Shown here piece after piece: positions 1 through 64,000 of a DNA stretch of 64,000 nt. Source of the DNA: Denitromonas iodatirespirans (GTDB lineage: Bacteria; Pseudomonadota; Gammaproteobacteria; Burkholderiales; Rhodocyclaceae); assembly GCF_018524365.1 (NCBI RefSeq), contig NZ_JAEKFT010000025.1, positions 1 to 64,000 on the forward strand, in the 5' to 3' direction. A program made the position numbers and the translations under genes. Numbering within the stretch: the first letter of the stretch is position 1; each line of letters opens with the position of its first letter. Under the pieces are notes generated by a model. The model saw only the letters and a program-made list of their open reading frames with translations, did not search any database and was not told the origin of the DNA.

Positions 1-2202
1 GAGGCCGATCGCTACGCACGCCTGATGATGGAAGCGCTCGAAGCGCGCCACACCACCTTCGTCGGGCGCGGCACCGTGCGCAGCCTGCGCCCCGGCACGC
101 ATGTCGACCTGCTCGACGCCCCGCGCGCGCTCACCGCCACCCCGCGCGGGCCGGGCGGCGCGCCCCCCGACGACAGTGCCGAACCTCCGCGCTTCGCCGT
201 GCGCCAAGTCACCCACATCGGCATCAACAACCTGGGCGCCGCGCCGATGGCCACCATCGCCCACCGCCTCGGCGCCGCCGAGCTGTTTCATGACGATTCG
301 CTCGACGACGCGCCCGACCATTCACGCGCCGACCCATTCGCTGACGGCTTCACCGATGCCCTCATCAACTCACTGGACTACCCTCTGGGCGACCCATTCA
401 TCGACCCACTCATCGGCCCCCCGAGCGACTCACGCCCCAGCTCCGACCATGACACCGCCCGCAACGAAGGCGCCGCCCCGCAACGCGCCCCCAAGTCGCT
501 GAACGCCGCGGGCCTCTCCGAGGTGCTCGCCCTGGCCGCCGCGCGCGGCTACGCCAACAGCTTCGACGCGCTGCCCGCGCACCTGCCCTGGCGCCCCCGC
601 CTCACCGACGATACCGGCGCCCGGCTCAACCCGCGCCCCACCGCCAACGGCCCGACCAGCGCCATCGTCGTCGGCCCCCAGGGCGAAACCCGCCCCAACG
701 GCGCCGACGAGATCTGGTGCGACCGGCTCGGGCGCATCAAGGTGCGCTTCCTGTGGCAACAGGGCAACACCCCCGACGATTGCTCCAGCTGCTGGGTGCG
801 CGTAGGCACCCGCCAGGCCGGCCCCGGCATGGGCTGGCAGATGCTCCCGCGCATCGGGCAGGAAGTCCTCGTCACATTCCTGGGCGGGGACATCGACAGG
901 CCGACAGTGCTTGGTGGACTTTTTAACGGCCGTGGCGAAGGCGGCATCACCCCCACCCCCGGCGGCGCCGACGCCCAAGCCGCAGACCGCAGCGTCTTCG
1001 AGCAAGCCACCGACCACGCCCCTGCCGCCCAAGGCAACCTCACTGCGGGCAACAGCCCCGCCTGGCACGGCGCCGCCGCCAATGAACACCGCCACAGCGC
1101 CGCCCTCAGTGGCATCCGCACCAAGGAATTCGGCGCCCACGGCCGTTTCGCCGGTCACAACCAACTCGTCTTCGACGACACCGACAACCAGCAGCGCGCC
1201 GCCTTGCACAGCACCCAATACGCCTCGCAGCTCAACCTCGGCCACCTCATCCACCAGGCCGACAACTACCGCGGCAGTTTCAGGGGCACCGGCGCCGAGC
1301 TTCGCACCGACGCCTGGGGGGCGCTACGCGCCGCGCGCGGCATCACGCTCACCACCTGGGCCCAGCCCACCGACGCCGAGCCGGCCGGCGACATGGCCCC
1401 CGCCGCCGCCCTGCTCGGCCAGGCCGACACCCTGGCCCAAACCCTCTCCAAAGCCGCCACCACCCACCAAACCGTGCCACTCGCCGCCGCCATCGGCTCA
1501 ACCGGCGCCAACCAAAGCACCCTCGACCCGAACGCCGCCCCGCTCAAGGCCCTGCACACCGTCGCCCGCGGCATGGCAGACGGCACCGACTTCGACGCTG
1601 CGCTCGCCGACGCCAGCCAGAAGAACACCGCCACCGCCGGCAAGCTGCCCCATCTCACCGACGCGGCCATCGTCCTGGCCGCCCGCGCCGGCCTCGGCCT
1701 CGTCGCCGGCGGGCATCTGCAATTGAGTAACGGCGAGACGCTCAACCTGATGAGCGGCGAGGACACCAACCTGGCCGTCGCCGGCAAAGCGCGTATCCAC
1801 ACCGGCCAGGCCATCGGCCTCGTCGCCGGCGCCATCGGCCCCGGCGAGAACGGCGCCGGCATCACGATGATCGCGGCGAAGGACGACATCGAGATGCAGG
1901 CGCAAAGCGACGAGATGAAGTTCCAGGCCAAGGACGAGGTGACACTCAGCTCGATCACCGAGCACATCGACTTCGCGGCCGGCAAACGCATCGTGCTGGC
2001 CGTCGAAGGTGGCGCGAGCATCACCATCGACGGGGGGATCACCGTCGAGTGCCCGGGGACGATCACGGTGCATGCGAGCAAGAAGAGTTTTAGTGGGCCG
2101 GTGCGGGAGGAGTACGGTTTGCCGACCTTTCCGCAAACCGTCTGCAAGGCATGTCTGCTCGCGGCGATGAAGGCCGGCTCACCGTTTGCCACGATGCAGT
2201 AA
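1..2202 (+). CDS. vgrG: Type VI secretion VgrG spike protein (5' end outside window)
   Basis: The frame is open from base 1, so the N-terminal (gp27-like) part lies upstream. The visible 733 residues contain the gp5-like OB-fold signature (DEIWCDRLGRIKVRF followed by FLWQQGN) and the adjoining PRIGQEVLVTFLGGD and GGLFNG motifs. The DUF2345 beta-helix follows, with GLGLVAGGHLQLSNGE and ISITIDGG-like repeats. VgrG trimers tip the T6SS needle and carry effectors. The visible protein has an Asp/Pro-rich low-complexity insertion at about residues 95-160 before the OB fold. The stop is 14 bases before the DUF4123 start, and the four genes behind it form an effector cassette. Family assignment is firm; the length is unknown. 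Confidence 0.95.
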   Translation, partial: EADRYARLMMEALEARHTTFVGRGTVRSLRPGTHVDLLDAPRALTATPRGPGGAPPDDSAEPPRFAVRQVTHIGINNLGAAPMATIAHRLGAAELFHDDSLDDAPDHSRADPFADGFTDALINSLDYPLGDPFIDPLIGPPSDSRPSSDHDTARNEGAAPQRAPKSLNAAGLSEVLALAAARGYANSFDALPAHLPWRPRLTDDTGARLNPRPTANGPTSAIVVGPQGETRPNGADEIWCDRLGRIKVRFLWQQGNTPDDCSSCWVRVGTRQAGPGMGWQMLPRIGQEVLVTFLGGDIDRPTVLGGLFNGRGEGGITPTPGGADAQAADRSVFEQATDHAPAAQGNLTAGNSPAWHGAAANEHRHSAALSGIRTKEFGAHGRFAGHNQLVFDDTDNQQRAALHSTQYASQLNLGHLIHQADNYRGSFRGTGAELRTDAWGALRAARGITLTTWAQPTDAEPAGDMAPAAALLGQADTLAQTLSKAATTHQTVPLAAAIGSTGANQSTLDPNAAPLKALHTVARGMADGTDFDAALADASQKNTATAGKLPHLTDAAIVLAARAGLGLVAGGHLQLSNGETLNLMSGEDTNLAVAGKARIHTGQAIGLVAGAIGPGENGAGITMIAAKDDIEMQAQSDEMKFQAKDEVTLSSITEHIDFAAGKRIVLAVEGGASITIDGGITVECPGTITVHASKKSFSGPVREEYGLPTFPQTVCKACLLAAMKAGSPFATMQ

Positions 2203-2216
2203 GGAAGGACGACGCC

Positions 2217-3167
2217 ATGACCCGGTTTCTTCAGAACACCCATGGCGGCAGTCTTGCGCCGCACCTATCGCAGTGGCTGGCGCAATGTGGCGACGAAACG
2301 CATTCGCCCTATGCGCTGATCGACATGAGCATGCTCGAACCCACGACGCACGGTCGGCTCGAACGTTTGGCCGGGCCGTCGATCGAACTGCTCGCAGGCA
2401 CTGACTACGAAGCCTATGGCGAACTGGGGCCGCGCTTGTTCGCGCTTTCCGCCATCGACTCGACCGCGCTCGCCCGCCTGACCGGCACCACCGACGCTCG
2501 CCCCGCACTGTCGGTGCTCGAAATCACGACGCATGCCGGCGTGCCAGATCTTCGTGGCTTGCAGTGGCTGGCCGACGCCCAGGGCACGGACGACACACGG
2601 CTCTACTGCCGCTATGCCGACACGCGAATCCTGCCCAATGTGCTCAGCGTGCTCGACCCAACGCAGAGCGCATGGCTCGCCCGCACGATTCGCCGCTGGG
2701 CATGGGTGGGGCGCGATGGCACACTTGAGTCGATCGACTTCACGCCGACCGACTCCGCCGCTCCGCGCCATGACGAAACGCGCATCCACTTTGATGACGC
2801 ACAGTTCGGCACGCTCATGCAAGCCGCGGAAGCAGATACGCTCTTCGACGACCTCCACGACCAGTCCCCCGAGATCATTCCCACGGCGGATCCAGCCACG
2901 CTGTGGCGCCGGCTCGATGCCCTGCTCGACATCGCCCGCACACATGGCATCGACGACGCCCCAGATCAACGCCAGTTCATCACGCTCGCTTGGAGCGCAT
3001 CGGAGCACTTTCATACCCTCCCGGCGCTGGCAGCGACCTTCGACGCTACCCGTAGCGGCTCGAAACGCTTTGCCGATGCGGTGGCCGGATGGAATGATGA
3101 CATCTGGAATCAAATCGAAGCCCTGGCAGAGCATTCCGCCAAGGCCTCAGCCTCGGAGCACCCATGA
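2217..3167 (+). CDS. DUF4123 domain T6SS effector adaptor
   Basis: A 316-residue protein with the DUF4123 pattern in its N-terminal half (YALIDMSMLEP, then ELGPRLFALS and GLQWLADAQ). The ATG at 2217 is preceded by AAGGAAGGAC at good spacing, so it is preferred over in-frame starts upstream that overlap vgrG. DUF4123 proteins (Tap/TEC) act in the cytoplasm as chaperone-adaptors that load a specific effector onto its VgrG. The position between vgrG and a lipase gene fits loading of the lipase. The stop overlaps the next start by four bases (ATGA), suggesting translational coupling. Confidence 0.88.
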   Translation: MTRFLQNTHGGSLAPHLSQWLAQCGDETHSPYALIDMSMLEPTTHGRLERLAGPSIELLAGTDYEAYGELGPRLFALSAIDSTALARLTGTTDARPALSVLEITTHAGVPDLRGLQWLADAQGTDDTRLYCRYADTRILPNVLSVLDPTQSAWLARTIRRWAWVGRDGTLESIDFTPTDSAAPRHDETRIHFDDAQFGTLMQAAEADTLFDDLHDQSPEIIPTADPATLWRRLDALLDIARTHGIDDAPDQRQFITLAWSASEHFHTLPALAATFDATRSGSKRFADAVAGWNDDIWNQIEALAEHSAKASASEHP

Positions 3168-3733
3168 CTCACCGGCTTATCTCCTGCGACCGCTGGATCA
3201 AGCGCTTTATCGCCCTGTTCGCCCTGCTGACACTGACGGCCTGCGATGTCACCAATGACGACCGGCCCGATCCGAATGTCGCGGCCAGTTCCTTGTCGCG
3301 CTACAACTTCAGCTCGGAGGGTATTCAAGAATTCTATGTCGACGGCGTCTGGGGTAGCGGCGTCGGCATCGGCAGCGGCGGCGGTTCGGTGTGCTGCGTG
3401 ATGATTCCGCGAAAGTGGCATGAGGGGTTGCAGGTGACGGTCGAGTGGCGGCGAAGCGATTGCGGCGGCGTCAATGAAAACAACCACAGTAAATGCGCAG
3501 GAATGAAGGGGGACTGGCCCATGAAAATCCTCAAGAAAACCGTCCCCATCGAACCGTACGACGTGCTTGACGAAACCCAGGTGTTCTTCCTGCCCTACGA
3601 TGAAATCAAAATCTACGTGACGGATAAGAGCCCCTGGCACGCTGGCCATCCGTCAAGACTCCTCTCCAAACTCGGAGACATCGACCAGCGCCCATTCACA
3701 GACGCGGAAATGAAGAGGTTCATGGAGCCATGA
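3164..3733 (+). CDS. DUF3304-type lipoprotein, probable immunity protein to the adjacent lipase
   Basis: 189 residues. The N-terminus is a lipoprotein signal: charged MTHRLISCDRWIKR, a hydrophobic stretch, then the lipobox LTAC with Cys27 as the lipidated residue. The rest resembles DUF3304 proteins (GVGIGSGGGSVCCVMIPRKW followed by a conserved Trp/Cys-containing segment). Such lipoproteins commonly flank T6SS lipase effectors, and a periplasmic location suits an immunity protein protecting the inner leaflet from an incoming phospholipase. It overlaps both neighbours by four bases (ATGA), so it is probably made in step with them. The immunity role is inferred from context. Confidence 0.8.
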   Translation: MTHRLISCDRWIKRFIALFALLTLTACDVTNDDRPDPNVAASSLSRYNFSSEGIQEFYVDGVWGSGVGIGSGGGSVCCVMIPRKWHEGLQVTVEWRRSDCGGVNENNHSKCAGMKGDWPMKILKKTVPIEPYDVLDETQVFFLPYDEIKIYVTDKSPWHAGHPSRLLSKLGDIDQRPFTDAEMKRFMEP

Positions 3734-5562
3734 GCGCCACTACGCCCCCAACAAACCTTCCTGGTCTGCGCGCATTGTCTGCCCGAGAGCAAGCTCAGCG
3801 AGTTGCCGCTTACAGTTGCATCGCCGACACGAAGAAACTCAGTTGCCGGCAGACCATCTGGGTCGGCATGTTCTTTGACGGCACCAATAACAACAAGCGC
3901 CGCGATCAGGAGCTGATCCCGGATCCGAACGCGCGCAGTCACTCCAATGTTGTCGTACTGCATGATGCGTTTCGAGATGAACGAAAAGAAGGCTATTACG
4001 CCTACTACGTCCCTGGTGTGGGAACGGCTTTCCCAGAGATCGGCGAGATAACTGAATCATCCAGCGGGAAATCCATGGCAACCGGCGGAGAAGCCCGCTT
4101 GTATTGGGCCATGATCCAGCTCTACAACGCAGTCAATTGGGCCATCTATGGCCGCAACCTCATAGCGGCCGGCGAAGCCAAAGCCTCCATCCGCAATCCA
4201 GACATCCTCAAGAACGGCTGGACAGTATTCTCCGGCAAACGGCGGGCCTTTTTCCAACAGACCGAGCGGCGCCTGAGGCAATCCATCGCACACCAGAAAC
4301 CGGAAATCACACTGATCAACGTCTCGGTCTTCGGCTTCTCGCGCGGTGCGGCGCAAGCCCGCGCCTGGGTAAATTGGGTTCTCGAATGCTGCAAGTCCGA
4401 GGGCGGCGGCTACACTTTTTGTGGCATTCCGATCCGCTTCCAGTTCATGGGGCTGTTCGATACGGTCGCCTCGGTGGGACTGGCGGACTCTTCGCCCATC
4501 GGTGGTGATGGCTTGATGGACTGGGCGGACGGCACCATGGCCATTTCACCGGCCATCGAGCGCTGTGTGCACTATGTGGCAGCGCACGAGATCCGCAAGT
4601 CCTTCCCGCTCAGTACCGCGCGCGATGGCGCGACCTATCCGGCCAACTGCGTCGAAATCGTCTATCCCGGGGCACATTCAGATGTCGGCGGTGGATATGC
4701 ACCGGGCGAACAGGGCAAGGCGCCGGGCCATCGGGCGCTACTCGCATCGCAGGTGCCGCTGGTGAATATGTATTTGGAAGCGCGGAAGTCGGGGGTTCCG
4801 TTGTTGGATACATCAATACTTGAAGCCGCAGGTAAGAAAGCGACTGTCGACGACCTCAAAATCGCCCCCTCTCTCGCCACCCGCTTCCGCGACTACGCCA
4901 TCTGGTCCAGCGGTTCCACAGCCAAGGTCGAAGACCTGTTGTTCAAGCACATGCGGCTGTACTGGCGGTGGCGGCTACGGGTCGCGCCGCAGTTCAAGAC
5001 GCTGGTCAGCTATCAGCGCGCCAACGCGCAGGACCGGGAAGACCTGGCGGCGAGCGAGGGGGATTTCCAGCGCGACATGGCGCGGGTGATGCAGCGCAAG
5101 CGCCTGAAGGACGACATCGACCGGCGCCGCGCGACGCACCCCATGCCCGGCCGCCAGCCTGGCCCCGTGCCGCTGTCGCCGGTCTACCAGGCGGCCATCG
5201 ACGAGACGGCGCGTATCCACGAGGTACCCGAACCGGTGCATGCCTTCTTCGACGAGCATGTGCACGACTCGCACGCCTCGTTCTATCTCGCTGGCCCGCT
5301 GGGCGCGTACGACAAGGCCGAGAAGCTTCAACTGGCCAAGGAAAAGCAGCGTCGCGGCAAGGCGCTCACCGCATTCGAGCAGCGCATACTCGCCGAGGAT
5401 GCCAGGGCGCCTGGCAGCTTTCCGGTGATGCACGATTCGGATTACGAAGACCTGCTGGATATGGAAGACTTTTTCACCGAGCGCACCGTCAAGGCCATGA
5501 CCGACACCCGGCGGGAGAGCGACGGGCATGTGCGTTGCCGGGTAGTGTTCGATGGGCGCTGA
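3730..5562 (+). CDS. DUF2235 (Tle1-like) T6SS phospholipase effector
   Basis: 610 residues. The N-terminal half is a DUF2235 alpha/beta hydrolase: VGMFFDGTNNNK opens the fold, the nucleophile elbow is GFSRG with Ser204, a GLFDTVASVG segment carries Asp244, and HSDVGGGY contains His316. These are the hallmarks of Tle1-family phospholipases, which hydrolyse membrane phospholipids in the periplasm of target cells. The C-terminal half (about 400-610) is charged and has no recognised motif; it may bind VgrG or the membrane. It lacks a signal peptide, as expected for a T6SS cargo. The start overlaps the lipoprotein stop by four bases. Substrate specificity cannot be read from sequence. Confidence 0.9.
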   Translation: MSATTPPTNLPGLRALSAREQAQRVAAYSCIADTKKLSCRQTIWVGMFFDGTNNNKRRDQELIPDPNARSHSNVVVLHDAFRDERKEGYYAYYVPGVGTAFPEIGEITESSSGKSMATGGEARLYWAMIQLYNAVNWAIYGRNLIAAGEAKASIRNPDILKNGWTVFSGKRRAFFQQTERRLRQSIAHQKPEITLINVSVFGFSRGAAQARAWVNWVLECCKSEGGGYTFCGIPIRFQFMGLFDTVASVGLADSSPIGGDGLMDWADGTMAISPAIERCVHYVAAHEIRKSFPLSTARDGATYPANCVEIVYPGAHSDVGGGYAPGEQGKAPGHRALLASQVPLVNMYLEARKSGVPLLDTSILEAAGKKATVDDLKIAPSLATRFRDYAIWSSGSTAKVEDLLFKHMRLYWRWRLRVAPQFKTLVSYQRANAQDREDLAASEGDFQRDMARVMQRKRLKDDIDRRRATHPMPGRQPGPVPLSPVYQAAIDETARIHEVPEPVHAFFDEHVHDSHASFYLAGPLGAYDKAEKLQLAKEKQRRGKALTAFEQRILAEDARAPGSFPVMHDSDYEDLLDMEDFFTERTVKAMTDTRRESDGHVRCRVVFDGR

Positions 5563-5623
5563 CAGGACATCCACCTGGATCTGTCGGGCGTGACGACATG
5601 CAACCGGAACACAAGGAAGACCC

Positions 5624-5878
5624 GTGAGCGAACATCGAAACCTTGAACGAAACATGACCGTCGATCTATCCGTGGATGCGCCCATGGTGCTGAAGGTGCG
5701 GCCGACGGGCGATATCGAATTGCATTATTTCCAGGGGCTCATGGGTTCGTCGGAGGCGGTTCTGATGAGGCTGATCTTTTCCCCGTCGGCGTCGGGCCAG
5801 CTGGTGATGGGGATCAAGGCGCTCCTGGAGACCGGGGCGATCGTTCTGGAAACCTCGCCGGGGTACCACGTTCAGTAG
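5624..5878 (+). CDS. Small hypothetical protein after the T6SS lipase
   Basis: 84 residues from a GTG at 5624 preceded by AAGGAAG; an internal ATG at 5654 is possible. There is no signal peptide or membrane segment, and the sequence (VLKVRPTGDIELHYFQG, SGQLVMGIKALLETGAIVLE) suggests a compact alpha/beta domain. It follows the DUF2235 gene by 61 bases on the same strand and could belong to the effector cassette. I do not recognise a family and assign no function. Confidence 0.5.
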   Translation: MSEHRNLERNMTVDLSVDAPMVLKVRPTGDIELHYFQGLMGSSEAVLMRLIFSPSASGQLVMGIKALLETGAIVLETSPGYHVQ

Positions 5879-6129
5879 ATTTTTAGACGTGTCGGGGACA
5901 GAGGTGTCGATAACGCAAGGCTATGCAGGAATCCGAGCGGGGCCGAGCCTGAGCTTGTCATGATGCCTTGACGTGTGTTCGCCGTAGATGTTCTGCAGCG
6001 TCCGACAGGCAGGAAGCTCCGGTGGGCGCCGCGCAGCACTGTGTTCTGCCCGCCGTGGTCGCGCACGACCTGTTCCAGCGCACGGCGCAGGTCCTGGCCG
6101 GGTGTGAGGCGCAAGGGCAGGGATTGCAT
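5872..6129 (-). pseudogene. Truncated DUF296 (PPC/PCC domain) gene fused to unrelated sequence
   Basis: Twelve bases past the ceramidase-like gene stop, an ATG at 6129 opens a frame beginning MQSLPLRLTPGQDLRRALEQ. This is the typical N-terminus of bacterial DUF296 DNA-binding-like proteins. After about 30 residues (VVRDHG) the expected core (FVLSGIGSLS-like) is absent, and the frame continues into unrelated sequence ending at 5872. The remaining segment of about 85 codons has no family signature. I read this as the 5' stub of a gene disrupted by deletion or insertion, with the junction near 6040. It might still make an 85-residue peptide. Confidence 0.5.
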
Positions 6130-6140
6130 CGTCGACCGCC

Positions 6141-6788
6141 TCACCCGCGCTCGGCCGGCGTCGGCGCGCTCAGCAGCCCGCGCATGGCGAACCACAGCAC
6201 CAGCGCGTTGTTCACATGCCAGCCGAAATGGGTACCGAGCGGGAAGTGCTCGCACATCGTCAGATCGACGCTGCGCAACAGCACCGACAGGCCGAACAGC
6301 GCCGCGGCGGCGCGCAATCGGCCGGCGGCCGCGGCCGGGCGCTTCGGCACGGCGAGGGCGATCAGCGCCAGCCAGGGGCCGAGATAGAGTTCGGAGCCGT
6401 TGAGCGCCGGCACACGTACCGCGATGGCGATGGCCGCGCTGGTCACCAGCATGGCGCCCACGGCCGCAGCCGCGGCGCCGTTGTGCCAGCCGTGCAGGCG
6501 CACCAGCGCCCGGTGCAGGAATACCACCACGAAAATGGCGATGAACGCCACGTCGAGCACGCTGGCCCAGCGCTCGGCCACCGTGTGAAACACCAGGCTG
6601 CCGATGCCGACGGCACCGATCAGGCCGGCCAGGGCCCGCAGGTCGGCCGGGGTGCGGCGGTCCATGCGGCGCAGCAGCAGGGCGGCGGCGAGCACGAAGG
6701 CCAGATTGGTGAGCGCGTTGACCGGCTCGGCCCACAGACCGGGGTCGGTGCGCTCGCAGTAGAGGTCCAGCGGTGCGCGCCAGGTCAT
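6141..6788 (-). CDS. Ceramidase-family (alkaline ceramidase-like) membrane protein
   Basis: 215 residues starting MTWRAPLDLYCERTDPGLW at the ATG at 6788. Open sequence further upstream is low-quality and lacks a better start. The YCERTDPGLWAEPVNALTN motif near the N-terminus, a Ser-Xaa-Xaa-Phe-His element (GSLVFHTVAERWA) and the late GTHFGWHVNNA His motif match the ceramidase/CREST superfamily of zinc-dependent integral membrane hydrolases. About six or seven hydrophobic helices fill the protein. Bacterial members are uncharacterised and true ceramide substrates are doubtful. It lies downstream of the 5-formyl-THF cyclo-ligase gene and ahead of a DUF296 remnant. Confidence 0.82.
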   Translation of the reverse strand: MTWRAPLDLYCERTDPGLWAEPVNALTNLAFVLAAALLLRRMDRRTPADLRALAGLIGAVGIGSLVFHTVAERWASVLDVAFIAIFVVVFLHRALVRLHGWHNGAAAAAVGAMLVTSAAIAIAVRVPALNGSELYLGPWLALIALAVPKRPAAAAGRLRAAAALFGLSVLLRSVDLTMCEHFPLGTHFGWHVNNALVLWFAMRGLLSAPTPAERG

Positions 6789-6863
6789 GGGATGACTGGC
6801 CCGTTGCCGGCGCGGCGTCCTCCCTGCGGGAGGGGCACGCTCAGGACAATCCTCCCGTCGCTG

Positions 6864-6894
6864 GCGCGACGACCTCCCCGGGGGAGGGTCGCGC
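6864..6894. repeat. GC-rich hairpin in the 5-FCL/ceramidase intergenic region
   Basis: GCGCGAC at 6864 and GTCGCGC at 6888 bracket a CCTCCCCGGGGGAGG core, giving a strong near-perfect hairpin. A smaller CCTCCC-TGC-GGGAGG palindrome lies at 6819-6833. Both fall between the two minus-strand genes. They could be a terminator or a REP-like element; there is no T-run. Confidence 0.5.
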
Positions 6895-6921
6895 ACCCTT
6901 CGGGCGGCCGGGCGGGCACGC

Positions 6922-7497
6922 TCATGCGCCGCCCCCGACCGGGTGGATGCCGGCTTCGGTGACGATCCAGTGCATCGGGTGGTCATGCAGCTGGGGATGG
7001 GTGGTGTCGACCCGGCCCAGTTCGAAGCCGACGCCGACGGTGCGCGGCGCCGGCGACAGGGCGGCCAGGGTGCGGTCGAAGTAGCCGCCGCCGTAGCCCA
7101 GGCGGTAGCCGGCGGCGTCGAAGGCGTTGAGCGGGATCAGCAGCAGCTCGGGCGTCAGCTCGGCGCCGTCGGCGGGGATGAAAATGCCATGCATGTCGGG
7201 AACCATCGCGCTGGCCGGTGTCCACTCGCGGAACTTGAGCGGGCGGGCGGGCGCGACCATCACCGGCAGCGCGGCCTGCCGGCCGGGGGCGGCGTCGAGC
7301 CAGTCGACCACCACCGGGCGCAGATCGGGCTCGCTGCGATACGGCCAGCAAAAGGCCAGGCGATGGATGTCGAGGCGGTCGAGCAGGGCGGCGACATGGG
7401 TTTGTACGGCCGTTTCGAGCGGTGCGCGGTCGGTGGCGGCAAGCTGTTCGCGGGTGCGGATGGCCGCGTCACGCAGCTGTTTGCGTTGAATCTCCAT
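6922..7497 (-). CDS. 5-formyltetrahydrofolate cyclo-ligase
   Basis: 191 residues from the ATG at 7497 (MEIQRKQLRD). The enzyme converts 5-formyl-THF to 5,10-methenyl-THF with ATP in folate one-carbon metabolism. Diagnostic features are the early arginine-rich helix, a WPYRSEPDLRP segment, and the ATP-binding C-terminal motif GYRLGYGGGYFDRTL, followed by VGVGFELG and the DHPMHWIVTE tail. Length is normal for the family (YgfA/FAU1). It is transcribed divergently from slt across 124 bases. In E. coli the homologue follows 6S RNA; no 6S-like RNA is evident here. Confidence 0.93.
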   Translation of the reverse strand: MEIQRKQLRDAAIRTREQLAATDRAPLETAVQTHVAALLDRLDIHRLAFCWPYRSEPDLRPVVVDWLDAAPGRQAALPVMVAPARPLKFREWTPASAMVPDMHGIFIPADGAELTPELLLIPLNAFDAAGYRLGYGGGYFDRTLAALSPAPRTVGVGFELGRVDTTHPQLHDHPMHWIVTEAGIHPVGGGA

Positions 7498-7621
7498 GGG
7501 GTTATCCAGAGCAGGTTTTTTTGCGGCACAGGCCGTGTAGAGTAAGTGGGGTCGGTCCAGCGAGGCCGGGAATACACGTGGCAGCCCGTCCCATGCGGAT
7601 GGTGCGAAGGAATAGTAAGCG

Positions 7622-9541
7622 ATGAAGGCGGCAAAAGGCTGGGGCATGCTGTGGCTGGGCATGATGTGGGTGAGTGCGGTATGGGCGCAGGTGCCCAGCG
7701 GCGATGAACGGATCCTGGCCGCGCGCGAGGCCCTGCGCACCGGTGACCGGGCCACCCTCGATCAGCTCGCCGCCGGCCGCTCGCCGCATCTGCTCGAGCG
7801 CTATGTGAAGTTCTGGCATCTGCAGAACGTGCTGGCGCGCCCCGAGCCGCCCGACACCGCGCGCATCGAAGCCTTTCTCGCCCGCTACGCCGGCAGCGTG
7901 CTGGCCGACCGCTTGCGCAGCGCCTGGCTGGCGCGGCTGGCCAAGGACGAGAACTGGATCGGCTTCATCGGTGCCTGGGGCGGCTTGGCCGCGCCCACCG
8001 ACGGCCAGCGTTGCCAGCACTGGCTGGCGCGCGAGCGTATCGGCGATCGCAGCGCGCTGGACGAGGCGGCGGCCGAATGGATGCGCCTGAGTCTGCGCGC
8101 CGAGGCCTGCGAAACCCTGGTCGGCCGCCTGGCCGATGCCGGGCGACTGGCGCCCGACGACATCTGGGTGCGCTTTCGCGACGAAATGAACGGGCGCCGC
8201 CCGAGCGATCTCGAGCTTATCGTGCGCGGTCTGCCGGCCGGCGAGGCGCCGAGCGCCGCCGAACTCAAGGCCATGCTGAAAGACCCGGCGCGCTATCTGG
8301 ACAACCTGCGCCCCGGTTTTGCCCGGCGCCGCGCCGATGTCGAGCTGATGCTCGGCGCGCTCGGCCGCCTGGCGGTGAACGACCCGCGTGCGGCCTATGC
8401 GCGCTTCGCCCGCTTCAACGATGCGCTGACGGCATCCGATCGCGCCTATGGCTACATCCTGCTGGGCTGGCGCGGCGCGCAGGATCACCTGCCCGAGGCG
8501 GTGCGCTGGTTCCGGGCGGCCGGCAAGGTCAACATGGCGGCCGAGCAACGGGCCTGGCAGGTGCGCGCCGGGCTGCGCCAGGGCGACTGGAAGGCGGTGC
8601 GCCAGGCGATTCAGGCGATGTCGGCCGAGCAGCGCGGCGAGGGCATCTGGACTTACTGGCTGGCCCGCGCCGAGCAGGCCCTGGGCGACGCCGACGGTGC
8701 GCGGCTGTTGTTCGAACGGGTGGCCGGGTCGGCGGATTTCTACGGCATGCTGGCCGACGACGCGCTGGGCCGACCCTTCACCCCGCCGCCCGACCAGACG
8801 CTGGCCGCCGAGACGCGGGCGACGGTGTCGGCTGACCCCGACATCCGGCGTGCGCTGGCCTTGTTCCGCCTCGACATGCATATCGACGGGGTGCGCGAGT
8901 GGAACTGGCGCCTGCGCGATGCCGACCCCGACTTTCGCATCGCCGCCGCGCGGCTGGCGCTGGACGAACACATCTACGACCGTGCCATCAATACCGCCGA
9001 GGCGGTGGACCGGCAGCGCAACTTCGGCCTGCGCTATCTCACGCCCTATCGTGAACTGATCGAGCCGCATGCCCGCGCGCAGGGCCTGGATCTGGCCTGG
9101 GTGTATGGCGTGATGCGCCAGGAAAGCCGCTTCGTTACCCGCGCCGCCTCGCCGGTCGGCGCCCAGGGGCTGATGCAGGTGATGCCGGCCACCGGCAGCT
9201 GGGTGGCCAAGAAGATCGGCATGAGCGACTACCGGCGCAGCCGCCTGCAGGAGCCCGACACCAACGTGCTGCTGGGCACCAGCTATATGCGCATCGTGCT
9301 CGACGGGCTCGACGACCACCCGGTGCTTGCCGCCGCCGGCTACAACGCCGGCCCTGGGCGGGCCCGCCGCTGGCGCGATGAACGGACGCTGGATGGGGCG
9401 ATCTATGTAGAGACCATCCCCTTCGACGAAACCCGCGACTATGTGAAGAAGGTGATGGCCAACGCGGTGATCTACGGCGCCCTGATCGACGGCACGGCGC
9501 AGTCGCTCAGCGCGCGCCTGGGTCAGGTCGCCCCGCGCTGA
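7622..9541 (+). CDS. slt: Soluble lytic murein transglycosylase
   Basis: 639 residues with a cleavable signal peptide (cut near WAQ, about residue 22). It acts in the periplasm and cleaves peptidoglycan glycan strands to 1,6-anhydromuropeptides. The long alpha-superhelical U/L region (about 30-450) is followed by the SLT catalytic domain: VMRQESRF contains the catalytic Glu, then SPVGAQGLMQVMPATG, the SYMR helix and AAAGYNAGPGRARRW. Length and order match Slt70-type enzymes. It is divergent from the 5-FCL gene and 51 bases ahead of an NDUFA9-like gene. Confidence 0.95.
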   Translation: MKAAKGWGMLWLGMMWVSAVWAQVPSGDERILAAREALRTGDRATLDQLAAGRSPHLLERYVKFWHLQNVLARPEPPDTARIEAFLARYAGSVLADRLRSAWLARLAKDENWIGFIGAWGGLAAPTDGQRCQHWLARERIGDRSALDEAAAEWMRLSLRAEACETLVGRLADAGRLAPDDIWVRFRDEMNGRRPSDLELIVRGLPAGEAPSAAELKAMLKDPARYLDNLRPGFARRRADVELMLGALGRLAVNDPRAAYARFARFNDALTASDRAYGYILLGWRGAQDHLPEAVRWFRAAGKVNMAAEQRAWQVRAGLRQGDWKAVRQAIQAMSAEQRGEGIWTYWLARAEQALGDADGARLLFERVAGSADFYGMLADDALGRPFTPPPDQTLAAETRATVSADPDIRRALALFRLDMHIDGVREWNWRLRDADPDFRIAAARLALDEHIYDRAINTAEAVDRQRNFGLRYLTPYRELIEPHARAQGLDLAWVYGVMRQESRFVTRAASPVGAQGLMQVMPATGSWVAKKIGMSDYRRSRLQEPDTNVLLGTSYMRIVLDGLDDHPVLAAAGYNAGPGRARRWRDERTLDGAIYVETIPFDETRDYVKKVMANAVIYGALIDGTAQSLSARLGQVAPR

Positions 9542-9592
9542 ACCGGCGGCGTCTGCGGGCGCCGTCCGCACAGACTGGAGGGAGACAGACGG

Positions 9593-10552
9593 ATGGATCG
9601 ATCGAAAGTCATTCTGGTGCTCGGCGGCAGCGGTTTCGTCGGCCATGCGGTGGTGGCCCGGCTGGCCGCCGAGGGTTATCGCGTGTGTGTGCCGACCCGC
9701 CATCGCCACCGGGCGCGGCACTTGCTGGTGCTACCGACGGTGGACGTGGTCGAGGCCGATGTGTCGGACGAGGGCACGCTCGATGCGCTGATGCGTGGCG
9801 TTGGCGCGGCGATCAACCTGGTCGGGGTGCTGCACTCGTCGTCCGGCTCGCCCTACGGGCCGGCCTTCCGGCGCGCCCATGTCGACATCCCCACGCATCT
9901 GGTGGCGGCCTGCCAGCGCCATGGCGTGTCGCGGCTGGTGCACATCAGCGCGCTCGGCGCCGACGCCGAGGGTCCGTCCCAATACCAGCGCTCCAAGGCC
10001 GCCGGCGAGGCGGTGATCCGCGGTGCCGAGCCGCCGCTCGACTGGACGATCCTGCGTCCCTCGGTGATGTTCGGCCGCGAGGACAGCTTCCTCAACCTCT
10101 TCGCCTCCCTGGTGCGCATCACCCCGGTGATGCCGCTGGGCGGCGCCGGCTGCCGCTTCCAGCCGGTGTGGGTGGAGGATGTGGCGCGAGTGGTGGTCGC
10201 CAGCCTGACCCGCCCCGACGCGGTCGGCCAGTGCTTCGACGTCGCCGGCCCGCGCATCTACACCCTGGCCGAGCTGGTGCGCTTTGTCGGCGAGCAGGTG
10301 GGGCATCGGCCCTGGGTGATCCCCCTCCCCGAAGGGCTGGCCCTGATCCAGGCGCGGCTGCTGGAGCTGGCGCCCAACCCGATGATGAGCCGCGACAACG
10401 TGCGCTCGATGCGGGTCGACAACATCACCGGCCGGCCGCCGCTGCCCTTCGGCTGGACGCCGACCGCGCTCGAAGCGGTGGCACCGTCCTACCTCGGCCC
10501 GCACCCCGGGCGGCGGCGTTTCTTCGTCAATCGACGCCGGGCCGTGCGCTGA
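9593..10552 (+). CDS. NAD(P)-binding NDUFA9-like short-chain dehydrogenase family protein
   Basis: 319 residues with an N-terminal Rossmann motif (VLGGSGFVGHAVV) characteristic of atypical SDRs. It resembles the complex I NDUFA9 subunit family seen in many betaproteobacteria (NLVGVLHSS, YQRSKAAGEAVI and WTILRPSVMFGREDSF). The usual catalytic YxxxK appears as Y-Q-R-S-K. The ribosome-binding site GGAGGGAGA precedes the ATG. These proteins are thought to reduce or bind quinone- or lipid-type substrates, but the substrate is unknown. The slt/NDUFA9-like/cca order is a recurrent betaproteobacterial neighbourhood. Confidence 0.85.
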   Translation: MDRSKVILVLGGSGFVGHAVVARLAAEGYRVCVPTRHRHRARHLLVLPTVDVVEADVSDEGTLDALMRGVGAAINLVGVLHSSSGSPYGPAFRRAHVDIPTHLVAACQRHGVSRLVHISALGADAEGPSQYQRSKAAGEAVIRGAEPPLDWTILRPSVMFGREDSFLNLFASLVRITPVMPLGGAGCRFQPVWVEDVARVVVASLTRPDAVGQCFDVAGPRIYTLAELVRFVGEQVGHRPWVIPLPEGLALIQARLLELAPNPMMSRDNVRSMRVDNITGRPPLPFGWTPTALEAVAPSYLGPHPGRRRFFVNRRRAVR

Positions 10553-10600
10553 CGCCGCGCATGCGGCGATAATGCCGCTTTGCCTTCGCTGAACAGGCGC

Positions 10601-11704
10601 ATGAAGACATACATCGTAGGCGGTGCCGTGCGCGACGAGCTGCTCGGCCTGCCGGTGCAGGACCGGGACTGGGTGGTGGTCGGCGCCACCGTCGAGGCCA
10701 TGCTGGCGCGCGGCTTCACCCCCGTGGGCAAGGACTTCCCGGTCTTTCTGCATCCCGACTCGCATGAGGAATACGCGCTGGCCCGCACCGAGCGCAAGAG
10801 CGGCCACGGCTATACCGGCTTCACGGTGCATGCCGCACCGGACGTCACGCTCGACGAGGATTTGCTGCGCCGCGACCTGACCATCAACGCCATGGCGCGC
10901 GCCGAAGACGGCAGCTTGGTCGACCCCTACGGCGGCCAGCGCGACCTGGCCGCGAAGGTGCTGCGCCATGTCAGCCCCGCCTTCGCCGAAGACCCGGTGC
11001 GCATCCTGCGTGTGGCGCGCTTCGCCGCCCGCTTCGAGGGCTTCACCGTGGCCGACGAGACGCTGGCGCTGATGCGCCGCATGGTCGACAGCGGCGAGGT
11101 CGACCACCTGGTGCCCGAGCGCGTGTGGCAGGAAATCTCGCGCGGCCTGATGGCGCCAGCGCCGATGCGCATGATCGAGGTGCTCGACGCCTGCGGCGCG
11201 CTGGCCCGCTGCCTGCCCGAGGTGGTGGCGCGCCGGCGCATCGACCCCTTGCTGCCCACCGTGCTGCGCTGCGCCGTGGCCCGCGATCTGCCGCAGCCGC
11301 ATCGCTGGGCGCTGCTGGTCGGCCATGCGGTGGATGCCGCCGAGTCGGCCAGCGCCCGCCTCAAGGTGCCGCTGACCTGCCGCGACCAGGCGGTGATCCT
11401 GGCGCGCGACGGCGAAACCCTGGCGACTGCCAGCTCGGCCGCCGCCCGGCTCGACCTGCTCGCCCGCTGCGACGCCTTCCGCCGCCCCGAGCGCCTCCTC
11501 ACCCTGCTCGAAGCGGCGCCCTGCGCCCATCCCGTGCCGCCGGCCGCGGTGGCGCGCTGGCAGGCCACGCTGGCGGCGGCGCAGTCGATCGATGGCGGTG
11601 CGGTGGCGCGCGGGTGTGCCGACAAGTCGGCGATTCCCGCCGCCATCCACGCCGCCCGGCGTGCCGCCATCGAGGCCGCCGACGCCGCCGCAGGCCGTGG
11701 CTGA
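10601..11704 (+). CDS. cca: CCA-adding tRNA nucleotidyltransferase with degenerate HD region
   Basis: 367 residues from the ATG at 10601 ([15 protein letters not shown]). It adds or repairs the 3'-CCA of tRNAs. GGAVRD (7-12), the metal-binding pair Asp21/Asp23 (DRDWVVVG), the [12 protein letters not shown] motif and the [12 protein letters not shown] neck motif are all intact. Bacterial type I Cca proteins of gamma- and betaproteobacteria normally have an HD phosphohydrolase domain with HP(E/D)IDTGVHT and HDLGK. Here the region reads [19 protein letters not shown] followed by LLVGHAVD, lacks both motifs and is about 40 residues shorter. CCA addition should be retained, but phosphatase/phosphodiesterase activity is probably lost. 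Confidence 0.92.
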
Positions 11705-11753
11705 CACCATTGCTCACACGCAAGCGGGGGGCGGCCGTGCCACACTGGCGGCC

Positions 11754-13637
11754 ATGAAACGCTGGGCGGGACATCTGTCGTGCATCGTGGTCATGGGCTT
11801 GGCGCCGTGCCTGTCGGCACAGGCCGAGCCGCAGGTCGTGCCCGCCTTCGCCGAGGTGCGCACCGCCCATGTGAGCAGCACGGCGCGACTGGTCGACCGT
11901 TATGGCGAGCCGCTGGCCGAGCGGCAGCTGCGCTTCGAGGACGACCGGCTCGACTGGGTGGCGCTCGATGCGTTGTCGCCGGCCATGGTCGAAGCCCTGC
12001 TCGAAGCCGAAGACCGCCGCTTCTACCAGCACGAAGGCATCGACTGGCGTGCCGTGGCGGCTGCCGCGGTGCAGAACCTGTGGTTCGAACATGCGCGCGG
12101 CGCCTCGACCCTGAGCATGCAGCTGGCCGGCCTGCTCGACCCGGCCCTGCAGCCGGCCAGCCGCGGCCATCGGCGTCGCACGCTGGAGCAGAAGTGGGAC
12201 CAGGCGCTGGCGGCGCAGGCGCTCGAAGCGCGCTGGAGCAAGGCGCAGATTCTCGAGGCCTATCTCAACCTGGCGCCTTTCCGCGGCCGTCTGCGCGGCA
12301 TCTCGGCCGCCGCCTGGGCGCTGGCGGGCAAAACGCCCGACGCCCTTGAGCGCCCCGAAGCGGCGGTACTGGCCGCCTTGCTGCGCGGGCCGGGCGCCTC
12401 GCCGGCCGTGCTCATCCGCCGCGCCTGCGCGCTGGTGGCGCGCATCGGCAGCCCGGCGGGCTGCGAGCAGGTCAAGGCGATGGCTGCGGCGATGGACCCG
12501 GTGCTGCTCACGCCGCGCTGGACGCTGGCGCCCCATCTGGCCGCGCGCCTGTTGCGCGAACCGGGGGCGAACGTGGCCACCTTGCTCGACGCCCGGTGGC
12601 AACGGCGCATGCAGGCCGCGTTGCAGGCCGCGGCGCCGGCGCGTGCGGCGGTGGTCGTGATCGACAACGCCACCGGGGCGGTGCTGGCCGACATCGGCGG
12701 GCTCAGCGCGGCCCATGCCGATGCCACCGCCTTCACCTATCCGGCCGGCTCGATGCTGTGGCCCTTGCAGTGTGCGCGTGCCATCGACCGGCGCGGGGTG
12801 ACCGCCGCCAGCCTGCTCAATGGCGACGGCGATGGCGAGGCGCCGCAGTGGCTCAGCCTGCGTCGGGCGGCGGCCGAGGAAAATACGCGGGCCATGGCCG
12901 AGCTGATCCGGCACCAAGCCGAGGCCGACGGCCCGGCGCTGCCGCTGTCGGCTCAGGCGCTGGACCTGCCCCGGCTGGCCGCCCTCACGCGTCTGCTGGC
13001 CACCGACGGGCACTGGCGTGCGCCGGCATGGCTGCCTGGCGCCGAGCGGGCGGCCACACCGGTGGTGTCGGCCGGCGCCGCCTTCATCGGCCGCGACCTG
13101 TTCGACCCGGTGATGGCGCAGATGGTGACACCCGGCCGCGCCGCCTGGGCCACCGGGGCCAATGCCGAGGTGAGCATCGCGGTGTGGATGGAGACCGGGC
13201 CGACGGCGCTGATCGAGGTGCGCGCCTGGCTGGCCGATCAGCTGGCGGCCGACGGCCCGTGGCCGGCCGAGCGGGTGGTGCCGGCCGGCGTGCTGCGCCG
13301 CCCGGTGCGTTTCGACCCGCCGGTCGAGCCGGCACGTGACGAATGGTTCCTGGCCGGCACGGCGGTGCCTGTGGTCACGCCGCCGCAGCTGAGCGCGCGG
13401 ATCGCCGCGCCGGCGGCGCGCGCCATCATCGATCTGCGTGCCTTGCCCGCCGGGCAGGGGGTGCTGCTGCGCGCCTCGATCGATGATCCGCGGCTGCGCT
13501 GGCGGCTGGACGGGCGCGAGGTGGGCAGTGGCGGCACCGCGGTGGTGATTCCCCAGCCCGGTCTGCGGGTGATCGAGCTGGTCGATGCGCGCGGCGAACG
13601 GCTGGACCGGATCAGCGTCGCGGTGCGCGGGCGTTGA
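11754..13637 (+). CDS. pbpC: PBP1C-like peptidoglycan glycosyltransferase with degenerate transpeptidase domain
   Basis: 627 residues from the ATG at 11754, with a signal-like N-terminus (MKRWAGHLSCIVVMGLAPCL). The GT51 domain is intact: EAEDRRFYQHEGID with Glu86, RGASTLSMQLA, then EQKWDQALAAQALE and ILEAYLNLAPF. A penicillin-binding domain and a C-terminal BiPBP_C domain follow, giving PBP1C architecture, although E. coli PBP1C is about 770 residues. The transpeptidase active site is lost: SxxK reads S333-M-L-W336, the KTG position reads ATG (466-468), and the SxN region reads EEN. It therefore probably polymerises glycan but cannot cross-link. No alpha-2-macroglobulin partner gene is present nearby. 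Confidence 0.88.
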   Translation: MKRWAGHLSCIVVMGLAPCLSAQAEPQVVPAFAEVRTAHVSSTARLVDRYGEPLAERQLRFEDDRLDWVALDALSPAMVEALLEAEDRRFYQHEGIDWRAVAAAAVQNLWFEHARGASTLSMQLAGLLDPALQPASRGHRRRTLEQKWDQALAAQALEARWSKAQILEAYLNLAPFRGRLRGISAAAWALAGKTPDALERPEAAVLAALLRGPGASPAVLIRRACALVARIGSPAGCEQVKAMAAAMDPVLLTPRWTLAPHLAARLLREPGANVATLLDARWQRRMQAALQAAAPARAAVVVIDNATGAVLADIGGLSAAHADATAFTYPAGSMLWPLQCARAIDRRGVTAASLLNGDGDGEAPQWLSLRRAAAEENTRAMAELIRHQAEADGPALPLSAQALDLPRLAALTRLLATDGHWRAPAWLPGAERAATPVVSAGAAFIGRDLFDPVMAQMVTPGRAAWATGANAEVSIAVWMETGPTALIEVRAWLADQLAADGPWPAERVVPAGVLRRPVRFDPPVEPARDEWFLAGTAVPVVTPPQLSARIAAPAARAIIDLRALPAGQGVLLRASIDDPRLRWRLDGREVGSGGTAVVIPQPGLRVIELVDARGERLDRISVAVRGR

Positions 13638-13669
13638 GCGGGGTGCGTCGGATGATCAAGGCACCGCGC

Positions 13670-13870
13670 CTACAGCCAGCGCAGGATCAGCCAGGCCAGC
13701 AGCGACATCAGCACGGTGGAGGTAAAGGGCAGATACCAGCGCTGCCCCTTGCGCTGGACGGTGATGTCGCCCGGCAGGCGACCGAGCGGCAAATAGCGCG
13801 CCAGCAAGGGCTGCAGGCCGCCGAGCAGTGCCACCACGATCACGATCGAAACCAGCCATTTGAGCAACAT
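13670..13870 (-). CDS. DUF2905 small membrane protein
   Basis: 66 residues starting MLLKWLVSIVIVVALLGG. Two hydrophobic helices flank a short loop with GRLPGDITVQRKGQRWYLPFTS, which is the conserved core of DUF2905 (PF11146). The family is widespread in proteobacteria, sits in the inner membrane and has no known function. The gene is convergent with pbpC (32 bases apart) and divergent from the alpha/beta hydrolase. Confidence 0.85.
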   Translation of the reverse strand: MLLKWLVSIVIVVALLGGLQPLLARYLPLGRLPGDITVQRKGQRWYLPFTSTVLMSLLAWLILRWL

Positions 13871-13978
13871 GCCGCCGTTCCAGCCGGAAGAAGGGGCGAT
13901 TACAACGGATTGTCCGCCGCTTGCCAAGGCACTTTGGCATGGCCGGGACGGCCGCGATCCGTTACCGTGACGGGTGTT

Positions 13979-13997
13979 CGGCGGTGTGACACCGCCG
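13979..13997. promoter_or_regulatory. 19-bp palindrome, candidate operator
   Basis: CGGCGGTGTGACACCGCCG is a perfect dyad with a one-base centre, 64 bases ahead of the alpha/beta hydrolase start, in the region divergent with DUF2905. Symmetry and position suit a dimeric regulator site. The regulator is unknown. Confidence 0.4.
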
Positions 13998-14060
13998 TGT
14001 TGGTGTCCCAGTTTTTTGCCGCGGCGGCGCTTTCGTGCCGCGTGCCCAGAAGGAAGTGCG

Positions 14061-14861
14061 ATGAACCGACATCGATTCGGTGAGCTTGAAGTGCTGGCCT
14101 GTGCCCCCGAGGGCGAGGCCCATCCGGTCCCGTTGCTGTTCGTGCACGGCGCCTATACGGCAGCATGGTGCTGGCAGGAGCATTTCATGCCCTGGTTCGC
14201 CGAGGCCGGTTTTTCCTGCTATGCGGTGTCGCTGTCGGGCCATGGCCATAGCCGTCGGCGCGATGGGCTCGACAGCTACAGCCTGAACGACTACGTGAAC
14301 GACGTGGCCGAAGTGGTGGGCGGCCTGCCAGCGGCGCCGGCACTGATCGGCCATTCGATGGGCGGCATGGTGGTGCAGAAATACCTCGAACGCACCGAAG
14401 CGCCGGCCGCGGTGCTGATGGCCTCGGTGCCGCCGCAGGGGCTGTGGACCTCGGCGCTCGGCCTGATGTTTCGCAAGCCCATGCTGCTGCAGGACCTCAA
14501 CCGCCTTCTCGGCGGTGGCGAGGCGCATGCCGCCACGCTGCGCGATGCGCTGTTCTACCAGCCCGTGGCCGACGAGGACATGCGCCGCTACCTGTCCCTC
14601 TCGCAGCCGGAGAGCCATCGCGCCATCTGGGACATGACCCTGTTCAACCTGCCGCTGCCCTCGCGCATGGCACGCGTACCGATGCTCATCCTCGGCGCCG
14701 AGCATGACGAGCTGATCCCCCCGTCGCTGGTGCGCATGACCAGCTCGGTGTATGGCCTGCGCGAGGAGATCTTCCCCGGCATGGGCCACGCGATGATGCT
14801 CGAACGCGACTGGGAAAGCGTGGCCGAGCGGATGCGGGCATGGCTGCAGTCGGTGCTCTAG
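14061..14861 (+). CDS. Alpha/beta hydrolase
   Basis: 266 residues from the ATG at 14061, which has a strong AGAAGGAAG site. The fold is clear: LLFVHGAYTAAWCWQ gives the oxyanion region, GHGHS follows strand 4, the nucleophile elbow is GHSMGG, LILGAEHDELIPP carries the acid, and GMGHAMMLE the catalytic His. It is cytoplasmic, with no signal peptide. The closest general class is the serine aryl esterase/lysophospholipase-like group; the substrate cannot be named. A perfect 19-bp palindrome lies upstream. Confidence 0.85.
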   Translation: MNRHRFGELEVLACAPEGEAHPVPLLFVHGAYTAAWCWQEHFMPWFAEAGFSCYAVSLSGHGHSRRRDGLDSYSLNDYVNDVAEVVGGLPAAPALIGHSMGGMVVQKYLERTEAPAAVLMASVPPQGLWTSALGLMFRKPMLLQDLNRLLGGGEAHAATLRDALFYQPVADEDMRRYLSLSQPESHRAIWDMTLFNLPLPSRMARVPMLILGAEHDELIPPSLVRMTSSVYGLREEIFPGMGHAMMLERDWESVAERMRAWLQSVL

Positions 14862-15156
14862 GCGCCGACCGGCAATCCAATGCCGGCGGGTCGGGCCGGC
14901 CGATTCAATACACCTCGTAAGTACTAGGCCGTCAGCGCCGCCGGAAGGCGGGCGAACGCTTGTCCCGCTCGCCGGGAGGCTCTATCCTGCGCGATTCGCC
15001 GAAAACCCGTCGTTCTTGCGCCAGGTCAAGGATTGGGTAGGCATTCGCTTGCCTGATGGGCGATGTTGGCAGGGTATCGGAAGCCACGGCCGGCAGGCCT
15101 CGGGGGCGCCGATTCGTCGGTAGTGCTTTTTGCATATTTCTACGGGCTGATGGGGC

Positions 15157-18100
15157 ATGTCGGAGTCGAGCCGTCGGGTGTGGTTGTTTCGCTTCGTGGT
15201 GGTCCTGGCGGCCTATGTCGTGGGTGGTCGCATCGGGCTGACGGTGCCCTATATCGGATCGCACATCAGTCTCATCTGGCCTCCGACGGGGATCGCGCTG
15301 GCGGCGCTGCTGCGCTGGAATCTCTCGCTGTGGCCGGCCATCTGGCTGGGTGCCTTCGGCGTCAATCTGTCGGTGGGCAGCAGCGTCGAGTTGGCGGCAG
15401 GCATCGCCGCCGGCAATACGCTCGGCCCGTGGCTGGCCGCCCGCCTGTTGCGCGGGCAGGGGTTCGACTGCGACTTGCCGGCGCGCCGGGATCTCGTGCG
15501 CTACCTGGTCATCGGTGTCGCCGCCGGCATGGCCCTCAATGCCGGCAACGGTGTCGCGCAACTCTGGCTGGCCGGCCTGCTGCCGACGTCCGCGCTCGGC
15601 GCGGCCTGGAGCACTTGGTGGCTGGGCGATGCCATGGGCGCCCTGGTGGTGGGCATCCCGCTGCTCACGGCGAGCCGCAGCAGCTGGCGCGACGTGTGGC
15701 TCGGGGCGCGGGGTGGCGAAGTGGGGGCCATCCTGCTCCTGACGCTGGGCACCGGCGCCTGGCTCTTTCTCGGCGATGCGGTCGGCAAGCCGGCCAACCC
15801 GCTCCTCTATCTGCCCTTCTTCCTGCTCTCGTGGCTGGCGATTCGCGGCGGCGCGACGGTTGCCTCGACCGCCGCGCTGCTGCTGTCGGCGCAGGCGGTG
15901 TGGGCGACGGCCGCCGGTGGCGGCCCGTTCTACGCGGCCGACCTGCACCTGAGCCTGGCCATGCTGTGGGGCTACATGGCCACGGCAACGGTGATCACCG
16001 TCTTGCTGACCGTGCTGGTCGGCGAGTTGCGCACCAGCGAACGGCGCCTGACCCTGGCCACCGTCGGCGGTGCGCTCGGCCTGTGGGAGTGGCATCTGCC
16101 CACCGATCGGATGACCTACACCGGCGACTGGCGCGCGGCGCTGGGCGTGACGGCGGCACAGCTGGGGGTGACGCGGGACGACTGGTTGCAGACGATCCAT
16201 GCCGACGACCGCTCGGAGGTCGCGCACAAGCTGGCCGCCCACCTGGCCGCCAGCACCGAGCTGTTCGAGGCCGAGTTCCGCATGGACGGCATGTTCGGCC
16301 CGACCTGGGTGCAGGCGCGTGGCCAGGTGGTGGAGCGCACGCACGGTGGCGCGCCGGTGCGCATGGCGGGCACCATGCTCGATGTGAACGCCCGCCGGCA
16401 GGCCGAGGAGGCGCTGCAAGCGAGCAAGGAGCGCTGGCGCTTCGCCCTGGAAGGTGCCCGTGACGGCGTTTGGGACTGGGACCTGCAGACCGGCGAGCTT
16501 TACCTCTCGGAGCGCGACATGGCGATCCTCGGCTACGAGGGCGAGGACGGCGCGCACAGCCATATCGACCAATGGGCCGAGCGCGTGCATCCGGACGACC
16601 GGGCGGTGCGGCATGCCGCTCTCGCGCAGTACCTGGCCGGGGAGGCGCCGCTCTACACCTGCGAGTGCCGGCTACGCGGCCGGGATGGGCGCTGGCGCTG
16701 GCTGCAGACGCGCGGCAGGGTGGCCAGCCGTGCCGCCGACGGCACCGCGCTGCGCCTGATCGGCACTCACACCGACATCAGCGAGCGCAAGCGCAGCGAG
16801 GAGATCCGCCAGCGCCAGCTGGTCAGCCTGCAGGCCCTCAACGAGATCGGCACCGTGCACCATGCCGGTCTGCCGGAGGAACTCAGCGCCATCCTGTCGA
16901 TCGGTGCGAAGCACTTCGGCGTCGAGTTCGGCATCGTCAGCCATATCGATGGCGATGACTACACCGTGGCGGCCCATGTCTCGCCGGCGGATTGCCTGGC
17001 CGTGGGTCAGCGCTTCTCGCTGGGCAACACCTACTGCGCGCTGACGCTCGCGCGGGACGGGGTGCTCGCCATTGCGCACATGGGCGCCTCCGCCCATCTG
17101 GGCCACCCGTGCTACCAGGCGTTCCGCCTCGAAACCTACATCGGCGTGCCGCTGCGTGTCGGCGGCGCGGTGTACGGCACCCTCAGCTTCAGTTCGCCCG
17201 TCGCCTACGAGCGCGTCTTCGACGAGCGCGACGAGGAGTTCATGCTGCTGCTGGGGCGCTGGGTGGCCGCCGCCATCGAGCGCAACCAGGCCCAGCGGGC
17301 GCTGGCCGAGAGTGAGGAGAAGTTGCGCGGCCTGTTCGAACTGTCGCCGCTGGGCATCGTCCGCTGCGACATGGCCGGGCGCTTCATTGAATTCAACGCG
17401 GCCTTTCTGCGCATTTGCGGCTACACGGAAGACGCGTTGAAGGCGCTCGACTACCGGGCGCTGGTCCTCGAGGCCGATGCGGCGGACGATCGGCGCCGGG
17501 CCGAGGCGCTCGAGCGCAGCGGCTATTTTGCGCCGGTCGAGAAGGCGCTCGTCCGCAAGGACGGTGACCGGCTCACTGTCCAGTGCACCGGCATGCTGGT
17601 GACCGGGCGCGACGGCCAACGGTCGATCTGGTCGATCGTCGAGGACATCACCGAGCGCCGGCAGGCCGAAGCCCGGTTGCGGGAGCAGAAGGAGTTCCTG
17701 TCGACCATCCTCGAAAACGAGCCCGAATGCGTCAAGGTGGTCGGCGCCGATGGCGTGGTGAGAACCATGAACAGCGCCGGCCTGGCCATGCTGGAGGCGG
17801 ACAGCGTCGATGAGATCAACACGCACGGGTTGATCAATTTCGTCGAGCCCGGCTTTCGCGGCGCCTTCGAACACCTCAACCAGCGTGTGCTGAGCGGCGA
17901 AAGTGCGACGCTGGAGTTTCGGCTCCAGGGGCGCCGGGGCACACGCCGTTGGCTGGAAACCCATGCCGCGCCGCTTCACGATGCGGCGGGCGGCGGCCGT
18001 CTCATCCTGGCCGTGACGCGCGACGTCTCCCGGCGGCGCGAGGCCGAAGAGCGCCTCGCCTTGTCGCTCAGGGGGGCCGACCTGGCGATGACCGACTGGC

Positions 18101-19311
18101 ATATTCCCAGCGGCCGCATAACCTTCGGCGAAGGGTGGACCCGGCTGCTCGGCTACGATGCGCGCGAACTCAGCGCCGAGCGCTCGCCCTTGACCTCGCT
18201 CGTGCGGGCCGAGGACGCGCCGGTGATGCGCGACGCGCTGGTGCGTCACCTGAAAGGGGAGACGCCCTACCTCGAGGCCGAGGTGCGCATGCGCCACACG
18301 GCGGGCCATTGGGTCTGGGTGCTGGCGCGTGGCATGGCGGTGGAGCGCTCGGCCGACGGGCGGGCGGTGCGTGTGGCCGGCACGGCCATGGACATCAGCG
18401 CGCGCAAGCAGGCCGAAGGCGAGATCCGGCGTCTGTCACAATGGAACGAGCTGCTCCTGAACTCGGCCGGCGAGGGCATCTACGGGGTCGACATCAACGG
18501 GCGCTGCACCTTCATCAATCCGGCCGCCCTGGCGATGCTCGGATTCGAGCGCGAGGAGGTGCTGGGCCAGAATCCGCACACGCTCTTCCATGTCCACGAC
18601 CGGGACGCCTCGCCCGACGCCGAGGCGAGCTGTCCGATCGCCGTCGCCCTGCGCGATGGCGTGCGCCGCGAGGCCGAAGACGCCTTCCTCCGCAAGAGCG
18701 GCGAGCGTTTCCCGGTGAGCATGACGGCGACGCCGCTGCGCGAGGACGACCGGATCGTCGGCGCCGAGGTTGTCTTCCAGGATATCGGCGAGCGCAAGGC
18801 GATGGAGCAGGAGCTGGTGCGCCTGGCGACCACCGATGCGCTGACGGGCGTGGCCAACCGCCGCCGCTTCCTCGAACAACTGGAGATGGAGTTGGCGCGC
18901 GCCAAACGCTTCGGGCAGCCGGCCACCTTGCTGATGCTCGATATCGACCACTTCAAGCGGGTGAATGACACCTACGGCCATGCCACGGGCGACGCCGTGC
19001 TGCAGCACTTCGCCCGCCTGACCCAGCAACGCCTGCGGCGGATCGATCTGTTCGGCCGCCTCGGTGGCGAGGAGTTCGCCATTTTGCTGACCGGCACGGA
19101 CGGCGCCGGTGCGCGCCACTTCTCCGAGCAGTTCCGGCGTGCCGTCGCGCAGACTCCGGCGGCGGCGAAGGGGGAGATCTCCATCAGCGTCAGCATCGGC
19201 GTTGCCGAGTTCGATCCGCAGGAGCCGACGCCCGACACCCTGCTGGCGCGCGGCGACGTGGCGCTCTACCGGGCCAAGGCGGGAGGGCGAAACCGGATCG
19301 AGCTGAGCTGA
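15157..19311 (+). CDS. MASE1-PAS-GAF-PAS-GGDEF diguanylate cyclase
   Basis: 1384 residues. A MASE1 integral membrane sensor (about 10-290, beginning with the GRIGLTVPYIG segment) is followed by two PAS/PAC modules (about 300-550), a GAF domain (about 570-710) and four further PAS modules (about 720-1210). Each PAS module ends in an E(R/A)K-type linker. The C-terminal GGDEF domain has DALTGVANRRRF and DIDHFKRVNDTYGH, and the active site GGEEF at 1303-1307, so it should make c-di-GMP from GTP. An RRID (RxxD) inhibitory site lies five residues before GGEEF. There is no EAL domain. The signal is unknown; the many sensors suggest integration of several cytoplasmic cues. Confidence 0.93.
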   Translation: MSESSRRVWLFRFVVVLAAYVVGGRIGLTVPYIGSHISLIWPPTGIALAALLRWNLSLWPAIWLGAFGVNLSVGSSVELAAGIAAGNTLGPWLAARLLRGQGFDCDLPARRDLVRYLVIGVAAGMALNAGNGVAQLWLAGLLPTSALGAAWSTWWLGDAMGALVVGIPLLTASRSSWRDVWLGARGGEVGAILLLTLGTGAWLFLGDAVGKPANPLLYLPFFLLSWLAIRGGATVASTAALLLSAQAVWATAAGGGPFYAADLHLSLAMLWGYMATATVITVLLTVLVGELRTSERRLTLATVGGALGLWEWHLPTDRMTYTGDWRAALGVTAAQLGVTRDDWLQTIHADDRSEVAHKLAAHLAASTELFEAEFRMDGMFGPTWVQARGQVVERTHGGAPVRMAGTMLDVNARRQAEEALQASKERWRFALEGARDGVWDWDLQTGELYLSERDMAILGYEGEDGAHSHIDQWAERVHPDDRAVRHAALAQYLAGEAPLYTCECRLRGRDGRWRWLQTRGRVASRAADGTALRLIGTHTDISERKRSEEIRQRQLVSLQALNEIGTVHHAGLPEELSAILSIGAKHFGVEFGIVSHIDGDDYTVAAHVSPADCLAVGQRFSLGNTYCALTLARDGVLAIAHMGASAHLGHPCYQAFRLETYIGVPLRVGGAVYGTLSFSSPVAYERVFDERDEEFMLLLGRWVAAAIERNQAQRALAESEEKLRGLFELSPLGIVRCDMAGRFIEFNAAFLRICGYTEDALKALDYRALVLEADAADDRRRAEALERSGYFAPVEKALVRKDGDRLTVQCTGMLVTGRDGQRSIWSIVEDITERRQAEARLREQKEFLSTILENEPECVKVVGADGVVRTMNSAGLAMLEADSVDEINTHGLINFVEPGFRGAFEHLNQRVLSGESATLEFRLQGRRGTRRWLETHAAPLHDAAGGGRLILAVTRDVSRRREAEERLALSLRGADLAMTDWHIPSGRITFGEGWTRLLGYDARELSAERSPLTSLVRAEDAPVMRDALVRHLKGETPYLEAEVRMRHTAGHWVWVLARGMAVERSADGRAVRVAGTAMDISARKQAEGEIRRLSQWNELLLNSAGEGIYGVDINGRCTFINPAALAMLGFEREEVLGQNPHTLFHVHDRDASPDAEASCPIAVALRDGVRREAEDAFLRKSGERFPVSMTATPLREDDRIVGAEVVFQDIGERKAMEQELVRLATTDALTGVANRRRFLEQLEMELARAKRFGQPATLLMLDIDHFKRVNDTYGHATGDAVLQHFARLTQQRLRRIDLFGRLGGEEFAILLTGTDGAGARHFSEQFRRAVAQTPAAAKGEISISVSIGVAEFDPQEPTPDTLLARGDVALYRAKAGGRNRIELS

Positions 19312-19464
19312 GGCCACCCGGCCTGCGCCGGCGATTTGACCGGCGTGCGCGAGCACCCTCCAGTTTTCCCGCGAATGTGCGTTATTGCCTGGCATGGGGC
19401 GCCGGTGCGCGCCACCATCGAAGTGCCGCATGCAGCGGCGCTGTCAGAGCGGACAGGTGAGACC

Positions 19465-19650
19465 ATGGACGTGATTCCCGCGCCGGCGGTGCCCGGCCCC
19501 GACTACGAAGACGAGATCCTCGACGCCGGCTGGTTGCCCCAGCCCGAGGCGGTGGCGCCCGAGCCCGACAGCCATCCGCCCTCGTCGCCGCAGGCCGCAC
19601 GCGAGGATGCCGACGCCTTTCTGCAGACGGTGTATCGCAACCAGTCTTGA
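19465..19650 (+). CDS. Small hypothetical protein
   Basis: 61 residues beginning MDVIPAPAVPGPDYEDEILDAG. An in-frame upstream extension to 19336 is possible, but the internal ATG is preceded by GGACAGGTGAG. The protein is acidic and Pro/Ala-rich, with no signal peptide or membrane segment, and ends DADAFLQTVYRNQS. It sits between the diguanylate cyclase and the convergent methyltransferase gene, nine bases from the latter's stop. I do not recognise it. Confidence 0.45.
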   Translation: MDVIPAPAVPGPDYEDEILDAGWLPQPEAVAPEPDSHPPSSPQAAREDADAFLQTVYRNQS

Positions 19651-19659
19651 GCCTGCGGC

Positions 19660-20820
19660 CTACAGGCCGTGCAGGCGATCGCCGCGGCAAAAGCCGAGCA
19701 GAGGCTCGGCCAGGCCCTTGCCGACCGCCATCACCTTGAACAGCTCCCCCATTTCCTGCGGTGCCGTCAGCCGGTGCACCGCGCGCGCCGCACGGATGTA
19801 GTCCGGCTTGGTCGGATCGCCGCGCTCGGCGAGCAATTCCAGCACTCCGCAGTTGTACAGAAAACTCGCCTGGTTGGTGTAGCCGTAGATGGCCAGGTCG
19901 GCCGCATGGGCCGCTTCGGCAACGGCGGTGAAATCCACGAAGGCGGTGATGTCGTTGAGCCCCGGCCACAGGAACGGATCGCCGTGGGCATGGTGGCGGT
20001 AGTAGCACAAGAGCGTGCCGCTGCTGCGGCTGGGCAGGTAATACTCGGCGCGCGGATAGCCGTAGTCGATGAGGATCAGCGCTCCGGTGTCGAGGCGCTG
20101 GCGCCAGTCGGCGACCCAGGCCGGGCCGGCCAGATTCAGCTCGCTCACATATTCGCCGTCGCTCGGCATCGGTGCGTTCAAGGCCTCGGCGGCGGCGCGC
20201 AGGCGCGCATCGGCGGGGCGGTCGGCCCAGCGTAGCGTGCCGTCGGCATCGGCCGACACGCCACGTTCGAACATGTCGCCGTCGCGCCAGGCGAGCAGAT
20301 GCACGGGCATCACGTCGAGCACTTCGTTGGCCACCACCGCACCGGAGAAACGCTCGGGCAGCTGGTCGATCCAGTGCACCCGGTCGGCCAGCGCGCCGAC
20401 CCGCGCGCGCAGGGTGTCGGCCTGGCGCTGGCGCAATTCACCGGAGACTTCGAGGATCGCATACTGCGCCGGGGCGCGGCCGAGCCGGTCGAGCGCCAGC
20501 AGCAAATCGGCGGCCAGATGACCGGTGCCGGCGCCCACTTCCAGCACCTGCGGCGCGCTCTGGGCAAGCACTTCGGCGACTTGTTGCGCCAAGGCCTGGC
20601 CAAACAGTGGCGTGAGTTCGGGGGCGGTGATGAAGTCGCCGGCCGCGCCGAATTTGTGCGCGCCGCCACTGTAGTAACCCAGGCCGGGGGTGTACAAGGC
20701 CTGATGCATGTAGTCGGCAAAACTGATCCAGCCGCCAGCGTCGGCAATACGGTGGCGCAGACGGGCGACGAGGGCGTCGCTCTGCGCGCGGGCTTCGTCC
20801 GACGGGGCGGGCAGGTTCAT
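19660..20820 (-). CDS. MidA/NDUFAF7-family SAM-dependent methyltransferase
   Basis: 386 residues from the ATG at 20820 (MNLPAPSDEARAQSD). The N-terminal GGWISFADYMHQALYTPGLGYY, a G-A-A-G-D-F-I-T-A-P-E stretch and the SAM-binding LEVGAGTGHLAADLL motif, followed by VVANEVLDVMPVH, define the MidA/NDUFAF7 family (DUF185). The mitochondrial member methylates an arginine of complex I subunit NDUFS2; the bacterial target is unproven. The gene is divergent from the pteridine reductase gene, a pairing common in betaproteobacteria. Confidence 0.9.
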   Translation of the reverse strand: MNLPAPSDEARAQSDALVARLRHRIADAGGWISFADYMHQALYTPGLGYYSGGAHKFGAAGDFITAPELTPLFGQALAQQVAEVLAQSAPQVLEVGAGTGHLAADLLLALDRLGRAPAQYAILEVSGELRQRQADTLRARVGALADRVHWIDQLPERFSGAVVANEVLDVMPVHLLAWRDGDMFERGVSADADGTLRWADRPADARLRAAAEALNAPMPSDGEYVSELNLAGPAWVADWRQRLDTGALILIDYGYPRAEYYLPSRSSGTLLCYYRHHAHGDPFLWPGLNDITAFVDFTAVAEAAHAADLAIYGYTNQASFLYNCGVLELLAERGDPTKPDYIRAARAVHRLTAPQEMGELFKVMAVGKGLAEPLLGFCRGDRLHGL

Positions 20821-20938
20821 GGGTGGTTCCGGGCAAAGACACAAAGTTTACATTGGCCAGGAAGGCTTGTCGTCAGCCCTGCGGCCGGGTATGGGATACT
20901 GCGCGCTATTGTCATACCTTCCCGTCGGGAGCGCCGCT

Positions 20939-21688
20939 GTGCCTGTTTCGGAGAATTCGCCCGTCGTGCTCGTCACCGGTGCTGCGCGCCGCGTGGGAGC
21001 GCAGATCGCCCGTGCGCTGCATGCCCGCGGTGCTCGCGTGGCCGTGCACTATCGTCAGTCGGCCGACGCGGCCAGGGCGTTGGTCGAAACGCTCAATGCG
21101 CAGCGCCCGGCGTCGGCGGCGGTATTCGAGGCCGATCTTGCCGACACTGCCGGGCTGCCCGGGTTGGTCGAGCGTGTCGTCGGCCACTTCGGCCGGTTGG
21201 ATGGCCTGGTGAACAACGCGTCCAGCTTCTTCCCCACCCCGGTGGGGCGGATCGACGAGGCCGCCTGGGACGACCTGGTCGGCTCCAACCTCAAGGCACC
21301 GCTGTTTCTCATGCAGGCGGCAGCCCCGGCCCTGCAGGCGGCGGGCGGGGCCATCGTCAACATCGTGGATGTCCATGCCGAGCGGCCGCTGGCCGGCTAC
21401 CCGGTCTATTGCGCGGCGAAGGCGGGGCTGCTCGGCCTCACCCGGGCGATGGCGATCGAGCTGGCGCCGGCGGTGCGGGTCAACGGCGTGGCGCCGGGGG
21501 CCGTGCTGTGGCCGGAGGATGGGCAGTTCGATCCGGCGCGGCGTGCCGATGTCGTCGGGCACACCTTGCTCAAGCGCGAAGGCTCGCCGGCCGATATTGC
21601 CGGTGCGGTGTGTTTTTTGCTCTTTGACGGCGCCTACGTGACCGGCCAGATCCTGGCTGTCGACGGTGGGCGAAGTGCGCATCTGTGA
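20939..21688 (+). CDS. Pteridine reductase (FolM-like SDR)
   Basis: 249 residues from a GTG at 20939 preceded by CGGGAGCG; an ATG at 20891 in frame is an alternative. It is a short-chain dehydrogenase with VLVTGAARRVGAQIA (the cofactor loop with Arg-Arg typical of pteridine reductases), the LVNNASSFFPTP motif, and the YCAAK catalytic pair. Such enzymes use NADPH to reduce dihydrobiopterin/dihydromonapterin or dihydrofolate. It lies ahead of ttcA on the same strand and divergent from the MidA-like gene. Confidence 0.88.
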   Translation: MPVSENSPVVLVTGAARRVGAQIARALHARGARVAVHYRQSADAARALVETLNAQRPASAAVFEADLADTAGLPGLVERVVGHFGRLDGLVNNASSFFPTPVGRIDEAAWDDLVGSNLKAPLFLMQAAAPALQAAGGAIVNIVDVHAERPLAGYPVYCAAKAGLLGLTRAMAIELAPAVRVNGVAPGAVLWPEDGQFDPARRADVVGHTLLKREGSPADIAGAVCFLLFDGAYVTGQILAVDGGRSAHL

Positions 21689-21734
21689 TGCGTCGTTTTC
21701 GAATGAACGATTGTTTGAATCGGCAGCTATCCTC

Positions 21735-21764
21735 TTGATATTGAAAGGGTTAGAGTGATATGCT
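21735..21764 (+). promoter_or_regulatory. Candidate sigma70 promoter for ttcA
   Basis: TTGATA at 21735 and TATGCT at 21759 are separated by 18 bases, about 55 bases ahead of the ttcA start, in a locally AT-rich gap. The match is by eye. Confidence 0.45.
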
Positions 21765-21818
21765 GCGTCGCAACATTGCGCATTGCCCGCGCACTCTACG
21801 ATGAAGGCCAGACGGTCC

Positions 21819-22727
21819 ATGTCCACTGTGCTGAACGACGCGCCCGAGGGGCGTCATTCCAATACCTTCCTGCGCCTCAAGAAGAAACTCGAGCGCGCGG
21901 TGGGCGAAGCCATCGCCGACTTCAACATGATCGAGGCCGGCGATACGGTCATGGTGTGCCTGTCCGGCGGCAAGGATTCCTACACCTTGCTGTCGATCCT
22001 GCTGGCGCTGCGCGAACGCGCACCGGTCGACTTCCGGGTCATTGCCATGAACCTGGACCAGAAGCAACCCGGCTTCCCGGACCATGTGCTGCCCGACTAC
22101 TGCGCGTCGATCGGTGTCGAATACCGCATCGTCACCGAAGACACCTATTCGATCGTCAAGGACAAGATTCCCGAAGGCAAGACCACCTGTTCGCTGTGCT
22201 CGCGCCTGCGTCGCGGCATCATCTATCGCACCGCGCGCGAACTGGGCGCCACCAAGATCGCCCTCGGCCACCATCGCGACGACATGATCGAGACCCTGTT
22301 CCTCAACATGTTCTTCGGCGGGCGCATCAAGTCGATGCCGCCGAAACTGGTGAGCGACGACGGTGAGCACATGGTGATCCGCCCCCTGGCCTATTGCGCC
22401 GAGGCCGACATTGCGCGTTTTGCCCGCGGCATGGACTACCCGATCATTCCGTGCAATCTGTGCGGCTCGCTCGAGAACGCCCAGCGCAAGCAGATCAAGG
22501 CGATGCTGCAGAGCTGGGCACAGCAGTTTCCGGGCCGCATCGAATCGCTGACCACCGCCATGCGCAACGTGGTGCCGTCGCACCTGGCCGATGCGAGCCT
22601 GTTCGATTTCAAGGGGCTGACGCGCGACACGCCGGTGAGCGAGGGCGACCTGGCCTTCGACCCGCCGAGCCTGCCGAGCGCACCGCAAGGCGTGGTGCCG
22701 ATGATGCCCCTGGCGCGGGAGCGCTGA
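21819..22727 (+). CDS. ttcA: tRNA 2-thiocytidine(32) synthetase TtcA
   Basis: 302 residues from [12 protein letters not shown]; an in-frame ATG at 21801 is an alternative. TtcA thiolates C32 of several tRNAs using ATP and an Fe-S cluster. The PP-loop SGGKDS (in [15 protein letters not shown]) activates the base. The paired cysteines of [10 protein letters not shown] and the later PCNLCGS ligate the cluster, and [16 protein letters not shown] is a TtcA signature. Length is normal. Confidence 0.96.
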
Positions 22728-22836
22728 GCCCATGCCGGCACTTGCACCCATTTGGGCATTGACCGATCATAAAACGATAACAGTAGCCCGGAATTGCCGT
22801 TGGCGCAGCCTGCGCCGCTGAGGAGGAAACCGGGAC

Positions 22837-23718
22837 GTGGAACGATCCATGGCACAACAACGTAATGCTTGCTTGATGTATGCCGAGCTGGTCGGTGGCG
22901 AGCGGCTGGCCGCGCTATTGAGCGAGACCGAGGCCGGGCACGCGATCGAGCGCAGCATGAACCGCATCGAGCGAGTGGTCGAGGGGCATGGCGGCGACAT
23001 CCTGCGGCGCGCCTCCGACGAGATCTGTGCCGCCTTCGAGCGTTGCGATGGTGCCGTGCTGGCCGCCAGCGAAATGATCGACCGCGTGGCCAGTCTGCCG
23101 CCGGTGCGCGGCGTGCGGCTCGGCATCCGGATCGGCGTGCATTATGGCGCCCTCGACCTGGAAGGTCCGCCATCCGGCGAAGCCCTGTCGGTCGCCATGC
23201 GTCTGGCCGGCATGGCCCACGCGGGGCAGGCCTTGGTCAGCGGAGCGACCGTGCTGCTGCTGTCGCCCGCCTCGCGGCAGGCAATCCGCGAGCGCGATGA
23301 GGCGGGGCTGAAAGTCGAGGGCTTCGAGTGGCCGGTGTTCGCGCTGGCCAGCCGTAGCGGGGTGGCCACCTCGGTGCCGCCGGCCGCGCGGGTGAGCCAG
23401 CGCCTGCGCCTGCGCCATCAACAGGACGTGCACCTGATCGAGGAGCTGCGGCCGATCCTGCTGCTCGGACGCGAGATGGGGAACGACGTGGTGGTGATCG
23501 ATCCGCGCACCTCCCGGCAGCATGCACGGGTTGAGCGTCGCCGCGAGGGCTTCTTTCTGGTGGATCAGAGTACCAACGGCACTTTCGTGGCCAGCGAGTC
23601 GGGGAGCGAGCAGTGCATCCGCGGTGGCGAGGCCTTGCTCGCCGGGCAAGGGCGGATCGGCTGCGGCTTTTCGGCGCTGGAGGTCGAGCGCGATCTGGTG
23701 TTCTTCGAAATCGTCTGA
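22837..23718 (+). CDS. Class III cyclase-like domain fused to FHA domain
   Basis: 293 residues from a GTG at 22837 placed ten bases after GAGGAGG; the ATG at 22849 is too far from that site. Residues about 10-180 match the adenylate/guanylate cyclase homology fold (GIRIGVHYGALDLEG, then GEALSVAMRLAGMAHAGQALVS). The first metal-binding Asp appears as Glu17 in YAELVGGERL, and the usual GDG is SDE, so catalysis is doubtful. A C-terminal FHA domain (about 205-280) has LGREMGNDVV, SRQHARVERR and DQSTNGTFV, which should bind phosphothreonine. The combination suggests a signalling adaptor or a modified cyclase. A strong terminator follows. Confidence 0.8.
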   Translation: MERSMAQQRNACLMYAELVGGERLAALLSETEAGHAIERSMNRIERVVEGHGGDILRRASDEICAAFERCDGAVLAASEMIDRVASLPPVRGVRLGIRIGVHYGALDLEGPPSGEALSVAMRLAGMAHAGQALVSGATVLLLSPASRQAIRERDEAGLKVEGFEWPVFALASRSGVATSVPPAARVSQRLRLRHQQDVHLIEELRPILLLGREMGNDVVVIDPRTSRQHARVERRREGFFLVDQSTNGTFVASESGSEQCIRGGEALLAGQGRIGCGFSALEVERDLVFFEIV

Positions 23719-23735
23719 GCGCTGCGCCCCGACAC

Positions 23736-23769
23736 AAAAACGCCCCGGCAGAACCGGGGCGTTTTTTTG
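23736..23769. terminator. Bidirectional rho-independent terminator
   Basis: AAAAACGCCCCGG, a five-base loop, then CCGGGGCGTTTTTTT. A perfect GC stem has an A-run on one side and a T-run on the other, between the convergent FHA-protein and psiF genes. Confidence 0.92.
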
Positions 23770-23787
23770 TAGGCCGACCGTCGGCGG

Positions 23788-24012
23788 TTACTTCTTGATC
23801 GGCTTGGCCGACGCAACAGGCGCGGCGGAGGTCTTGGTCGACAGGCAGGTCTTCATGAAGGCCTTGCGCTCGTCGCCCTTGAGCGCCTTTTCCTTGGCGG
23901 TCTTGTTGCAGTTACGCATGCGGTCATGCTGCGGATTGGCCAGCGCGCCCAGCGGTTGAGCCATGAACAACGCCAAGCTTGCGAGTGCGGCCATCTTGCG
24001 TGCTGTATTCAT
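23788..24012 (-). CDS. psiF: PsiF-family periplasmic protein
   Basis: 74 residues from the ATG at 24012, preceded by GAGGAG. A signal peptide (MNTARKMAALASLALF, cleaved after ALA) leads to one PsiF repeat: RMRNCNKTAKEKALKGDERK and FMKTCLS with its two conserved Cys. E. coli PsiF is phosphate-starvation induced and has two such repeats; its function is unknown. The tail is Ala/Lys-rich. It converges on the FHA gene across a bidirectional terminator. Confidence 0.82.
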   Translation of the reverse strand: MNTARKMAALASLALFMAQPLGALANPQHDRMRNCNKTAKEKALKGDERKAFMKTCLSTKTSAAPVASAKPIKK

Positions 24013-24117
24013 CGGGTCTCCTCGATTTATCGTAACGTCATAAATGAAGAATGAATATAGCACGGTCGCGCGACGATGCGGCAACCGTGCTGGCGCAATT
24101 CGGTGTACGGACGGAAT

Positions 24118-25056
24118 TCAGTCGGGGTCGTTGCTGATCAGCAATTCTCGCTGGCGGGCGATGAACTCCTGGGTGGAGTCGATGCCGCGCAACTGGAGAA
24201 TGGTGTTGCGCACGGCTGCTTCGAGCAGGACGGCGATGTTGCGCCCGGCGGCCACGGGCAGCACGACCTTGCGGATCGGGACGCCGAGGATGTCCTGGGT
24301 GTCATAACCGATGGGCAAGCGGGCCGGGTCGCTGTCGCCCGGCTGGCGGCGCTGCAGGTAGACGATCAGCTTGAGCTGCATCTTCCGCCGGCAGGCGGTC
24401 TCGCCGAAGATGGTGCGAATGTTGAGAATGCCGATGCCGCGGACCTCGAGGAAGTTTTCGAGCAACTCGGGGCAGCGTCCTTCGAGCGTATTGGGCGCGA
24501 TGCGGGCGAAATCGACCATGTCGTCGGCGACCAGTCCGTGCCCGCGCGAGATCAACTCCAGGGCCAGCTCCGACTTGCCGGCGCCGGAGTCGCCGGTGAT
24601 GAACACGCCAAGCCCCAGAACGTCCATAAACACGCCGTGCAAAGCGGTGCGCTCGGCCAGTTCGCGCGACAGGAACAGGCGCAGCAGGTCGACCACGCTG
24701 GCCGACGGCATGGGCGAGGTGAACAGGGCGACGTCGACCTCTTCGCAGCAGCGCTGGATGATGCCCGGGATCTCGCAGTCGTCGGCGACGATGATCGCCG
24801 GCGGCCGGGCGGCGAGGATCTCGCGCACATGGTGGGCGACCTTGTCGCCGGACTGCTTGCGCGCCCAGGCCATCTCGGCGGTGCCGAGGATCTGGAAACG
24901 ATCGGGGTGGATCAGGTTGAGATGGCCGACCAGATCGGCGGGCCAGGTGTGCGCTTCGGTGACGGACAGCGAGCGGTCGAGACGACCGCTGATATGGGTC
25001 AGCTGCAGGCGCTTGGCAAGTTTCTCAAAGAGCCGCGCGACGCTGGTCTGCCGCAT
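24118..25056 (-). CDS. hprK: HPr kinase/phosphorylase
   Basis: 312 residues from the ATG at 25056. The enzyme phosphorylates and dephosphorylates HPr on serine. The C-terminal kinase domain has the P-loop GDSGAGKS and the signature LVADDMVDFARIAPNTLEG, then the ELLENFLEVRGIGILNI segment; the N-terminal domain (about 1-130) is of the HprK type. The start overlaps the end of ptsN by 32 bases. In many betaproteobacteria rapZ follows; here the next gene is psiF. Confidence 0.96.
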   Translation of the reverse strand: MRQTSVARLFEKLAKRLQLTHISGRLDRSLSVTEAHTWPADLVGHLNLIHPDRFQILGTAEMAWARKQSGDKVAHHVREILAARPPAIIVADDCEIPGIIQRCCEEVDVALFTSPMPSASVVDLLRLFLSRELAERTALHGVFMDVLGLGVFITGDSGAGKSELALELISRGHGLVADDMVDFARIAPNTLEGRCPELLENFLEVRGIGILNIRTIFGETACRRKMQLKLIVYLQRRQPGDSDPARLPIGYDTQDILGVPIRKVVLPVAAGRNIAVLLEAAVRNTILQLRGIDSTQEFIARQRELLISNDPD

Positions 25057-25513
25057 GGGCAGTACCCCAGGTGGTGAACAGGGCGTGGACGGCGGCGGCG
25101 TCGGTCGCTTCGGCAACGCGCTCGCGGAAGGCGGCGTCGCTGAACAGCTGCGCCAGCTCCGACAGCAGTTGCAGGTGATGCTCGGTGGCCTGCTCGGGCA
25201 CCAGCAGCACGAACAGCAGGCTGACCGGTTTGCCATCGGGCGCATCGAAGGGAATCGGCGTGCTCAGCCGGATCACCGCGCCGGTGGCTTCCTTCAGGCC
25301 CTTGATGCGGCCGTGCGGGATGGCGACCCCCTGCCCGAGACCGGTGGAACCGAGCCGTTCGCGGGCGAACAGGCTGTCGAAAACGACGCTGCGGCCGATG
25401 CTCTGGTTGTTCTCGAAGATCAGGCCGGCCTGCTCGAAGACACGCTTCTTGCTGCTGGCGTCGAGGTCGACGAGGACGTTATCGGGGGAGAGGAGAGGGG
25501 CGATGAGATTCAT
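25025..25513 (-). CDS. ptsN: PTS nitrogen-regulatory EIIA protein
   Basis: 162 residues, PTS EIIA type-2 domain. GQGVAIPHGRIKGL carries the phospho-accepting His. In proteobacteria EIIA-Ntr links phosphoenolpyruvate status to potassium transport and sigma54-related regulation; it does not transport sugar. It overlaps hprK, and rpoN and hpf lie just upstream, the classical rpoN-cluster arrangement. Confidence 0.95.
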   Translation of the reverse strand: MNLIAPLLSPDNVLVDLDASSKKRVFEQAGLIFENNQSIGRSVVFDSLFARERLGSTGLGQGVAIPHGRIKGLKEATGAVIRLSTPIPFDAPDGKPVSLLFVLLVPEQATEHHLQLLSELAQLFSDAAFRERVAEATDAAAVHALFTTWGTAHAADQRRAAL

Positions 25514-25594
25514 GGAACGAACTTGGCGCCCTTTGAGACGGGCTGAACTGACCCGACGGTGGGTGCGGAAATATCAACGGGGTGAGACAGGCCC

Positions 25595-25600
25595 ATTATA
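25595..25600 (-). promoter_or_regulatory. Possible -10 element for ptsN-hprK
   Basis: A perfect TATAAT on the minus strand lies 82 bases ahead of the ptsN ATG in the hpf-ptsN gap. No convincing -35 is seen. Confidence 0.3.
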
Positions 25601-25635
25601 AACGCAACCCACCGGACGGGCGCCGAGGGAATCGG

Positions 25636-25959
25636 TCACGCTTCGCTGTTTTGATGCTTGAGCGCGTCGTGGGCGTGATCCTGAACTTTCTGCTTGTGCT
25701 TGATCACCTGACGGTCGAGCTTGTCGGCCATGGTGTCGATGGCGGCGTACATGTCTTCATCGGTGCTCTCGGCAAACAGGTCCTTGCCGCGGACATGCAG
25801 CGTCACTTCGGATTTCTGAACGAGCTTTTCCACCGACAGGATGACGTTCACGCTGGTGACGTTGTCGAAATGCCGGATCACGCGATCCAGTTTGGCATTG
25901 ACGTATTCCCGGATGGCGGGGGTGACTTCAACATGGTGTCCGGTGATAGTGAGATTCAT
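25636..25959 (-). CDS. hpf: Ribosome hibernation-promoting factor (long/short HPF type)
   Basis: 107 residues starting MNLTITGHHVEVTPAIREYV, the HPF/YfiA domain. The basic helix and the DMYAAIDTMADKLDRQVIKH segment bind the 30S decoding region and promote inactive ribosome dimers in stationary phase. The length is that of the short form without the dimerisation extension. It follows rpoN by 14 bases, the standard position. Confidence 0.95.
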   Translation of the reverse strand: MNLTITGHHVEVTPAIREYVNAKLDRVIRHFDNVTSVNVILSVEKLVQKSEVTLHVRGKDLFAESTDEDMYAAIDTMADKLDRQVIKHKQKVQDHAHDALKHQNSEA

Positions 25960-25973
25960 GATCGCTCCTGTTG

Positions 25974-27386
25974 TCAGATCGTCTTGCGCTTGCTGACCGG
26001 CGGGATGTTGAGGGACTCGCGGTACTTGGCGACCGTCCGTCTGGCCACAACCATGCCCTGCTGGCTAAGTAAATCGGCTATTTTTGCGTCGGATAGAGGT
26101 TTTTTGCTGTCTTCGGCATCCACCAGTTGGCGAATCAGCGCCCGGATGGCCGTCGACGAGGCGGCCCCGCCGGTATCGGTGGCGACATGGCTGCCAAAGA
26201 AATACTTGAACTCCAGTACGCCGCGCGGCGTGGACATGAACTTCTGGGTGGTGACGCGGGAGATGGTGGACTCGTGCAGTTCCAGCTCTTCCGCGATCTC
26301 CCGCAGGGTCAGTGGACGCATTGCCACCTCGCCATAATCGAAGAACTGGCGCTGTTGGTCAACGATTGACTGGGCCACGCGCAGGATGGTGTCGAAGCGC
26401 TGCTGGACGTTCTTGATCAGCCATTTGGCCTCTTGCAGCTGGCCGCCCAGGTCGCCGTTGTTGCCGCGATTTTGCTGCAGCAGCTTGGCGTACAGCGCGT
26501 TCACCTTGAGCCGGGGCATGGCGTCGGCGTTGAGCACGGCGGTCCATCGCCCCTTGTACTTGCGCACCACCACGTCGGGAATCACATAGCGGGTGTCGTT
26601 GACCGCGAAGCGGGCACAGGGGCGCGGGCTGAGGCTGCAGATCAGGTGGTGGGCTTCGCGCAGGGCGTCTTCCGAGCACTGCAGGGTGCGGCGCAGGCGG
26701 TTGAAGTCGCGCTGGGCGAGCGTCTCGAGATGCTCGGTGACGATTGCCAGCGCCAGCCGGCGGGTGTCGCTCTCGGGCAGGGTGCGCAGTTGCAGCGCCA
26801 GGCACTCGCCCGGGGTGCGCCCGCCGACGCCGGCCGGATCGAGCTGCTGCAGATGCTGGAGTGCGATCTGCAGGTCGTCGAGTTCGATCTCGGCATCGTC
26901 GGACAGCAGCGGCAACAGCTCTTCGAGCGGTTGGCTCAGGTAGCCGTCGTCGTCCAGCGCTTCGATCAGGAAGCGCACCAGGGCGCGATCCCGGTCGGAC
27001 AGCGGGGTGAGCGCGACCTGCTGGTCGAGGTGTTCGCGCAGCGTGATCTCGGCGGCATGGAAGGACTGGAAATCGGAGTCGTCCTCGTCGTCTCGATGGG
27101 TGGTGCTGCCGGTGCCCACGCTCATCCAGTCGCCCATGTCGTCGAGCGGCGACTCGGCGGCCGGCTCGTCGCGTTCGCTGGGGCCTTCGGTGGGCGCTTC
27201 GGGCGGCGTCTCGCGGGCGTCGTCGCGCGGATCGTCGTCGCGTTCGAGCAGCGGGTTGTCGAGCAAGGCCTGCTCGATTTCCTGGTTCAGCTCGATGGTC
27301 GACAGTTGCAACAGCTTGATCGACTGCTGCAACTGCGGCGTGAGCGTGAGGTGCTGGGAGAGTTTGAGCTGGAGCGTCGGCTTCAT
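25974..27386 (-). CDS. rpoN: RNA polymerase sigma-54 factor
   Basis: 470 residues. Region I is Leu/Gln-rich (LQLKLSQHLTLTPQLQQSI), region II is acidic (about 50-110), and region III ends with the RpoN box ARRTVAKYRE that recognises the -24 element. It directs core polymerase to -24/-12 promoters opened by enhancer-binding ATPases. It lies between lptB and hpf. A near-consensus sigma54 promoter is found in this window ahead of the PEP-CTERM gene. Confidence 0.98.
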   Translation of the reverse strand: MKPTLQLKLSQHLTLTPQLQQSIKLLQLSTIELNQEIEQALLDNPLLERDDDPRDDARETPPEAPTEGPSERDEPAAESPLDDMGDWMSVGTGSTTHRDDEDDSDFQSFHAAEITLREHLDQQVALTPLSDRDRALVRFLIEALDDDGYLSQPLEELLPLLSDDAEIELDDLQIALQHLQQLDPAGVGGRTPGECLALQLRTLPESDTRRLALAIVTEHLETLAQRDFNRLRRTLQCSEDALREAHHLICSLSPRPCARFAVNDTRYVIPDVVVRKYKGRWTAVLNADAMPRLKVNALYAKLLQQNRGNNGDLGGQLQEAKWLIKNVQQRFDTILRVAQSIVDQQRQFFDYGEVAMRPLTLREIAEELELHESTISRVTTQKFMSTPRGVLEFKYFFGSHVATDTGGAASSTAIRALIRQLVDAEDSKKPLSDAKIADLLSQQGMVVARRTVAKYRESLNIPPVSKRKTI

Positions 27387-27398
27387 GATGGTGCGGCC

Positions 27399-28107
<709 letters not shown>

Positions 28108-28121
<14 letters not shown>

Positions 28122-28554
28122 CGTCGCGGTCTTTCAATATTCTGTGAATCACATCGGCACCAAAGCCGCGCCCCTGAAGAAACCGCGCCTGCCGCGCCCA
28201 CTCCCGGGCATCGGCCGGCGCTGCCCCGAACTTCTTTGCCCAGACATCCCGCGCGCGGGTGATGTCGTCGCTGTCGCGCCCTTCATCCAGCGCCGCGGCG
28301 ATGATCTCGTCGCTCACGCCGCGCTGCTTCAGGTCTTGCACGATGCGCCGGCTGCCAAAGCGCGATTGGCGGCTGCGTACATAACTTTCGGCAAAGCGGA
28401 GGTCCGACTGAAGGTCCACTTCCGCGAGTCGGTCGAGCACGGCGGCGATGTCTTCGTCGCTGCCGTGCGTGGCCAGCTTGCGGGTCAGCTCGGCGCGGCT
28501 GTGGTCGCGCTGCGACAGCAGCCGCAGCGCACGCGCCTTGAGTGGCTCGCTCAT
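28108..28554 (-). CDS. recX: RecA regulator RecX
   Basis: 148 residues with three-helix RecX repeats: [19 protein letters not shown], then [19 protein letters not shown] and [17 protein letters not shown]. RecX limits RecA filament extension. The start lies eight bases downstream of the recA stop, and the end overlaps the lptB start. Confidence 0.94.
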
Positions 28555-28562
28555 GCCGTGCG

Positions 28563-29600
<1,038 letters not shown>

Positions 29601-29629
29601 CGTGGGGTCCTCTTAAAACGTGCGTTGGA

Positions 29630-30133
29630 TTATGGCACAGACTTTGCTGGCATGTCGGTGATAAGGAGCTGTTGGAGGGCGTGGATCACGGCCTGTCGGC
29701 GGACCGATTCGCGGTCGCCGGCGAACTGGCGGGTCTCGGTGACCGGCGCTTGCGCCGGCTGCGCCCAGGCGAAGCATACGGTACCCACCGGCTTGCCGGG
29801 GCGGCCGCCGGTCGGGCCGGCGATGCCCGATACCGCAATCGCCACCTGGGCGTCGCTGTGCGCCAGGGCGCCGGCGGCCATGGCGGCGACCACCGGCTCG
29901 CTGACCGCGCCGACGCTGTCGAGCAGCGTCGTCGGCACGCCCAGTTGGCGCATCTTGGCGGCGTTGGAGTAGGTCACCCAGCCGCTGTCGAACCAGTCGG
30001 AGCTGCCGGCGATGGCGGTCAGTGCCTGGGCGATCCAGCCGCCGGTGCACGACTCGGCGGTAACCAGGCGCCACTGGCGGTCGAGCAGCCACTGGCCGGT
30101 GCGTTGGGCGAGGGCGTCGAGTTCGGCATCCAT
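29630..30133 (-). CDS. pncC: Nicotinamide-nucleotide amidohydrolase (CinA C-terminal domain)
   Basis: 167 residues from the ATG at 30133. This is the stand-alone CinA C-terminal domain: LVTAESCTGGWIAQALTAI carries the catalytic Ser, followed by GWVTYSNAAK and VAIAVSGIAGPTGG. It deamidates NMN to nicotinate mononucleotide in NAD salvage. It is four bases downstream of pgpA. The N-terminal molybdopterin-like domain of full-length CinA is absent, as in E. coli PncC. Confidence 0.93.
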   Translation of the reverse strand: MDAELDALAQRTGQWLLDRQWRLVTAESCTGGWIAQALTAIAGSSDWFDSGWVTYSNAAKMRQLGVPTTLLDSVGAVSEPVVAAMAAGALAHSDAQVAIAVSGIAGPTGGRPGKPVGTVCFAWAQPAQAPVTETRQFAGDRESVRRQAVIHALQQLLITDMPAKSVP

Positions 30134-30137
30134 GGGC

Positions 30138-30620
30138 TCAATGGTCCAGCAGACGGGCGGCAATGGCCAGCACCAGCAAGGTGTAGCCGGCCGCGATGAC
30201 ATCGTCGAGCATCACGCCGAAGCCGCCCTTGACCTTGCTGTCGGCCCATTTGATGGGCTGCGGCTTGACGATGTCGAAGAGGCGGAACAGCACGAAGGCG
30301 GCCAGTTGCCAGGCCAGCGTGTCGGGCGTGAAGAGGAGCACCAGCCAGAACGGCACCATCTCGTCCCAGACGATGGCGCCATGGTCCGACACGCCGAGCG
30401 CCCGGCCGGTGCGATCGGCCGCGACGATGCCGAAGACGAAGGCGGTGAGCAGGAAGACCAGAAAGGCGGCATCGCCCAGCGGCGCATGCAGCACTGGGAA
30501 CAGCAGCCAGGCGGCCAGTGTGCCGGCGGTGCCGGGGGCCTTGGGCGACAGGCCCGAGCCGAGGCCGAGGGCGATGAAATGCGCGGGGTGGGCAAAGAGA
30601 AACTGGACGGTCGGGCGCAT
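30138..30620 (-). CDS. pgpA: Phosphatidylglycerophosphatase A
   Basis: 160 residues, an integral membrane PgpA with four hydrophobic helices. GLGSGLSPKAPGTAGTL and the acidic VWDEMVPFW segment, then RLFDIVKPQPIKWAD and GGFGVMLDDVIAAG, are conserved. It dephosphorylates phosphatidylglycerophosphate to phosphatidylglycerol in the inner membrane. It sits between thiL and pncC in the common thiL-pgpA order. Confidence 0.93.
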   Translation of the reverse strand: MRPTVQFLFAHPAHFIALGLGSGLSPKAPGTAGTLAAWLLFPVLHAPLGDAAFLVFLLTAFVFGIVAADRTGRALGVSDHGAIVWDEMVPFWLVLLFTPDTLAWQLAAFVLFRLFDIVKPQPIKWADSKVKGGFGVMLDDVIAAGYTLLVLAIAARLLDH

Positions 30621-30648
30621 CGGGTCGGGGCGGAGGCGAAATGGCGGA

Positions 30649-30675
30649 GTATAGGCTCAGAACGGGCTCAGAACG
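30649..30675 (-). promoter_or_regulatory. -10-like element with tandem 11-bp repeats ahead of pgpA
   Basis: On the minus strand CGTTCTGAGCC occurs twice in exact tandem (30665-30675, 30654-30664) and runs directly into TATACT (30649-30654), 29 bases ahead of the pgpA start. The repeats could be an activator site. Confidence 0.35.
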
Positions 30676-30757
30676 CGCCAATGAATCGACCGGGCGGCCC
30701 GATGGCGGCCTGGGGGATTCGCCGGCGCCCCCGGTGTGACGATGGCTTCATTCGGAC

Positions 30758-31720
30758 TCAGCCGGTGAAGTGGTCGAAGCCGTTACGGGTCAGCGGTACG
30801 GCGGTGCCGTCGGCCTCGCGCAGGCGCAGGCCCTGCGTTGGCGGCGTGATGTGGCCGATGCGATGCAGCGGCAGCGCCAGGCGCTGGCTGAGGGCGTCGA
30901 TGTCGGCGCGCCGCTCGGCCGGGGCGGTGAACAGCAATTCGTAGTCGTCGCCGCCGGACAAACAGGCCAGGCGCGCACGCGCGGCATCTGCGCAGGCGTC
31001 CACCAGCAGGGCCTCGGGCAGCCGTGCGGCGTCGATCTCGGCGCCCACGCCGCTGGCGTCGAGGATGTGGCCGAGATCGCCGAGCAGGCCGTCCGAGACA
31101 TCCAGCATGGCGCTGGCGATGCCGCGCAGCGCCGGCCCAAGGTCGGTGCGCGGCTGCGGGCGGTGCAGGGCGGCGAGGCAGGCGTCGCGGTGTGGGGCGG
31201 CCAGCGGGAGGTGGTCGCGCAGGTGCCACAGGGCGAGCGCGGCCCGGCCGGGCTGCCCGGAGACCCACAGATCGTCGCCCGCGCGCGCGCCGTCGCGGCG
31301 GATGGCGGTGCCAGTGGGCACTTCGCCACAGATCGTGATGCTCAGGTTGCGCGGCCCGCGCGTGGTGTCGCCGCCGGCCAGATCGACGTCGAAGGCCTCG
31401 GCGCAGGCATAGAAGCCGTCGGCAAAGGCCGCCAGCCAGGCCTCGTCGGCCTCGGGCAGGGCCAGCGCCAGCAGCGCCCAGCGCGGTGCGGCGCCCATCG
31501 CGGCGATGTCGGACACGTTCACCGCCAGGCTTTTCCAGCCCAGATCGCGGGCGTCGGTGTCGGCGAAGAAGTGCCGGCCTTCGACCAACATGTCGACAGA
31601 CACCACCAGCTGATGCCCGGGCGCGACGCGCCACAGCGCCGCGTCGTCACCGCCGGCCAGGTCGGTGTGGCGGGTGGGGCGCGAAAAATGGCGGCGGATG
31701 AGATCGAATTCGGAAGCCAT
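30758..31720 (-). CDS. thiL: Thiamine-monophosphate kinase
   Basis: 320 residues from MASEFDLIRRHF. PurM/ThiL fold: DLAGGDDAALW, VSVDMLVEGRHF, SLAVNVSDIAAMGA, DVDLAGGDTTRG, MLDVSDGLLGDL and SGGDDYELLF are all in order. It converts thiamine monophosphate to thiamine diphosphate with ATP. In E. coli nusB lies directly upstream; here the NAGGN operon on the opposite strand separates them. The gene is divergent from that operon across 215 bases. Confidence 0.95.
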   Translation of the reverse strand: MASEFDLIRRHFSRPTRHTDLAGGDDAALWRVAPGHQLVVSVDMLVEGRHFFADTDARDLGWKSLAVNVSDIAAMGAAPRWALLALALPEADEAWLAAFADGFYACAEAFDVDLAGGDTTRGPRNLSITICGEVPTGTAIRRDGARAGDDLWVSGQPGRAALALWHLRDHLPLAAPHRDACLAALHRPQPRTDLGPALRGIASAMLDVSDGLLGDLGHILDASGVGAEIDAARLPEALLVDACADAARARLACLSGGDDYELLFTAPAERRADIDALSQRLALPLHRIGHITPPTQGLRLREADGTAVPLTRNGFDHFTG

Positions 31721-31866
31721 GGTCGGGTCACGAGTCGTGGGCAGCCAGCATAGCGCGGCCGGCCGTTCGGCCCAAGCGGCGAGCGGCGCCGGTCGTGGAG
31801 GGGTCTTCAAGAAATGCGAATCGGGTATTCGTTTCGTCTTGAAACCTTTGTGCAAAACAATTTTGT

Positions 31867-31872
31867 TACAAT
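31867..31872 (+). promoter_or_regulatory. Possible -10 for the NAGGN operon
   Basis: TACAAT lies in the only AT-rich stretch before the operon. The best -35 (TTGAAA at 31839) is 22 bases away, too long for a standard sigma70 promoter, so a stress sigma factor or activator may be involved. A CCGCGCG/CGCGCGG inverted repeat lies between it and the start codon. Confidence 0.3.
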
Positions 31873-31935
31873 GCATCGGCTAAGGGTTCCGCCGCGCGCG
31901 CTTTGGCCCGCGCGGCCAAGTGATGAGGACAGTGC

Positions 31936-33708
31936 ATGTGTGGAATAGCAGGTGAGATCCGGTTCGACGGGGCCATGCCCGACGCCACGGCCTTGGGGCG
32001 GATGGTGGCGGCGCAGACGCGACGCGGGCCAGACGGCGCCGGGTTGGACGTTCAGTTGGGGCGCGGTTTCGGTCATCGCCGACTGAAGATCATGGATTTG
32101 TCAGAGGCGGCCCAGCAGCCGATGTTCGACCCGGCGCTGGGCGTCGGTATCGTGTTCAACGGCGCGGTCTACAACCACCCCGAGCTGCGCGCCGAGCTCG
32201 AAGGCCTGGGGTATTCCTTCTACTCGCATGGCGACACCGAAGTGCTGCTCAAGGCCTATCACGCCTGGGGGCTGGACTTCGTGCAGCGGCTCAACGGCAT
32301 GTTCGCCTTCGCTATCTGGGAGCGCGACTCCGGCAAGGTCGTGTTCGGCCGCGACCGGCTCGGCATCAAGCCCTTTTATTACACCGAGGTCGACGGCGCC
32401 TTGCGCTTCGCCTCGTCGATGCCGGCACTGCTCCAGGCCGGCGGCGTGGATAGCAGCATCGATCCGGTGGCGCTCAACAGTTATCTCTCGTTCCATGCCG
32501 TGGTGCCGGCGCCCTATACCCTGCTCAAGGGCGTGCGCAAGCTGGCGCCGGGCATGCTGATGGTGGTGCACCCCGATGGCCGTCGGGAGGAGAAGACCTT
32601 CTGGTCGCTGCAGGCGGTGCGCACCGCCGAGGACGAGGCGCGCAGCTTCGACGACTGGTGCGATCTGCTGCTCGAACAGCTGCGCGCGGCGGTCAAGCGC
32701 CGCTTGGTGGCCGACGTGCCGGTCGGCGCGCTGCTCTCGGGCGGCGTCGATTCGAGCCTGATCGTCGGCCTGATGGCCGAGGCCAGGGTGCGCGACCTGC
32801 ACACCTACAACGTCGGCTTCGAGGATGTGGGCGGCGAGAAGGGCAACGAGTTCGAATACGCGCAGATCGTCGCCGACCGTTTCGAGACCCGCCATGAGCG
32901 CATCTTCGTGCCCGAGGCCGACCTGCTCAAGCGCCTGCCCGAAGCGGTCGAGGCGATGAGCGAGCCGATGGTCAGCCATGACTGCATCGGCTTCTACCTG
33001 CTCTCCGAGGCGGTGTCGCGCCATACCAAGGTGGTGCAGAGCGGCCAGGGGGCGGACGAGGTCTTCGGCGGCTACCACTGGTATCCCAAGCTCGACGGCA
33101 GCACCGATCCGGTCGGCGACTACCTGGCCGCCTTCCGCGATCGTGACTACGCTGAATATAAGCAGGTGGTGCAAACCGCCTATCACGCCGAGGATTTCAG
33201 CGGCCGCTTCGTGGCCGAGCGCTTTGCCCTGCCGGGCGCCGAGGACCCGGTCGATCAGGCGCTGCGCCTCGACACCACCGTGATGCTGGTCGACGATCCG
33301 GTCAAACGGGTGGACAACATGACCATGGCTTTCGGCCTGGAGGCACGGGTGCCCTTCCTCGACCACGAGCTGGTCGAGTTTGCCGCGCGCATCCCGGCCC
33401 GTCACAAGCTGGCCCATGGCGGCAAGGGCGTGCTCAAGGAGACCGCTCGGCGGGTCATCCCGGCGGCCGTCATCGACCGGCCCAAGGGCTACTTCCCGGT
33501 GCCGGCGCTCAAGTATCTGCAAGGCTCGGTGCTCGATACCGTGCGCGACGCGCTGAGCAGCCGCGCCGCCCGCGAACGCGGGCTGTTCCAGCCCGGCTAT
33601 GTCGAGAAGCTGCTGGCCAGTCCGGGCGAGCACATCACCCCGCTGCGCGGCTCCAAGCTTTGGCAGCTCGGCCTGCTGGAGTGGTGGCTGCAGACCCATC
33701 TTCCCTGA
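31936..33708 (+). CDS. N-acetylglutaminylglutamine amidotransferase (NAGGN synthesis)
   Basis: 590 residues of the asparagine-synthase B type. The MCGIAGEIRF start exposes Cys2, the N-terminal glutaminase nucleophile. The C-terminal AsnB domain has the PP-loop LLSGGVDSSLI, then QSGQGADEVFGGYHWY. Next to a fused GNAT/ATP-grasp ligase and an M42 peptidase it matches the NAGGN 'trio' rather than true asparagine synthetase. It amidates N-acetylglutaminylglutamate-type dipeptide to the osmolyte N-acetylglutaminylglutamine amide. First gene of the operon; the next starts six bases after its stop. Confidence 0.92.
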   Translation: MCGIAGEIRFDGAMPDATALGRMVAAQTRRGPDGAGLDVQLGRGFGHRRLKIMDLSEAAQQPMFDPALGVGIVFNGAVYNHPELRAELEGLGYSFYSHGDTEVLLKAYHAWGLDFVQRLNGMFAFAIWERDSGKVVFGRDRLGIKPFYYTEVDGALRFASSMPALLQAGGVDSSIDPVALNSYLSFHAVVPAPYTLLKGVRKLAPGMLMVVHPDGRREEKTFWSLQAVRTAEDEARSFDDWCDLLLEQLRAAVKRRLVADVPVGALLSGGVDSSLIVGLMAEARVRDLHTYNVGFEDVGGEKGNEFEYAQIVADRFETRHERIFVPEADLLKRLPEAVEAMSEPMVSHDCIGFYLLSEAVSRHTKVVQSGQGADEVFGGYHWYPKLDGSTDPVGDYLAAFRDRDYAEYKQVVQTAYHAEDFSGRFVAERFALPGAEDPVDQALRLDTTVMLVDDPVKRVDNMTMAFGLEARVPFLDHELVEFAARIPARHKLAHGGKGVLKETARRVIPAAVIDRPKGYFPVPALKYLQGSVLDTVRDALSSRAARERGLFQPGYVEKLLASPGEHITPLRGSKLWQLGLLEWWLQTHLP

Positions 33709-33714
33709 GCCGAC

Positions 33715-35463
33715 ATGATCAGAAAACACGTTACCCGCGCCCTGCGCCCCGGCAGCCAGCCCTTGCATTTGTCGGCCGGGCAGCCCGACTATCGCGACAT
33801 GCCGGCCAACGGGGTGGTCGAGTGCGGCTGGGGACGCTGGCTGCCGGCACAGACCTACACCACGCCGGGGGAGCTGGCCGCGGCGCTGCTCGAAGAGCGG
33901 CCCGGGCAGCGCGACATCGCCTTCTACGTGGCGCGACCGCATGTGGTGGTGGCGCAGGCGCCGCAGCAATTGTTCGTCGATCCGTCCGAGACCTTTCGCC
34001 TCGGCCTCGGCGGCTATCGGCCGCAGCGCGCCGGGCGCCGGGGCTTCACCTTGCGGCGCCTGCGTACGCGCAGCGACGTGGCGGCGATCAACGCCCTCTA
34101 CGGCAGCCGCAAGATGGTGCCGGTCGAGCCGCAACGGGTATGGCGCCAGCGTGCCGAGCGGCACATCACCTGGGCGCTGGCCGAAGACCGCCACAGCGGC
34201 GAGATCATCGGCGTGGCGATGGGGCTCGACCATGTCGAGGCCTTCGCCGACCCGCAGGCGGGCAGCAGCCTGTGGTCGCTGGCGGTGGCGCCGCAGGCGG
34301 CCCACCCGGGCGTCGGCGAGGCGCTGGTGCGCTATCTGGCCGAGCATTTCCAGGCCCGCGGACGCGCCTGGATGGACGTGTCGGTGATGCATGACAACGC
34401 GCAGGCCATCGCCCTCTACGAGAAGCTCGGCTTCCAGCGCATCAGCGTGTTCGCGGTCAAGCGGCGCAACGCCATCAACGAGCCCTTCTACACCCAGCCG
34501 GTCGAGAAAGAGGCCGACCTCAACCCCTATGCCCGGTTGATCACCGACGAGGCGCGCAAGCGCGGCATCCATGTCGAGGTGCTCGACGCGGCCAACGGAT
34601 ACTTCCGGCTCTCGCTGGGCGGGCGCAGCCTGGTGTGCCGCGAGTCGCTCACCGAGCTGACCTCGGCCATCGCCATGAGCCGTTGCCAGGACAAGCGGGT
34701 GACGCTCAGGCTGCTTGCCGAGGCCGGGCTCAAGGTGCCGGCGCAGCGGGTCGCCGACGGCTCGCCGGCCGATGCCGAGTTCCTCGCCGCCCAGGGCGCG
34801 GTGGTGGTCAAGCCGGTCGAGGGCGAGCAGGGCAAGGGCATCAGCGTCAATATCACCACCACAGACGAGCTGACCGCCGCCATCGAACGCGCCCGCCACT
34901 TTTGCGATCGCGTGCTGATCGAGGCCTTCTGCCCGGGGCAGGACCTGCGCATCGTGGTCATCGATTTCCAGGTCGTGGCAGCTGCGGTGCGCCGCCCGCC
35001 GATGGTGGTCGGCGACGGCGTGAGCACCATCCGCGCACTGATCGAGAAGCAGAGCCGGCGGCGCCAAGCGGCCACCGACGGCGAATCGAGCATTCCGATG
35101 GATGCGGAAACACAGCGTTGCGTGGCTGGGCGCGGCTATGCGCTGGACGACGTGCTGAGCGCCGAGACCGAGCTGACGGTGCGCAACACCGCCAATCTGC
35201 ACACCGGCGGCACCATCCATGACGTCACCGACAGTCTGCACCCGGTGCTGCGCCGCGATGCCGAGGCCGCCGCGCGGGCGCTGGACATCCCGGTCACTGG
35301 CCTGGACTTCATCGTCCCCGATCCGGCCGAGGCCGAGTACGTGATCATCGAGGCCAACGAACGCCCCGGCCTGGCCAACCATGAGCCCCAGCCGACCGCA
35401 GAACGTTTCATCGACCTGCTGTTTCCGCGCACCCGGGCCCAACCCCACCAAGGAGAGCGCTGA
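33715..35463 (+). CDS. ngg: N-acetylglutaminylglutamine synthetase (GNAT + ATP-grasp)
   Basis: 582 residues. The N-terminal part (about 100-260) is a GNAT acetyltransferase with SLAVAPQAAHPGVGEALV and ALYEKLGFQ. The C-terminal half (about 290-575) is a cyanophycin-synthetase-like ATP-grasp domain: VVVKPVEGEQGKGISVN, RIVVIDFQVVAAAVRRPP and VIIEANERPG with metal-binding Asn/Glu. The enzyme acetylates and joins glutamines to build the NAGGN backbone. The stop overlaps the M42 gene start by one base. This fusion is diagnostic of the osmoprotectant operon. Confidence 0.93.
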   Translation: MIRKHVTRALRPGSQPLHLSAGQPDYRDMPANGVVECGWGRWLPAQTYTTPGELAAALLEERPGQRDIAFYVARPHVVVAQAPQQLFVDPSETFRLGLGGYRPQRAGRRGFTLRRLRTRSDVAAINALYGSRKMVPVEPQRVWRQRAERHITWALAEDRHSGEIIGVAMGLDHVEAFADPQAGSSLWSLAVAPQAAHPGVGEALVRYLAEHFQARGRAWMDVSVMHDNAQAIALYEKLGFQRISVFAVKRRNAINEPFYTQPVEKEADLNPYARLITDEARKRGIHVEVLDAANGYFRLSLGGRSLVCRESLTELTSAIAMSRCQDKRVTLRLLAEAGLKVPAQRVADGSPADAEFLAAQGAVVVKPVEGEQGKGISVNITTTDELTAAIERARHFCDRVLIEAFCPGQDLRIVVIDFQVVAAAVRRPPMVVGDGVSTIRALIEKQSRRRQAATDGESSIPMDAETQRCVAGRGYALDDVLSAETELTVRNTANLHTGGTIHDVTDSLHPVLRRDAEAAARALDIPVTGLDFIVPDPAEAEYVIIEANERPGLANHEPQPTAERFIDLLFPRTRAQPHQGER

Positions 35464-36668
35464 TGGCCAACAAAGACTATCCCTTCGACTACGACTACCT
35501 CGAAGAAACCCTGCTTCAGCTGCTGGCGATTCCCAGCCCGGTCGGCTACACCGACGCGGTCGCACGCTACACCGCCGGCCAGCTCGAAGCGATGGGTATC
35601 CCCTATGAAATGACCCGCCGCGGGGCCATCCGCGCCACGCTCAAGGGCGAGGAGCCGCGACCGGCGCGGGCCATCGTGGCCCATCTCGACACCCTCGGTG
35701 CGATGGTGCGCGAGATCAAGCCCAACGGCCGTCTCGGCATCGTGCCGATCGGCCACTGGTCCTCGCGTTTCGCCGAGGGCGGCCGGCTCACCGTCTTCAC
35801 CGACAAGGGCCAGGTACGCGGCACCTGCCTGCCGCTGAAAACCTCGGGCCATGCCTTCGGGCCGGAGGTCGACACCCAGCCGAGCAGTTGGGACCATGTC
35901 GAGGTGCGGGTCGATGTGCCGGCACGCAACGCCATGGATCTCGAAGCGGCTGGCCTGCGGGTGGGCGACACCATCGCCTTCGACCCGCAGCCGGAGATCT
36001 GCCCCAACGGCTACATCATCTCCCGCTATCTCGACGACAAGGCCGCCGTCGCCGCGCTGCTCACCGCCTGCAAGTCGGTGCAGGACGGCAAGATGACCCC
36101 GCCGGTGGACGTGCATCCGCTGTTCACCATCACCGAAGAGGTCGGCTCCGGCGCCTCGGCCGCGCTGCATGGCGACATCGCCGAGATGCTCAGCCTCGAC
36201 ATCGCGATTGCCGCGCCGGGCCAGAACACCGACGAGCACGCCGTCACCATCTGCATGCAGGACATGGCCGGCCCCTTCGACTACCACCTCACGCGTAAGC
36301 TGATCGGCATCGCCGAGAAGTACAACATCTCGCATCGGCGCGATGTGTTCCGCTTCTACCGCAGCGACAGCGCCGCCGCGGTCGAGGCCGGCAACGACAT
36401 CCGCACCGCGCTGATCGGCTTCGGTGCCGACGCCTCGCATGCCTATGAGCGCACCCACCGGGGCGCACTGGCCGCGCTGACCCGGCTCACCACCTACTAT
36501 TTGATGAGCAAGCCGGTGGCGCGTCGCGACGAACGGATGCTGGGCTCGCTCGATGGCTTCACCGAGCAGCTCAGTCCCGAGGACATGGTCGTGCCGAGCA
36601 ATCCGCTGCCGACGCCGGGCGACTTCATGACGCACGACACGAAGGCGGGCGGCAACGAAAGCGAGTGA
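35463..36668 (+). CDS. Osmoprotectant NAGGN system M42-family peptidase
   Basis: 401 residues of the M42 (glutamyl aminopeptidase/endoglucanase) family. Metal ligands are visible in IVAHLDTLGAMV, YLDDKAAVAALL and ITEEVGSGASAAL, with a late YERTHRGALA His. It is the third member of the NAGGN trio and is thought to remove or recycle the osmolyte dipeptide; this role is inferred from conserved linkage. A bidirectional terminator follows. Confidence 0.9.
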   Translation: MANKDYPFDYDYLEETLLQLLAIPSPVGYTDAVARYTAGQLEAMGIPYEMTRRGAIRATLKGEEPRPARAIVAHLDTLGAMVREIKPNGRLGIVPIGHWSSRFAEGGRLTVFTDKGQVRGTCLPLKTSGHAFGPEVDTQPSSWDHVEVRVDVPARNAMDLEAAGLRVGDTIAFDPQPEICPNGYIISRYLDDKAAVAALLTACKSVQDGKMTPPVDVHPLFTITEEVGSGASAALHGDIAEMLSLDIAIAAPGQNTDEHAVTICMQDMAGPFDYHLTRKLIGIAEKYNISHRRDVFRFYRSDSAAAVEAGNDIRTALIGFGADASHAYERTHRGALAALTRLTTYYLMSKPVARRDERMLGSLDGFTEQLSPEDMVVPSNPLPTPGDFMTHDTKAGGNESE

Positions 36669-36685
36669 CGCAGGGCCGCAGGCAT

Positions 36686-36716
36686 GAAAAAGGCCGCGAC
36701 GAACGCGGCCTTTTTC
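36686..36716. terminator. Bidirectional rho-independent terminator
   Basis: AAAAAGGCCGCG, a five-base loop, then CGCGGCCTTTTT, between the convergent NAGGN operon and nusB. Confidence 0.92.
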
Positions 36717-36742
36717 GTGAACCGAGGTCCGGCGATGCGCGC

Positions 36743-37195
36743 TCAGCCGCCCTTGCGCTCGGCCTCGCGTGCCGCGACCTCGACCGGCCGCAACTGGGCG
36801 GCCACCTTGTCCATCACGCCGTTCACGAAGCGGTGCCCGTCGGTGCCGCCGTAGGCCTTGGCCAGTTCGATGGCTTCGTTGATGACCACCTTGTAGGGCA
36901 CCTCGATGTGGCGCTCCAGTTCATGGGTGGCCAGCAGCAGCACGGCGCGCTCGATCGGCGACAGCTCGGCCACCGCGCGGCCGGTGAAGGGCGCGAACTG
37001 CGCTTCGAGGGCGGCGGTGTCGTTGAGCGTGCCGCGCAGCAAGGTGGTGAACAGCTCGCGGTCGGCCTTGTCGAAGCCGGGCGCCTGCTGCACCTGGTCT
37101 TCGATCAGGGCGATGCCGTTGCCGGAGAGCAGGGCCTGGTAGATGCCCTGCAGGGCGAACTCGCGGGCGCGGCGGCGGGCGGACTTGCTGCTCAT
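36743..37195 (-). CDS. nusB: Transcription antitermination protein NusB
   Basis: 150 residues, all-helical Nus[21 protein letters not shown] at the N-terminus, then [31 protein letters not shown] and [10 protein letters not shown]. With NusE it binds boxA RNA in rRNA antitermination. The start overlaps the ribH stop by four bases, the classical ribH-nusB linkage. Confidence 0.96.
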
Positions 37196-37665
37196 GCCAC
37201 CACCGCGCGCAGCAGGTGGACCATCTCGACCGCGGTGCGGGCGCAGTCGCCGCCCTTTTCGTGCATGCGTGCCAGCGCCTGGTCGTCGTCCTCGGTGGTG
37301 AGCACGCCGTTGGCGATCGGCATGCCGGTGTCGAGGCCGATGCGGTTGATGCCGGCGGCCATCTCGTTGGAGACGATCTCGAAGTGGTAGGTCTCGCCGC
37401 GGATCACCGCGCCGAGGGCGATCAGCGCGTCGAACTGCTCGGAGTCGGCCATGGTCTGCAGCACCAGCGGGATCTCCAGCGCGCCGGGCACGGTGGTGAT
37501 GAGGATGTCTTCGTCGGAGACGCCGAGATTAAGCAGCTCGTCGACCGCGGCGGAGAGCAGGCCCTCGCACACGTCCTGGTTGAAGCGGCTCATGACGATG
37601 CCAATGCTCAGGCCGCTGCCGTCGAGATTCGGGGTGATTTCGGTGATGTTTTCAAAGCGGGGCAT
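37192..37665 (-). CDS. ribH: 6,7-dimethyl-8-ribityllumazine synthase
   Basis: 157 residues. [49 protein letters not shown] with the catalytic His, and [14 protein letters not shown] are the four active-site segments. It condenses a ribityl-pyrimidinedione with dihydroxybutanone phosphate, the product of the upstream RibBA. It is three bases after ribBA. Confidence 0.96.
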
Positions 37666-37668
37666 GGC

Positions 37669-38799
37669 TCAGGCCTCTGAAGAGTCGGTGGAGTCGGTGG
37701 CTTCGCAGGCCGGATGGTAGCCGGTCACTTCGAGTCCGAAGCCGGCCATGCTGGGGATCTTGCGCGGGCTGGCGAGCAGGCGCATCTTGCCGACCCCCAG
37801 ATCGCGCAGGATCTGCGCGCCGACGCCGAACAGGCGCGGGTCCCACTTGACGGCGGGGCGCGGCACGGCCGGGTCGTTGGTGAGCTGGGCCAGCAGGTCG
37901 CGACCGGTCTGCGGGCGATAGAGCATGATCAGTACGCCGGCGCCGGCCTCGGCGATGGTCTTGAGCGCCGCATCGACCGGGAAGCTGTGGCGGTCGCTGC
38001 CGGTGTCGAGAAAGTCGATGACCGAGATCGGCTCGTGCACCCGCACCAGCGCTTCGGTGTCGGCGGTGATGGTGCCGCAGGCCATGGCCAGGTGGATGTC
38101 GCCCGAGGTCTTGTCCTCGAAGGCGCACAGGCGGAAGGGGCCGTGCGCGGTGTTGACGGTTTTTTCGGAGACGCGCTCGATCAGGTGCTCGGTGGCGGCG
38201 CGGTATTCGATCAGGTCGCGGATCGCGCCGATCTTGAGCCCGTGCTGCTTGGCGAAGGGGACCAGGTCGGGCAGGCGGGCCATCGAGCCGTCGTCGTTCA
38301 TGATCTCGCAGATCACCGCGGCCGGCTCCAGCCCGGCGATGGCGCCCAGGTCGCAGCCCGCTTCGGTATGGCCGGCGCGGATCAGCACGCCGCCGGGGCG
38401 GGCCATGATCGGGAAGATGTGGCCGGGCTGGACGATGTCTGCCGGCTTGGCGTTGCGGGCCACGGCGCGCTGCACGGTGAGCGCGCGGTCGGCGGCCGAG
38501 ATGCCGGTGCTGACGCCTTCGGCGGCCTCGATCGACACCGTGAAGGCGGTGCCGTGCGAGCTCTTGTTGCTGCGCGCCATCTGCGACAGGCCGAGCTGGG
38601 CGCAGCGCGCCTCGGTCAGCGTCAGGCAGATCAGGCCGCGGCCGTACTTGGCCATGAAGTTGATCGCCTCGGGCGTGACATGCTCGGCGGCGATGACCAG
38701 GTCGCCCTCGTTTTCGCGGTCTTCCTCGTCCACCAGCACGACCATGCGGCCGGCGCGGATGTCTTCGATGATCTCGGTGATTGGCGCCAGTGCGCTCAC
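37669..38799 (-). CDS. ribBA: 3,4-dihydroxy-2-butanone-4-phosphate synthase with degenerate GTP cyclohydrolase II domain
   Basis: 376 residues. The N-terminal RibB domain is complete: VDEEDRENEGDLVIAAE, KYGRGLICLTLT, RAGHTEAGCDL and ICEIMNDDGSMAR. The C-terminal half (about 205-360) has the GCHII fold (VRVHEPISVIDFL) but none of the three zinc-binding cysteines of the CX10CxC motif. Only RibB activity is expected, and a separate ribA should exist elsewhere. Similar fused forms are common in betaproteobacteria. Start 43 bases after ribE. Confidence 0.93.
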   Translation of the reverse strand: MSALAPITEIIEDIRAGRMVVLVDEEDRENEGDLVIAAEHVTPEAINFMAKYGRGLICLTLTEARCAQLGLSQMARSNKSSHGTAFTVSIEAAEGVSTGISAADRALTVQRAVARNAKPADIVQPGHIFPIMARPGGVLIRAGHTEAGCDLGAIAGLEPAAVICEIMNDDGSMARLPDLVPFAKQHGLKIGAIRDLIEYRAATEHLIERVSEKTVNTAHGPFRLCAFEDKTSGDIHLAMACGTITADTEALVRVHEPISVIDFLDTGSDRHSFPVDAALKTIAEAGAGVLIMLYRPQTGRDLLAQLTNDPAVPRPAVKWDPRLFGVGAQILRDLGVGKMRLLASPRKIPSMAGFGLEVTGYHPACEATDSTDSSEA

Positions 38800-38842
38800 G
38801 GTGTTCTCCTGTCGGGCCGGTGGCCGCGGTTCGGTGCTGTTC

Positions 38843-39442
38843 TTATTCGCCCTGGCGCCAGGCGAGCATGCGCTCGACGTAGCGGGCGATGATGTCGATC
38901 TCCAGATTGACCCGCGCGCCCGGTGCCAGCTGCTTGAGCGTGGTGACCTCGACGGTGTGGGGGATCAGGTTGATCGAGAAATCGGTGCCGGTCACGGCAT
39001 TGACGGTGAGGCTCACGCCATTGACGGTGATCGAGCCCTTGCGCGCGATGTAGCCGGCCAGCGCGTGCGGCGCGCGGATCACCAACTCGTGGCTCTCGCC
39101 CACCGGCGCGAACTTGAGCACCTCGCCCACGCCATCGACATGGCCGGTGACGATATGCCCGCCGAGCCGGTCGTCGGCACGCAAGGCCTTTTCGAGGTTG
39201 ACCTCGGCGCCGGCGGTGTCGAGCCCGACGGTGCAGTTGAGCGTCTCGCGCGAGACGTCGAACTGCGCGGAGCGGCCGTCCATGGCCACCACGGTGAGGC
39301 ACACGCCGTTGTTGGCGATGCTGTCGCCGATGGCCACGTCGGCCAGGCCGAGCGCGCCGGTATCGACGCTCAGGCGCACGCCGTCTTCGAGGGGGGTGAT
39401 CGACTGGATTTGGCCGGTGGCGGCCACGATGCCGGAGAACAT
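38843..39442 (-). CDS. ribE: Riboflavin synthase alpha subunit
   Basis: 199 residues from MFSGIVAATGQIQ at the ATG at 39442. Two repeated lumazine-binding barrels are visible: about 1-95 (GVCLTVVA, FDVSRETL) and about 96-190 (GGHIVTGHVDGVG, VSLTVNAV, LIPHTVEVT). It dismutates two lumazines to riboflavin. First gene of the minus-strand rib cluster. No FMN riboswitch precedes it; instead there is a 9-bp AT-rich inverted repeat. Confidence 0.95.
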   Translation of the reverse strand: MFSGIVAATGQIQSITPLEDGVRLSVDTGALGLADVAIGDSIANNGVCLTVVAMDGRSAQFDVSRETLNCTVGLDTAGAEVNLEKALRADDRLGGHIVTGHVDGVGEVLKFAPVGESHELVIRAPHALAGYIARKGSITVNGVSLTVNAVTGTDFSINLIPHTVEVTTLKQLAPGARVNLEIDIIARYVERMLAWRQGE

Positions 39443-39455
39443 GGGGTCAGCGCTG

Positions 39456-39480
39456 CGCTTAAAACGTTGCATTTTAAGCG
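39456..39480. promoter_or_regulatory. Perfect 9-bp inverted repeat ahead of ribE
   Basis: CGCTTAAAA and TTTTAAGCG face each other across a 7-base spacer, starting 14 bases upstream of the ribE ATG. This is unusually AT-rich for the locus. It may be an operator or a hairpin in the leader; the VOC gene ends 50 bases further on. Confidence 0.4.
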
Positions 39481-39530
39481 ATTTTGGCGCCGTCCGGCCG
39501 GCTGCGTTGCGGACGGCGCCATGGCGGGAC

Positions 39531-39899
39531 TCAGTTCGGCGAATGCACCCCGACCCGGTTGCCTTCGCTGTCGATGAACAGCGCCATGTAACCGATCTCC
39601 GGGCTGATCTCGGTCTTGGGCAGGGTGATGCTGCCGCCGGCGGCGCTGACGCGTTCCAGGAAGGGCGCCAAGTCGTCGCCGCCGTTCAGGTACACCAGCG
39701 TGCCCTGGGCCGACGGTTGCAGGTCGTCATGCTTGAACAGGCTGCCGCCGACCGCGCCGTCGGCGTAGGGCAGCGGGGCCATCTGGCCGCCGCACATGGT
39801 GTCGGGGGTGATGGTGGTGTCGAGGACATGGCCATAGAAGCGGCAGGCGCGGGTCATGTCGGCGACCGGGATCTCGAACCAGTTGAGGGCGTTTTTCAT
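39531..39899 (-). CDS. VOC (glyoxalase/bleomycin resistance) family protein
   Basis: 122 residues from MKNALNWFEIPV. One VOC unit with beta-alpha-beta-beta-beta repeats: WFEIPVADMTRACRFYGHV, then MALFIDSEGNRVGVHS, the latter with a metal-site Glu-type position. Bacterial members of this subgroup are uncharacterised and may bind small metabolites. It is divergent from the YafY-type regulator 108 bases away, which is its likely controller. Confidence 0.82.
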   Translation of the reverse strand: MKNALNWFEIPVADMTRACRFYGHVLDTTITPDTMCGGQMAPLPYADGAVGGSLFKHDDLQPSAQGTLVYLNGGDDLAPFLERVSAAGGSITLPKTEISPEIGYMALFIDSEGNRVGVHSPN

Positions 39900-40007
39900 G
39901 GGAATGCTCCGTTGGGTTGAAAATGCCCGGCAAGTATTCCTCGGTGCTACTGACAGCATGGTGGCAGGAGACATCGGGCATCATGCGGGCCTTGGAGGAG
40001 AGATGTG

Positions 40008-40685
40008 ATGCGACGTGCCGACCGCCTGTTCCGGATCGTCACCCTGCTCGGCGGGGCGACGGTGATGACTGCCCGCCGATTGGCGGAACTGCTCGAAGTG
40101 TCCGAGCGCACCATCTATCGCGACGTGGCCGACCTGGTCGCCTCGGGCACGCCGATCGACGGCGAGGCCGGCATCGGCTACCGCCTGCGGCGCGACTACC
40201 GGCTGCCGCCGCTGCATTTTTCCGAGGACGAACTGTCGGCGCTGGCGGTTGGCCTGCGCATGGTCGGCGGCTGGGCCGATCCGGCCTTGCGGCGGGCGGC
40301 CGAGCTGGCGCTGGCGCGGATCGACGCCGTCATGCCGGCGGCGCGGCGCAGCCTGCGCGAGGCACCGGTGATCGTGCCCGCCTTCCATGTGTCGCCGGCC
40401 ATGGTGGCGCCGCTGGCCAGCCTGCGCCAGGCCATGGCCGGTGCGCAGAAGGTGCGCATCGACTATGTGCGCGCCGACGGCGAGTCCTCGCAGCGGGTGC
40501 TGTGGCCGCTGGGGATGGTCTTCTGGGGCAACAGCTGGACGCTGGCCGCCTGGTGCGAGCTGCGTGACGATTTCCGCAGCTTCCGGCTCGACCGCATCGG
40601 CGGCATCGACATCCTCGCCGAGCGCTTCGACGCCTCGCGCGGACGGCGTCTGCAAGACTATATTGACGCCGTGCAATGCGACTGA
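40008..40685 (+). CDS. YafY-type HTH/WYL transcriptional regulator
   Basis: 225 residues from the ATG at 40008, seven bases after GGAGGAGA. An N-terminal HTH_11 (MTARRLAELLEVSERTIYRD) is followed by a WYL domain (about 135-215; WPLGMVFWGNSWTLAAWCELR and FRSFRLDRI). WYL domains sense small ligands or nucleic acids. It is four bases ahead of an AraC-type gene and divergent from the VOC gene. Confidence 0.88.
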   Translation: MRRADRLFRIVTLLGGATVMTARRLAELLEVSERTIYRDVADLVASGTPIDGEAGIGYRLRRDYRLPPLHFSEDELSALAVGLRMVGGWADPALRRAAELALARIDAVMPAARRSLREAPVIVPAFHVSPAMVAPLASLRQAMAGAQKVRIDYVRADGESSQRVLWPLGMVFWGNSWTLAAWCELRDDFRSFRLDRIGGIDILAERFDASRGRRLQDYIDAVQCD

Positions 40686-40689
40686 GGCG

Positions 40690-41511
40690 ATGACGATGGA
40701 TGTGGCAGTGATGCCGGCGGCGACCTGCGTGGCCCGGCCCGGCCTGGGCGGCACGCTCGAATTGCGGGTGCAGCGCGAACAGCGCATCGCCGACGTGCCC
40801 TTTCCCGACCCCTGCGTGATCCTCGTCACCCGCGGCCACAAGACGCTGCGTGTCGGCGAACGGCAGCTCGAGGCCAGCCCCGGCCAGTGGCTGTTCATCA
40901 ATGCTGGCGTGACCGCCCACATGCGCAACACGCCCGACGCCGATGGCCTGTATGCCGCCACCTGCGTGGCCGTCGCGCCCGACCTGGTGCGTGCCCATGC
41001 CGCCGCGCGCGGTGTGCCGCCGGCCACCGCCTGGCAGGCATTGGCCCAGCCGCCGGCCGGCTCGGCAGTGGCCCAGGCGGTGCGCCATGCTGCCGCCGGC
41101 ATGCTGGCCGGCGCGGATGTGTCGGACCGGGTGATCCGCCATCGGCTCGAAGAGCTGCTGATCGCCCTCGACGATCTGGGCTGCTGGTGCCGCATCGCCA
41201 CCGTGGCCACGGTGGCCGAGCGGGTGCGTGCGATTCTCGCCGAGGAGCCGGCGGCCGAATGGGCAGCCGGCACGGTGGCGCGGCGCCTGCACATGAGCGA
41301 GGCCAGCCTGCGCCGTGCGCTGCGCAGCGAAGCGACCGGCTTTCGCCAGCTGCGCGACGATGTGCGCATGTCCACTGGCCTGGCGCTGATCCAGGGCAGC
41401 GCGCTGAGCCTGCAGCGCATCGCCGCCGAATGCGGCTATGCCTCGCCCTCGCGTTTCGCGGCGCGCTTCAAGCAGCGCTTCGGCGTCTCGCCCTCGCAGC
41501 TGCGCGGCTGA
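40690..41511 (+). CDS. AraC-family transcriptional regulator
   Basis: 273 residues. The N-terminal cupin-like part (LRVQREQRIADVPFPDPC, ILVTRGHKTLRVGE) senses an unknown ligand. The C-terminal two-HTH AraC domain (about 180-273) includes TVARRLHMSEASLRRALRSE and IAAECGYASPSRFAARFKQRF then GVSPSQLR. It starts four bases after the WYL regulator stop, probably in one transcript. Confidence 0.88.
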   Translation: MTMDVAVMPAATCVARPGLGGTLELRVQREQRIADVPFPDPCVILVTRGHKTLRVGERQLEASPGQWLFINAGVTAHMRNTPDADGLYAATCVAVAPDLVRAHAAARGVPPATAWQALAQPPAGSAVAQAVRHAAAGMLAGADVSDRVIRHRLEELLIALDDLGCWCRIATVATVAERVRAILAEEPAAEWAAGTVARRLHMSEASLRRALRSEATGFRQLRDDVRMSTGLALIQGSALSLQRIAAECGYASPSRFAARFKQRFGVSPSQLRG

Positions 41512-41605
41512 TCGCTTCGGCACAGTCCTTGACGGTTTGCGGGCAGGGGGCGGCCCGGCGTTGCGCTAATGTGCAGGGACTCAACCGGCACACAGGAGTC
41601 GATCC

Positions 41606-42166
41606 ATGATCTCGAAAACACGGCTTGTCCACAGCCTCGCCGCCGCGGCCTTGATTGCCAGCGGCGCTGCCTGCGCCGACGGCTTCACCCTCACCAGCCC
41701 CGATGTCGCCGAGGGCGCACGCATGAGCGAGCAGCAGGTGTTCAAGGGCTTCGGCTGCGACGGCGGCAATGTCTCGCCGGCGCTGACCTGGCGCAACCCG
41801 CCGGCCGGCACGCAGAGCTACGCCCTCACCATGTATGACCCGGATGCGCCCACCGGCAGCGGCTGGTGGCACTGGGTGGTGGTGAATCTGCCGGCCCAGA
41901 CGCTGGCCCTGCCCGCCGGTGCCGGCACTGCGCCGGGCAAACTGCCCGAGGGCGCGCGCCAGATCGGCACCGACTTCGGCGCGCCGAGCTACGGCGGCCC
42001 CTGCCCGCCGGTCGGGCATGGTACGCATCGTTATGTGTTCACGGTGTATGCGCTGAAGACCTCGCATCTGGATCTGCCGGCCAATGCCACGGCGGCGCTG
42101 GCGGGTTTCATGATGCGCGCCAATAGCCTGGGCTCGGCGAGCCTGACGGCGACGTATTCGCGATAA
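41606..42166 (+). CDS. YbhB/YbcL-family PEBP protein, exported
   Basis: 186 residues with a signal peptide (cut after ACA, about 24). PEBP fold: GGNVSPALTWRNPPAGTQSY, MYDPDAPTGSGWWHWVVVN, YGGPCPPVGHGTHRYVF. These Raf-kinase-inhibitor-like proteins bind anionic ligands; the bacterial role is unclear. ACAGGAG precedes the ATG. It converges on dsbD. Confidence 0.9.
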   Translation: MISKTRLVHSLAAAALIASGAACADGFTLTSPDVAEGARMSEQQVFKGFGCDGGNVSPALTWRNPPAGTQSYALTMYDPDAPTGSGWWHWVVVNLPAQTLALPAGAGTAPGKLPEGARQIGTDFGAPSYGGPCPPVGHGTHRYVFTVYALKTSHLDLPANATAALAGFMMRANSLGSASLTATYSR

Positions 42167-42182
42167 GGACGCGCGACGCGGT

Positions 42183-42228
42183 GTAGGGCCGGTTTTAACC
42201 GGCCATGGCGGGCTGAAGCCCGCCCTAC
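42183..42228. repeat. Double-hairpin intergenic repeat, also the dsbD 3' end
   Basis: Outer arms GTAGGGC/GCCCTAC enclose two hairpins, GGCCGGTT-TT-AACCGGCC and GGCGGGCT-GA-AGCCCGCC. This looks like a mobile REP-type unit. On the minus strand its first bases supply the TAG stop of dsbD (42225-42227). It may also terminate the convergent PEBP and dsbD transcripts. Confidence 0.7.
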
Positions 42229-44066
42229 CTCAAGACCGCATCGAGCTGGCCGGCGAAGTCGTCCGCCGGCATGAAGCCGACCACGCGCTGACCGGCGATC
42301 TCGCCGCCGCCGGGGGTGAAGAAGATGATCCCCGGCGGGCCGAACAGGCCGAAGCGCTTGAGCAGCGCCTGGTCGTCGGCGGTGTTGGCGGTCACGTCTG
42401 CCTTGAGCAGCAGCATGCGGCCCATGCGCGCCTGCACCGTCGGGTCGGAGAAGGTGAAGCGCTCCATCTCCTTGCATGACACGCACCAGTCGGCATAGAA
42501 GTCGAGCATCACCGGTTGCTGGCTGGCAGCGATGCGCGCGTCCAGCTCGGCCACCGAGCGCACTTTCTCGAACTGCGGCGCACTCGTGGCGGCCACGGCC
42601 GCACCGCCGCGCAGGGCAGCCAGCGGCTGCAGCGGGTCGCGCGAGCCGGCCAGCGCGCCGACCAGCATGGCCGCGCCGGCGAGCAGGGCGATGACCCCGG
42701 CGCCTTTCCAGAAGCGGCGCCAGCTGTGGGCATTGGGCGGCAACGGGTCGAGCGCATGCAGGAAGATGCCGGAGAACACCAGCAGCGCGCCCCAGGCCAG
42801 CATCGGCACGATGGCCGGCACCACCGGCGAGATCATCCACACCGCCAGCGCCAGCAGCATCACGCCGAAGGCCTGTTTGACGCCCTCCATCCACGGGCCG
42901 GCCTTGGGCAGCACGGAGCGGGCCGCCACGCCGACGGCGATCAGCGGCGCGCCCATGCCCAGCGCCATGACGAACAGGGCGAAGCCGCCGAGCACCGCGT
43001 CGCCGGTCTGCGCGATGTAGAGCAGCGCGCCGGCCAGCGGTGCGGCCACGCAGGGACCGACGATCAGCGCCGAGAGCACGCCCATGACCACCACGCCGCC
43101 GAGCGAGCCGCCCTTTTCATGGCTGGCGGTGGTCGACAACCGGCTTTGCAGGGCGGTGGGCAGTTGCAGCTCGTAGAAGCCGAACATCGACAGCGACAGC
43201 AGTACGAAGACCAGCGCGAAGCTGCCCAGCACCCAGGCGTTCTGCAGCGCCGCCGACAGCAGCGTGCCCGACACACCGGCCGCCACGCCGGCCAGCGCGT
43301 AGGTGACGGCCATGCCCAGCACATAGGCCAGCGACAGCACCAGCGCGCGCGTCTTGGTGATCTTGTGGCCATGGCCGACGATGATGCCCGACAGGATCGG
43401 GATCATCGGAAAGGTGCAGGGCGTGAAGGCCAGCAGCAAGCCGAAGCCGAAGAAGGAGACCAGCACCAGCGGCACGCTGGCGCCGGTGAACAGGCGGGCG
43501 ATGCGGCCGGACTCGTCGCCGCCGGCCGCGGCGACACTGGTGGGGGCGGCGGCTGCGGCGGCCGGCGTATCCATGGCCGGCGCGGCGCTCTTGGCACCGA
43601 TGCCCAGTTTCTGCAACCAGCCGCCGCTGGCGGTCGGGGGTACGGTCTTGGTGAGGTCGACCGTCAGCGTCTGCGGCGTGGGCGGGTAGCACACGCCGAT
43701 GTCGGCGCAGCCCTGGCTGATGACGGTCAGTTCGAACTGACGGACATCGGCCGGTGCCTGGACCGGCAGGGTGAAGATCAATTCGTCGCGATAGGTCTCG
43801 ACCTCGCCGAAGAACTCGTCGTGCTTCTTCTTGCCCGGCGGCAGGGCGGGGGTGCCGACCGCCACGGATTCGGGCTCGGTGCGGAACTGGAACTTGTCCT
43901 TGTACAGGTAGTAGCCGTCCTCGATCTCGAAGCGCACTTCGAGCTGGTCGGGGGCGAGCGCGCCGACGCTGGCGCGGTAGGCCTGTTCGGGGGGCAGCAG
44001 TTCCTGCGCCTGGGCCGGGCCGAGCAGGCCGAGCAGCAGCAGGAGAGGGGCGAGGAGTCGGGTCAT
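42225..44066 (-). CDS. dsbD: Thiol:disulfide interchange protein DsbD
   Basis: 613 residues. Signal peptide (cleaved near AQA). The N-terminal alpha domain has the redox Cys pair in SQGCADIGVCYPP. The eight-helix membrane domain (about 190-450) includes ACTFPMIPI-like FTPCTFPMIP and GPCVAAPLAGA with its two Cys. The C-terminal thioredoxin domain has DFYADWCVSCKEME. It carries electrons from cytoplasmic thioredoxin to periplasmic DsbC/CcmG. cutA lies 11 bases upstream, as in E. coli. Its stop codon lies in an intergenic repeat. Confidence 0.96.
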   Translation of the reverse strand: MTRLLAPLLLLLGLLGPAQAQELLPPEQAYRASVGALAPDQLEVRFEIEDGYYLYKDKFQFRTEPESVAVGTPALPPGKKKHDEFFGEVETYRDELIFTLPVQAPADVRQFELTVISQGCADIGVCYPPTPQTLTVDLTKTVPPTASGGWLQKLGIGAKSAAPAMDTPAAAAAAPTSVAAAGGDESGRIARLFTGASVPLVLVSFFGFGLLLAFTPCTFPMIPILSGIIVGHGHKITKTRALVLSLAYVLGMAVTYALAGVAAGVSGTLLSAALQNAWVLGSFALVFVLLSLSMFGFYELQLPTALQSRLSTTASHEKGGSLGGVVVMGVLSALIVGPCVAAPLAGALLYIAQTGDAVLGGFALFVMALGMGAPLIAVGVAARSVLPKAGPWMEGVKQAFGVMLLALAVWMISPVVPAIVPMLAWGALLVFSGIFLHALDPLPPNAHSWRRFWKGAGVIALLAGAAMLVGALAGSRDPLQPLAALRGGAAVAATSAPQFEKVRSVAELDARIAASQQPVMLDFYADWCVSCKEMERFTFSDPTVQARMGRMLLLKADVTANTADDQALLKRFGLFGPPGIIFFTPGGGEIAGQRVVGFMPADDFAGQLDAVLR

Positions 44067-44077
44067 GGGCAGTGGGG

Positions 44078-44407
44078 TCAGGCGTCCGGGGCGGTTTCGG
44101 TGCGCACCCAGTCGAGGTAGCCGGGCAGGCCGTGCGTAACAGGGACTGCAATCACTTCGGGAAGTTCATACGGGTGCTGCGCGCGGATCGCCGCCTCCAG
44201 CGCCGCATAGCGGCTGGCGGGGGTCTTGATCAGCAGCGGCACTTCGGTGGCGGTTTCGATGGCGCCCTCCCAGCGATACACCGAGGTGGCCGGCGCCAGC
44301 ACATTGACGCAGGCGGCGACGCGTGCCTCGACCAGGTGCGCGGCCAGCGCCTGGGCGCTGTCGGCGTCGGGCAGATTGGTGAGCACGAGCAGGAGGGGAT
44401 CGGTCAT
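44078..44407 (-). CDS. cutA: Divalent-cation tolerance protein CutA
   Basis: 109 residues, trimeric CutA1 fold: LVEARVAACVNVLAPATSVYRWEG, EVPLLIKTPASRYAALE, and HPYELPEVIAVPV. Function in copper tolerance is debated. It lies between an ABC permease gene (7 bases) and dsbD (11 bases) in one minus-strand unit. Confidence 0.95.
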   Translation of the reverse strand: MTDPLLLVLTNLPDADSAQALAAHLVEARVAACVNVLAPATSVYRWEGAIETATEVPLLIKTPASRYAALEAAIRAQHPYELPEVIAVPVTHGLPGYLDWVRTETAPDA

Positions 44408-44414
44408 GGCAACC

Positions 44415-45206
44415 TCATTTGAGCAGTCGCCGGCGGGTCAGCGACACCGCCAGCCAGAAGCCGACGGCGGCATAGGCGAGCAGCACCGCCAGATGCGGCA
44501 GCACCGCGGGCGGCCATTCGCCGAGCATCAGCGGCCGGGCGATGGCCACGGCATGGGCCAGCGGCAGCAGCTGGGCGCCGGTCTGCAGCGCGGCGGGCAA
44601 CTGGTCGAGCGGGAAGAACACGCCCGAGAGCAGCGCCATCGGCGTGATGAAGAGGGTGAAGTAATACATGAAGAAGTCGTAGTTGGGCGCCAGCGCGGTG
44701 ACCACCAGGCCCATGGCGGCGAAGGTCAGGCCGATCAGGAAGATCAGCGGCACCACGCCGAGCGCCAGCGCGCTGCTGGTGAAGCCGAATAGCGTTACCA
44801 CCAGCAAAATGGCGGTGCCCGACAGCGCCGCCTTGCTGGCTGCCCAGATCATTTCGGCCAGCACGATGTCGTCGAGCGCCAGCGGCGCGTTCATCAGCCC
44901 CTCCCAGGTGCGCTGCACATGCATGCGCGAAAAGGCCGAGTAGAGCGTCTCGAAGCTGGCGGTGTTCATGCACGAGAAGCACACCATGCCAGCCGCCAGA
45001 AAGTGCACATAGGGCACGCCATCGACCGTCTTGACCAGCGCGCCGAGTCCGTAGCCGAGGCCGAGCAGGTAGATCATCGGGTCGGCCAGATTGCCCAGCA
45101 GGGAGGGCAGCGCCAGCTTGCGCCAGACGCGAAAATTGCGCGACCACACCGACGCGAAGCGCCAGGACAGGCAGGGCAGACGAAAGTGGGCGGCAGTGGC
45201 GGACAT
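44415..45206 (-). CDS. ABC-2 type transporter permease (NodJ-like)
   Basis: 263 residues from the ATG at 45206. Six hydrophobic helices; [21 protein letters not shown] and [20 protein letters not shown] are typical of NodJ/ABC-2 permeases that export lipid-linked saccharides or drugs. The matching NodI-like ATPase gene lies at 47414-48352, separated by queF, a glycine-zipper gene and DUF502. No substrate can be named. Confidence 0.88.
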
Positions 45207-45234
45207 GATCCGGCGCTCGGCAGGAGACCGGCTG

Positions 45235-45242
45235 ATTATAAT
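45235..45242. promoter_or_regulatory. Palindromic ATTATAAT, possible shared -10 of divergent promoters
   Basis: TATAAT is present on both strands over eight bases between the permease gene (start 28 bases away) and queF (start 25 bases away). No good -35 on either side, so this is tentative. Confidence 0.35.
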
Positions 45243-45266
45243 CGTCCTTTGTGGCTTGCCCTTGAG

Positions 45267-46124
45267 ATGGCTCAGACCTGGATGACTGACACCCCCACCC
45301 CCCACGGCGCCGAGGCCTCGCCCCTCGGCCGCACCACCGCCTACCGCAACACCTACGCGCCGGAGTTGCTGTTCCCGGTCGACCGTGCGCCCAAGCGGGC
45401 CGAGATCGGCGTGGGCGAGACGCTGCCCTTCCATGGCGAGGACCTATGGAACGCCTACGAGCTGTCATGGCTCAACGCGCGCGGCAAGCCGGTGGTGGCG
45501 ATGGGCGAGTTCCGCGTGCCGGCCAGCTCGCCGCGATTGATCGAGTCGAAGTCGCTCAAGCTCTATCTGAATTCCTTCAACGCCAGCCGCTTCGAGGCCA
45601 TGGGCGAGGTCGAGGCGGTCATCGCGCGCGACCTGTCGGCCGCCGCCGGTGCGCCGGTGGATGTACAACTGCAGTCGCTGCACCGGGTCGAACGCCAGGT
45701 GACAAGCCTGCCCGGCACATTGATCGACGATCTGGAGGTCGACATCACCGACTACCACCCGGCGCCGGCCCTGCTGCGCGCGGATGCCGATGCCGCGCCG
45801 GTGTCCGAAACCCTGGTCTCGCACCTGCTCAAGTCCAACTGCCTGGTTACCGGCCAGCCGGATTGGGCGACGGTGTATGTGAACTACACCGGCGCGCCGA
45901 TCGACCGTGCCGGCCTGTTGCGCTACATCGTCTCCTTCCGCGAGCACAACGAGTTCCACGAGCAATGCGTCGAGCGCATGTTCTGCGACCTGATGGCACG
46001 CTGCGCGCCGAGCCGGCTTGAGGTGTGGGCGCGCTACACCCGCCGCGGCGGGCTGGACATCAACCCCTGGCGCAGCAGCGTGGCGGGCGCGCCGCCGCTC
46101 AATCAGGGCGACCCGCGCCAGTGA
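45267..46124 (+). CDS. queF: NADPH-dependent 7-cyano-7-deazaguanine reductase
   Basis: 285 residues from the ATG at 45267; the ATG at 45282 is equally possible and neither has a clear ribosome-binding site. Two-lobed (YqfF-type) Que[29 protein letters not shown], then [13 protein letters not shown], the catalytic Cys in [15 protein letters not shown], and [17 protein letters not shown]. It reduces preQ0 to preQ1 for queuosine. Divergent from the ABC permease. Confidence 0.96.
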
Positions 46125-46188
46125 GGCGAGGGTCAACGCGTGGCGCGATGGTGCGTTGATTACACAGGATCTTTCTAGGAGTGCTGTC

Positions 46189-46755
46189 ATGAACCCGATA
46201 CGTTGGCACCGCCTTCCAGCCATCATCGGCTTGAGCGCCCTGATGGCGCTGCCCGCGCCGGTGCTGGCCGATCCGCCGCCACACGCGCCAGCCCATGGCT
46301 GGCGCAAGAAGCACGACCCCTACTACATCGGTTACACCGGCCGCCAATGGGAGCGCGACTACGGCATCATCGACGGCCGCTGCAGCACCGAGGCGGTGGG
46401 CGCGGTGGTCGGCGGTGTCATCGGTGGGGCCATCGGCTCGACCGTGGGCCAGGGCGACGGCCGGCGCATCGCCATCGTGCTGGGCACGGTGATCGGCTCG
46501 GTGGTCGGCGCCAGCGCAGCGCGCGAACTGGGCGATGTGGACCGGGCCTGCCTGGGCCATGCGTTGGAGTTGAGTGCCGACCGCCATCGGGTGAGCTGGC
46601 GCAACCCCGACACCGGAATCGATTATCTGCTGACCCCGGTGCGCAGCTTCAAGCAGGATGGTCGGCCGTGCCGCGAGTTCGACCTGAGCGCCGCCGGCAA
46701 GGCCCACCGTCGCGTGGCCTGCAGCGCGGGCGACGGCCGCTGGCAGATGCGCTGA
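46189..46755 (+). CDS. Exported glycine-zipper (2TM) surface-type protein
   Basis: 188 residues with TAGGAG ahead of the ATG and a signal peptide cleaved after LADP (about 28). A glycine zipper (AVGAVVGGVIGGAIGSTVGQ and VLGTVIGSVVGASAA) occupies about 68-106. The C-terminus (VSWRNPDTGIDYLLTPVRSF, CREFDL) resembles RT0821/Lpp0805 surface proteins. Probably an envelope protein; function unknown. Confidence 0.8.
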   Translation: MNPIRWHRLPAIIGLSALMALPAPVLADPPPHAPAHGWRKKHDPYYIGYTGRQWERDYGIIDGRCSTEAVGAVVGGVIGGAIGSTVGQGDGRRIAIVLGTVIGSVVGASAARELGDVDRACLGHALELSADRHRVSWRNPDTGIDYLLTPVRSFKQDGRPCREFDLSAAGKAHRRVACSAGDGRWQMR

Positions 46756-46764
46756 GGAGCCCGC

Positions 46765-47397
46765 TCAGGCCGGCGGGCGGGGGGTGTCGCCGCTGTTGAT
46801 GCCGGCGGTGAGCACGAAGCGCATGGCCGCCTCGCGCGACATGTCGACCGGGGTGATCTGGTCGGTCGGCACGAACAGCGTGTAGCCGCCGATCTGGTAG
46901 CTCATCGGGAAATACACCGCCACCTCGCCCTCGCCGCCGATGCCTTCCGGCAGGTTGGCGAAATCGTTGCGGGTGACGAAGCCGACCAGGCGCATGGTGC
47001 TGCCCGGCAGGGTGACGACGACCACCTTGAGGCTCTCGGCGCTTTCGTCCTGGGTGACCATGGCGAAGAAATCGCGGATCGCCGAATAGATCGACTTGAC
47101 CATCGGCACCGACAGCATCGTGCCCTCGACACGCTCGAACAGCGCCCGGAAGACCCAGGCGCGCATCAGCAGGCCGACGGCGAAGATCATCAGCAGGCCG
47201 GCGATCACGCCGACGCCGGGCAGCTGCAGCAGCCGGCCGGCCGCGGAGGCGCGCCAGGCCTCGGGCAGCAGCAGATTCAGAGTCTGGTCGAAGAGTGTCT
47301 CGGCACTGCTGAAGATCCACACCAGCAAGTACAGCGTGGCGACGATCGGCACCACGGCGAGCAGGCCGCTGGCGAAGATCTTTCCGAGCGTTTTCAT
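46765..47397 (-). CDS. DUF502 inner-membrane protein
   Basis: 210 residues with two N-terminal membrane helices (VVPIVATLYLLVWIF and GVIAGLLMIFAVGLLM). The soluble domain has VPMVKSIYSAIRDFF, TRNDFANLPEG and VYFPMSYQIGGY then FVPTDQITPVDM, all typical of DUF502 (PF04367). Function unknown. It starts 16 bases after the ABC ATPase gene stop. In related bacteria this gene often precedes aspS; aspS is absent here. Confidence 0.9.
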   Translation of the reverse strand: MKTLGKIFASGLLAVVPIVATLYLLVWIFSSAETLFDQTLNLLLPEAWRASAAGRLLQLPGVGVIAGLLMIFAVGLLMRAWVFRALFERVEGTMLSVPMVKSIYSAIRDFFAMVTQDESAESLKVVVVTLPGSTMRLVGFVTRNDFANLPEGIGGEGEVAVYFPMSYQIGGYTLFVPTDQITPVDMSREAAMRFVLTAGINSGDTPRPPA

Positions 47398-47413
47398 GGG
47401 GTCGGGCTCCGGT

Positions 47414-48352
<939 letters not shown>

Positions 48353-48362
48353 GCGGGGCGCG

Positions 48363-48968
48363 TCAGCCGGGTGGGCGGGTGTCGACGAAGCTGTCGCGCG
48401 CGCCGAGCTTCGCCAGGAAGGCCTTCAGGCGCGGATGGCGTTCGCGCCACTTGAGCTCGGGCGCCCGCAGATCGAGGTACTCCAGCGCACAGCCGACGGC
48501 GATGTCGGCCAAGGAGATGCGCTCGCCATGGAACCAGTCGCCGGTCAATTGCGCTTCGAGGCGGATCAGCGCGCGTTCGATCTTGTCATGCTGGCGCGCC
48601 ACGTTGCTGGCCATGCGCGCTTCGGCGGGGCGCAGGGTCTCGAGGTAGGCGAGCACGGCGGCGTCGAGGATACCGTCGGCCAGTGCCTCGGTCTGGCGCA
48701 CCCGCACGGCCGACATGTTGTCCTGCGGGATCAGATGCGGCGGATGGTCGAGCGCTTCGAGAAAGCCGGCGATGACCGGCGAGTCGAAGAAGGTCTCGCC
48801 CTCGTCGGTTTCCAGCACCGGCACCTTGCCCAGCGGATTGAGCGCCGGCACCGAGGTGGCGGTCTCCCAGGGCGAGTCGACCACCAGTTCGAAGGGGATG
48901 TGCTTTTCGGCCAGCAGGATGCGGATCTTGCGCGCGTAGGGGCTGGTCAGCGAGGCGGTCAGTTTCAT
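48363..48968 (-). CDS. Glutathione S-transferase family protein
   Basis: 201 residues. The thioredoxin-like N-domain begins [21 protein letters not shown] with Ser9/Pro10 at the glutathione site. The cis-Pro/ESxAI-type region reads [20 protein letters not shown], and the all-helical C-domain (about 85-200) has [14 protein letters not shown]. Typical bacterial GST; substrate unknown. Twelve bases after the hydrolase gene. Confidence 0.92.
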
Positions 48969-48980
48969 CTCACGCTCCTT

Positions 48981-49628
48981 TTACAAAGGCGCCCAGCGTT
49001 GATTGATGATGTCGCGGATGTGGTGCAGCTTGCCGTGGAAGAAATGGTCGGCGCCGGGCACCACGACGATCGGCAGCACCTGCGGGCGGGCCCAGTCGAG
49101 TACGTTGGTGAGTGCCACGGTCTCGTCCTGTTCGCCGTGGATGACCAGGGTGTCGGCCGGGACGGTTTCGGTGCTGTACTGGCGCGCGCCGGTCACTTCG
49201 CCGGTGGCCAGGCCGACCAGCACCATACGTCGGGCGGGTGTGACGCCGTCGGCCAGGCGCTTGGCCACGCGGGTCTGGACGAAACCCCCGAAGGAAAAGC
49301 CGCCCAGGGCCAGCGGCAGCATGCCCCAGCGCGAGTGCGCCCAGGCGATCACCGACAGCAGGTCTTCGGTCTCCGCGATGCCGTGGTCGTGCAGGCCCTC
49401 GCTCTTGCCCACACCGCGAAAATTGGGGCGCAGCGTGGCATAGCCCAGGTCGCGCAGGGTGCGCGCCAGGGTGTGGGCCACCTTGTTGGTGTTGGCGCCG
49501 CCGAACAAGGGGTGCGGGTGCGCCACCAGCGCGATGCCGCGCACCTCGGCGGGCGCATCGATCAGCACCTCGATGGTGCCGTCGGGGCCGTTGAGTAGGG
49601 CCGATTCGGTCGGCAGAGGCTTGTTCAT
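48981..49628 (-). CDS. Alpha/beta hydrolase
   Basis: 215 residues. VAHPHPLFGGANTNKVAHTL is the diagnostic N-terminal HPHP motif of the small bacterial hydrolase family YP-type. LRPNFRGVGKSEG, the nucleophile elbow GGFSFGGFV, HGEQDETV with the acid, and ADHFFHGKLH with the catalytic His follow. Cytoplasmic; substrate unknown. It lies between the ferredoxin and GST genes at spacings of 10 and 12 bases. Confidence 0.9.
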   Translation of the reverse strand: MNKPLPTESALLNGPDGTIEVLIDAPAEVRGIALVAHPHPLFGGANTNKVAHTLARTLRDLGYATLRPNFRGVGKSEGLHDHGIAETEDLLSVIAWAHSRWGMLPLALGGFSFGGFVQTRVAKRLADGVTPARRMVLVGLATGEVTGARQYSTETVPADTLVIHGEQDETVALTNVLDWARPQVLPIVVVPGADHFFHGKLHHIRDIINQRWAPL

Positions 49629-49638
49629 GGGCCGCTCC

Positions 49639-49947
49639 TCAGATGCGCAGACGCTTGACCTCGCGGCCGCCGACCAGGTGCTCGTCGATGATCTCGTCGA
49701 TGTCTTCCTTGTCGACGTAGGTGTACCAGACCTCCTCGGGATAGACGACCAGCACCGGGCCTTCGTCGCAGCGGTCGAGACAGCCGGCCTTGTTGATGCG
49801 CACCTTGCCCTTGCCCTTCAGGCCGAGCTTGGCGATGCGCTCCTTGGCGTAGGTCTGCAGCTCACTGGCGCCGTGGTTGTTGCAGCAGGTGTCGCCCGCT
49901 TCGCGCTGGTTGCAGCAGAAGAAGACATGGTGGGAAAAATAGCTCAT
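49639..49947 (-). CDS. [2Fe-2S] thioredoxin-like ferredoxin
   Basis: 102 residues. Cysteines in FFCCNQREAGDTCC and GCLDRCDEGPVLVVYP match the CX8-10C...CX3C pattern of thioredoxin-like 2Fe-2S ferredoxins. The length and EEVWYTYVDKEDIDEI segment are usual. It is an electron carrier of unknown partner. A TATAAT on the minus strand lies at 49975, 28 bases ahead of the ATG. Confidence 0.92.
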   Translation of the reverse strand: MSYFSHHVFFCCNQREAGDTCCNNHGASELQTYAKERIAKLGLKGKGKVRINKAGCLDRCDEGPVLVVYPEEVWYTYVDKEDIDEIIDEHLVGGREVKRLRI

Positions 49948-50000
49948 GGGGCGGGTCTCCGGTCAGTGAGGCCCATTATAGCCATGCCCCGGGCGGCGCT

Positions 50001-51059
50001 TCAGCGGCCGCCGCCGCGGCGCAGGTTGACCGCGCTCAGATAGGTCAGCGCGAGAAAGGGCCACAGGCTGGCGACCAACTGGGTGAGGCCGTTGAAGTTG
50101 AGGAAGTGGCCCTGGTTGATGAGCGCCTGGTTGAAGCTCAGGTAGGGGTTCTCGGGGGTGACATTGACCAGCACGGTGCCGGCCAGCAGGGCGATGGCGG
50201 CCAGGGTCTGGCGCAGCGCGGCGGGCAGTGCCAGGGCGGCGGCGAGCACCGGCAGGCCGGCGCCCAGGCCGGCGATGGCGCCGGGGGTCAGCCACAGCAA
50301 CGGTCGCGGCGGCATGTAGAAGCTGGTGGCGGCCAGCGTGCGGGCGGCCAGCCCGAGGGCGATCAGCACGACGATGGTCAGCGAGAAGCGCTGCAGGCAG
50401 GCACGCGCCACCAGCCCGGCGGCGACCAGGTGGGCGGCGACCACGGCCGCCTCCAGGCGCATGAAACGCTCGGGGCTGAAGGGCAGCGGGGCCGGCAGGT
50501 CGAACAGCCGGCGCAGGTCGCCGACGGCGAACAGCAGGCTGTCGGGCGAGAGCTGGGCGAGCAGCCACAGCGCCAGCAGCACCACGCCGACATCGCCCAG
50601 ATGGCCGTCGAGAATGCGCTTTTCATGCCACTGGTGCAGCCAGCCGCGGGTGTCGAAGATGCGCCGCCCGAGCGCCGCGCCGAGCAGCGCGCCGAGGGCA
50701 CCGCCGATGATGTTGGCGCCCAGATCGACGTTGGAGGCCACGCGCGTCGGCAGCAGGGTCTGCAGCGTCTCCAGCGACAGGCTCAGTGCGGCGCACAGCA
50801 GCACGCTCAGTGCCACCGCCCGCGGGCGCGGCCAGTGCGCCGGCCACGCGGCGGTGAGCACGAAGCCGAGCGGGATGAAGCCCAGCACGTTGAGGATGAT
50901 GTCTTCGATGCGGTAGTAGCGCGGCCACGGGGCGAGCAGGAAGTCGAACAGGGGCAAGCCCTGTACGCGCCAGCCGCTGAACGGATGGAGGCAGGCATAG
51001 GCGACCAGCAGGCCGTAGGCCAGGCTCAGGTAGCGGGGCAGCTGGGTGGAAGCGCGCAC
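50001..51059 (-). CDS. VanZ-family membrane protein
   Basis: 352 residues with about ten hydrophobic segments. The VanZ-like part occupies about 15-130: HPFSGW, then EDIILNVLGFIPLGFVL, ETLQTLLPTRVASNVDLGAN and GGALGALLG. The C-terminal half (about 155-340) consists of further helices without motif. VanZ proteins affect glycopeptide sensitivity in some Gram-positives; the role here is unknown. It is 53 bases ahead of the ferredoxin gene. Confidence 0.85.
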   Translation of the reverse strand: MRASTQLPRYLSLAYGLLVAYACLHPFSGWRVQGLPLFDFLLAPWPRYYRIEDIILNVLGFIPLGFVLTAAWPAHWPRPRAVALSVLLCAALSLSLETLQTLLPTRVASNVDLGANIIGGALGALLGAALGRRIFDTRGWLHQWHEKRILDGHLGDVGVVLLALWLLAQLSPDSLLFAVGDLRRLFDLPAPLPFSPERFMRLEAAVVAAHLVAAGLVARACLQRFSLTIVVLIALGLAARTLAATSFYMPPRPLLWLTPGAIAGLGAGLPVLAAALALPAALRQTLAAIALLAGTVLVNVTPENPYLSFNQALINQGHFLNFNGLTQLVASLWPFLALTYLSAVNLRRGGGR

Positions 51060-51140
51060 ACGTCGGGCGGTCGGAGACCGGACTGCGAAGATGGCCCGAT
51101 TGTACGCGCAGCGGCCCGCAGCGGCGGGCCGGCGGGGTGC

Positions 51141-51623
51141 TCAGGCGGCAGGCGAGCCCAGGCGCGGGGCTTTGACGCGGGCGAGCAGCGTGGCCGGTTT
51201 GGCCGCGGCGATCAGCGCGTCCCAGTCCACCGCGTCGAGCGTGTTCTTGACCAGCAGGCCGAGGTCGGTGTCGCCTTCCATGATCAGGCGGCGGCTGAAG
51301 AACAGGGTGTCGGCATCTTCCTCGCGCAGCGCCAGGGCGAGGTAGTCGCGGGTGGCGGCACGCAGCGTCAGGTCGGCGCGCTGGCGGTCGAAGCGCGGGC
51401 GGAAGCCGCGCGCGCTGAGCGTGAAGCGCAGGCTCAGGCCGGCGTCGGTGACGTCGAGCTGCAGGCGCTTGCCGGTCAGCGGTTCGAGATCGTCCCTGGG
51501 CAGGATGCGGCCGAGCGCCAGGTTCAGCGCACCGACCAGTGCCAGCGTGGGCGGCAGTTGCGGCAGGCGGGCGACCACACGGCCGACGAGAGGGGGCACA
51601 CGAAAGGCGGGGATGTTGGCCAT
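51141..51623 (-). CDS. ubiT: Ubiquinone biosynthesis accessory factor UbiT (SCP2 domain)
   Basis: 160 residues from the ATG at 51623, which has GGAG eight bases upstream. SCP2 lipid-binding domain: ALNLALGRILPRDDLEPLTGKR, LTLRAATRDYLALALREEDADTLFFSRRL-type segment and MEGDTDLGLLVKNTLD. UbiT is needed with UbiU/UbiV for oxygen-independent ubiquinone synthesis and likely carries the lipid precursors. It follows ubiV by 22 bases. Confidence 0.9.
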   Translation of the reverse strand: MANIPAFRVPPLVGRVVARLPQLPPTLALVGALNLALGRILPRDDLEPLTGKRLQLDVTDAGLSLRFTLSARGFRPRFDRQRADLTLRAATRDYLALALREEDADTLFFSRRLIMEGDTDLGLLVKNTLDAVDWDALIAAAKPATLLARVKAPRLGSPAA

Positions 51624-51645
51624 GGGAGTCTCCATGACGCCGCGC

Positions 51646-52557
51646 TCAGGCGGCGGCGACGTATTGTTCGAGGCCGGGCTTGCCATGCCAGAAGCCATTG
51701 CAGGGCGCTTCGGGCATCAGGGCCTGGGACTGGGCGAAGGCGTCGGCGGGGGCGATCTCGCCGTCGATGGCGCGGCGGAACAGGCTCAGCAGTTCGGACA
51801 TGTGCTCGGACTGCGGCAGTACGCGCAGCACGTCGACGCCGGAGGCCCGCAGTGCCGGCAGATCGCCGAGCAGGTTGTAGACCTTGGCCGACTGGGTCTG
51901 GATGCCGTTGAGCGTCAGGAAGGCCTCGCCCTCGCGCGTTTTCAGCGGCATGCCCTCGGCGTGCTGCAGGCAGCGGAACTCGCAGGTGTCTTTTTGCAGG
52001 TTGAAGTGGCGGGCCGTGAAACAACGCGCCGAGTAGGCCAGCGGCAGGCGGCCATAGGCGGTGACTTCGACCTCGGGACGCGGATCGCTGGCGGCGAGCA
52101 GGCCGTCCATGGCCTCGCGCGCCATCTCGGGCGGCACGGCCCAGCGCGTGGCGCCTTGCTCGGCGAACACATTCATGGTCTCGGGATTGAACACGTTGAG
52201 CGTCGGACCGGCGACCCAGTGCGTGTGGCCGGCGCCGATCAGCGCCTGCACCGCGGCCATGTCGTTGGCCTCGACGCGGAAGTCGGGCTGGCCGACCAGC
52301 TTGCGCAGCACTTTGAGGTCCGACTCGGATTCGATCAGCACCAGCGAGGAGAACACCACTTCCTTGCCGGCCTCGGCGAGCACGCGCGCCACGTCGAACC
52401 AGTCGTCTAGGCGCATTTCATGGCGGCGCGAGCATACCGATTCGCCGACGTAGACGATGTCGACCGGCGACTCGGCCACGTGGCCGTAGAAGTCCATCAT
52501 GGCTTGGCGCGGCCAGTAGTATTGATGCGGTCCGAGCGCGAGTTTCATTTGGGTCAT
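51646..52557 (-). CDS. ubiV: Oxygen-independent ubiquinone hydroxylation protein UbiV
   Basis: 303 residues from MTQMKLALGPHQYYWP; homologues begin at the second Met (52548). U32 peptidase-like protein with an Fe-S cluster. Expected ligands are present: Cys in VGESVCSRRHEMR, then ARCFTARHF and DTCEFRCLQH. With UbiU it performs O2-independent hydroxylations of the ubiquinone ring. Gene order here is ubiU, ubiV, ubiT on the minus strand. Confidence 0.94.
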   Translation of the reverse strand: MTQMKLALGPHQYYWPRQAMMDFYGHVAESPVDIVYVGESVCSRRHEMRLDDWFDVARVLAEAGKEVVFSSLVLIESESDLKVLRKLVGQPDFRVEANDMAAVQALIGAGHTHWVAGPTLNVFNPETMNVFAEQGATRWAVPPEMAREAMDGLLAASDPRPEVEVTAYGRLPLAYSARCFTARHFNLQKDTCEFRCLQHAEGMPLKTREGEAFLTLNGIQTQSAKVYNLLGDLPALRASGVDVLRVLPQSEHMSELLSLFRRAIDGEIAPADAFAQSQALMPEAPCNGFWHGKPGLEQYVAAA

Positions 52558-52666
52558 TGGTGATTCGTGATGGGGGATGGGTGGCGTGATGGCTTGGGTG
52601 GGTGGTTCGACATGCGCGCAGGCACGGCGTCGTGTCCAATCGCCAATACCCAATTACCAGTCACCT

Positions 52667-53680
52667 TCATTTCCACGGCCGGTAGTAAGCGCCGAGCGTG
52701 TGGCTCTGGCCTTCGGAGACGTTGTTGAGCGCCGCCATCCAGTCGGGCTGGACGGCGAAGCGCTCGCCGTCGGTCTTGAGGCGGTCGATGGCGGCGCGCC
52801 ACACGCGGGTGACCTGCTGCACATAGGCCGGGCTGCGCTGGCGGCCTTCGATCTTGATGGCGCGCACGCCGGCGCGGGCCAGGTCGGGCAGCAGTTCGAG
52901 GGTGTTCAGGCTGGTCGGCTCTTCGATGGCGTAGTAGGTCTCGTCGCCGACGCCGAAGCGGCCCTTGCACAGCGTGGGGTAGCCGGCGCGTTCGTCATCG
53001 GCGAAGCGGTCGATGAGGATGCCGTTGAGCCGGGTCTCCATGCCTTTGGGCGTCTGCTCCCAGCGCACATGCTTGCCCGGCGAGCAGGCGCCGTTGCAGT
53101 TGGGCGACTCGCCGGTGGCATAGGCCGACAGCGAGCAACGCCCCTCGACCATCACGCACAACCCGCCGAATCCGAAGACCTCGATCTCCACCGAGGTGTT
53201 GGCGATCACATGCGCCACCTGCGGCAGCGACAGCACGCGCGGCAGCACGGCGCGCTGGATGCCGAACTGGTCGCGGTAGAAGTTGATCGCCTCGTAGCTG
53301 GTGGCCGAGCCCTGTACCGACAGATGCAGGCGCAGGTCCGGATGGGTGCGGTTGGCGTAGCGCATCAGGCCCGGGTCGGCGAGGATCACCGCGTCCACGC
53401 CCATGTCGGCGGCGCTGTCGATGGTGCGGGTCCACTCCGGCCAGTTGCCGGCCTGCGGATAGGTGTTGAGCGCCAGCAAGACCTTGCGGCCGCGTTCGTG
53501 GGCATAGCGGATGCCCTCGCGCATGCTGGCATCGGTGAAGTTCAGGCCGGTGAAGTTGCGCGCGTTGGTGGCGTTCTTGAAGCCGACATAGACGCAGTCG
53601 GCGCCCGCGTCGACCGCGGTTTTCAGGGCGGGCAGGCTGCCGGCGGGGCAGACGAGTTCGATCGGATGGGTGGCAGTCAT
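52667..53680 (-). CDS. ubiU: Oxygen-independent ubiquinone hydroxylation protein UbiU
   Basis: 337 residues, U32 family: ELVCPAGSLPALKTAVDAGAD and VYVGFKN at the N-terminus, then FGFGGLCVMVEGRCSLSAY, PNCNGACSPG and LCKGRF, which supply the 4Fe-4S cysteines and the U32 signature. It is the partner of UbiV. The set indicates ubiquinone synthesis without oxygen, consistent with a denitrifying or facultative life style. A 109-base AT/GC mixed spacer separates it from ubiV. Confidence 0.94.
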   Translation of the reverse strand: MTATHPIELVCPAGSLPALKTAVDAGADCVYVGFKNATNARNFTGLNFTDASMREGIRYAHERGRKVLLALNTYPQAGNWPEWTRTIDSAADMGVDAVILADPGLMRYANRTHPDLRLHLSVQGSATSYEAINFYRDQFGIQRAVLPRVLSLPQVAHVIANTSVEIEVFGFGGLCVMVEGRCSLSAYATGESPNCNGACSPGKHVRWEQTPKGMETRLNGILIDRFADDERAGYPTLCKGRFGVGDETYYAIEEPTSLNTLELLPDLARAGVRAIKIEGRQRSPAYVQQVTRVWRAAIDRLKTDGERFAVQPDWMAALNNVSEGQSHTLGAYYRPWK

Positions 53681-53784
53681 GGCGGCGGCAAGAAAAAGTG
53701 CCGCCAGAGTCTATGCCTTGGGACGAGGAGGGGGATTGATGCGTGTCAATCGCCGGGCCGTGGCCGCCACCGCCGTCCGGAAAC

Positions 53785-53815
53785 GACAACGCCCATGCGG
53801 GGCATGGGCGTTGTC
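53785..53815. terminator. Long perfect hairpin, probable terminator
   Basis: GACAACGCCCATGC pairs with GCATGGGCGTTGTC over a 3-base loop (14-bp stem). It lies 41 bases past the PEP-CTERM stop on the minus strand. T-runs are short, so termination strength is uncertain. Confidence 0.7.
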
Positions 53816-53855
53816 TTTCCTCACCGGCGCGCTGACGCGCCGGATGGCGGAGGAA

Positions 53856-54662
53856 TTACTGCTTGCGGCGCGACAGACCCAGGCCGACCAGGGCCAGACC
53901 GGCCAGCACCAGGGTGCCCGGTTCCGGGATCGGGTTGCTCACGGAGCCTTCCGGCACGGCCGAGAAGCGCAGCGTGCCGCCGGCCACCAGGAACTCACCG
54001 AAACCGTCACCGAAGAAGGTCACGGAGGTGAAGGTGCTGGTGTCGTCGATGGCGCCGATGAAGTTGGTGAAGCTGTTGGCAGCGACCACGCCCGGGTTGT
54101 CGTTGGCCGACAGGGCGTTGGCGGTCAGGAAGGCATTGCCGCCGTCGAAGGCGATCCACAGGCCGGAGCCGGTGGCGGGCACGCCGAAGTCGGACTGGAC
54201 GTCGGCCGGACGGGTGCCGGTGGTGCAGCAGGTGGCCCAGTCGCCGATCTCGAAGCCCAGTGCATTGACGGCGGAGGAGAAGGTGAAGGTCACGCCGGAG
54301 CCGAAGCCGGGGATGTCGCCCGGTTGGTCCAGACCAATGCCCGGGTTGATGTTGATGACGTCACCGGTGGTGGTGATGCCGTTGCTGGTGTAGGCGCTGC
54401 CGAAGGAAGCGGCGCTGCCGTTCGGGCGGGTGATGGTGACGGTGGCCGGGTTGCCGTTCAGGTCGGTGTAGTTGTACACGCTGGTGCCAGCGACGATCTG
54501 GGCGGTGCCGACCGAGCCGCCAGCGGCGACGACGGTGGAATCGAACTGGCTGATGCCGTTGGCGATGGTGTCGTTGAACACGTTCGGCAAGGCGTAGGCT
54601 TGGGCCGACAGGGCCATCAGGCCGGCAGCGGCTGCGGTCGGAAGAAGTTTGTTGAACAACAT
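53856..54662 (-). CDS. PEP-CTERM sorting domain protein
   Basis: 268 residues. Signal peptide MLFNKLLPTAAAAGLMALS, cleaved after AYA. The mature part is Gly/Ser/Thr/Asn-rich and beta-predicted (QSDFGVPATGSGLWIAF, FIGAIDDTSTFTSVTFFGDG). The C-terminus is a complete PEP-CTERM tail: NPIPEPGTLVLAGLALVGLG then SRRKQ. Exosortase cleaves this tail for surface or matrix export; no exosortase gene is in the window. Transcription probably starts from the sigma54 promoter at 54718-54734. Such proteins are linked to floc or biofilm matrix. Confidence 0.93.
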   Translation of the reverse strand: MLFNKLLPTAAAAGLMALSAQAYALPNVFNDTIANGISQFDSTVVAAGGSVGTAQIVAGTSVYNYTDLNGNPATVTITRPNGSAASFGSAYTSNGITTTGDVININPGIGLDQPGDIPGFGSGVTFTFSSAVNALGFEIGDWATCCTTGTRPADVQSDFGVPATGSGLWIAFDGGNAFLTANALSANDNPGVVAANSFTNFIGAIDDTSTFTSVTFFGDGFGEFLVAGGTLRFSAVPEGSVSNPIPEPGTLVLAGLALVGLGLSRRKQ

Positions 54663-54691
54663 GGCGACATGCTCCTGTGTTATTTGTTTGA

Positions 54692-54710
54692 CGCGAGAAA
54701 ATCCCTCGCG
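54692..54710 (-). other. Inverted repeat in the PEP-CTERM leader
   Basis: CGCGAG and CTCGCG form a 6-bp stem with a 7-base loop between the sigma54 promoter and the AGGAG ribosome-binding site of the PEP-CTERM gene. Confidence 0.4.
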
Positions 54711-54717
54711 GCAGTGA

Positions 54718-54734
54718 TAGCAGGGAACGTGCCA
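54718..54734 (-). promoter_or_regulatory. Sigma54 (-24/-12) promoter for the PEP-CTERM gene
   Basis: Minus-strand TGGCACGTTCCCTGCTA matches the TGGCACG-N4-TTGC consensus at all -24 positions and three of four -12 positions, with exactly ten bases between GG and GC. It lies 56 bases ahead of the ATG and just after the symporter terminator. Confidence 0.85.
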
Positions 54735-54737
54735 CTT

Positions 54738-54764
54738 TTTTAAAACACCCGTTTTTCAACGGGT
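54738..54764 (-). terminator. Rho-independent terminator of the symporter gene
   Basis: ACCCGTT-GAAA-AACGGGT stem followed on the minus strand by GTTTTAAAAAAG, 87 bases past the symporter stop and directly upstream of the sigma54 promoter. Confidence 0.7.
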
Positions 54765-54850
54765 TACAGGCTGTCGCCTGCGTGCGATTTCGAGAAGTGT
54801 AAAGAATGTTGACGATGGCGCGGACCGGTCGCCAGTCCGCGCCAATGCGT

Positions 54851-56260
54851 TCAGCGGTATTGAGGCTGGCGCCCGGCAAGGCCGCCGATGAGCATGCCGA
54901 CGGCGCTGACGCACAGGCCGGCCAGTTGCGGCGGCACGATGCCTTCGGGGGCGATGAACTCGAGGGCGATCCACGCCGTCAGGCCGAAGACGATGGCCAG
55001 GGCGGCGCCGAGGTTGTTGGCGCGGCGCCAGTAGAGGCCGGCGGCGAGCGGCACGAAAGCGGCGGCCAGCGTCACCTTGTAGGCGTTTTCGACCATTTCG
55101 TGGATCGTGCTTTCGGTCTGCATGGCATAACCGGTGACGATCACGGTGAATACCACCACGGTGATCCGCGTCAGCATCAGGAAGGCGCGGTCGCTGAGGC
55201 TGGGCAGGAAGCCGCGCAGGATGTTCTCGGAGAAGGTCACCGACGGCGCCAGCAGCGTGCCGGAGGCGGTACTCATGATGACCGACAGCAGAGCGCCGAA
55301 GAAGATCACCTGGGCGCCGAAAGGCAGGTGGTTGAGGATCAGGTTGGGCAGGATCAGCTGCGAATCTTCTTCCATGTAGCGGGCCACCAGCGACGGGTCG
55401 ATCTGCGTCGCGGAGTAGGCCAGGAACAGGGGAATGGCGGCGAACAGGAAGTAGGCGATGCCGCCGAGCACCGTGCCATTGACGGCGATGCGCTCGTTGC
55501 GGGCCGAGTTGGCGCGCTGGAACACGTCCTGCTGCGGAATCGAGCCGAAGGCCATGGTCAGCAGCGTGGCCACCCAGGCGATGATGGCGCCGATGTTGGC
55601 CTCGGGCAGCCACTCGAACTTGCCGGCCGCCGCCGCATGGCTGATCACCTTGCCCGCGCCGCCGGCCAGATCCGACACCTCCCAGGCGATGTAGAACAGG
55701 CCGAGGACGATGACAACCATCTGCACGAAGGTGGTGATGGCCACCGACCACATGCCGCCGAACAGGGTGTAGAGCAGCACCACGGTGGCGCCGATCATCA
55801 TGCCCTGATTCATGCTGATGCTGCCTTCGGTGAGGACGTTGAACACCAGCCCGAGTGCAGTGATCTGTGCCGACACCCAGCCCAGGTAGGAGACCACGAT
55901 GCACATCGACAGGATCAGCTCGGTGGTGCGGTTGTAGCGCTTGCGGAAGAAGTCGCCCAGCGTGAGCAGATTCTGGCGGTACAGGCGACGGGCGAAGAAC
56001 AGGCCGAACAGCACCAGGCACAGCGAGGCGCCGAGTGGGTCGGAGATCAGCCCGTGAAAACCTTCTTCGAGAAAGGTGGCGGAGATGCCGAGCACCGTTT
56101 CGGCGCCGAACCAGGTGGCGAAGACCATGGCGACGACGATGTAGAGAGGCAGATGGCGGCCGGCGACGATGTAGTCGCGGGCGTTGTGCACCTTCGTCGC
56201 GGCGGCAATACCGATACCGATGGAAAGGGCGAGGTAGGCAGCGACAAGCCAGAGCAGCAT
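54851..56260 (-). CDS. Sodium:solute symporter family protein
   Basis: 469 residues with about 13 hydrophobic segments. SSS signatures are visible: YIVAGRHLPLYIVVAMVFAT, then FGAETVLGISA, MWSVAITTFVQMVV, and FGSIPQQDVFQRANSA followed by the ALLSVIMSTASGTLLAPS sodium-site helix. It probably couples Na+ entry to uptake of a small organic substrate such as a carboxylate or amino acid; which one is not readable. No response-regulator or acs gene is adjacent. A terminator hairpin follows. Confidence 0.92.
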   Translation of the reverse strand: MLLWLVAAYLALSIGIGIAAATKVHNARDYIVAGRHLPLYIVVAMVFATWFGAETVLGISATFLEEGFHGLISDPLGASLCLVLFGLFFARRLYRQNLLTLGDFFRKRYNRTTELILSMCIVVSYLGWVSAQITALGLVFNVLTEGSISMNQGMMIGATVVLLYTLFGGMWSVAITTFVQMVVIVLGLFYIAWEVSDLAGGAGKVISHAAAAGKFEWLPEANIGAIIAWVATLLTMAFGSIPQQDVFQRANSARNERIAVNGTVLGGIAYFLFAAIPLFLAYSATQIDPSLVARYMEEDSQLILPNLILNHLPFGAQVIFFGALLSVIMSTASGTLLAPSVTFSENILRGFLPSLSDRAFLMLTRITVVVFTVIVTGYAMQTESTIHEMVENAYKVTLAAAFVPLAAGLYWRRANNLGAALAIVFGLTAWIALEFIAPEGIVPPQLAGLCVSAVGMLIGGLAGRQPQYR

Positions 56261-56415
56261 GGCGGTGGGCTCCAGGAGGAATGCAGATGAGTAAGGAGGC
56301 CGGCGTCCCTCGCGATCGGCCCGCGTTTTTTCGGCGCGATTTTAGCAACGATGTTCCGCCCGGGGGGCGGAAATTTTACGGGATCATGCCGGGATCGTTG
56401 GAGATCATGCGGGAA

Positions 56416-57948
56416 TCATCCGCCGCCGAGCAGCCGCCACAGCTCGAGCGCCAGCACCCCGGCGAGCAGGCCGCCGATGAGGGTCAGCATCAGCGTCTGG
56501 CGGCGCTGGGCGCGGGCCAGCCGGATCATGTCGAGGCGGGTCGCTTCGAGGCGGTCCGGCGAACTCAGCGCCTGATGCACCAGGCGCGGCAATTGCGGCA
56601 GCGTGGCGGCCCAGTAGGGCGCCTCTTCCTTGATGTGGCGCAGCAGCGCGCGCGCACCGACCTGATTGCCCATCCAGCGCTCCAGGAAGGGCTTGGCGGT
56701 GGTCCACAGATCCAGGTCCGGATCGAGCTGGCGGCCCAGGCCCTCGATGTTGAGCAGAGTCTTCTGCAGCAGCACCAGCTGGGGCTGCACTTCCATCTCG
56801 AAGCGGCGCGCGGTCTGGAACAGGCGCAGCAGCGTCTTGCCGAAGGAGATGTCTTTCAGCGGCTTGTCGAAGATCGGTTCGCACACCGCGCGGATCGCCG
56901 ATTCGAACTCGTCCACCCGGGTGTGGGCCGGCACCCAGCCGGCGTCGATATGGGCCTGGGCGACGCGCTTGTAGTCGCGCTGGAAGAAGGCCAGGAAGTT
57001 CTGCGCCAGGTAGTTCTTGTCGACATCGGTGAGCGTACCCATGATGCCGAAATCGAGCGCGATATAGCGCCCGTCGGCGGCCACGAAGATGTTGCCCGGA
57101 TGCATGTCGGCATGGAAGAAACCGTCGCGGAACACCTGGGTGAAGAAGATCTCCACCCCCGCGCGCGACAAGGCCGACAGATCGGTGCCCTGGGCCTGCA
57201 CCACCTGGGTGCGCGAGATTGGCACGCCGTGCATGCGCTCCATCACCATCACCGACTTGCCGCAGTAGTCCCAATACACCTCGGGCACCACCAGCAGTTT
57301 GGAGTCGGTGAAGTTGCGCCGCAGTTGCGAGCAGTTGGAGGCCTCGCGCATCAGGTCGAGCTCGTCGCGCAGATGCTTGGCGAACTCGGCCACCACCTCG
57401 CGCGGCTTGAGCCGCCGGCCCTCGGGCCACAGACGGTCGAGCAGCGTGGCGCCGGCATCGAGCAGGGCCATGTCGTGGGCGATGACACGGTCGATGCCCG
57501 GGCGCAGCACCTTGATCGCCACCTCGGTGCCGTCCTGCAGGCGGGCGAAATGCACCTGCGCCACCGAGGCCGAGGCCACCGGCGTGCGCTCGAACTCGGC
57601 AAACACCTCGTCGACCGGCCGGCCGTAGAGCTTTTCGATGACGGCGATGGCTTCGTCGCTGGGGAAGGGCGGCACGCGATCCTGCAAGAGCGCCAGCTCT
57701 TCGGCGATGTCCAGCGGCAGCAGATCGCGCCGGGTGGACAGCATCTGGCCGAACTTGACGAAGATCGGGCCGAGCGATTCGAGCGCCAGGCGCAGCCTGA
57801 CCGCGCGCGGCTCGGAGAAGCGACGCCAGAAGAAGAGGATGCGCCACAGGCGCACCAGCTGGCCGCTGCGGTCGGCGGTGAGCACCATGCGATCCAGCCC
57901 GAAACGCAGGCTGACCACGACGATTTTGGCGAGACGCAACAGACGCAC
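56416..57948 (-). CDS. ubiB: Ubiquinone biosynthesis protein UbiB (ABC1/ADCK kinase-like ATPase)
   Basis: 510 residues from a GTG at 57948, chosen because homologues begin near the [18 protein letters not shown] segment; an ATG at 58044 in frame would add 32 low-quality residues. The KxGQ signature is [16 protein letters not shown], the Ala-rich loop is ASASVAQVH, the lysine VAIKVLRPG, then HADMHPGN and ALDFGIMG. Two C-terminal hydrophobic segments ([19 protein letters not shown]) anchor it in the membrane. It supports ubiquinone assembly. Divergent from the metacaspase gene. Confidence 0.93.
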
Positions 57949-58120
57949 GGGGGGAGGCCAGCGAAAGCAAAAGCGCAATTGTGCCCCAAACGCCGCGGCA
58001 GGGGCGCACCGGCGCAGGCCGGGCTTGCTCTCGGGTGACCACATGCTTTAATCAGAAGAAGCCATCGTCATGGCGTCGGCCGGCGCTCGCCGGCTGCCCC
58101 CGTGCCTTCTGAGGTGCCCC

Positions 58121-58915
58121 ATGAGCAAGCGTGCACTGACCATCGGCATCAACGACTACCCCGGCACCGACGGCGACCTCGCCGGCTGCGTGAACGACGC
58201 CCGCGACTGGGGCGCCGTGCTCGGCGCCCAGGGTTACGAGGTGTCCACGCTGCTCGACGCCGCCGCCACCCGCGACGCGATGGTGGCCCATATCGGCGAC
58301 CGCGTGGCCGGTGCCAGCGCTGGTGACACCGTCATCATCACCTACTCGGGCCACGGCACCTGGGTGCCGGACCGCTCCGGCGACGAGTCCGACGGGCGCG
58401 ACGAGGCGCTGTGCCCGCACGACATCGGCGACGGCAAGATGCTGCTCGACGACGACCTGCACGCGCTCTTCGACCAGCGCCCGGCCGGCGTGCGCGTGGT
58501 GCTCATCTCCGACAGCTGCCACTCCGGCTCGGTCACCCGTGGCGACGAGGCCGACCTCGACCCCGCCTTGCCGCGCGCCCGCTTCCTGCCGCCGGCCAGC
58601 TGGATGAGCCTGGCCGAGCTGGCCGCCTGCCGCGGCCGGCCCGCGGCGCTGATGGGCGGCATGACGCGCACCGGCGGCGACCTGCTGCTGGCCGGCTGCC
58701 GCGACACCGAGTTCAGCTGGGACACCCAGTTCCGCGGCCGCCCCAACGGCGCCTTCACCTACTACGCCATCAAGACCTTGCACACCTTGCTGCCCGGCGC
58801 CAGCTACCAGCAGTGGTTCCGCGCCATCCGCCACTACCTGCCCTCCACCCGCCTGCCGCAGTCCCCCCAGATCTTCGGCTCGCGCTCCGCCCGCCATTTC
58901 GAATTGTTCACCTGA
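58121..58915 (+). CDS. Caspase-family (metacaspase, peptidase C14) protease
   Basis: 264 residues from the ATG at 58121, preceded by GAGGTG. The caspase fold is complete: MSKRALTIGINDYPG opens strand 1, the catalytic His78 is in ITYSGHGTW, and Cys133 is in LISDSCHSGS. An acidic WVPDRSGDESDGRDEALCPHD loop, as in type I metacaspases, follows the His. FTYYAIKTLH and the QSPQIFGS end are usual. No signal peptide, so it is cytoplasmic. Metacaspases cut after Arg or Lys and are often Ca2+ dependent. The next gene, 24 bases on, encodes a lipase/CHAT fusion. Confidence 0.93.
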   Translation: MSKRALTIGINDYPGTDGDLAGCVNDARDWGAVLGAQGYEVSTLLDAAATRDAMVAHIGDRVAGASAGDTVIITYSGHGTWVPDRSGDESDGRDEALCPHDIGDGKMLLDDDLHALFDQRPAGVRVVLISDSCHSGSVTRGDEADLDPALPRARFLPPASWMSLAELAACRGRPAALMGGMTRTGGDLLLAGCRDTEFSWDTQFRGRPNGAFTYYAIKTLHTLLPGASYQQWFRAIRHYLPSTRLPQSPQIFGSRSARHFELFT

Positions 58916-58939
58916 CCCCCGCCCACCAAGGAATTGCCC

Positions 58940-61900
58940 ATGCCCACCGACGCCCGCATTCGTCTCACCGGCGCCAGCGCCGCTGCCCGCGCGCCGCGCA
59001 CCGAGCAAATCGACGTGACCTCGGCCCGGCGCATCACGCCGGGCGCGGCCCGCGGCGGCGAGACCGCCGTCGAGATCGACGCCGACGCGGTGCTGCGGGT
59101 CGAGCTGGAAAACGGCTTCGTGCTGTGGTCGCGGGCCGACGACCTGCTGCAAGAGCGCGGCAAGAAAAGCGTCGGGCGCGACGGCGAGGCGGCCTGGCAA
59201 CTCGACTTCGGTCCGCGACCCGGCCATGCCGGCGGCGGCGCCTCGCGCGGCTGGGTGGGCCTCGGCGTGCGGGTGCTGGAGGCCTTCGGCATCGATCTCA
59301 AGGGCGTGGTCGTCGCCAAGCTGGGCGAAGTGCTGGAGGATCGCAAGCTGCATGGCGCACCGGGTCTTTACCGGGTATCGCTCGGCGCCAGCCCCGACCT
59401 GCAGCCGGCCGACACGGTCGCGCCGGGCGGCGGCGCGGCGCTGGTCTTCCTGCATGGCACCGGCTCGAGCACCACCGGCAGTTTCGGCGCGCTGTGGGAG
59501 AAGGACAACAGCGCCGGCGCGGCCCTGCGCACGCGGCTGGCCGAGCGCTATGGCGAGCGTGTCTTCGCGCTCGAGCACCGCACTCTGACCGAAAGCCCGG
59601 TGGCCAACGCGCTGGCGCTGGCCCGCGCCCTGCCGGCCGGCGCCGAACTGCACCTGGTGAGCCATTCGCGCGGCGGGCTGGTCGGCGAACTGATGTGCCT
59701 GGGCATGCGCGATCGCGATACCGATCCGCTCGATGGTGCGCTGCTCGACACCTTGTTCGCCGCCGACCGCACCATGGCCGAGCAGCTCGGCCTGTCCTCG
59801 CTCGACGGCGAGGCGGCCAAGGCGCGCGATGCCGCCTATGACGCCGATCGCAAGGCCCTCAAGGCGCTGATCGCCGAGCTCGACGCCAAGCAGCTGCGTG
59901 TCAGCCGTTTCGTGCGGGTGGCCTGTCCGGCGCGCGGCACCACGCTGGCGGCCGGGCGGCTCGACCGCTGGCTGTCGGTGCTCGACTTCCTGGCTGGCGG
60001 CAGCATGCTGGGCGAGGCGCTCGACTTCCTGCTGGCGGTGGTCAAGGCGCGCACCGACCCGCGCACCCTGCCAGGCCTCGAAGCGATGATGCCCGGCTCG
60101 GCCCTGACCCGCCTGCTGCAGTCGCCCGATCTCACCGTGACTGCCGATCTGTCGGTGATCGCCGGCGACATCGAGGGCGATTCGCTGTGGCAGCAGATCA
60201 AGCTCCTGGCCACCGACTGGTTCTATGGCGCCGACCACGACCTGGTGGTGAACACCGGCTCCATGCTCGGCGGCCTGCGCCGGCCCGAGGGCGCTGCGCG
60301 CTACCTGCGCGACGCCGGTGGCGAGGTCAATCACTTCCGCTATTTCACCAACGAGACCTCCGTCAAATGGCTGGGCCACGGGCTGACCCGGCCGGAGGGC
60401 AGCGACGGCGGTTTCCTGCCCATCGCCACCGCGCCGCACGAGGCGCCACGCTGGCGCGAGGCGCTGCGCCGCAGCCGTGCCGGTGGTGCGCCGCGGCCGC
60501 TGGCGGTGGTGCTGCCCGGCACCATGGGCAGCGTGCTGCAGCAGCGCGGCGAGACGGTGTGGGTGGACTACTGGCGCCTGCTGCGCGGCCAACTCAAGCG
60601 CCTGCGCATGGGCCAGCCGGATGTCGAGCCGATCGATCTGGTCGGCGATTTCTACGGCCCGATGGTCGAATTCCTGGCGCGCAGCCACCGGGTCGAGATC
60701 TTCCCCTACGACTGGCGCCAGTCGGTCACTGCGGCCGCGGCGCGCCTGGCCGAAGCGCTGACCGACTGGCTGCCCGAGATGGAAGCCTGCGGCCAGCCGG
60801 TGCATCTGGTGGCGCACTCGATGGGCGGCCTGGTGGTGCGCGCCATGATCGCCGACGGCGGCGCAGGCACAGCCGCCTGGCAGCGCATCACCGCCTTGCC
60901 CAACAGCCGCTTCGTGATGCTCGGCACGCCGAACCTCGGCTCGCACGAGGCGGTGCGCTGGCTCACCGGCTGCAACCCCACCCAGCAGAAACTGGCGCTG
61001 CTCGACTTCACCCAGACCGTCACCGGCATCACCGAGATCGTGCGCGACTACGCCGGCTTGCTCGAGTTGCTGCCCTTCGATCCGGCCGACCGCGATTTTG
61101 CCGATCCGGCCCTGTGGAAGGCGCTCAAGGCCGAGATGTCGGCGGTGTGGCCGCTGGCCGATGCGGCCGCGCTGCGCAGCGCGCGCGAGACCTGGCGGCG
61201 CCTCATCGATGCGCCGCCCGACCCGCGCCACATGATCTACCTGGCCGGCTGCCAGCCGGCGACGGTGGCCGACTACCAGGTGGTGCCGGTCAACGAATGG
61301 GAGCCGGCGAGCGAGCGCAAACTGGCCTTCGAGGCCACCGCGGAGGGCGATGGCACCGTCACCTGGGCCTCGGGCCGCCTGCCCGGCGTGCCGGTGTGGT
61401 ATGTCGAAGACACCGCCCATGACGCGCTGTGCACGCAAAAGCGCGCCTTCCCCGGTCTGCTCGACCTGCTCATGACCGGCACCACCACCCGCCTGCCGGC
61501 CACCCCGCCGGCGCGGGCGCGGGCCGGCGAGACGGTGCCGGCGCGCTTCCCGATGCCCGAGGCGCCCTTCACCGACGACTTCCCCGACGAGGCCGCGGTG
61601 CGCACCCTGGGCTTCGGTCCGGGAGGACCGGTGGTGATCGGGACCGCCGCCGCGGCAGTGCCGACGCTGGCGGTCAGCATCCGCCATGGCGATCTGGCCT
61701 ATGCGCGCTACCCGGTGCTGGTCGGGCACTATGCCGGCGACACCATCGTCAGCGCCGAGGCGGCGGTCAACCACCGGCTCGGCGGGGCGCTGTCGCAGCG
61801 GCTCAACCTGGGCATGTATCCGGCGGCCAATGGCACCCACGCGCTGTTTTTCAACGAGGTGCCCGAGCACAAGCCGGCCGGCGCGATCGTGCTCGGTCTG

Positions 61901-64000
61901 GGGCTGGTCGGCGAGTTGTCGCCGGGCCTGCTCGAAGCCGGCGTGCGCAGCGCCTTGATCGACTTCGCGCTGCAAGTCGCGCAGTGGCCCGACGACATCC
62001 GCTTTGGCCCGGCCTCGGCGCCGCGCTCGGCGGCGGTCAGCTGCCTGCTGGTCGGCTCCGGCGCCGGCGGCATGCCGGTCGGCACCTCGGTGGACGCCAT
62101 CCTGCGCGGCGCGGTGGCCGCCAGCGCCGCGCTGGTGGCGCAGGGGCTGGAGAACCGGGTGGTGATCGATGCGGTGGAATTCATCGAGGTGTTCGAGGAT
62201 GTGGCCATCTCGGCCGCCGAAGGCCTCGAAAACTGCCTGCGCGACGGCGAGTTGGCCGCCCGGGTGCGCTGGGCGAGCCGCGACATCCAATTGGGCGAGG
62301 GGCGTCGGCGCCGGGTGCGCTGCGACGAGCTGCCCGACTGGTGGCACCGGCTGGAGATCGTCGAGGAGCCCGGCCGCGAGGCCTTGCGCTTCATCTTCGC
62401 TACCGACCGTGCGCGCGCCGAGGAGACCCTGATGGCCGGGCAACTGGCCCTGGCCGATGCCTTCATCGCCCAGGCCTCGGCCTCGCCGGCGGCCAACAGC
62501 GAAATCGCCAAGACCTTGTTCGAGATGCTGCTGCCCAACCGGCTCAAGGAGATGGCGCCGCGCCAGAGCCACATGGTGGTGCTGGTCGACGAGCGCTCGG
62601 CGCGCTATCCGTGGGAGCTGCTGGAGAACCGCTGGAGCGTGGGCGACCGCCCGCCGGCGGTGGCCGCCGGGCTGGTGCGCCAGCTCAAGGCCGCGCAGTT
62701 CCGCGCCCAGCCGGCCCATGCGCCGCATGCCAAGGCGCTGGTGGTGGGCAACCCGGACCTCGACGGCTGGGCCGGTTTCGCCGACCTGCCGGGCGCCCGC
62801 CAGGAGGCCGAGACGGTGGTCAGCATGCTGCGCGGCGGCGGCTTCGAGGTGCGCGAGAGCATCGACGAGCGGGCCGACGCGATCCTCGCCGGCGTGCATC
62901 GCGACGCCTGGCGCATTCTGCATCTGGCGGGCCACGGGGTGCACGAGATGAGCTGCGCCAACGGCCGCGCGGTGTCGGGCATGGTGATCGGTCGCGATGC
63001 GGTGCTCACGCCGGGCGATGTGGAGCAGATGCGCTGGGTGCCCGAGCTGGTGTTCATCAACTGCTGCCACCTGGGCAAGACCGGCGCCGGCGAGTCGGCA
63101 CGCTTCAACCTGCTGGCCGCCAACCTGGCGGTGCAGTTCGTGCGCATGGGCGTCAAGGCGGTGGTGGCCGCCGGCTGGGCGGTGGACGATGCGGCGGCCA
63201 ACGCCTTCGCCGCCAGCTTCTACAAGCATCTGCTGGCCGGGCAGGCCTTCGGCGAGTCGGTGCGCGCGGCGCGCGAGGAGGCGTGGTCGAGCTTCCCCGG
63301 CATCAACACCTGGGGCGCCTACCAGTGCTATGGCGACCCGAGCTATCACCTGCGCGGCCAGGCCGGCGTCACCACGCCGCGGGCCATGAGTCCGTTCTAC
63401 GCGCCGTCCGAGCTGGTGGTGGCGCTCGAGAACCATGTGCAGTGGGTGCAGATGCAGGTGCGGCGCCATGGCGACGATGCGGCCGAGCTGGCGCGCCTGC
63501 GCGAGGGCATTCCCGCCATTCTCGGGCGGGTGCCGCAGGCGCTGTCCGAGCGCTGGCTGGCGCGCGCCGACGTGGCCGCCGCCATCGGCTTCGCCTGGGG
63601 CGAGACCGGCGCCTTCGCCGAGGCGGTCGAGTGGCTCAACCGGGCGCTCGGCGCCGACGTAGGCGACTGCCCGGTGCGGGCGGTCGAGCAGTGTGCCAAC
63701 TTCAAGGTGCGCCTGGCCGGCCAGGCCTGGTTGCAGCTGCGCGCGTCGTCGGAGGCCGACGAGGGGCGTCGTGCCGCGCTGGTGACGCAGATCGAAGAGG
63801 CCATCGCCGAGCTGGACCTGATCTGCCGCCGTGCGCCGACCGAGGAGCGCTACACCCTGCTCGGCAGCGCCTGCAAGCGCCTGGCCTGGCTGCAGGTGGC
63901 GCCCGCGCCGCGGCTCGAAGCGCTGATCAACATGGGCAACTACTACCGTCTGGCGATGGAGACGGCGGGCAAGGGGCGCTCGATCTATGGCTTCACCAAC
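58940..64000 (+). CDS. Giant two-hydrolase/CHAT protease fusion (3' end outside window)
   Basis: Open from the ATG at 58940 (AAGGAAT upstream) to the window edge: 1687 residues without stop. Region 1 (about 160-480) is a lipase-like alpha/beta hydrolase: LVFLHGTGSSTTGSFG, nucleophile Ser243 in SHSRGG, then YGADHDLVVNTGSM. Region 2 (about 500-860) is an LCAT/PGAP1-like hydrolase: VVLPGTMGSVLQ, PYDWRQSV, Ser627 in AHSMGG, and MLGTPNLGS. Region 3 (about 910-1040) is an unassigned domain (RHGDLAYARYPVLVGHYAGD). A CHAT domain (about 1200-1420) has His1332 in LHLAGHG and Cys1376 in FINCCHLG. TPR-like helices begin near 1450. It probably forms an operon with the metacaspase. Function unknown; a protease-gated lipase is an inference. 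Confidence 0.85.
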   Translation, partial: MPTDARIRLTGASAAARAPRTEQIDVTSARRITPGAARGGETAVEIDADAVLRVELENGFVLWSRADDLLQERGKKSVGRDGEAAWQLDFGPRPGHAGGGASRGWVGLGVRVLEAFGIDLKGVVVAKLGEVLEDRKLHGAPGLYRVSLGASPDLQPADTVAPGGGAALVFLHGTGSSTTGSFGALWEKDNSAGAALRTRLAERYGERVFALEHRTLTESPVANALALARALPAGAELHLVSHSRGGLVGELMCLGMRDRDTDPLDGALLDTLFAADRTMAEQLGLSSLDGEAAKARDAAYDADRKALKALIAELDAKQLRVSRFVRVACPARGTTLAAGRLDRWLSVLDFLAGGSMLGEALDFLLAVVKARTDPRTLPGLEAMMPGSALTRLLQSPDLTVTADLSVIAGDIEGDSLWQQIKLLATDWFYGADHDLVVNTGSMLGGLRRPEGAARYLRDAGGEVNHFRYFTNETSVKWLGHGLTRPEGSDGGFLPIATAPHEAPRWREALRRSRAGGAPRPLAVVLPGTMGSVLQQRGETVWVDYWRLLRGQLKRLRMGQPDVEPIDLVGDFYGPMVEFLARSHRVEIFPYDWRQSVTAAAARLAEALTDWLPEMEACGQPVHLVAHSMGGLVVRAMIADGGAGTAAWQRITALPNSRFVMLGTPNLGSHEAVRWLTGCNPTQQKLALLDFTQTVTGITEIVRDYAGLLELLPFDPADRDFADPALWKALKAEMSAVWPLADAAALRSARETWRRLIDAPPDPRHMIYLAGCQPATVADYQVVPVNEWEPASERKLAFEATAEGDGTVTWASGRLPGVPVWYVEDTAHDALCTQKRAFPGLLDLLMTGTTTRLPATPPARARAGETVPARFPMPEAPFTDDFPDEAAVRTLGFGPGGPVVIGTAAAAVPTLAVSIRHGDLAYARYPVLVGHYAGDTIVSAEAAVNHRLGGALSQRLNLGMYPAANGTHALFFNEVPEHKPAGAIVLGLGLVGELSPGLLEAGVRSALIDFALQVAQWPDDIRFGPASAPRSAAVSCLLVGSGAGGMPVGTSVDAILRGAVAASAALVAQGLENRVVIDAVEFIEVFEDVAISAAEGLENCLRDGELAARVRWASRDIQLGEGRRRRVRCDELPDWWHRLEIVEEPGREALRFIFATDRARAEETLMAGQLALADAFIAQASASPAANSEIAKTLFEMLLPNRLKEMAPRQSHMVVLVDERSARYPWELLENRWSVGDRPPAVAAGLVRQLKAAQFRAQPAHAPHAKALVVGNPDLDGWAGFADLPGARQEAETVVSMLRGGGFEVRESIDERADAILAGVHRDAWRILHLAGHGVHEMSCANGRAVSGMVIGRDAVLTPGDVEQMRWVPELVFINCCHLGKTGAGESARFNLLAANLAVQFVRMGVKAVVAAGWAVDDAAANAFAASFYKHLLAGQAFGESVRAAREEAWSSFPGINTWGAYQCYGDPSYHLRGQAGVTTPRAMSPFYAPSELVVALENHVQWVQMQVRRHGDDAAELARLREGIPAILGRVPQALSERWLARADVAAAIGFAWGETGAFAEAVEWLNRALGADVGDCPVRAVEQCANFKVRLAGQAWLQLRASSEADEGRRAALVTQIEEAIAELDLICRRAPTEERYTLLGSACKRLAWLQVAPAPRLEALINMGNYYRLAMETAGKGRSIYGFTN

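Follow-up and report, generated by a model that had tools for sequence, protein, structure and literature searches.

In this study, a three-gene cassette encoding a metacaspase, a lipase-lipase-CHAT fusion protein and an M15 endolysin-like peptidase, in this order, was identified by open-frame and Pfam analysis in Denitromonas iodatirespirans. It lies at the end of the window, i.e., the 64,000-nt stretch of contig NZ_JAEKFT010000025.1 that was analyzed, with the third gene outside it (Table 1). We give about an even chance to the reading that the cassette is an intracellular, signal-gated and protease-controlled lytic cell-death (conflict) module. Loci and genomes used for comparison are denoted by L and G numbers, respectively.

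Table 1. Features of the cassette, with fusion residues counted from TTG 58934
Feature	Coordinates	Strand	Remarks
Metacaspase	58121..58915	+	264 aa from ATG 58121; dyad His78/Cys133; caspase-fold cysteine protease
Fusion gene	58940..64000 (window end), on to C121:64372	+	1,812 codons from TTG 58934
Alpha/beta-hydrolase 1 (DUF7379)	59429..60433	+	residues ~166-500; putative triad S245-D436-H467
Alpha/beta-hydrolase 2, lysosomal PLA2/LCAT fold	60476..61498	+	residues ~515-855; putative triad S629-D806-H829
Macro-fold domain	61646..62278	+	residues ~905-1115; upstream of CHAT; closest sequence Peptidase_M17 N-terminal domain
CHAT protease domain	62501..63337	+	residues 1190-1468; dyad H1334/C1378
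TPR-S domain	63614..64000	+	residues 1561-1692, last residues past window end; Pfam TPR-S 7.1e-10
M15 endolysin-like peptidase gene	C121:64373-64960, past window end		directly 3' of fusion

The product of the first gene (open frame 58070-58915) is assigned to the prokaryotic metacaspases/orthocaspases (C14) by its predicted caspase fold and His-Cys dyad. It matched Pfam Peptidase_C14 (E 1.2e-25) and, in the PDB, 3bij (GSU0716; 1.7e-31) and metacaspase-4 (5.6e-24), and neither the His nor the Cys varied among the 44 aligned linked homologues, own protein counted. The only other C14 match in the genome was the CHAT domain of the fusion. The dyad was found at the residues claimed in the first-pass annotation, counted from ATG 58121. 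Its designation as type I was dropped: type I metacaspases are defined by an N-terminal prodomain, and here the C14 match starts at residue 3, with no prodomain present. Because type I is thus not established, prokaryotic metacaspase/orthocaspase is the safer name.

The fusion gene starts at TTG 58934 or ATG 58940, the latter 24 bases after the metacaspase stop. With the numbering used here, Ser243, Ser627, His1332 and Cys1376 of the first-pass annotation become S245, S629, H1334 and C1378. The claimed arrangement of two serine-hydrolase domains and a CHAT protease was confirmed, with the catalytic residues in place; the analysis also brought out the macro-fold and TPR-S domains, both overlooked earlier. 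Pfam matches besides TPR-S were DUF7379 (1.2e-32), LCAT (2.1e-7), DUF676 (1.2e-4) and CHAT (1.2e-30), and no NCBIfam match was above the cut-off. Over 100 homologues, seven of the eight catalytic residues were invariant where aligned, and S629 was kept in 96 of 99. For hydrolase 1, conservation in the aligned rows with a letter (S 97/97, D 98/98, H 98/98) points to the putative triad. Hydrolase 2 has the fold of lysosomal phospholipase A2/LCAT and, with its Ser-Asp-His triad, is predicted to be a lipase of this type, with putative phospholipid hydrolysis. Compared alone with the PDB by sequence, the fusion gave five matches, the top one being LPLA2 at 0.082; the VIA lists barely covered hydrolase 1 or the TPR-S part.

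In the C-terminal half, a macro fold is predicted for the segment upstream of CHAT, with putative ADP-ribose or nucleotide binding. Its closest sequences are aminopeptidase N-domains (PepA), for which we know of no ADP-ribose binding. The next domain is assigned to the CHAT proteases by its Pfam match and its His-Cys dyad, kept in 97/97 rows of the homologue alignment; it was closest in fold to separase and Csx29 (PDB 7y9x and others). Apart from this TPR-S domain, the genome had no TPR-S match at an E cut-off of 0.001, and the C-half profile matched TPR proteins only among PDB sequences. TPR-S is reportedly predicted, in the J Bacteriol paper of 2020 that is its source, to sense NAD-derived signals. 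The presence of macro fold and TPR-S together suggests a small-molecule signal instead of, or besides, a protease cascade.

As judged from its sequence, the third gene encodes an M15 peptidase related to phage endolysins (PHROG phrog_894 endolysin, 4.4e-28; Pfam Peptidase_M15_3, 1.3e-6). An M15 gene was directly behind the fusion in 29/100 loci (after gene picking), and H108, D115 and H157 were kept in 29 of 30 rows from these 29 loci; L090 is split and contributes two of the rows. By hydropathy only, the protein has no hydrophobic N-terminus. In 4 loci, two of them on one contig, the fusion was adjoined on the opposite strand by another wall-hydrolase family, the one scanned member of which was M15_4; a GH108 gene was found beside the fusion in L039 and a muramidase gene upstream of it in L116. 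If the cassette were a delivered effector set, a membrane protein recurring behind M15 could be the product of an immunity gene.

In the genus Denitromonas, the three genes form a single unit between ubiB and argS. The cassette was complete in 9/10 genus genomes, the remaining one being interrupted by a contig end, and was absent from the ubiB-argS site in the three neighboring-genus genomes examined. The immediate flanks, an ABC1-family kinase and ArgS, do not form a defence island. Values of dN/dS were 0.14-0.52, indicating purifying selection across every domain. Among 300 genomes of the order, 20 (own genome counted) had an open frame of 1,795-2,312 codons that matched the fusion with E no higher than 1e-20; since such long frames recur, the fusion is not a chance open frame, and its distribution across the order is patchy. 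Matches were also found in bins labeled Desulfuromonadales, Nitrospirales, Acidobacteriota and Bacteroidota. Plasmid relatives, each under 60% identity, were found in 11/72,556 records. Three of the 11 were examined: neither of the two annotated loci, with an incomplete gene table, had a metacaspase beside the fusion, and the third has no gene table. A 1,094-aa gene precedes a Paracoccus plasmid copy. Phage origin of the fusion was rejected, as no match was found in 50,697 phage records; viral contigs likewise gave none in a single-protein scan that detects close relatives only.

Genes for TIR, TIR-like or SLOG proteins were near the fusion in 35/100 loci. Comparing neighbors at ≤3 positions with those at ≥6 in the same loci, counts were 44/540 vs 1/445 for metacaspase, 17 vs 1 for TIR, 13 vs 1 for TIR-like (DRH) and 19 vs 2 for SLOG, with the profiles other than metacaspase built from near genes, which biases the contrast that way, and with overlapping DRH and SLOG matches. 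TIR-like with TPR-S and SLOG were counted as two separate families. Two of the TPR-S neighbors, whose N-terminal domain we take to be DRHyd, matched PADLOC 'Effector/TIR' (6.1e-7 and 2.8e-8). Further neighbors were nSTAND1, patatin, MAP3K_TRAF_bd and DUF4062, and a clostripain gene at -1 in L118. An astacin-type gene and a kinase lie near L043. In 33/100 loci, all eleven of the counted partner families were absent; one of these loci, L064, has an M15 match in another scan. The D. iodatirespirans genome has nine TIR genes, all on contigs other than that of the cassette, and no TIR, TIR-like or SLOG gene within five genes of it.

Several of these observations speak against a cell-death module: the cassette is stable in the genus, whereas defence genes are often patchy, its flanks are of housekeeping type, a third of the fusion loci lack the counted partners, and the signaling neighbors are missing here. 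The macro fold is nearest to the N-domain of PepA, and no PADLOC model represents the fusion, the best match being a weak one to SAVED_CHAT (0.0013). Stable inheritance at one site, the housekeeping flanks and the selection on every domain would also be expected if the cassette were a non-suicidal stress or envelope-maintenance module, its hydrolases remodeling or clearing membrane lipids or acyl-proteins and its proteases and wall peptidase tuning or processing them. We consider this unlikely, because CHAT, TPR-S and metacaspase, together with TIR, nSTAND1, patatin, MAP3K_TRAF_bd and DUF4062 neighbors, typify conflict systems, and the fusion is patchy in the order and found on plasmids.

The first-pass annotation had also paired the metacaspase with the fusion in a hypothetical two-step protease cascade. 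The pairing recurs in other genomes: a same-strand metacaspase was ≤300 bases upstream of the fusion in 42/100 loci, and of the 300 genomes of the order, 15 had both proteins (1.4 expected), 5 the fusion only and 6 the metacaspase only. A role as required trigger is not supported, as 55/100 loci had no metacaspase within five genes (six of them, L071, L086, L106, L111, L113 and L114, having <800 bases upstream), and for this reason the fusion is regarded as the constant part of the system. In four genomes with unlinked loci (G026, G067, G224 and G254), a metacaspase was found elsewhere, and G298 has a longer C14 protein. The 55 loci would be explained if the fusion acted alone and the metacaspase were an independent, co-inherited neighbor module, such as a TIR-metacaspase or metacaspase-lysin system; metacaspase relatives directly behind a TIR gene (L179 and L180), or preceding a protein that matches PG-binding, papain and, weakly, GH19 (L175), fit this explanation. 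The unlinked metacaspases of G067, G029, G073 and both G272 copies had no recognizable partner (G056, G138 and G298 left out). Independence of the two proteins is quite improbable given the 42 linked loci, the single unit in the genus and the correlation of pairwise distances between fusion and metacaspase (r 0.85 over 44 loci; permutation maximum 0.39), part of which kinship could give.

Linker residues R513, R863 and R1127 were rejected as metacaspase cleavage sites, being conserved to the same extent whether or not a metacaspase is linked. At 1129 (32/43 vs 11/55) and at 506 (33/45 vs 15/48), basic residues were more frequent in loci with a linked metacaspase than in those lacking it, which would favor a protease cascade; the metacaspase-linked loci are also more closely related to the window, and kinship may explain the enrichment.

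A role in cell death or defence, put forward as a candidate in the first-pass annotation, is made more plausible by the likeness of the third gene to endolysins, by the phospholipase fold and by the TIR, STAND and patatin neighbors. The fusion would be an all-in-one sensor, protease and effector. Its CHAT domain would be activated by a signal of stress or infection, probably a nucleotide ligand, NAD-derived or other; such a ligand is proposed because the fusion has macro-fold and TPR-S domains and many relatives have genes of the TIR, TIR-like and SLOG types as neighbors. Next, the two serine hydrolases would be freed or turned on by CHAT or, where a metacaspase is encoded, by that protease, and would attack membrane lipids. 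A phage endolysin cuts the wall after its holin acts, and the M15 peptidase, with no evident export signal, might likewise reach and cut the cell wall after membrane breach. The ligand, the order of activation, the lipid substrate, lysis and phage as the trigger are all putative parts of this reading. Only tentatively, and well short of even confidence, do we propose that the fusion represents a new class of single-chain death effector, in which macro and TPR-S read an NAD-derived signal, CHAT fires, and two built-in phospholipases and an endolysin burst the cell with no pore protein and under the control of one or two caspase-type proteases. That fusion and M15 are instead cargo of an eCIS or other secretion route acting on other cells is very doubtful: an eCIS link within five genes was found in 8/100 loci and not in the other 92, M15 has no hydrophobic N-terminus by hydropathy, and secretion cargo is not usually as long as 1,800 residues or equipped with internal regulatory domains.

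No description of a single-chain lipase-lipase-CHAT architecture was found in the literature, which was covered mostly by the best-ranked papers per topic. Type IV Thoeris, reported by Rousset in 2025, is said to comprise TIR plus a caspase-like protease, and part of the fusion family similarly has a caspase-like protease tied to TIR genes. This cassette differs in having added lipases and a wall peptidase, with TIR absent from its proteins and within five genes. It also differs from Craspase (TPR-CHAT/Csx29) in that its hydrolases are fused and it has neither CRISPR array nor Cas7-11. A type III-E CRISPR link was rejected: 14.6 kb (L003) contained no array and just two weak repeats, each of two copies and within genes, and Cas7-11 was not among the three cassette proteins. 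No gasdermin pore protein was encoded by the cassette or two flanking genes.

The macro domain of Thoeris TM-macro ThsA effectors binds ADPR/IAD and oligomerizes (PMC11204291). Shared is an effector that contains a macro domain and occurs near TIR enzymes; ThsA, however, is a transmembrane effector, whereas the macro fold of the fusion is nearest to the PepA N-domain and its ligand binding is putative. In VMAP systems, the caspase domain is described as always having a neighboring alpha/beta-hydrolase gene, with joint action suggested (Kaur et al. 2020, PMC7159879). The cassette likewise places a caspase-type protease beside an alpha/beta-hydrolase, but a MoxR ATPase and vWA regulate the former systems, while here one chain combines the hydrolases with macro fold, CHAT and TPR-S; no MoxR ATPase, vWA or VMAP gene was found among the cassette genes and two flanking genes. 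In the canu (caspase-nuclease) CanABC antiphage system, a protease activates a pro-enzyme (PMC12799240). Both have a caspase-family protease gene upstream of a hydrolytic effector; canu has a metallo-beta-lactamase-fold nuclease and an Ig-like domain on its caspase, whereas in the cassette a second protease is fused to two hydrolases of lipase type, with putative cleavage. Pfam gave no MBL-fold pro-nuclease match for any of the three cassette proteins. Caspase and alpha/beta-hydrolase pairs and protease-activated effectors are already published ideas.

The bacterial caspase-type systems named in one account act via gasdermins, CRISPR, NLR, Thoeris or a nuclease (PMC12799240). If the proposed role is true, the fusion family would extend this list with lipolysis that is gated by proteases and coupled to wall hydrolysis, together an obvious way to lyse the cell fully. 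Because a single chain would hold the sensor, the switch and the executioner, each step would be testable by single point mutants.

The metacaspase and fusion genes (see table) are separated by 24 bases from stop to start, a spacing proposed in the first-pass annotation and confirmed on the sequence; its catalytic residue positions are exact after a shift of two in numbering. The window covers C121:1-64000 of a 70,588-base contig, and the fusion could therefore be traced to its stop. The domain-database check with Pfam returned DUF7379, LCAT, CHAT and TPR-S for the fusion and C14 for the metacaspase.

Coordinates of the cassette genes and of eCIS genes adjoining the cassette at other loci
Feature	Location	Strand	Remarks
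Metacaspase	frame 58070-58915, ATG 58121	+	open reading frame; Pfam C14
Fusion	ATG 58940 (or TTG 58934) to stop C121:64372	+	1,812 codons counted from TTG
M15 peptidase	C121:64373-64960		195 residues; Peptidase_M15_3 1.3e-6 (Pfam)
Pvc16 beside cassette	L031, L059, L067, L070, L087, L096, L115	opposite	
Sheath beside cassette	L101	opposite	

One hundred fusions were aligned, and conservation was counted over rows with a letter at the position. The putative triad of hydrolase 1 was kept throughout (S245 97/97, D436 98/98, H467 98/98), as was the CHAT dyad (H1334 97/97, C1378 97/97). In the putative triad of hydrolase 2 (S629 96/99, D806 99/99, H829 99/99), S629 was replaced by G, C and A at loci L048, L057 and L123, respectively. 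This conservation indicates that both hydrolases, with their predicted triads, and the protease are constrained as enzymes. The M15 protein matched PHROG family 894, endolysin, at 4.4e-28; H108, D115 and H157, presumably its active site by the M15 pattern, were retained in 29 of 30 alignment rows (29 loci, of which L090 contributes two rows). Across the first 60 residues of every M15 row, average hydropathy over 19 residues peaked at 1.24. A membrane protein of approximately 520 aa was recurrent, following either M15 or the fusion at 18 loci, among them L101:16110-17675; the one member scanned had no match in Pfam, PADLOC or PHROG.

The gene order ubiB-metacaspase-fusion-M15-argS was found in 9 of 10 genus-sample genomes, own genome counted; in the tenth, G673, the fusion is cut by the contig end, and M15 and argS are present. 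By PDB matches, the flanks of the window's own locus are an ABC1-family kinase and an arginyl-tRNA synthetase. An argS match was present in 6 same-family genomes of other genera; in the 3 of these that were examined, from neighbouring genera, only approximately 50-150 bases separated the UbiB match from the ArgS match, and the cassette was absent from that gap. Pairwise dN/dS in three comparisons was 0.14-0.39 for the fusion, 0.17-0.38 for the metacaspase, 0.14-0.52 for M15 and 0.10-0.16 for ArgS; the cassette genes are under purifying selection, weaker than that on the housekeeping ArgS.

Of the 300 genomes sampled from the order, 20 had a fusion match at E <= 1e-20, own genome counted; at the far stricter E <= 1e-80, 4 of 398 genomes phylum-wide had one, 3 of which were also in the order sample. 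Genome contigs held at least 592 stretches with the peptide pattern; at least 512 encode similar sequence (tblastn E <= 1e-3), not necessarily full-length, and the best 80 of these were retained (79 loci), so that the sample leans to near relatives. Among the matches listed, the closest were Denitromonas (87%). There is overlap among the 100 loci: L035 and L112 are apparently one contig (both 215,143 bases). Azotobacter chroococcum DSM 2286 carries the fusion as a tandem pair (L055:1943-15211), with a metacaspase ahead of the first copy; on an Azotobacter plasmid (L173, NZ_CP066312.1) the fusion adjoins an S subunit, a DNA methyltransferase, Fic proteins and a recombinase.

Co-occurrence of the two genes in other genomes, expected from the first-pass annotation, was borne out: in the order sample metacaspase relatives (E <= 1e-25) occurred in 21 genomes and the fusion in 20, with 15 having both (1.4 expected by chance), 5 the fusion only and 6 the metacaspase only. 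Any C14 protein (1e-8) was found in 19/20 fusion genomes versus 69/280 others (p 2.6e-10, a value to which the linked genes contribute and which is not corrected for genome size). Pairwise distances of metacaspase and fusion correlated at 0.85 against a permutation maximum of 0.39, partly as expected of kinship alone because all genes of related genomes correlate. The metacaspase was linked to the fusion in 10 of the 15 genomes and unlinked in 5. Among four of these five (G298 left out), a TIR gene directly preceded the metacaspase in G254 and G224 (L179:3500-5534, L180:3686-5662), possibly a type IV Thoeris-like pair, and lay two genes on in G026; no partner was recognised beside it in G067. 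In G268, without a fusion at E <= 1e-20, the metacaspase is followed by a 976-aa protein (L175:6743-10442) with PG_binding_1, papain and GH19 (just under cut-off) matches, again a predicted wall enzyme with a protease.

Within five genes of the fusion, a metacaspase was found in 45 of the 100 loci, 42 of them within 300 bases upstream; the others were downstream (L038) or at 505 (L085) and 1,019 bases (L043). Other partners were M15 (29), the membrane protein (18), TIR (19), TIR-like with TPR-S (13), SLOG (21, overlapping the TIR-like set), patatin (4), nSTAND1 (3) and Pvc16 or sheath (8). None of the eleven counted families was seen in 33 loci. Some of the 100 loci stop close to the fusion, so that absence is not always observable. 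De-replication at 75% identity left 68 loci (metacaspase 22, M15 13, TIR/TIR-like/SLOG 25); the order sample's 21 loci gave 10, 3 and 5. Compared with genes at least six positions off in the same loci, near genes were enriched in metacaspase (44/540 versus 1/445), TIR (17 versus 1), TIR-like (13 versus 1), SLOG (19 versus 2) and M15 (30 versus 0), a contrast biased towards near genes, from which all profiles except the metacaspase's were derived.

The TIR-like neighbours matched TPR-S (10/10) and MAP3K_TRAF_bd (7/10, best 1.7e-47); their profile hit ASK1/MAP3K5 in PDB (1.6e-7), below many generic TPR proteins, and two matched the PADLOC 'Effector/TIR' model. A patatin neighbour matched the PADLOC 'Effector/Phospholipase' model (7.4e-41). 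Further wall hydrolases adjoining the fusion were GH108 (L039) and an upstream N-acetylmuramidase (L116); at four loci, a family with an M15_4 member is encoded next to it on the other strand. Further protease or sensor neighbours were clostripain (L118), DUF4062-nSTAND1 (L116), TIR-AAA-TPR (L104) and TIR plus nSTAND1 (L083); according to PMC13174449, DUF4062 acts in a defence system and is a TIR-like NADase. The extracellular contractile injection system (eCIS) genes lie just upstream of the metacaspase-fusion unit and divergent to it, and at L031 include a gp19 tube; the own genome's Pvc16_N gene (G000:C113:29152-29760) is on another contig, unlinked to the cassette.

For the metacaspase gene PADLOC had no label beyond 'caspase' (4.2e-14), which three other metacaspases also received, and for the fusion it gave a weak SAVED_CHAT match. 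Pairing of caspase and alpha/beta-hydrolase in conflict systems was noted by Kaur et al. 2020 (PMC7159879), and canu, according to PMC12799240, has an effector activated by a caspase. A literature search, mostly of top-ranked results, found no single chain combining a double lipase with macro, CHAT and TPR-S domains and partnered by an endolysin, nor any prior description of the metacaspase plus lipase-lipase-CHAT architecture, in agreement with the first-pass annotation. The probable novelty is this fused chain with its endolysin partner; caspase-hydrolase pairing and the caspase-activated effector are known.

The cascade in which the metacaspase would cut the fusion is rated below regulated lytic death or defence because over half of the loci show no nearby metacaspase; the only hint towards it is a higher frequency of basic residues at 506 and 1129 in metacaspase-linked loci. 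The data show directly that the cassette is a single unit in the genus and that its enzymes are conserved, and they establish the folds and the recurrence of partners. A nucleotide may gate the fusion; activation of CHAT and release of the lipases would follow, and M15 would help lysis. The chances that the cassette serves regulated lytic death or defence are, in our judgement, evenly balanced.
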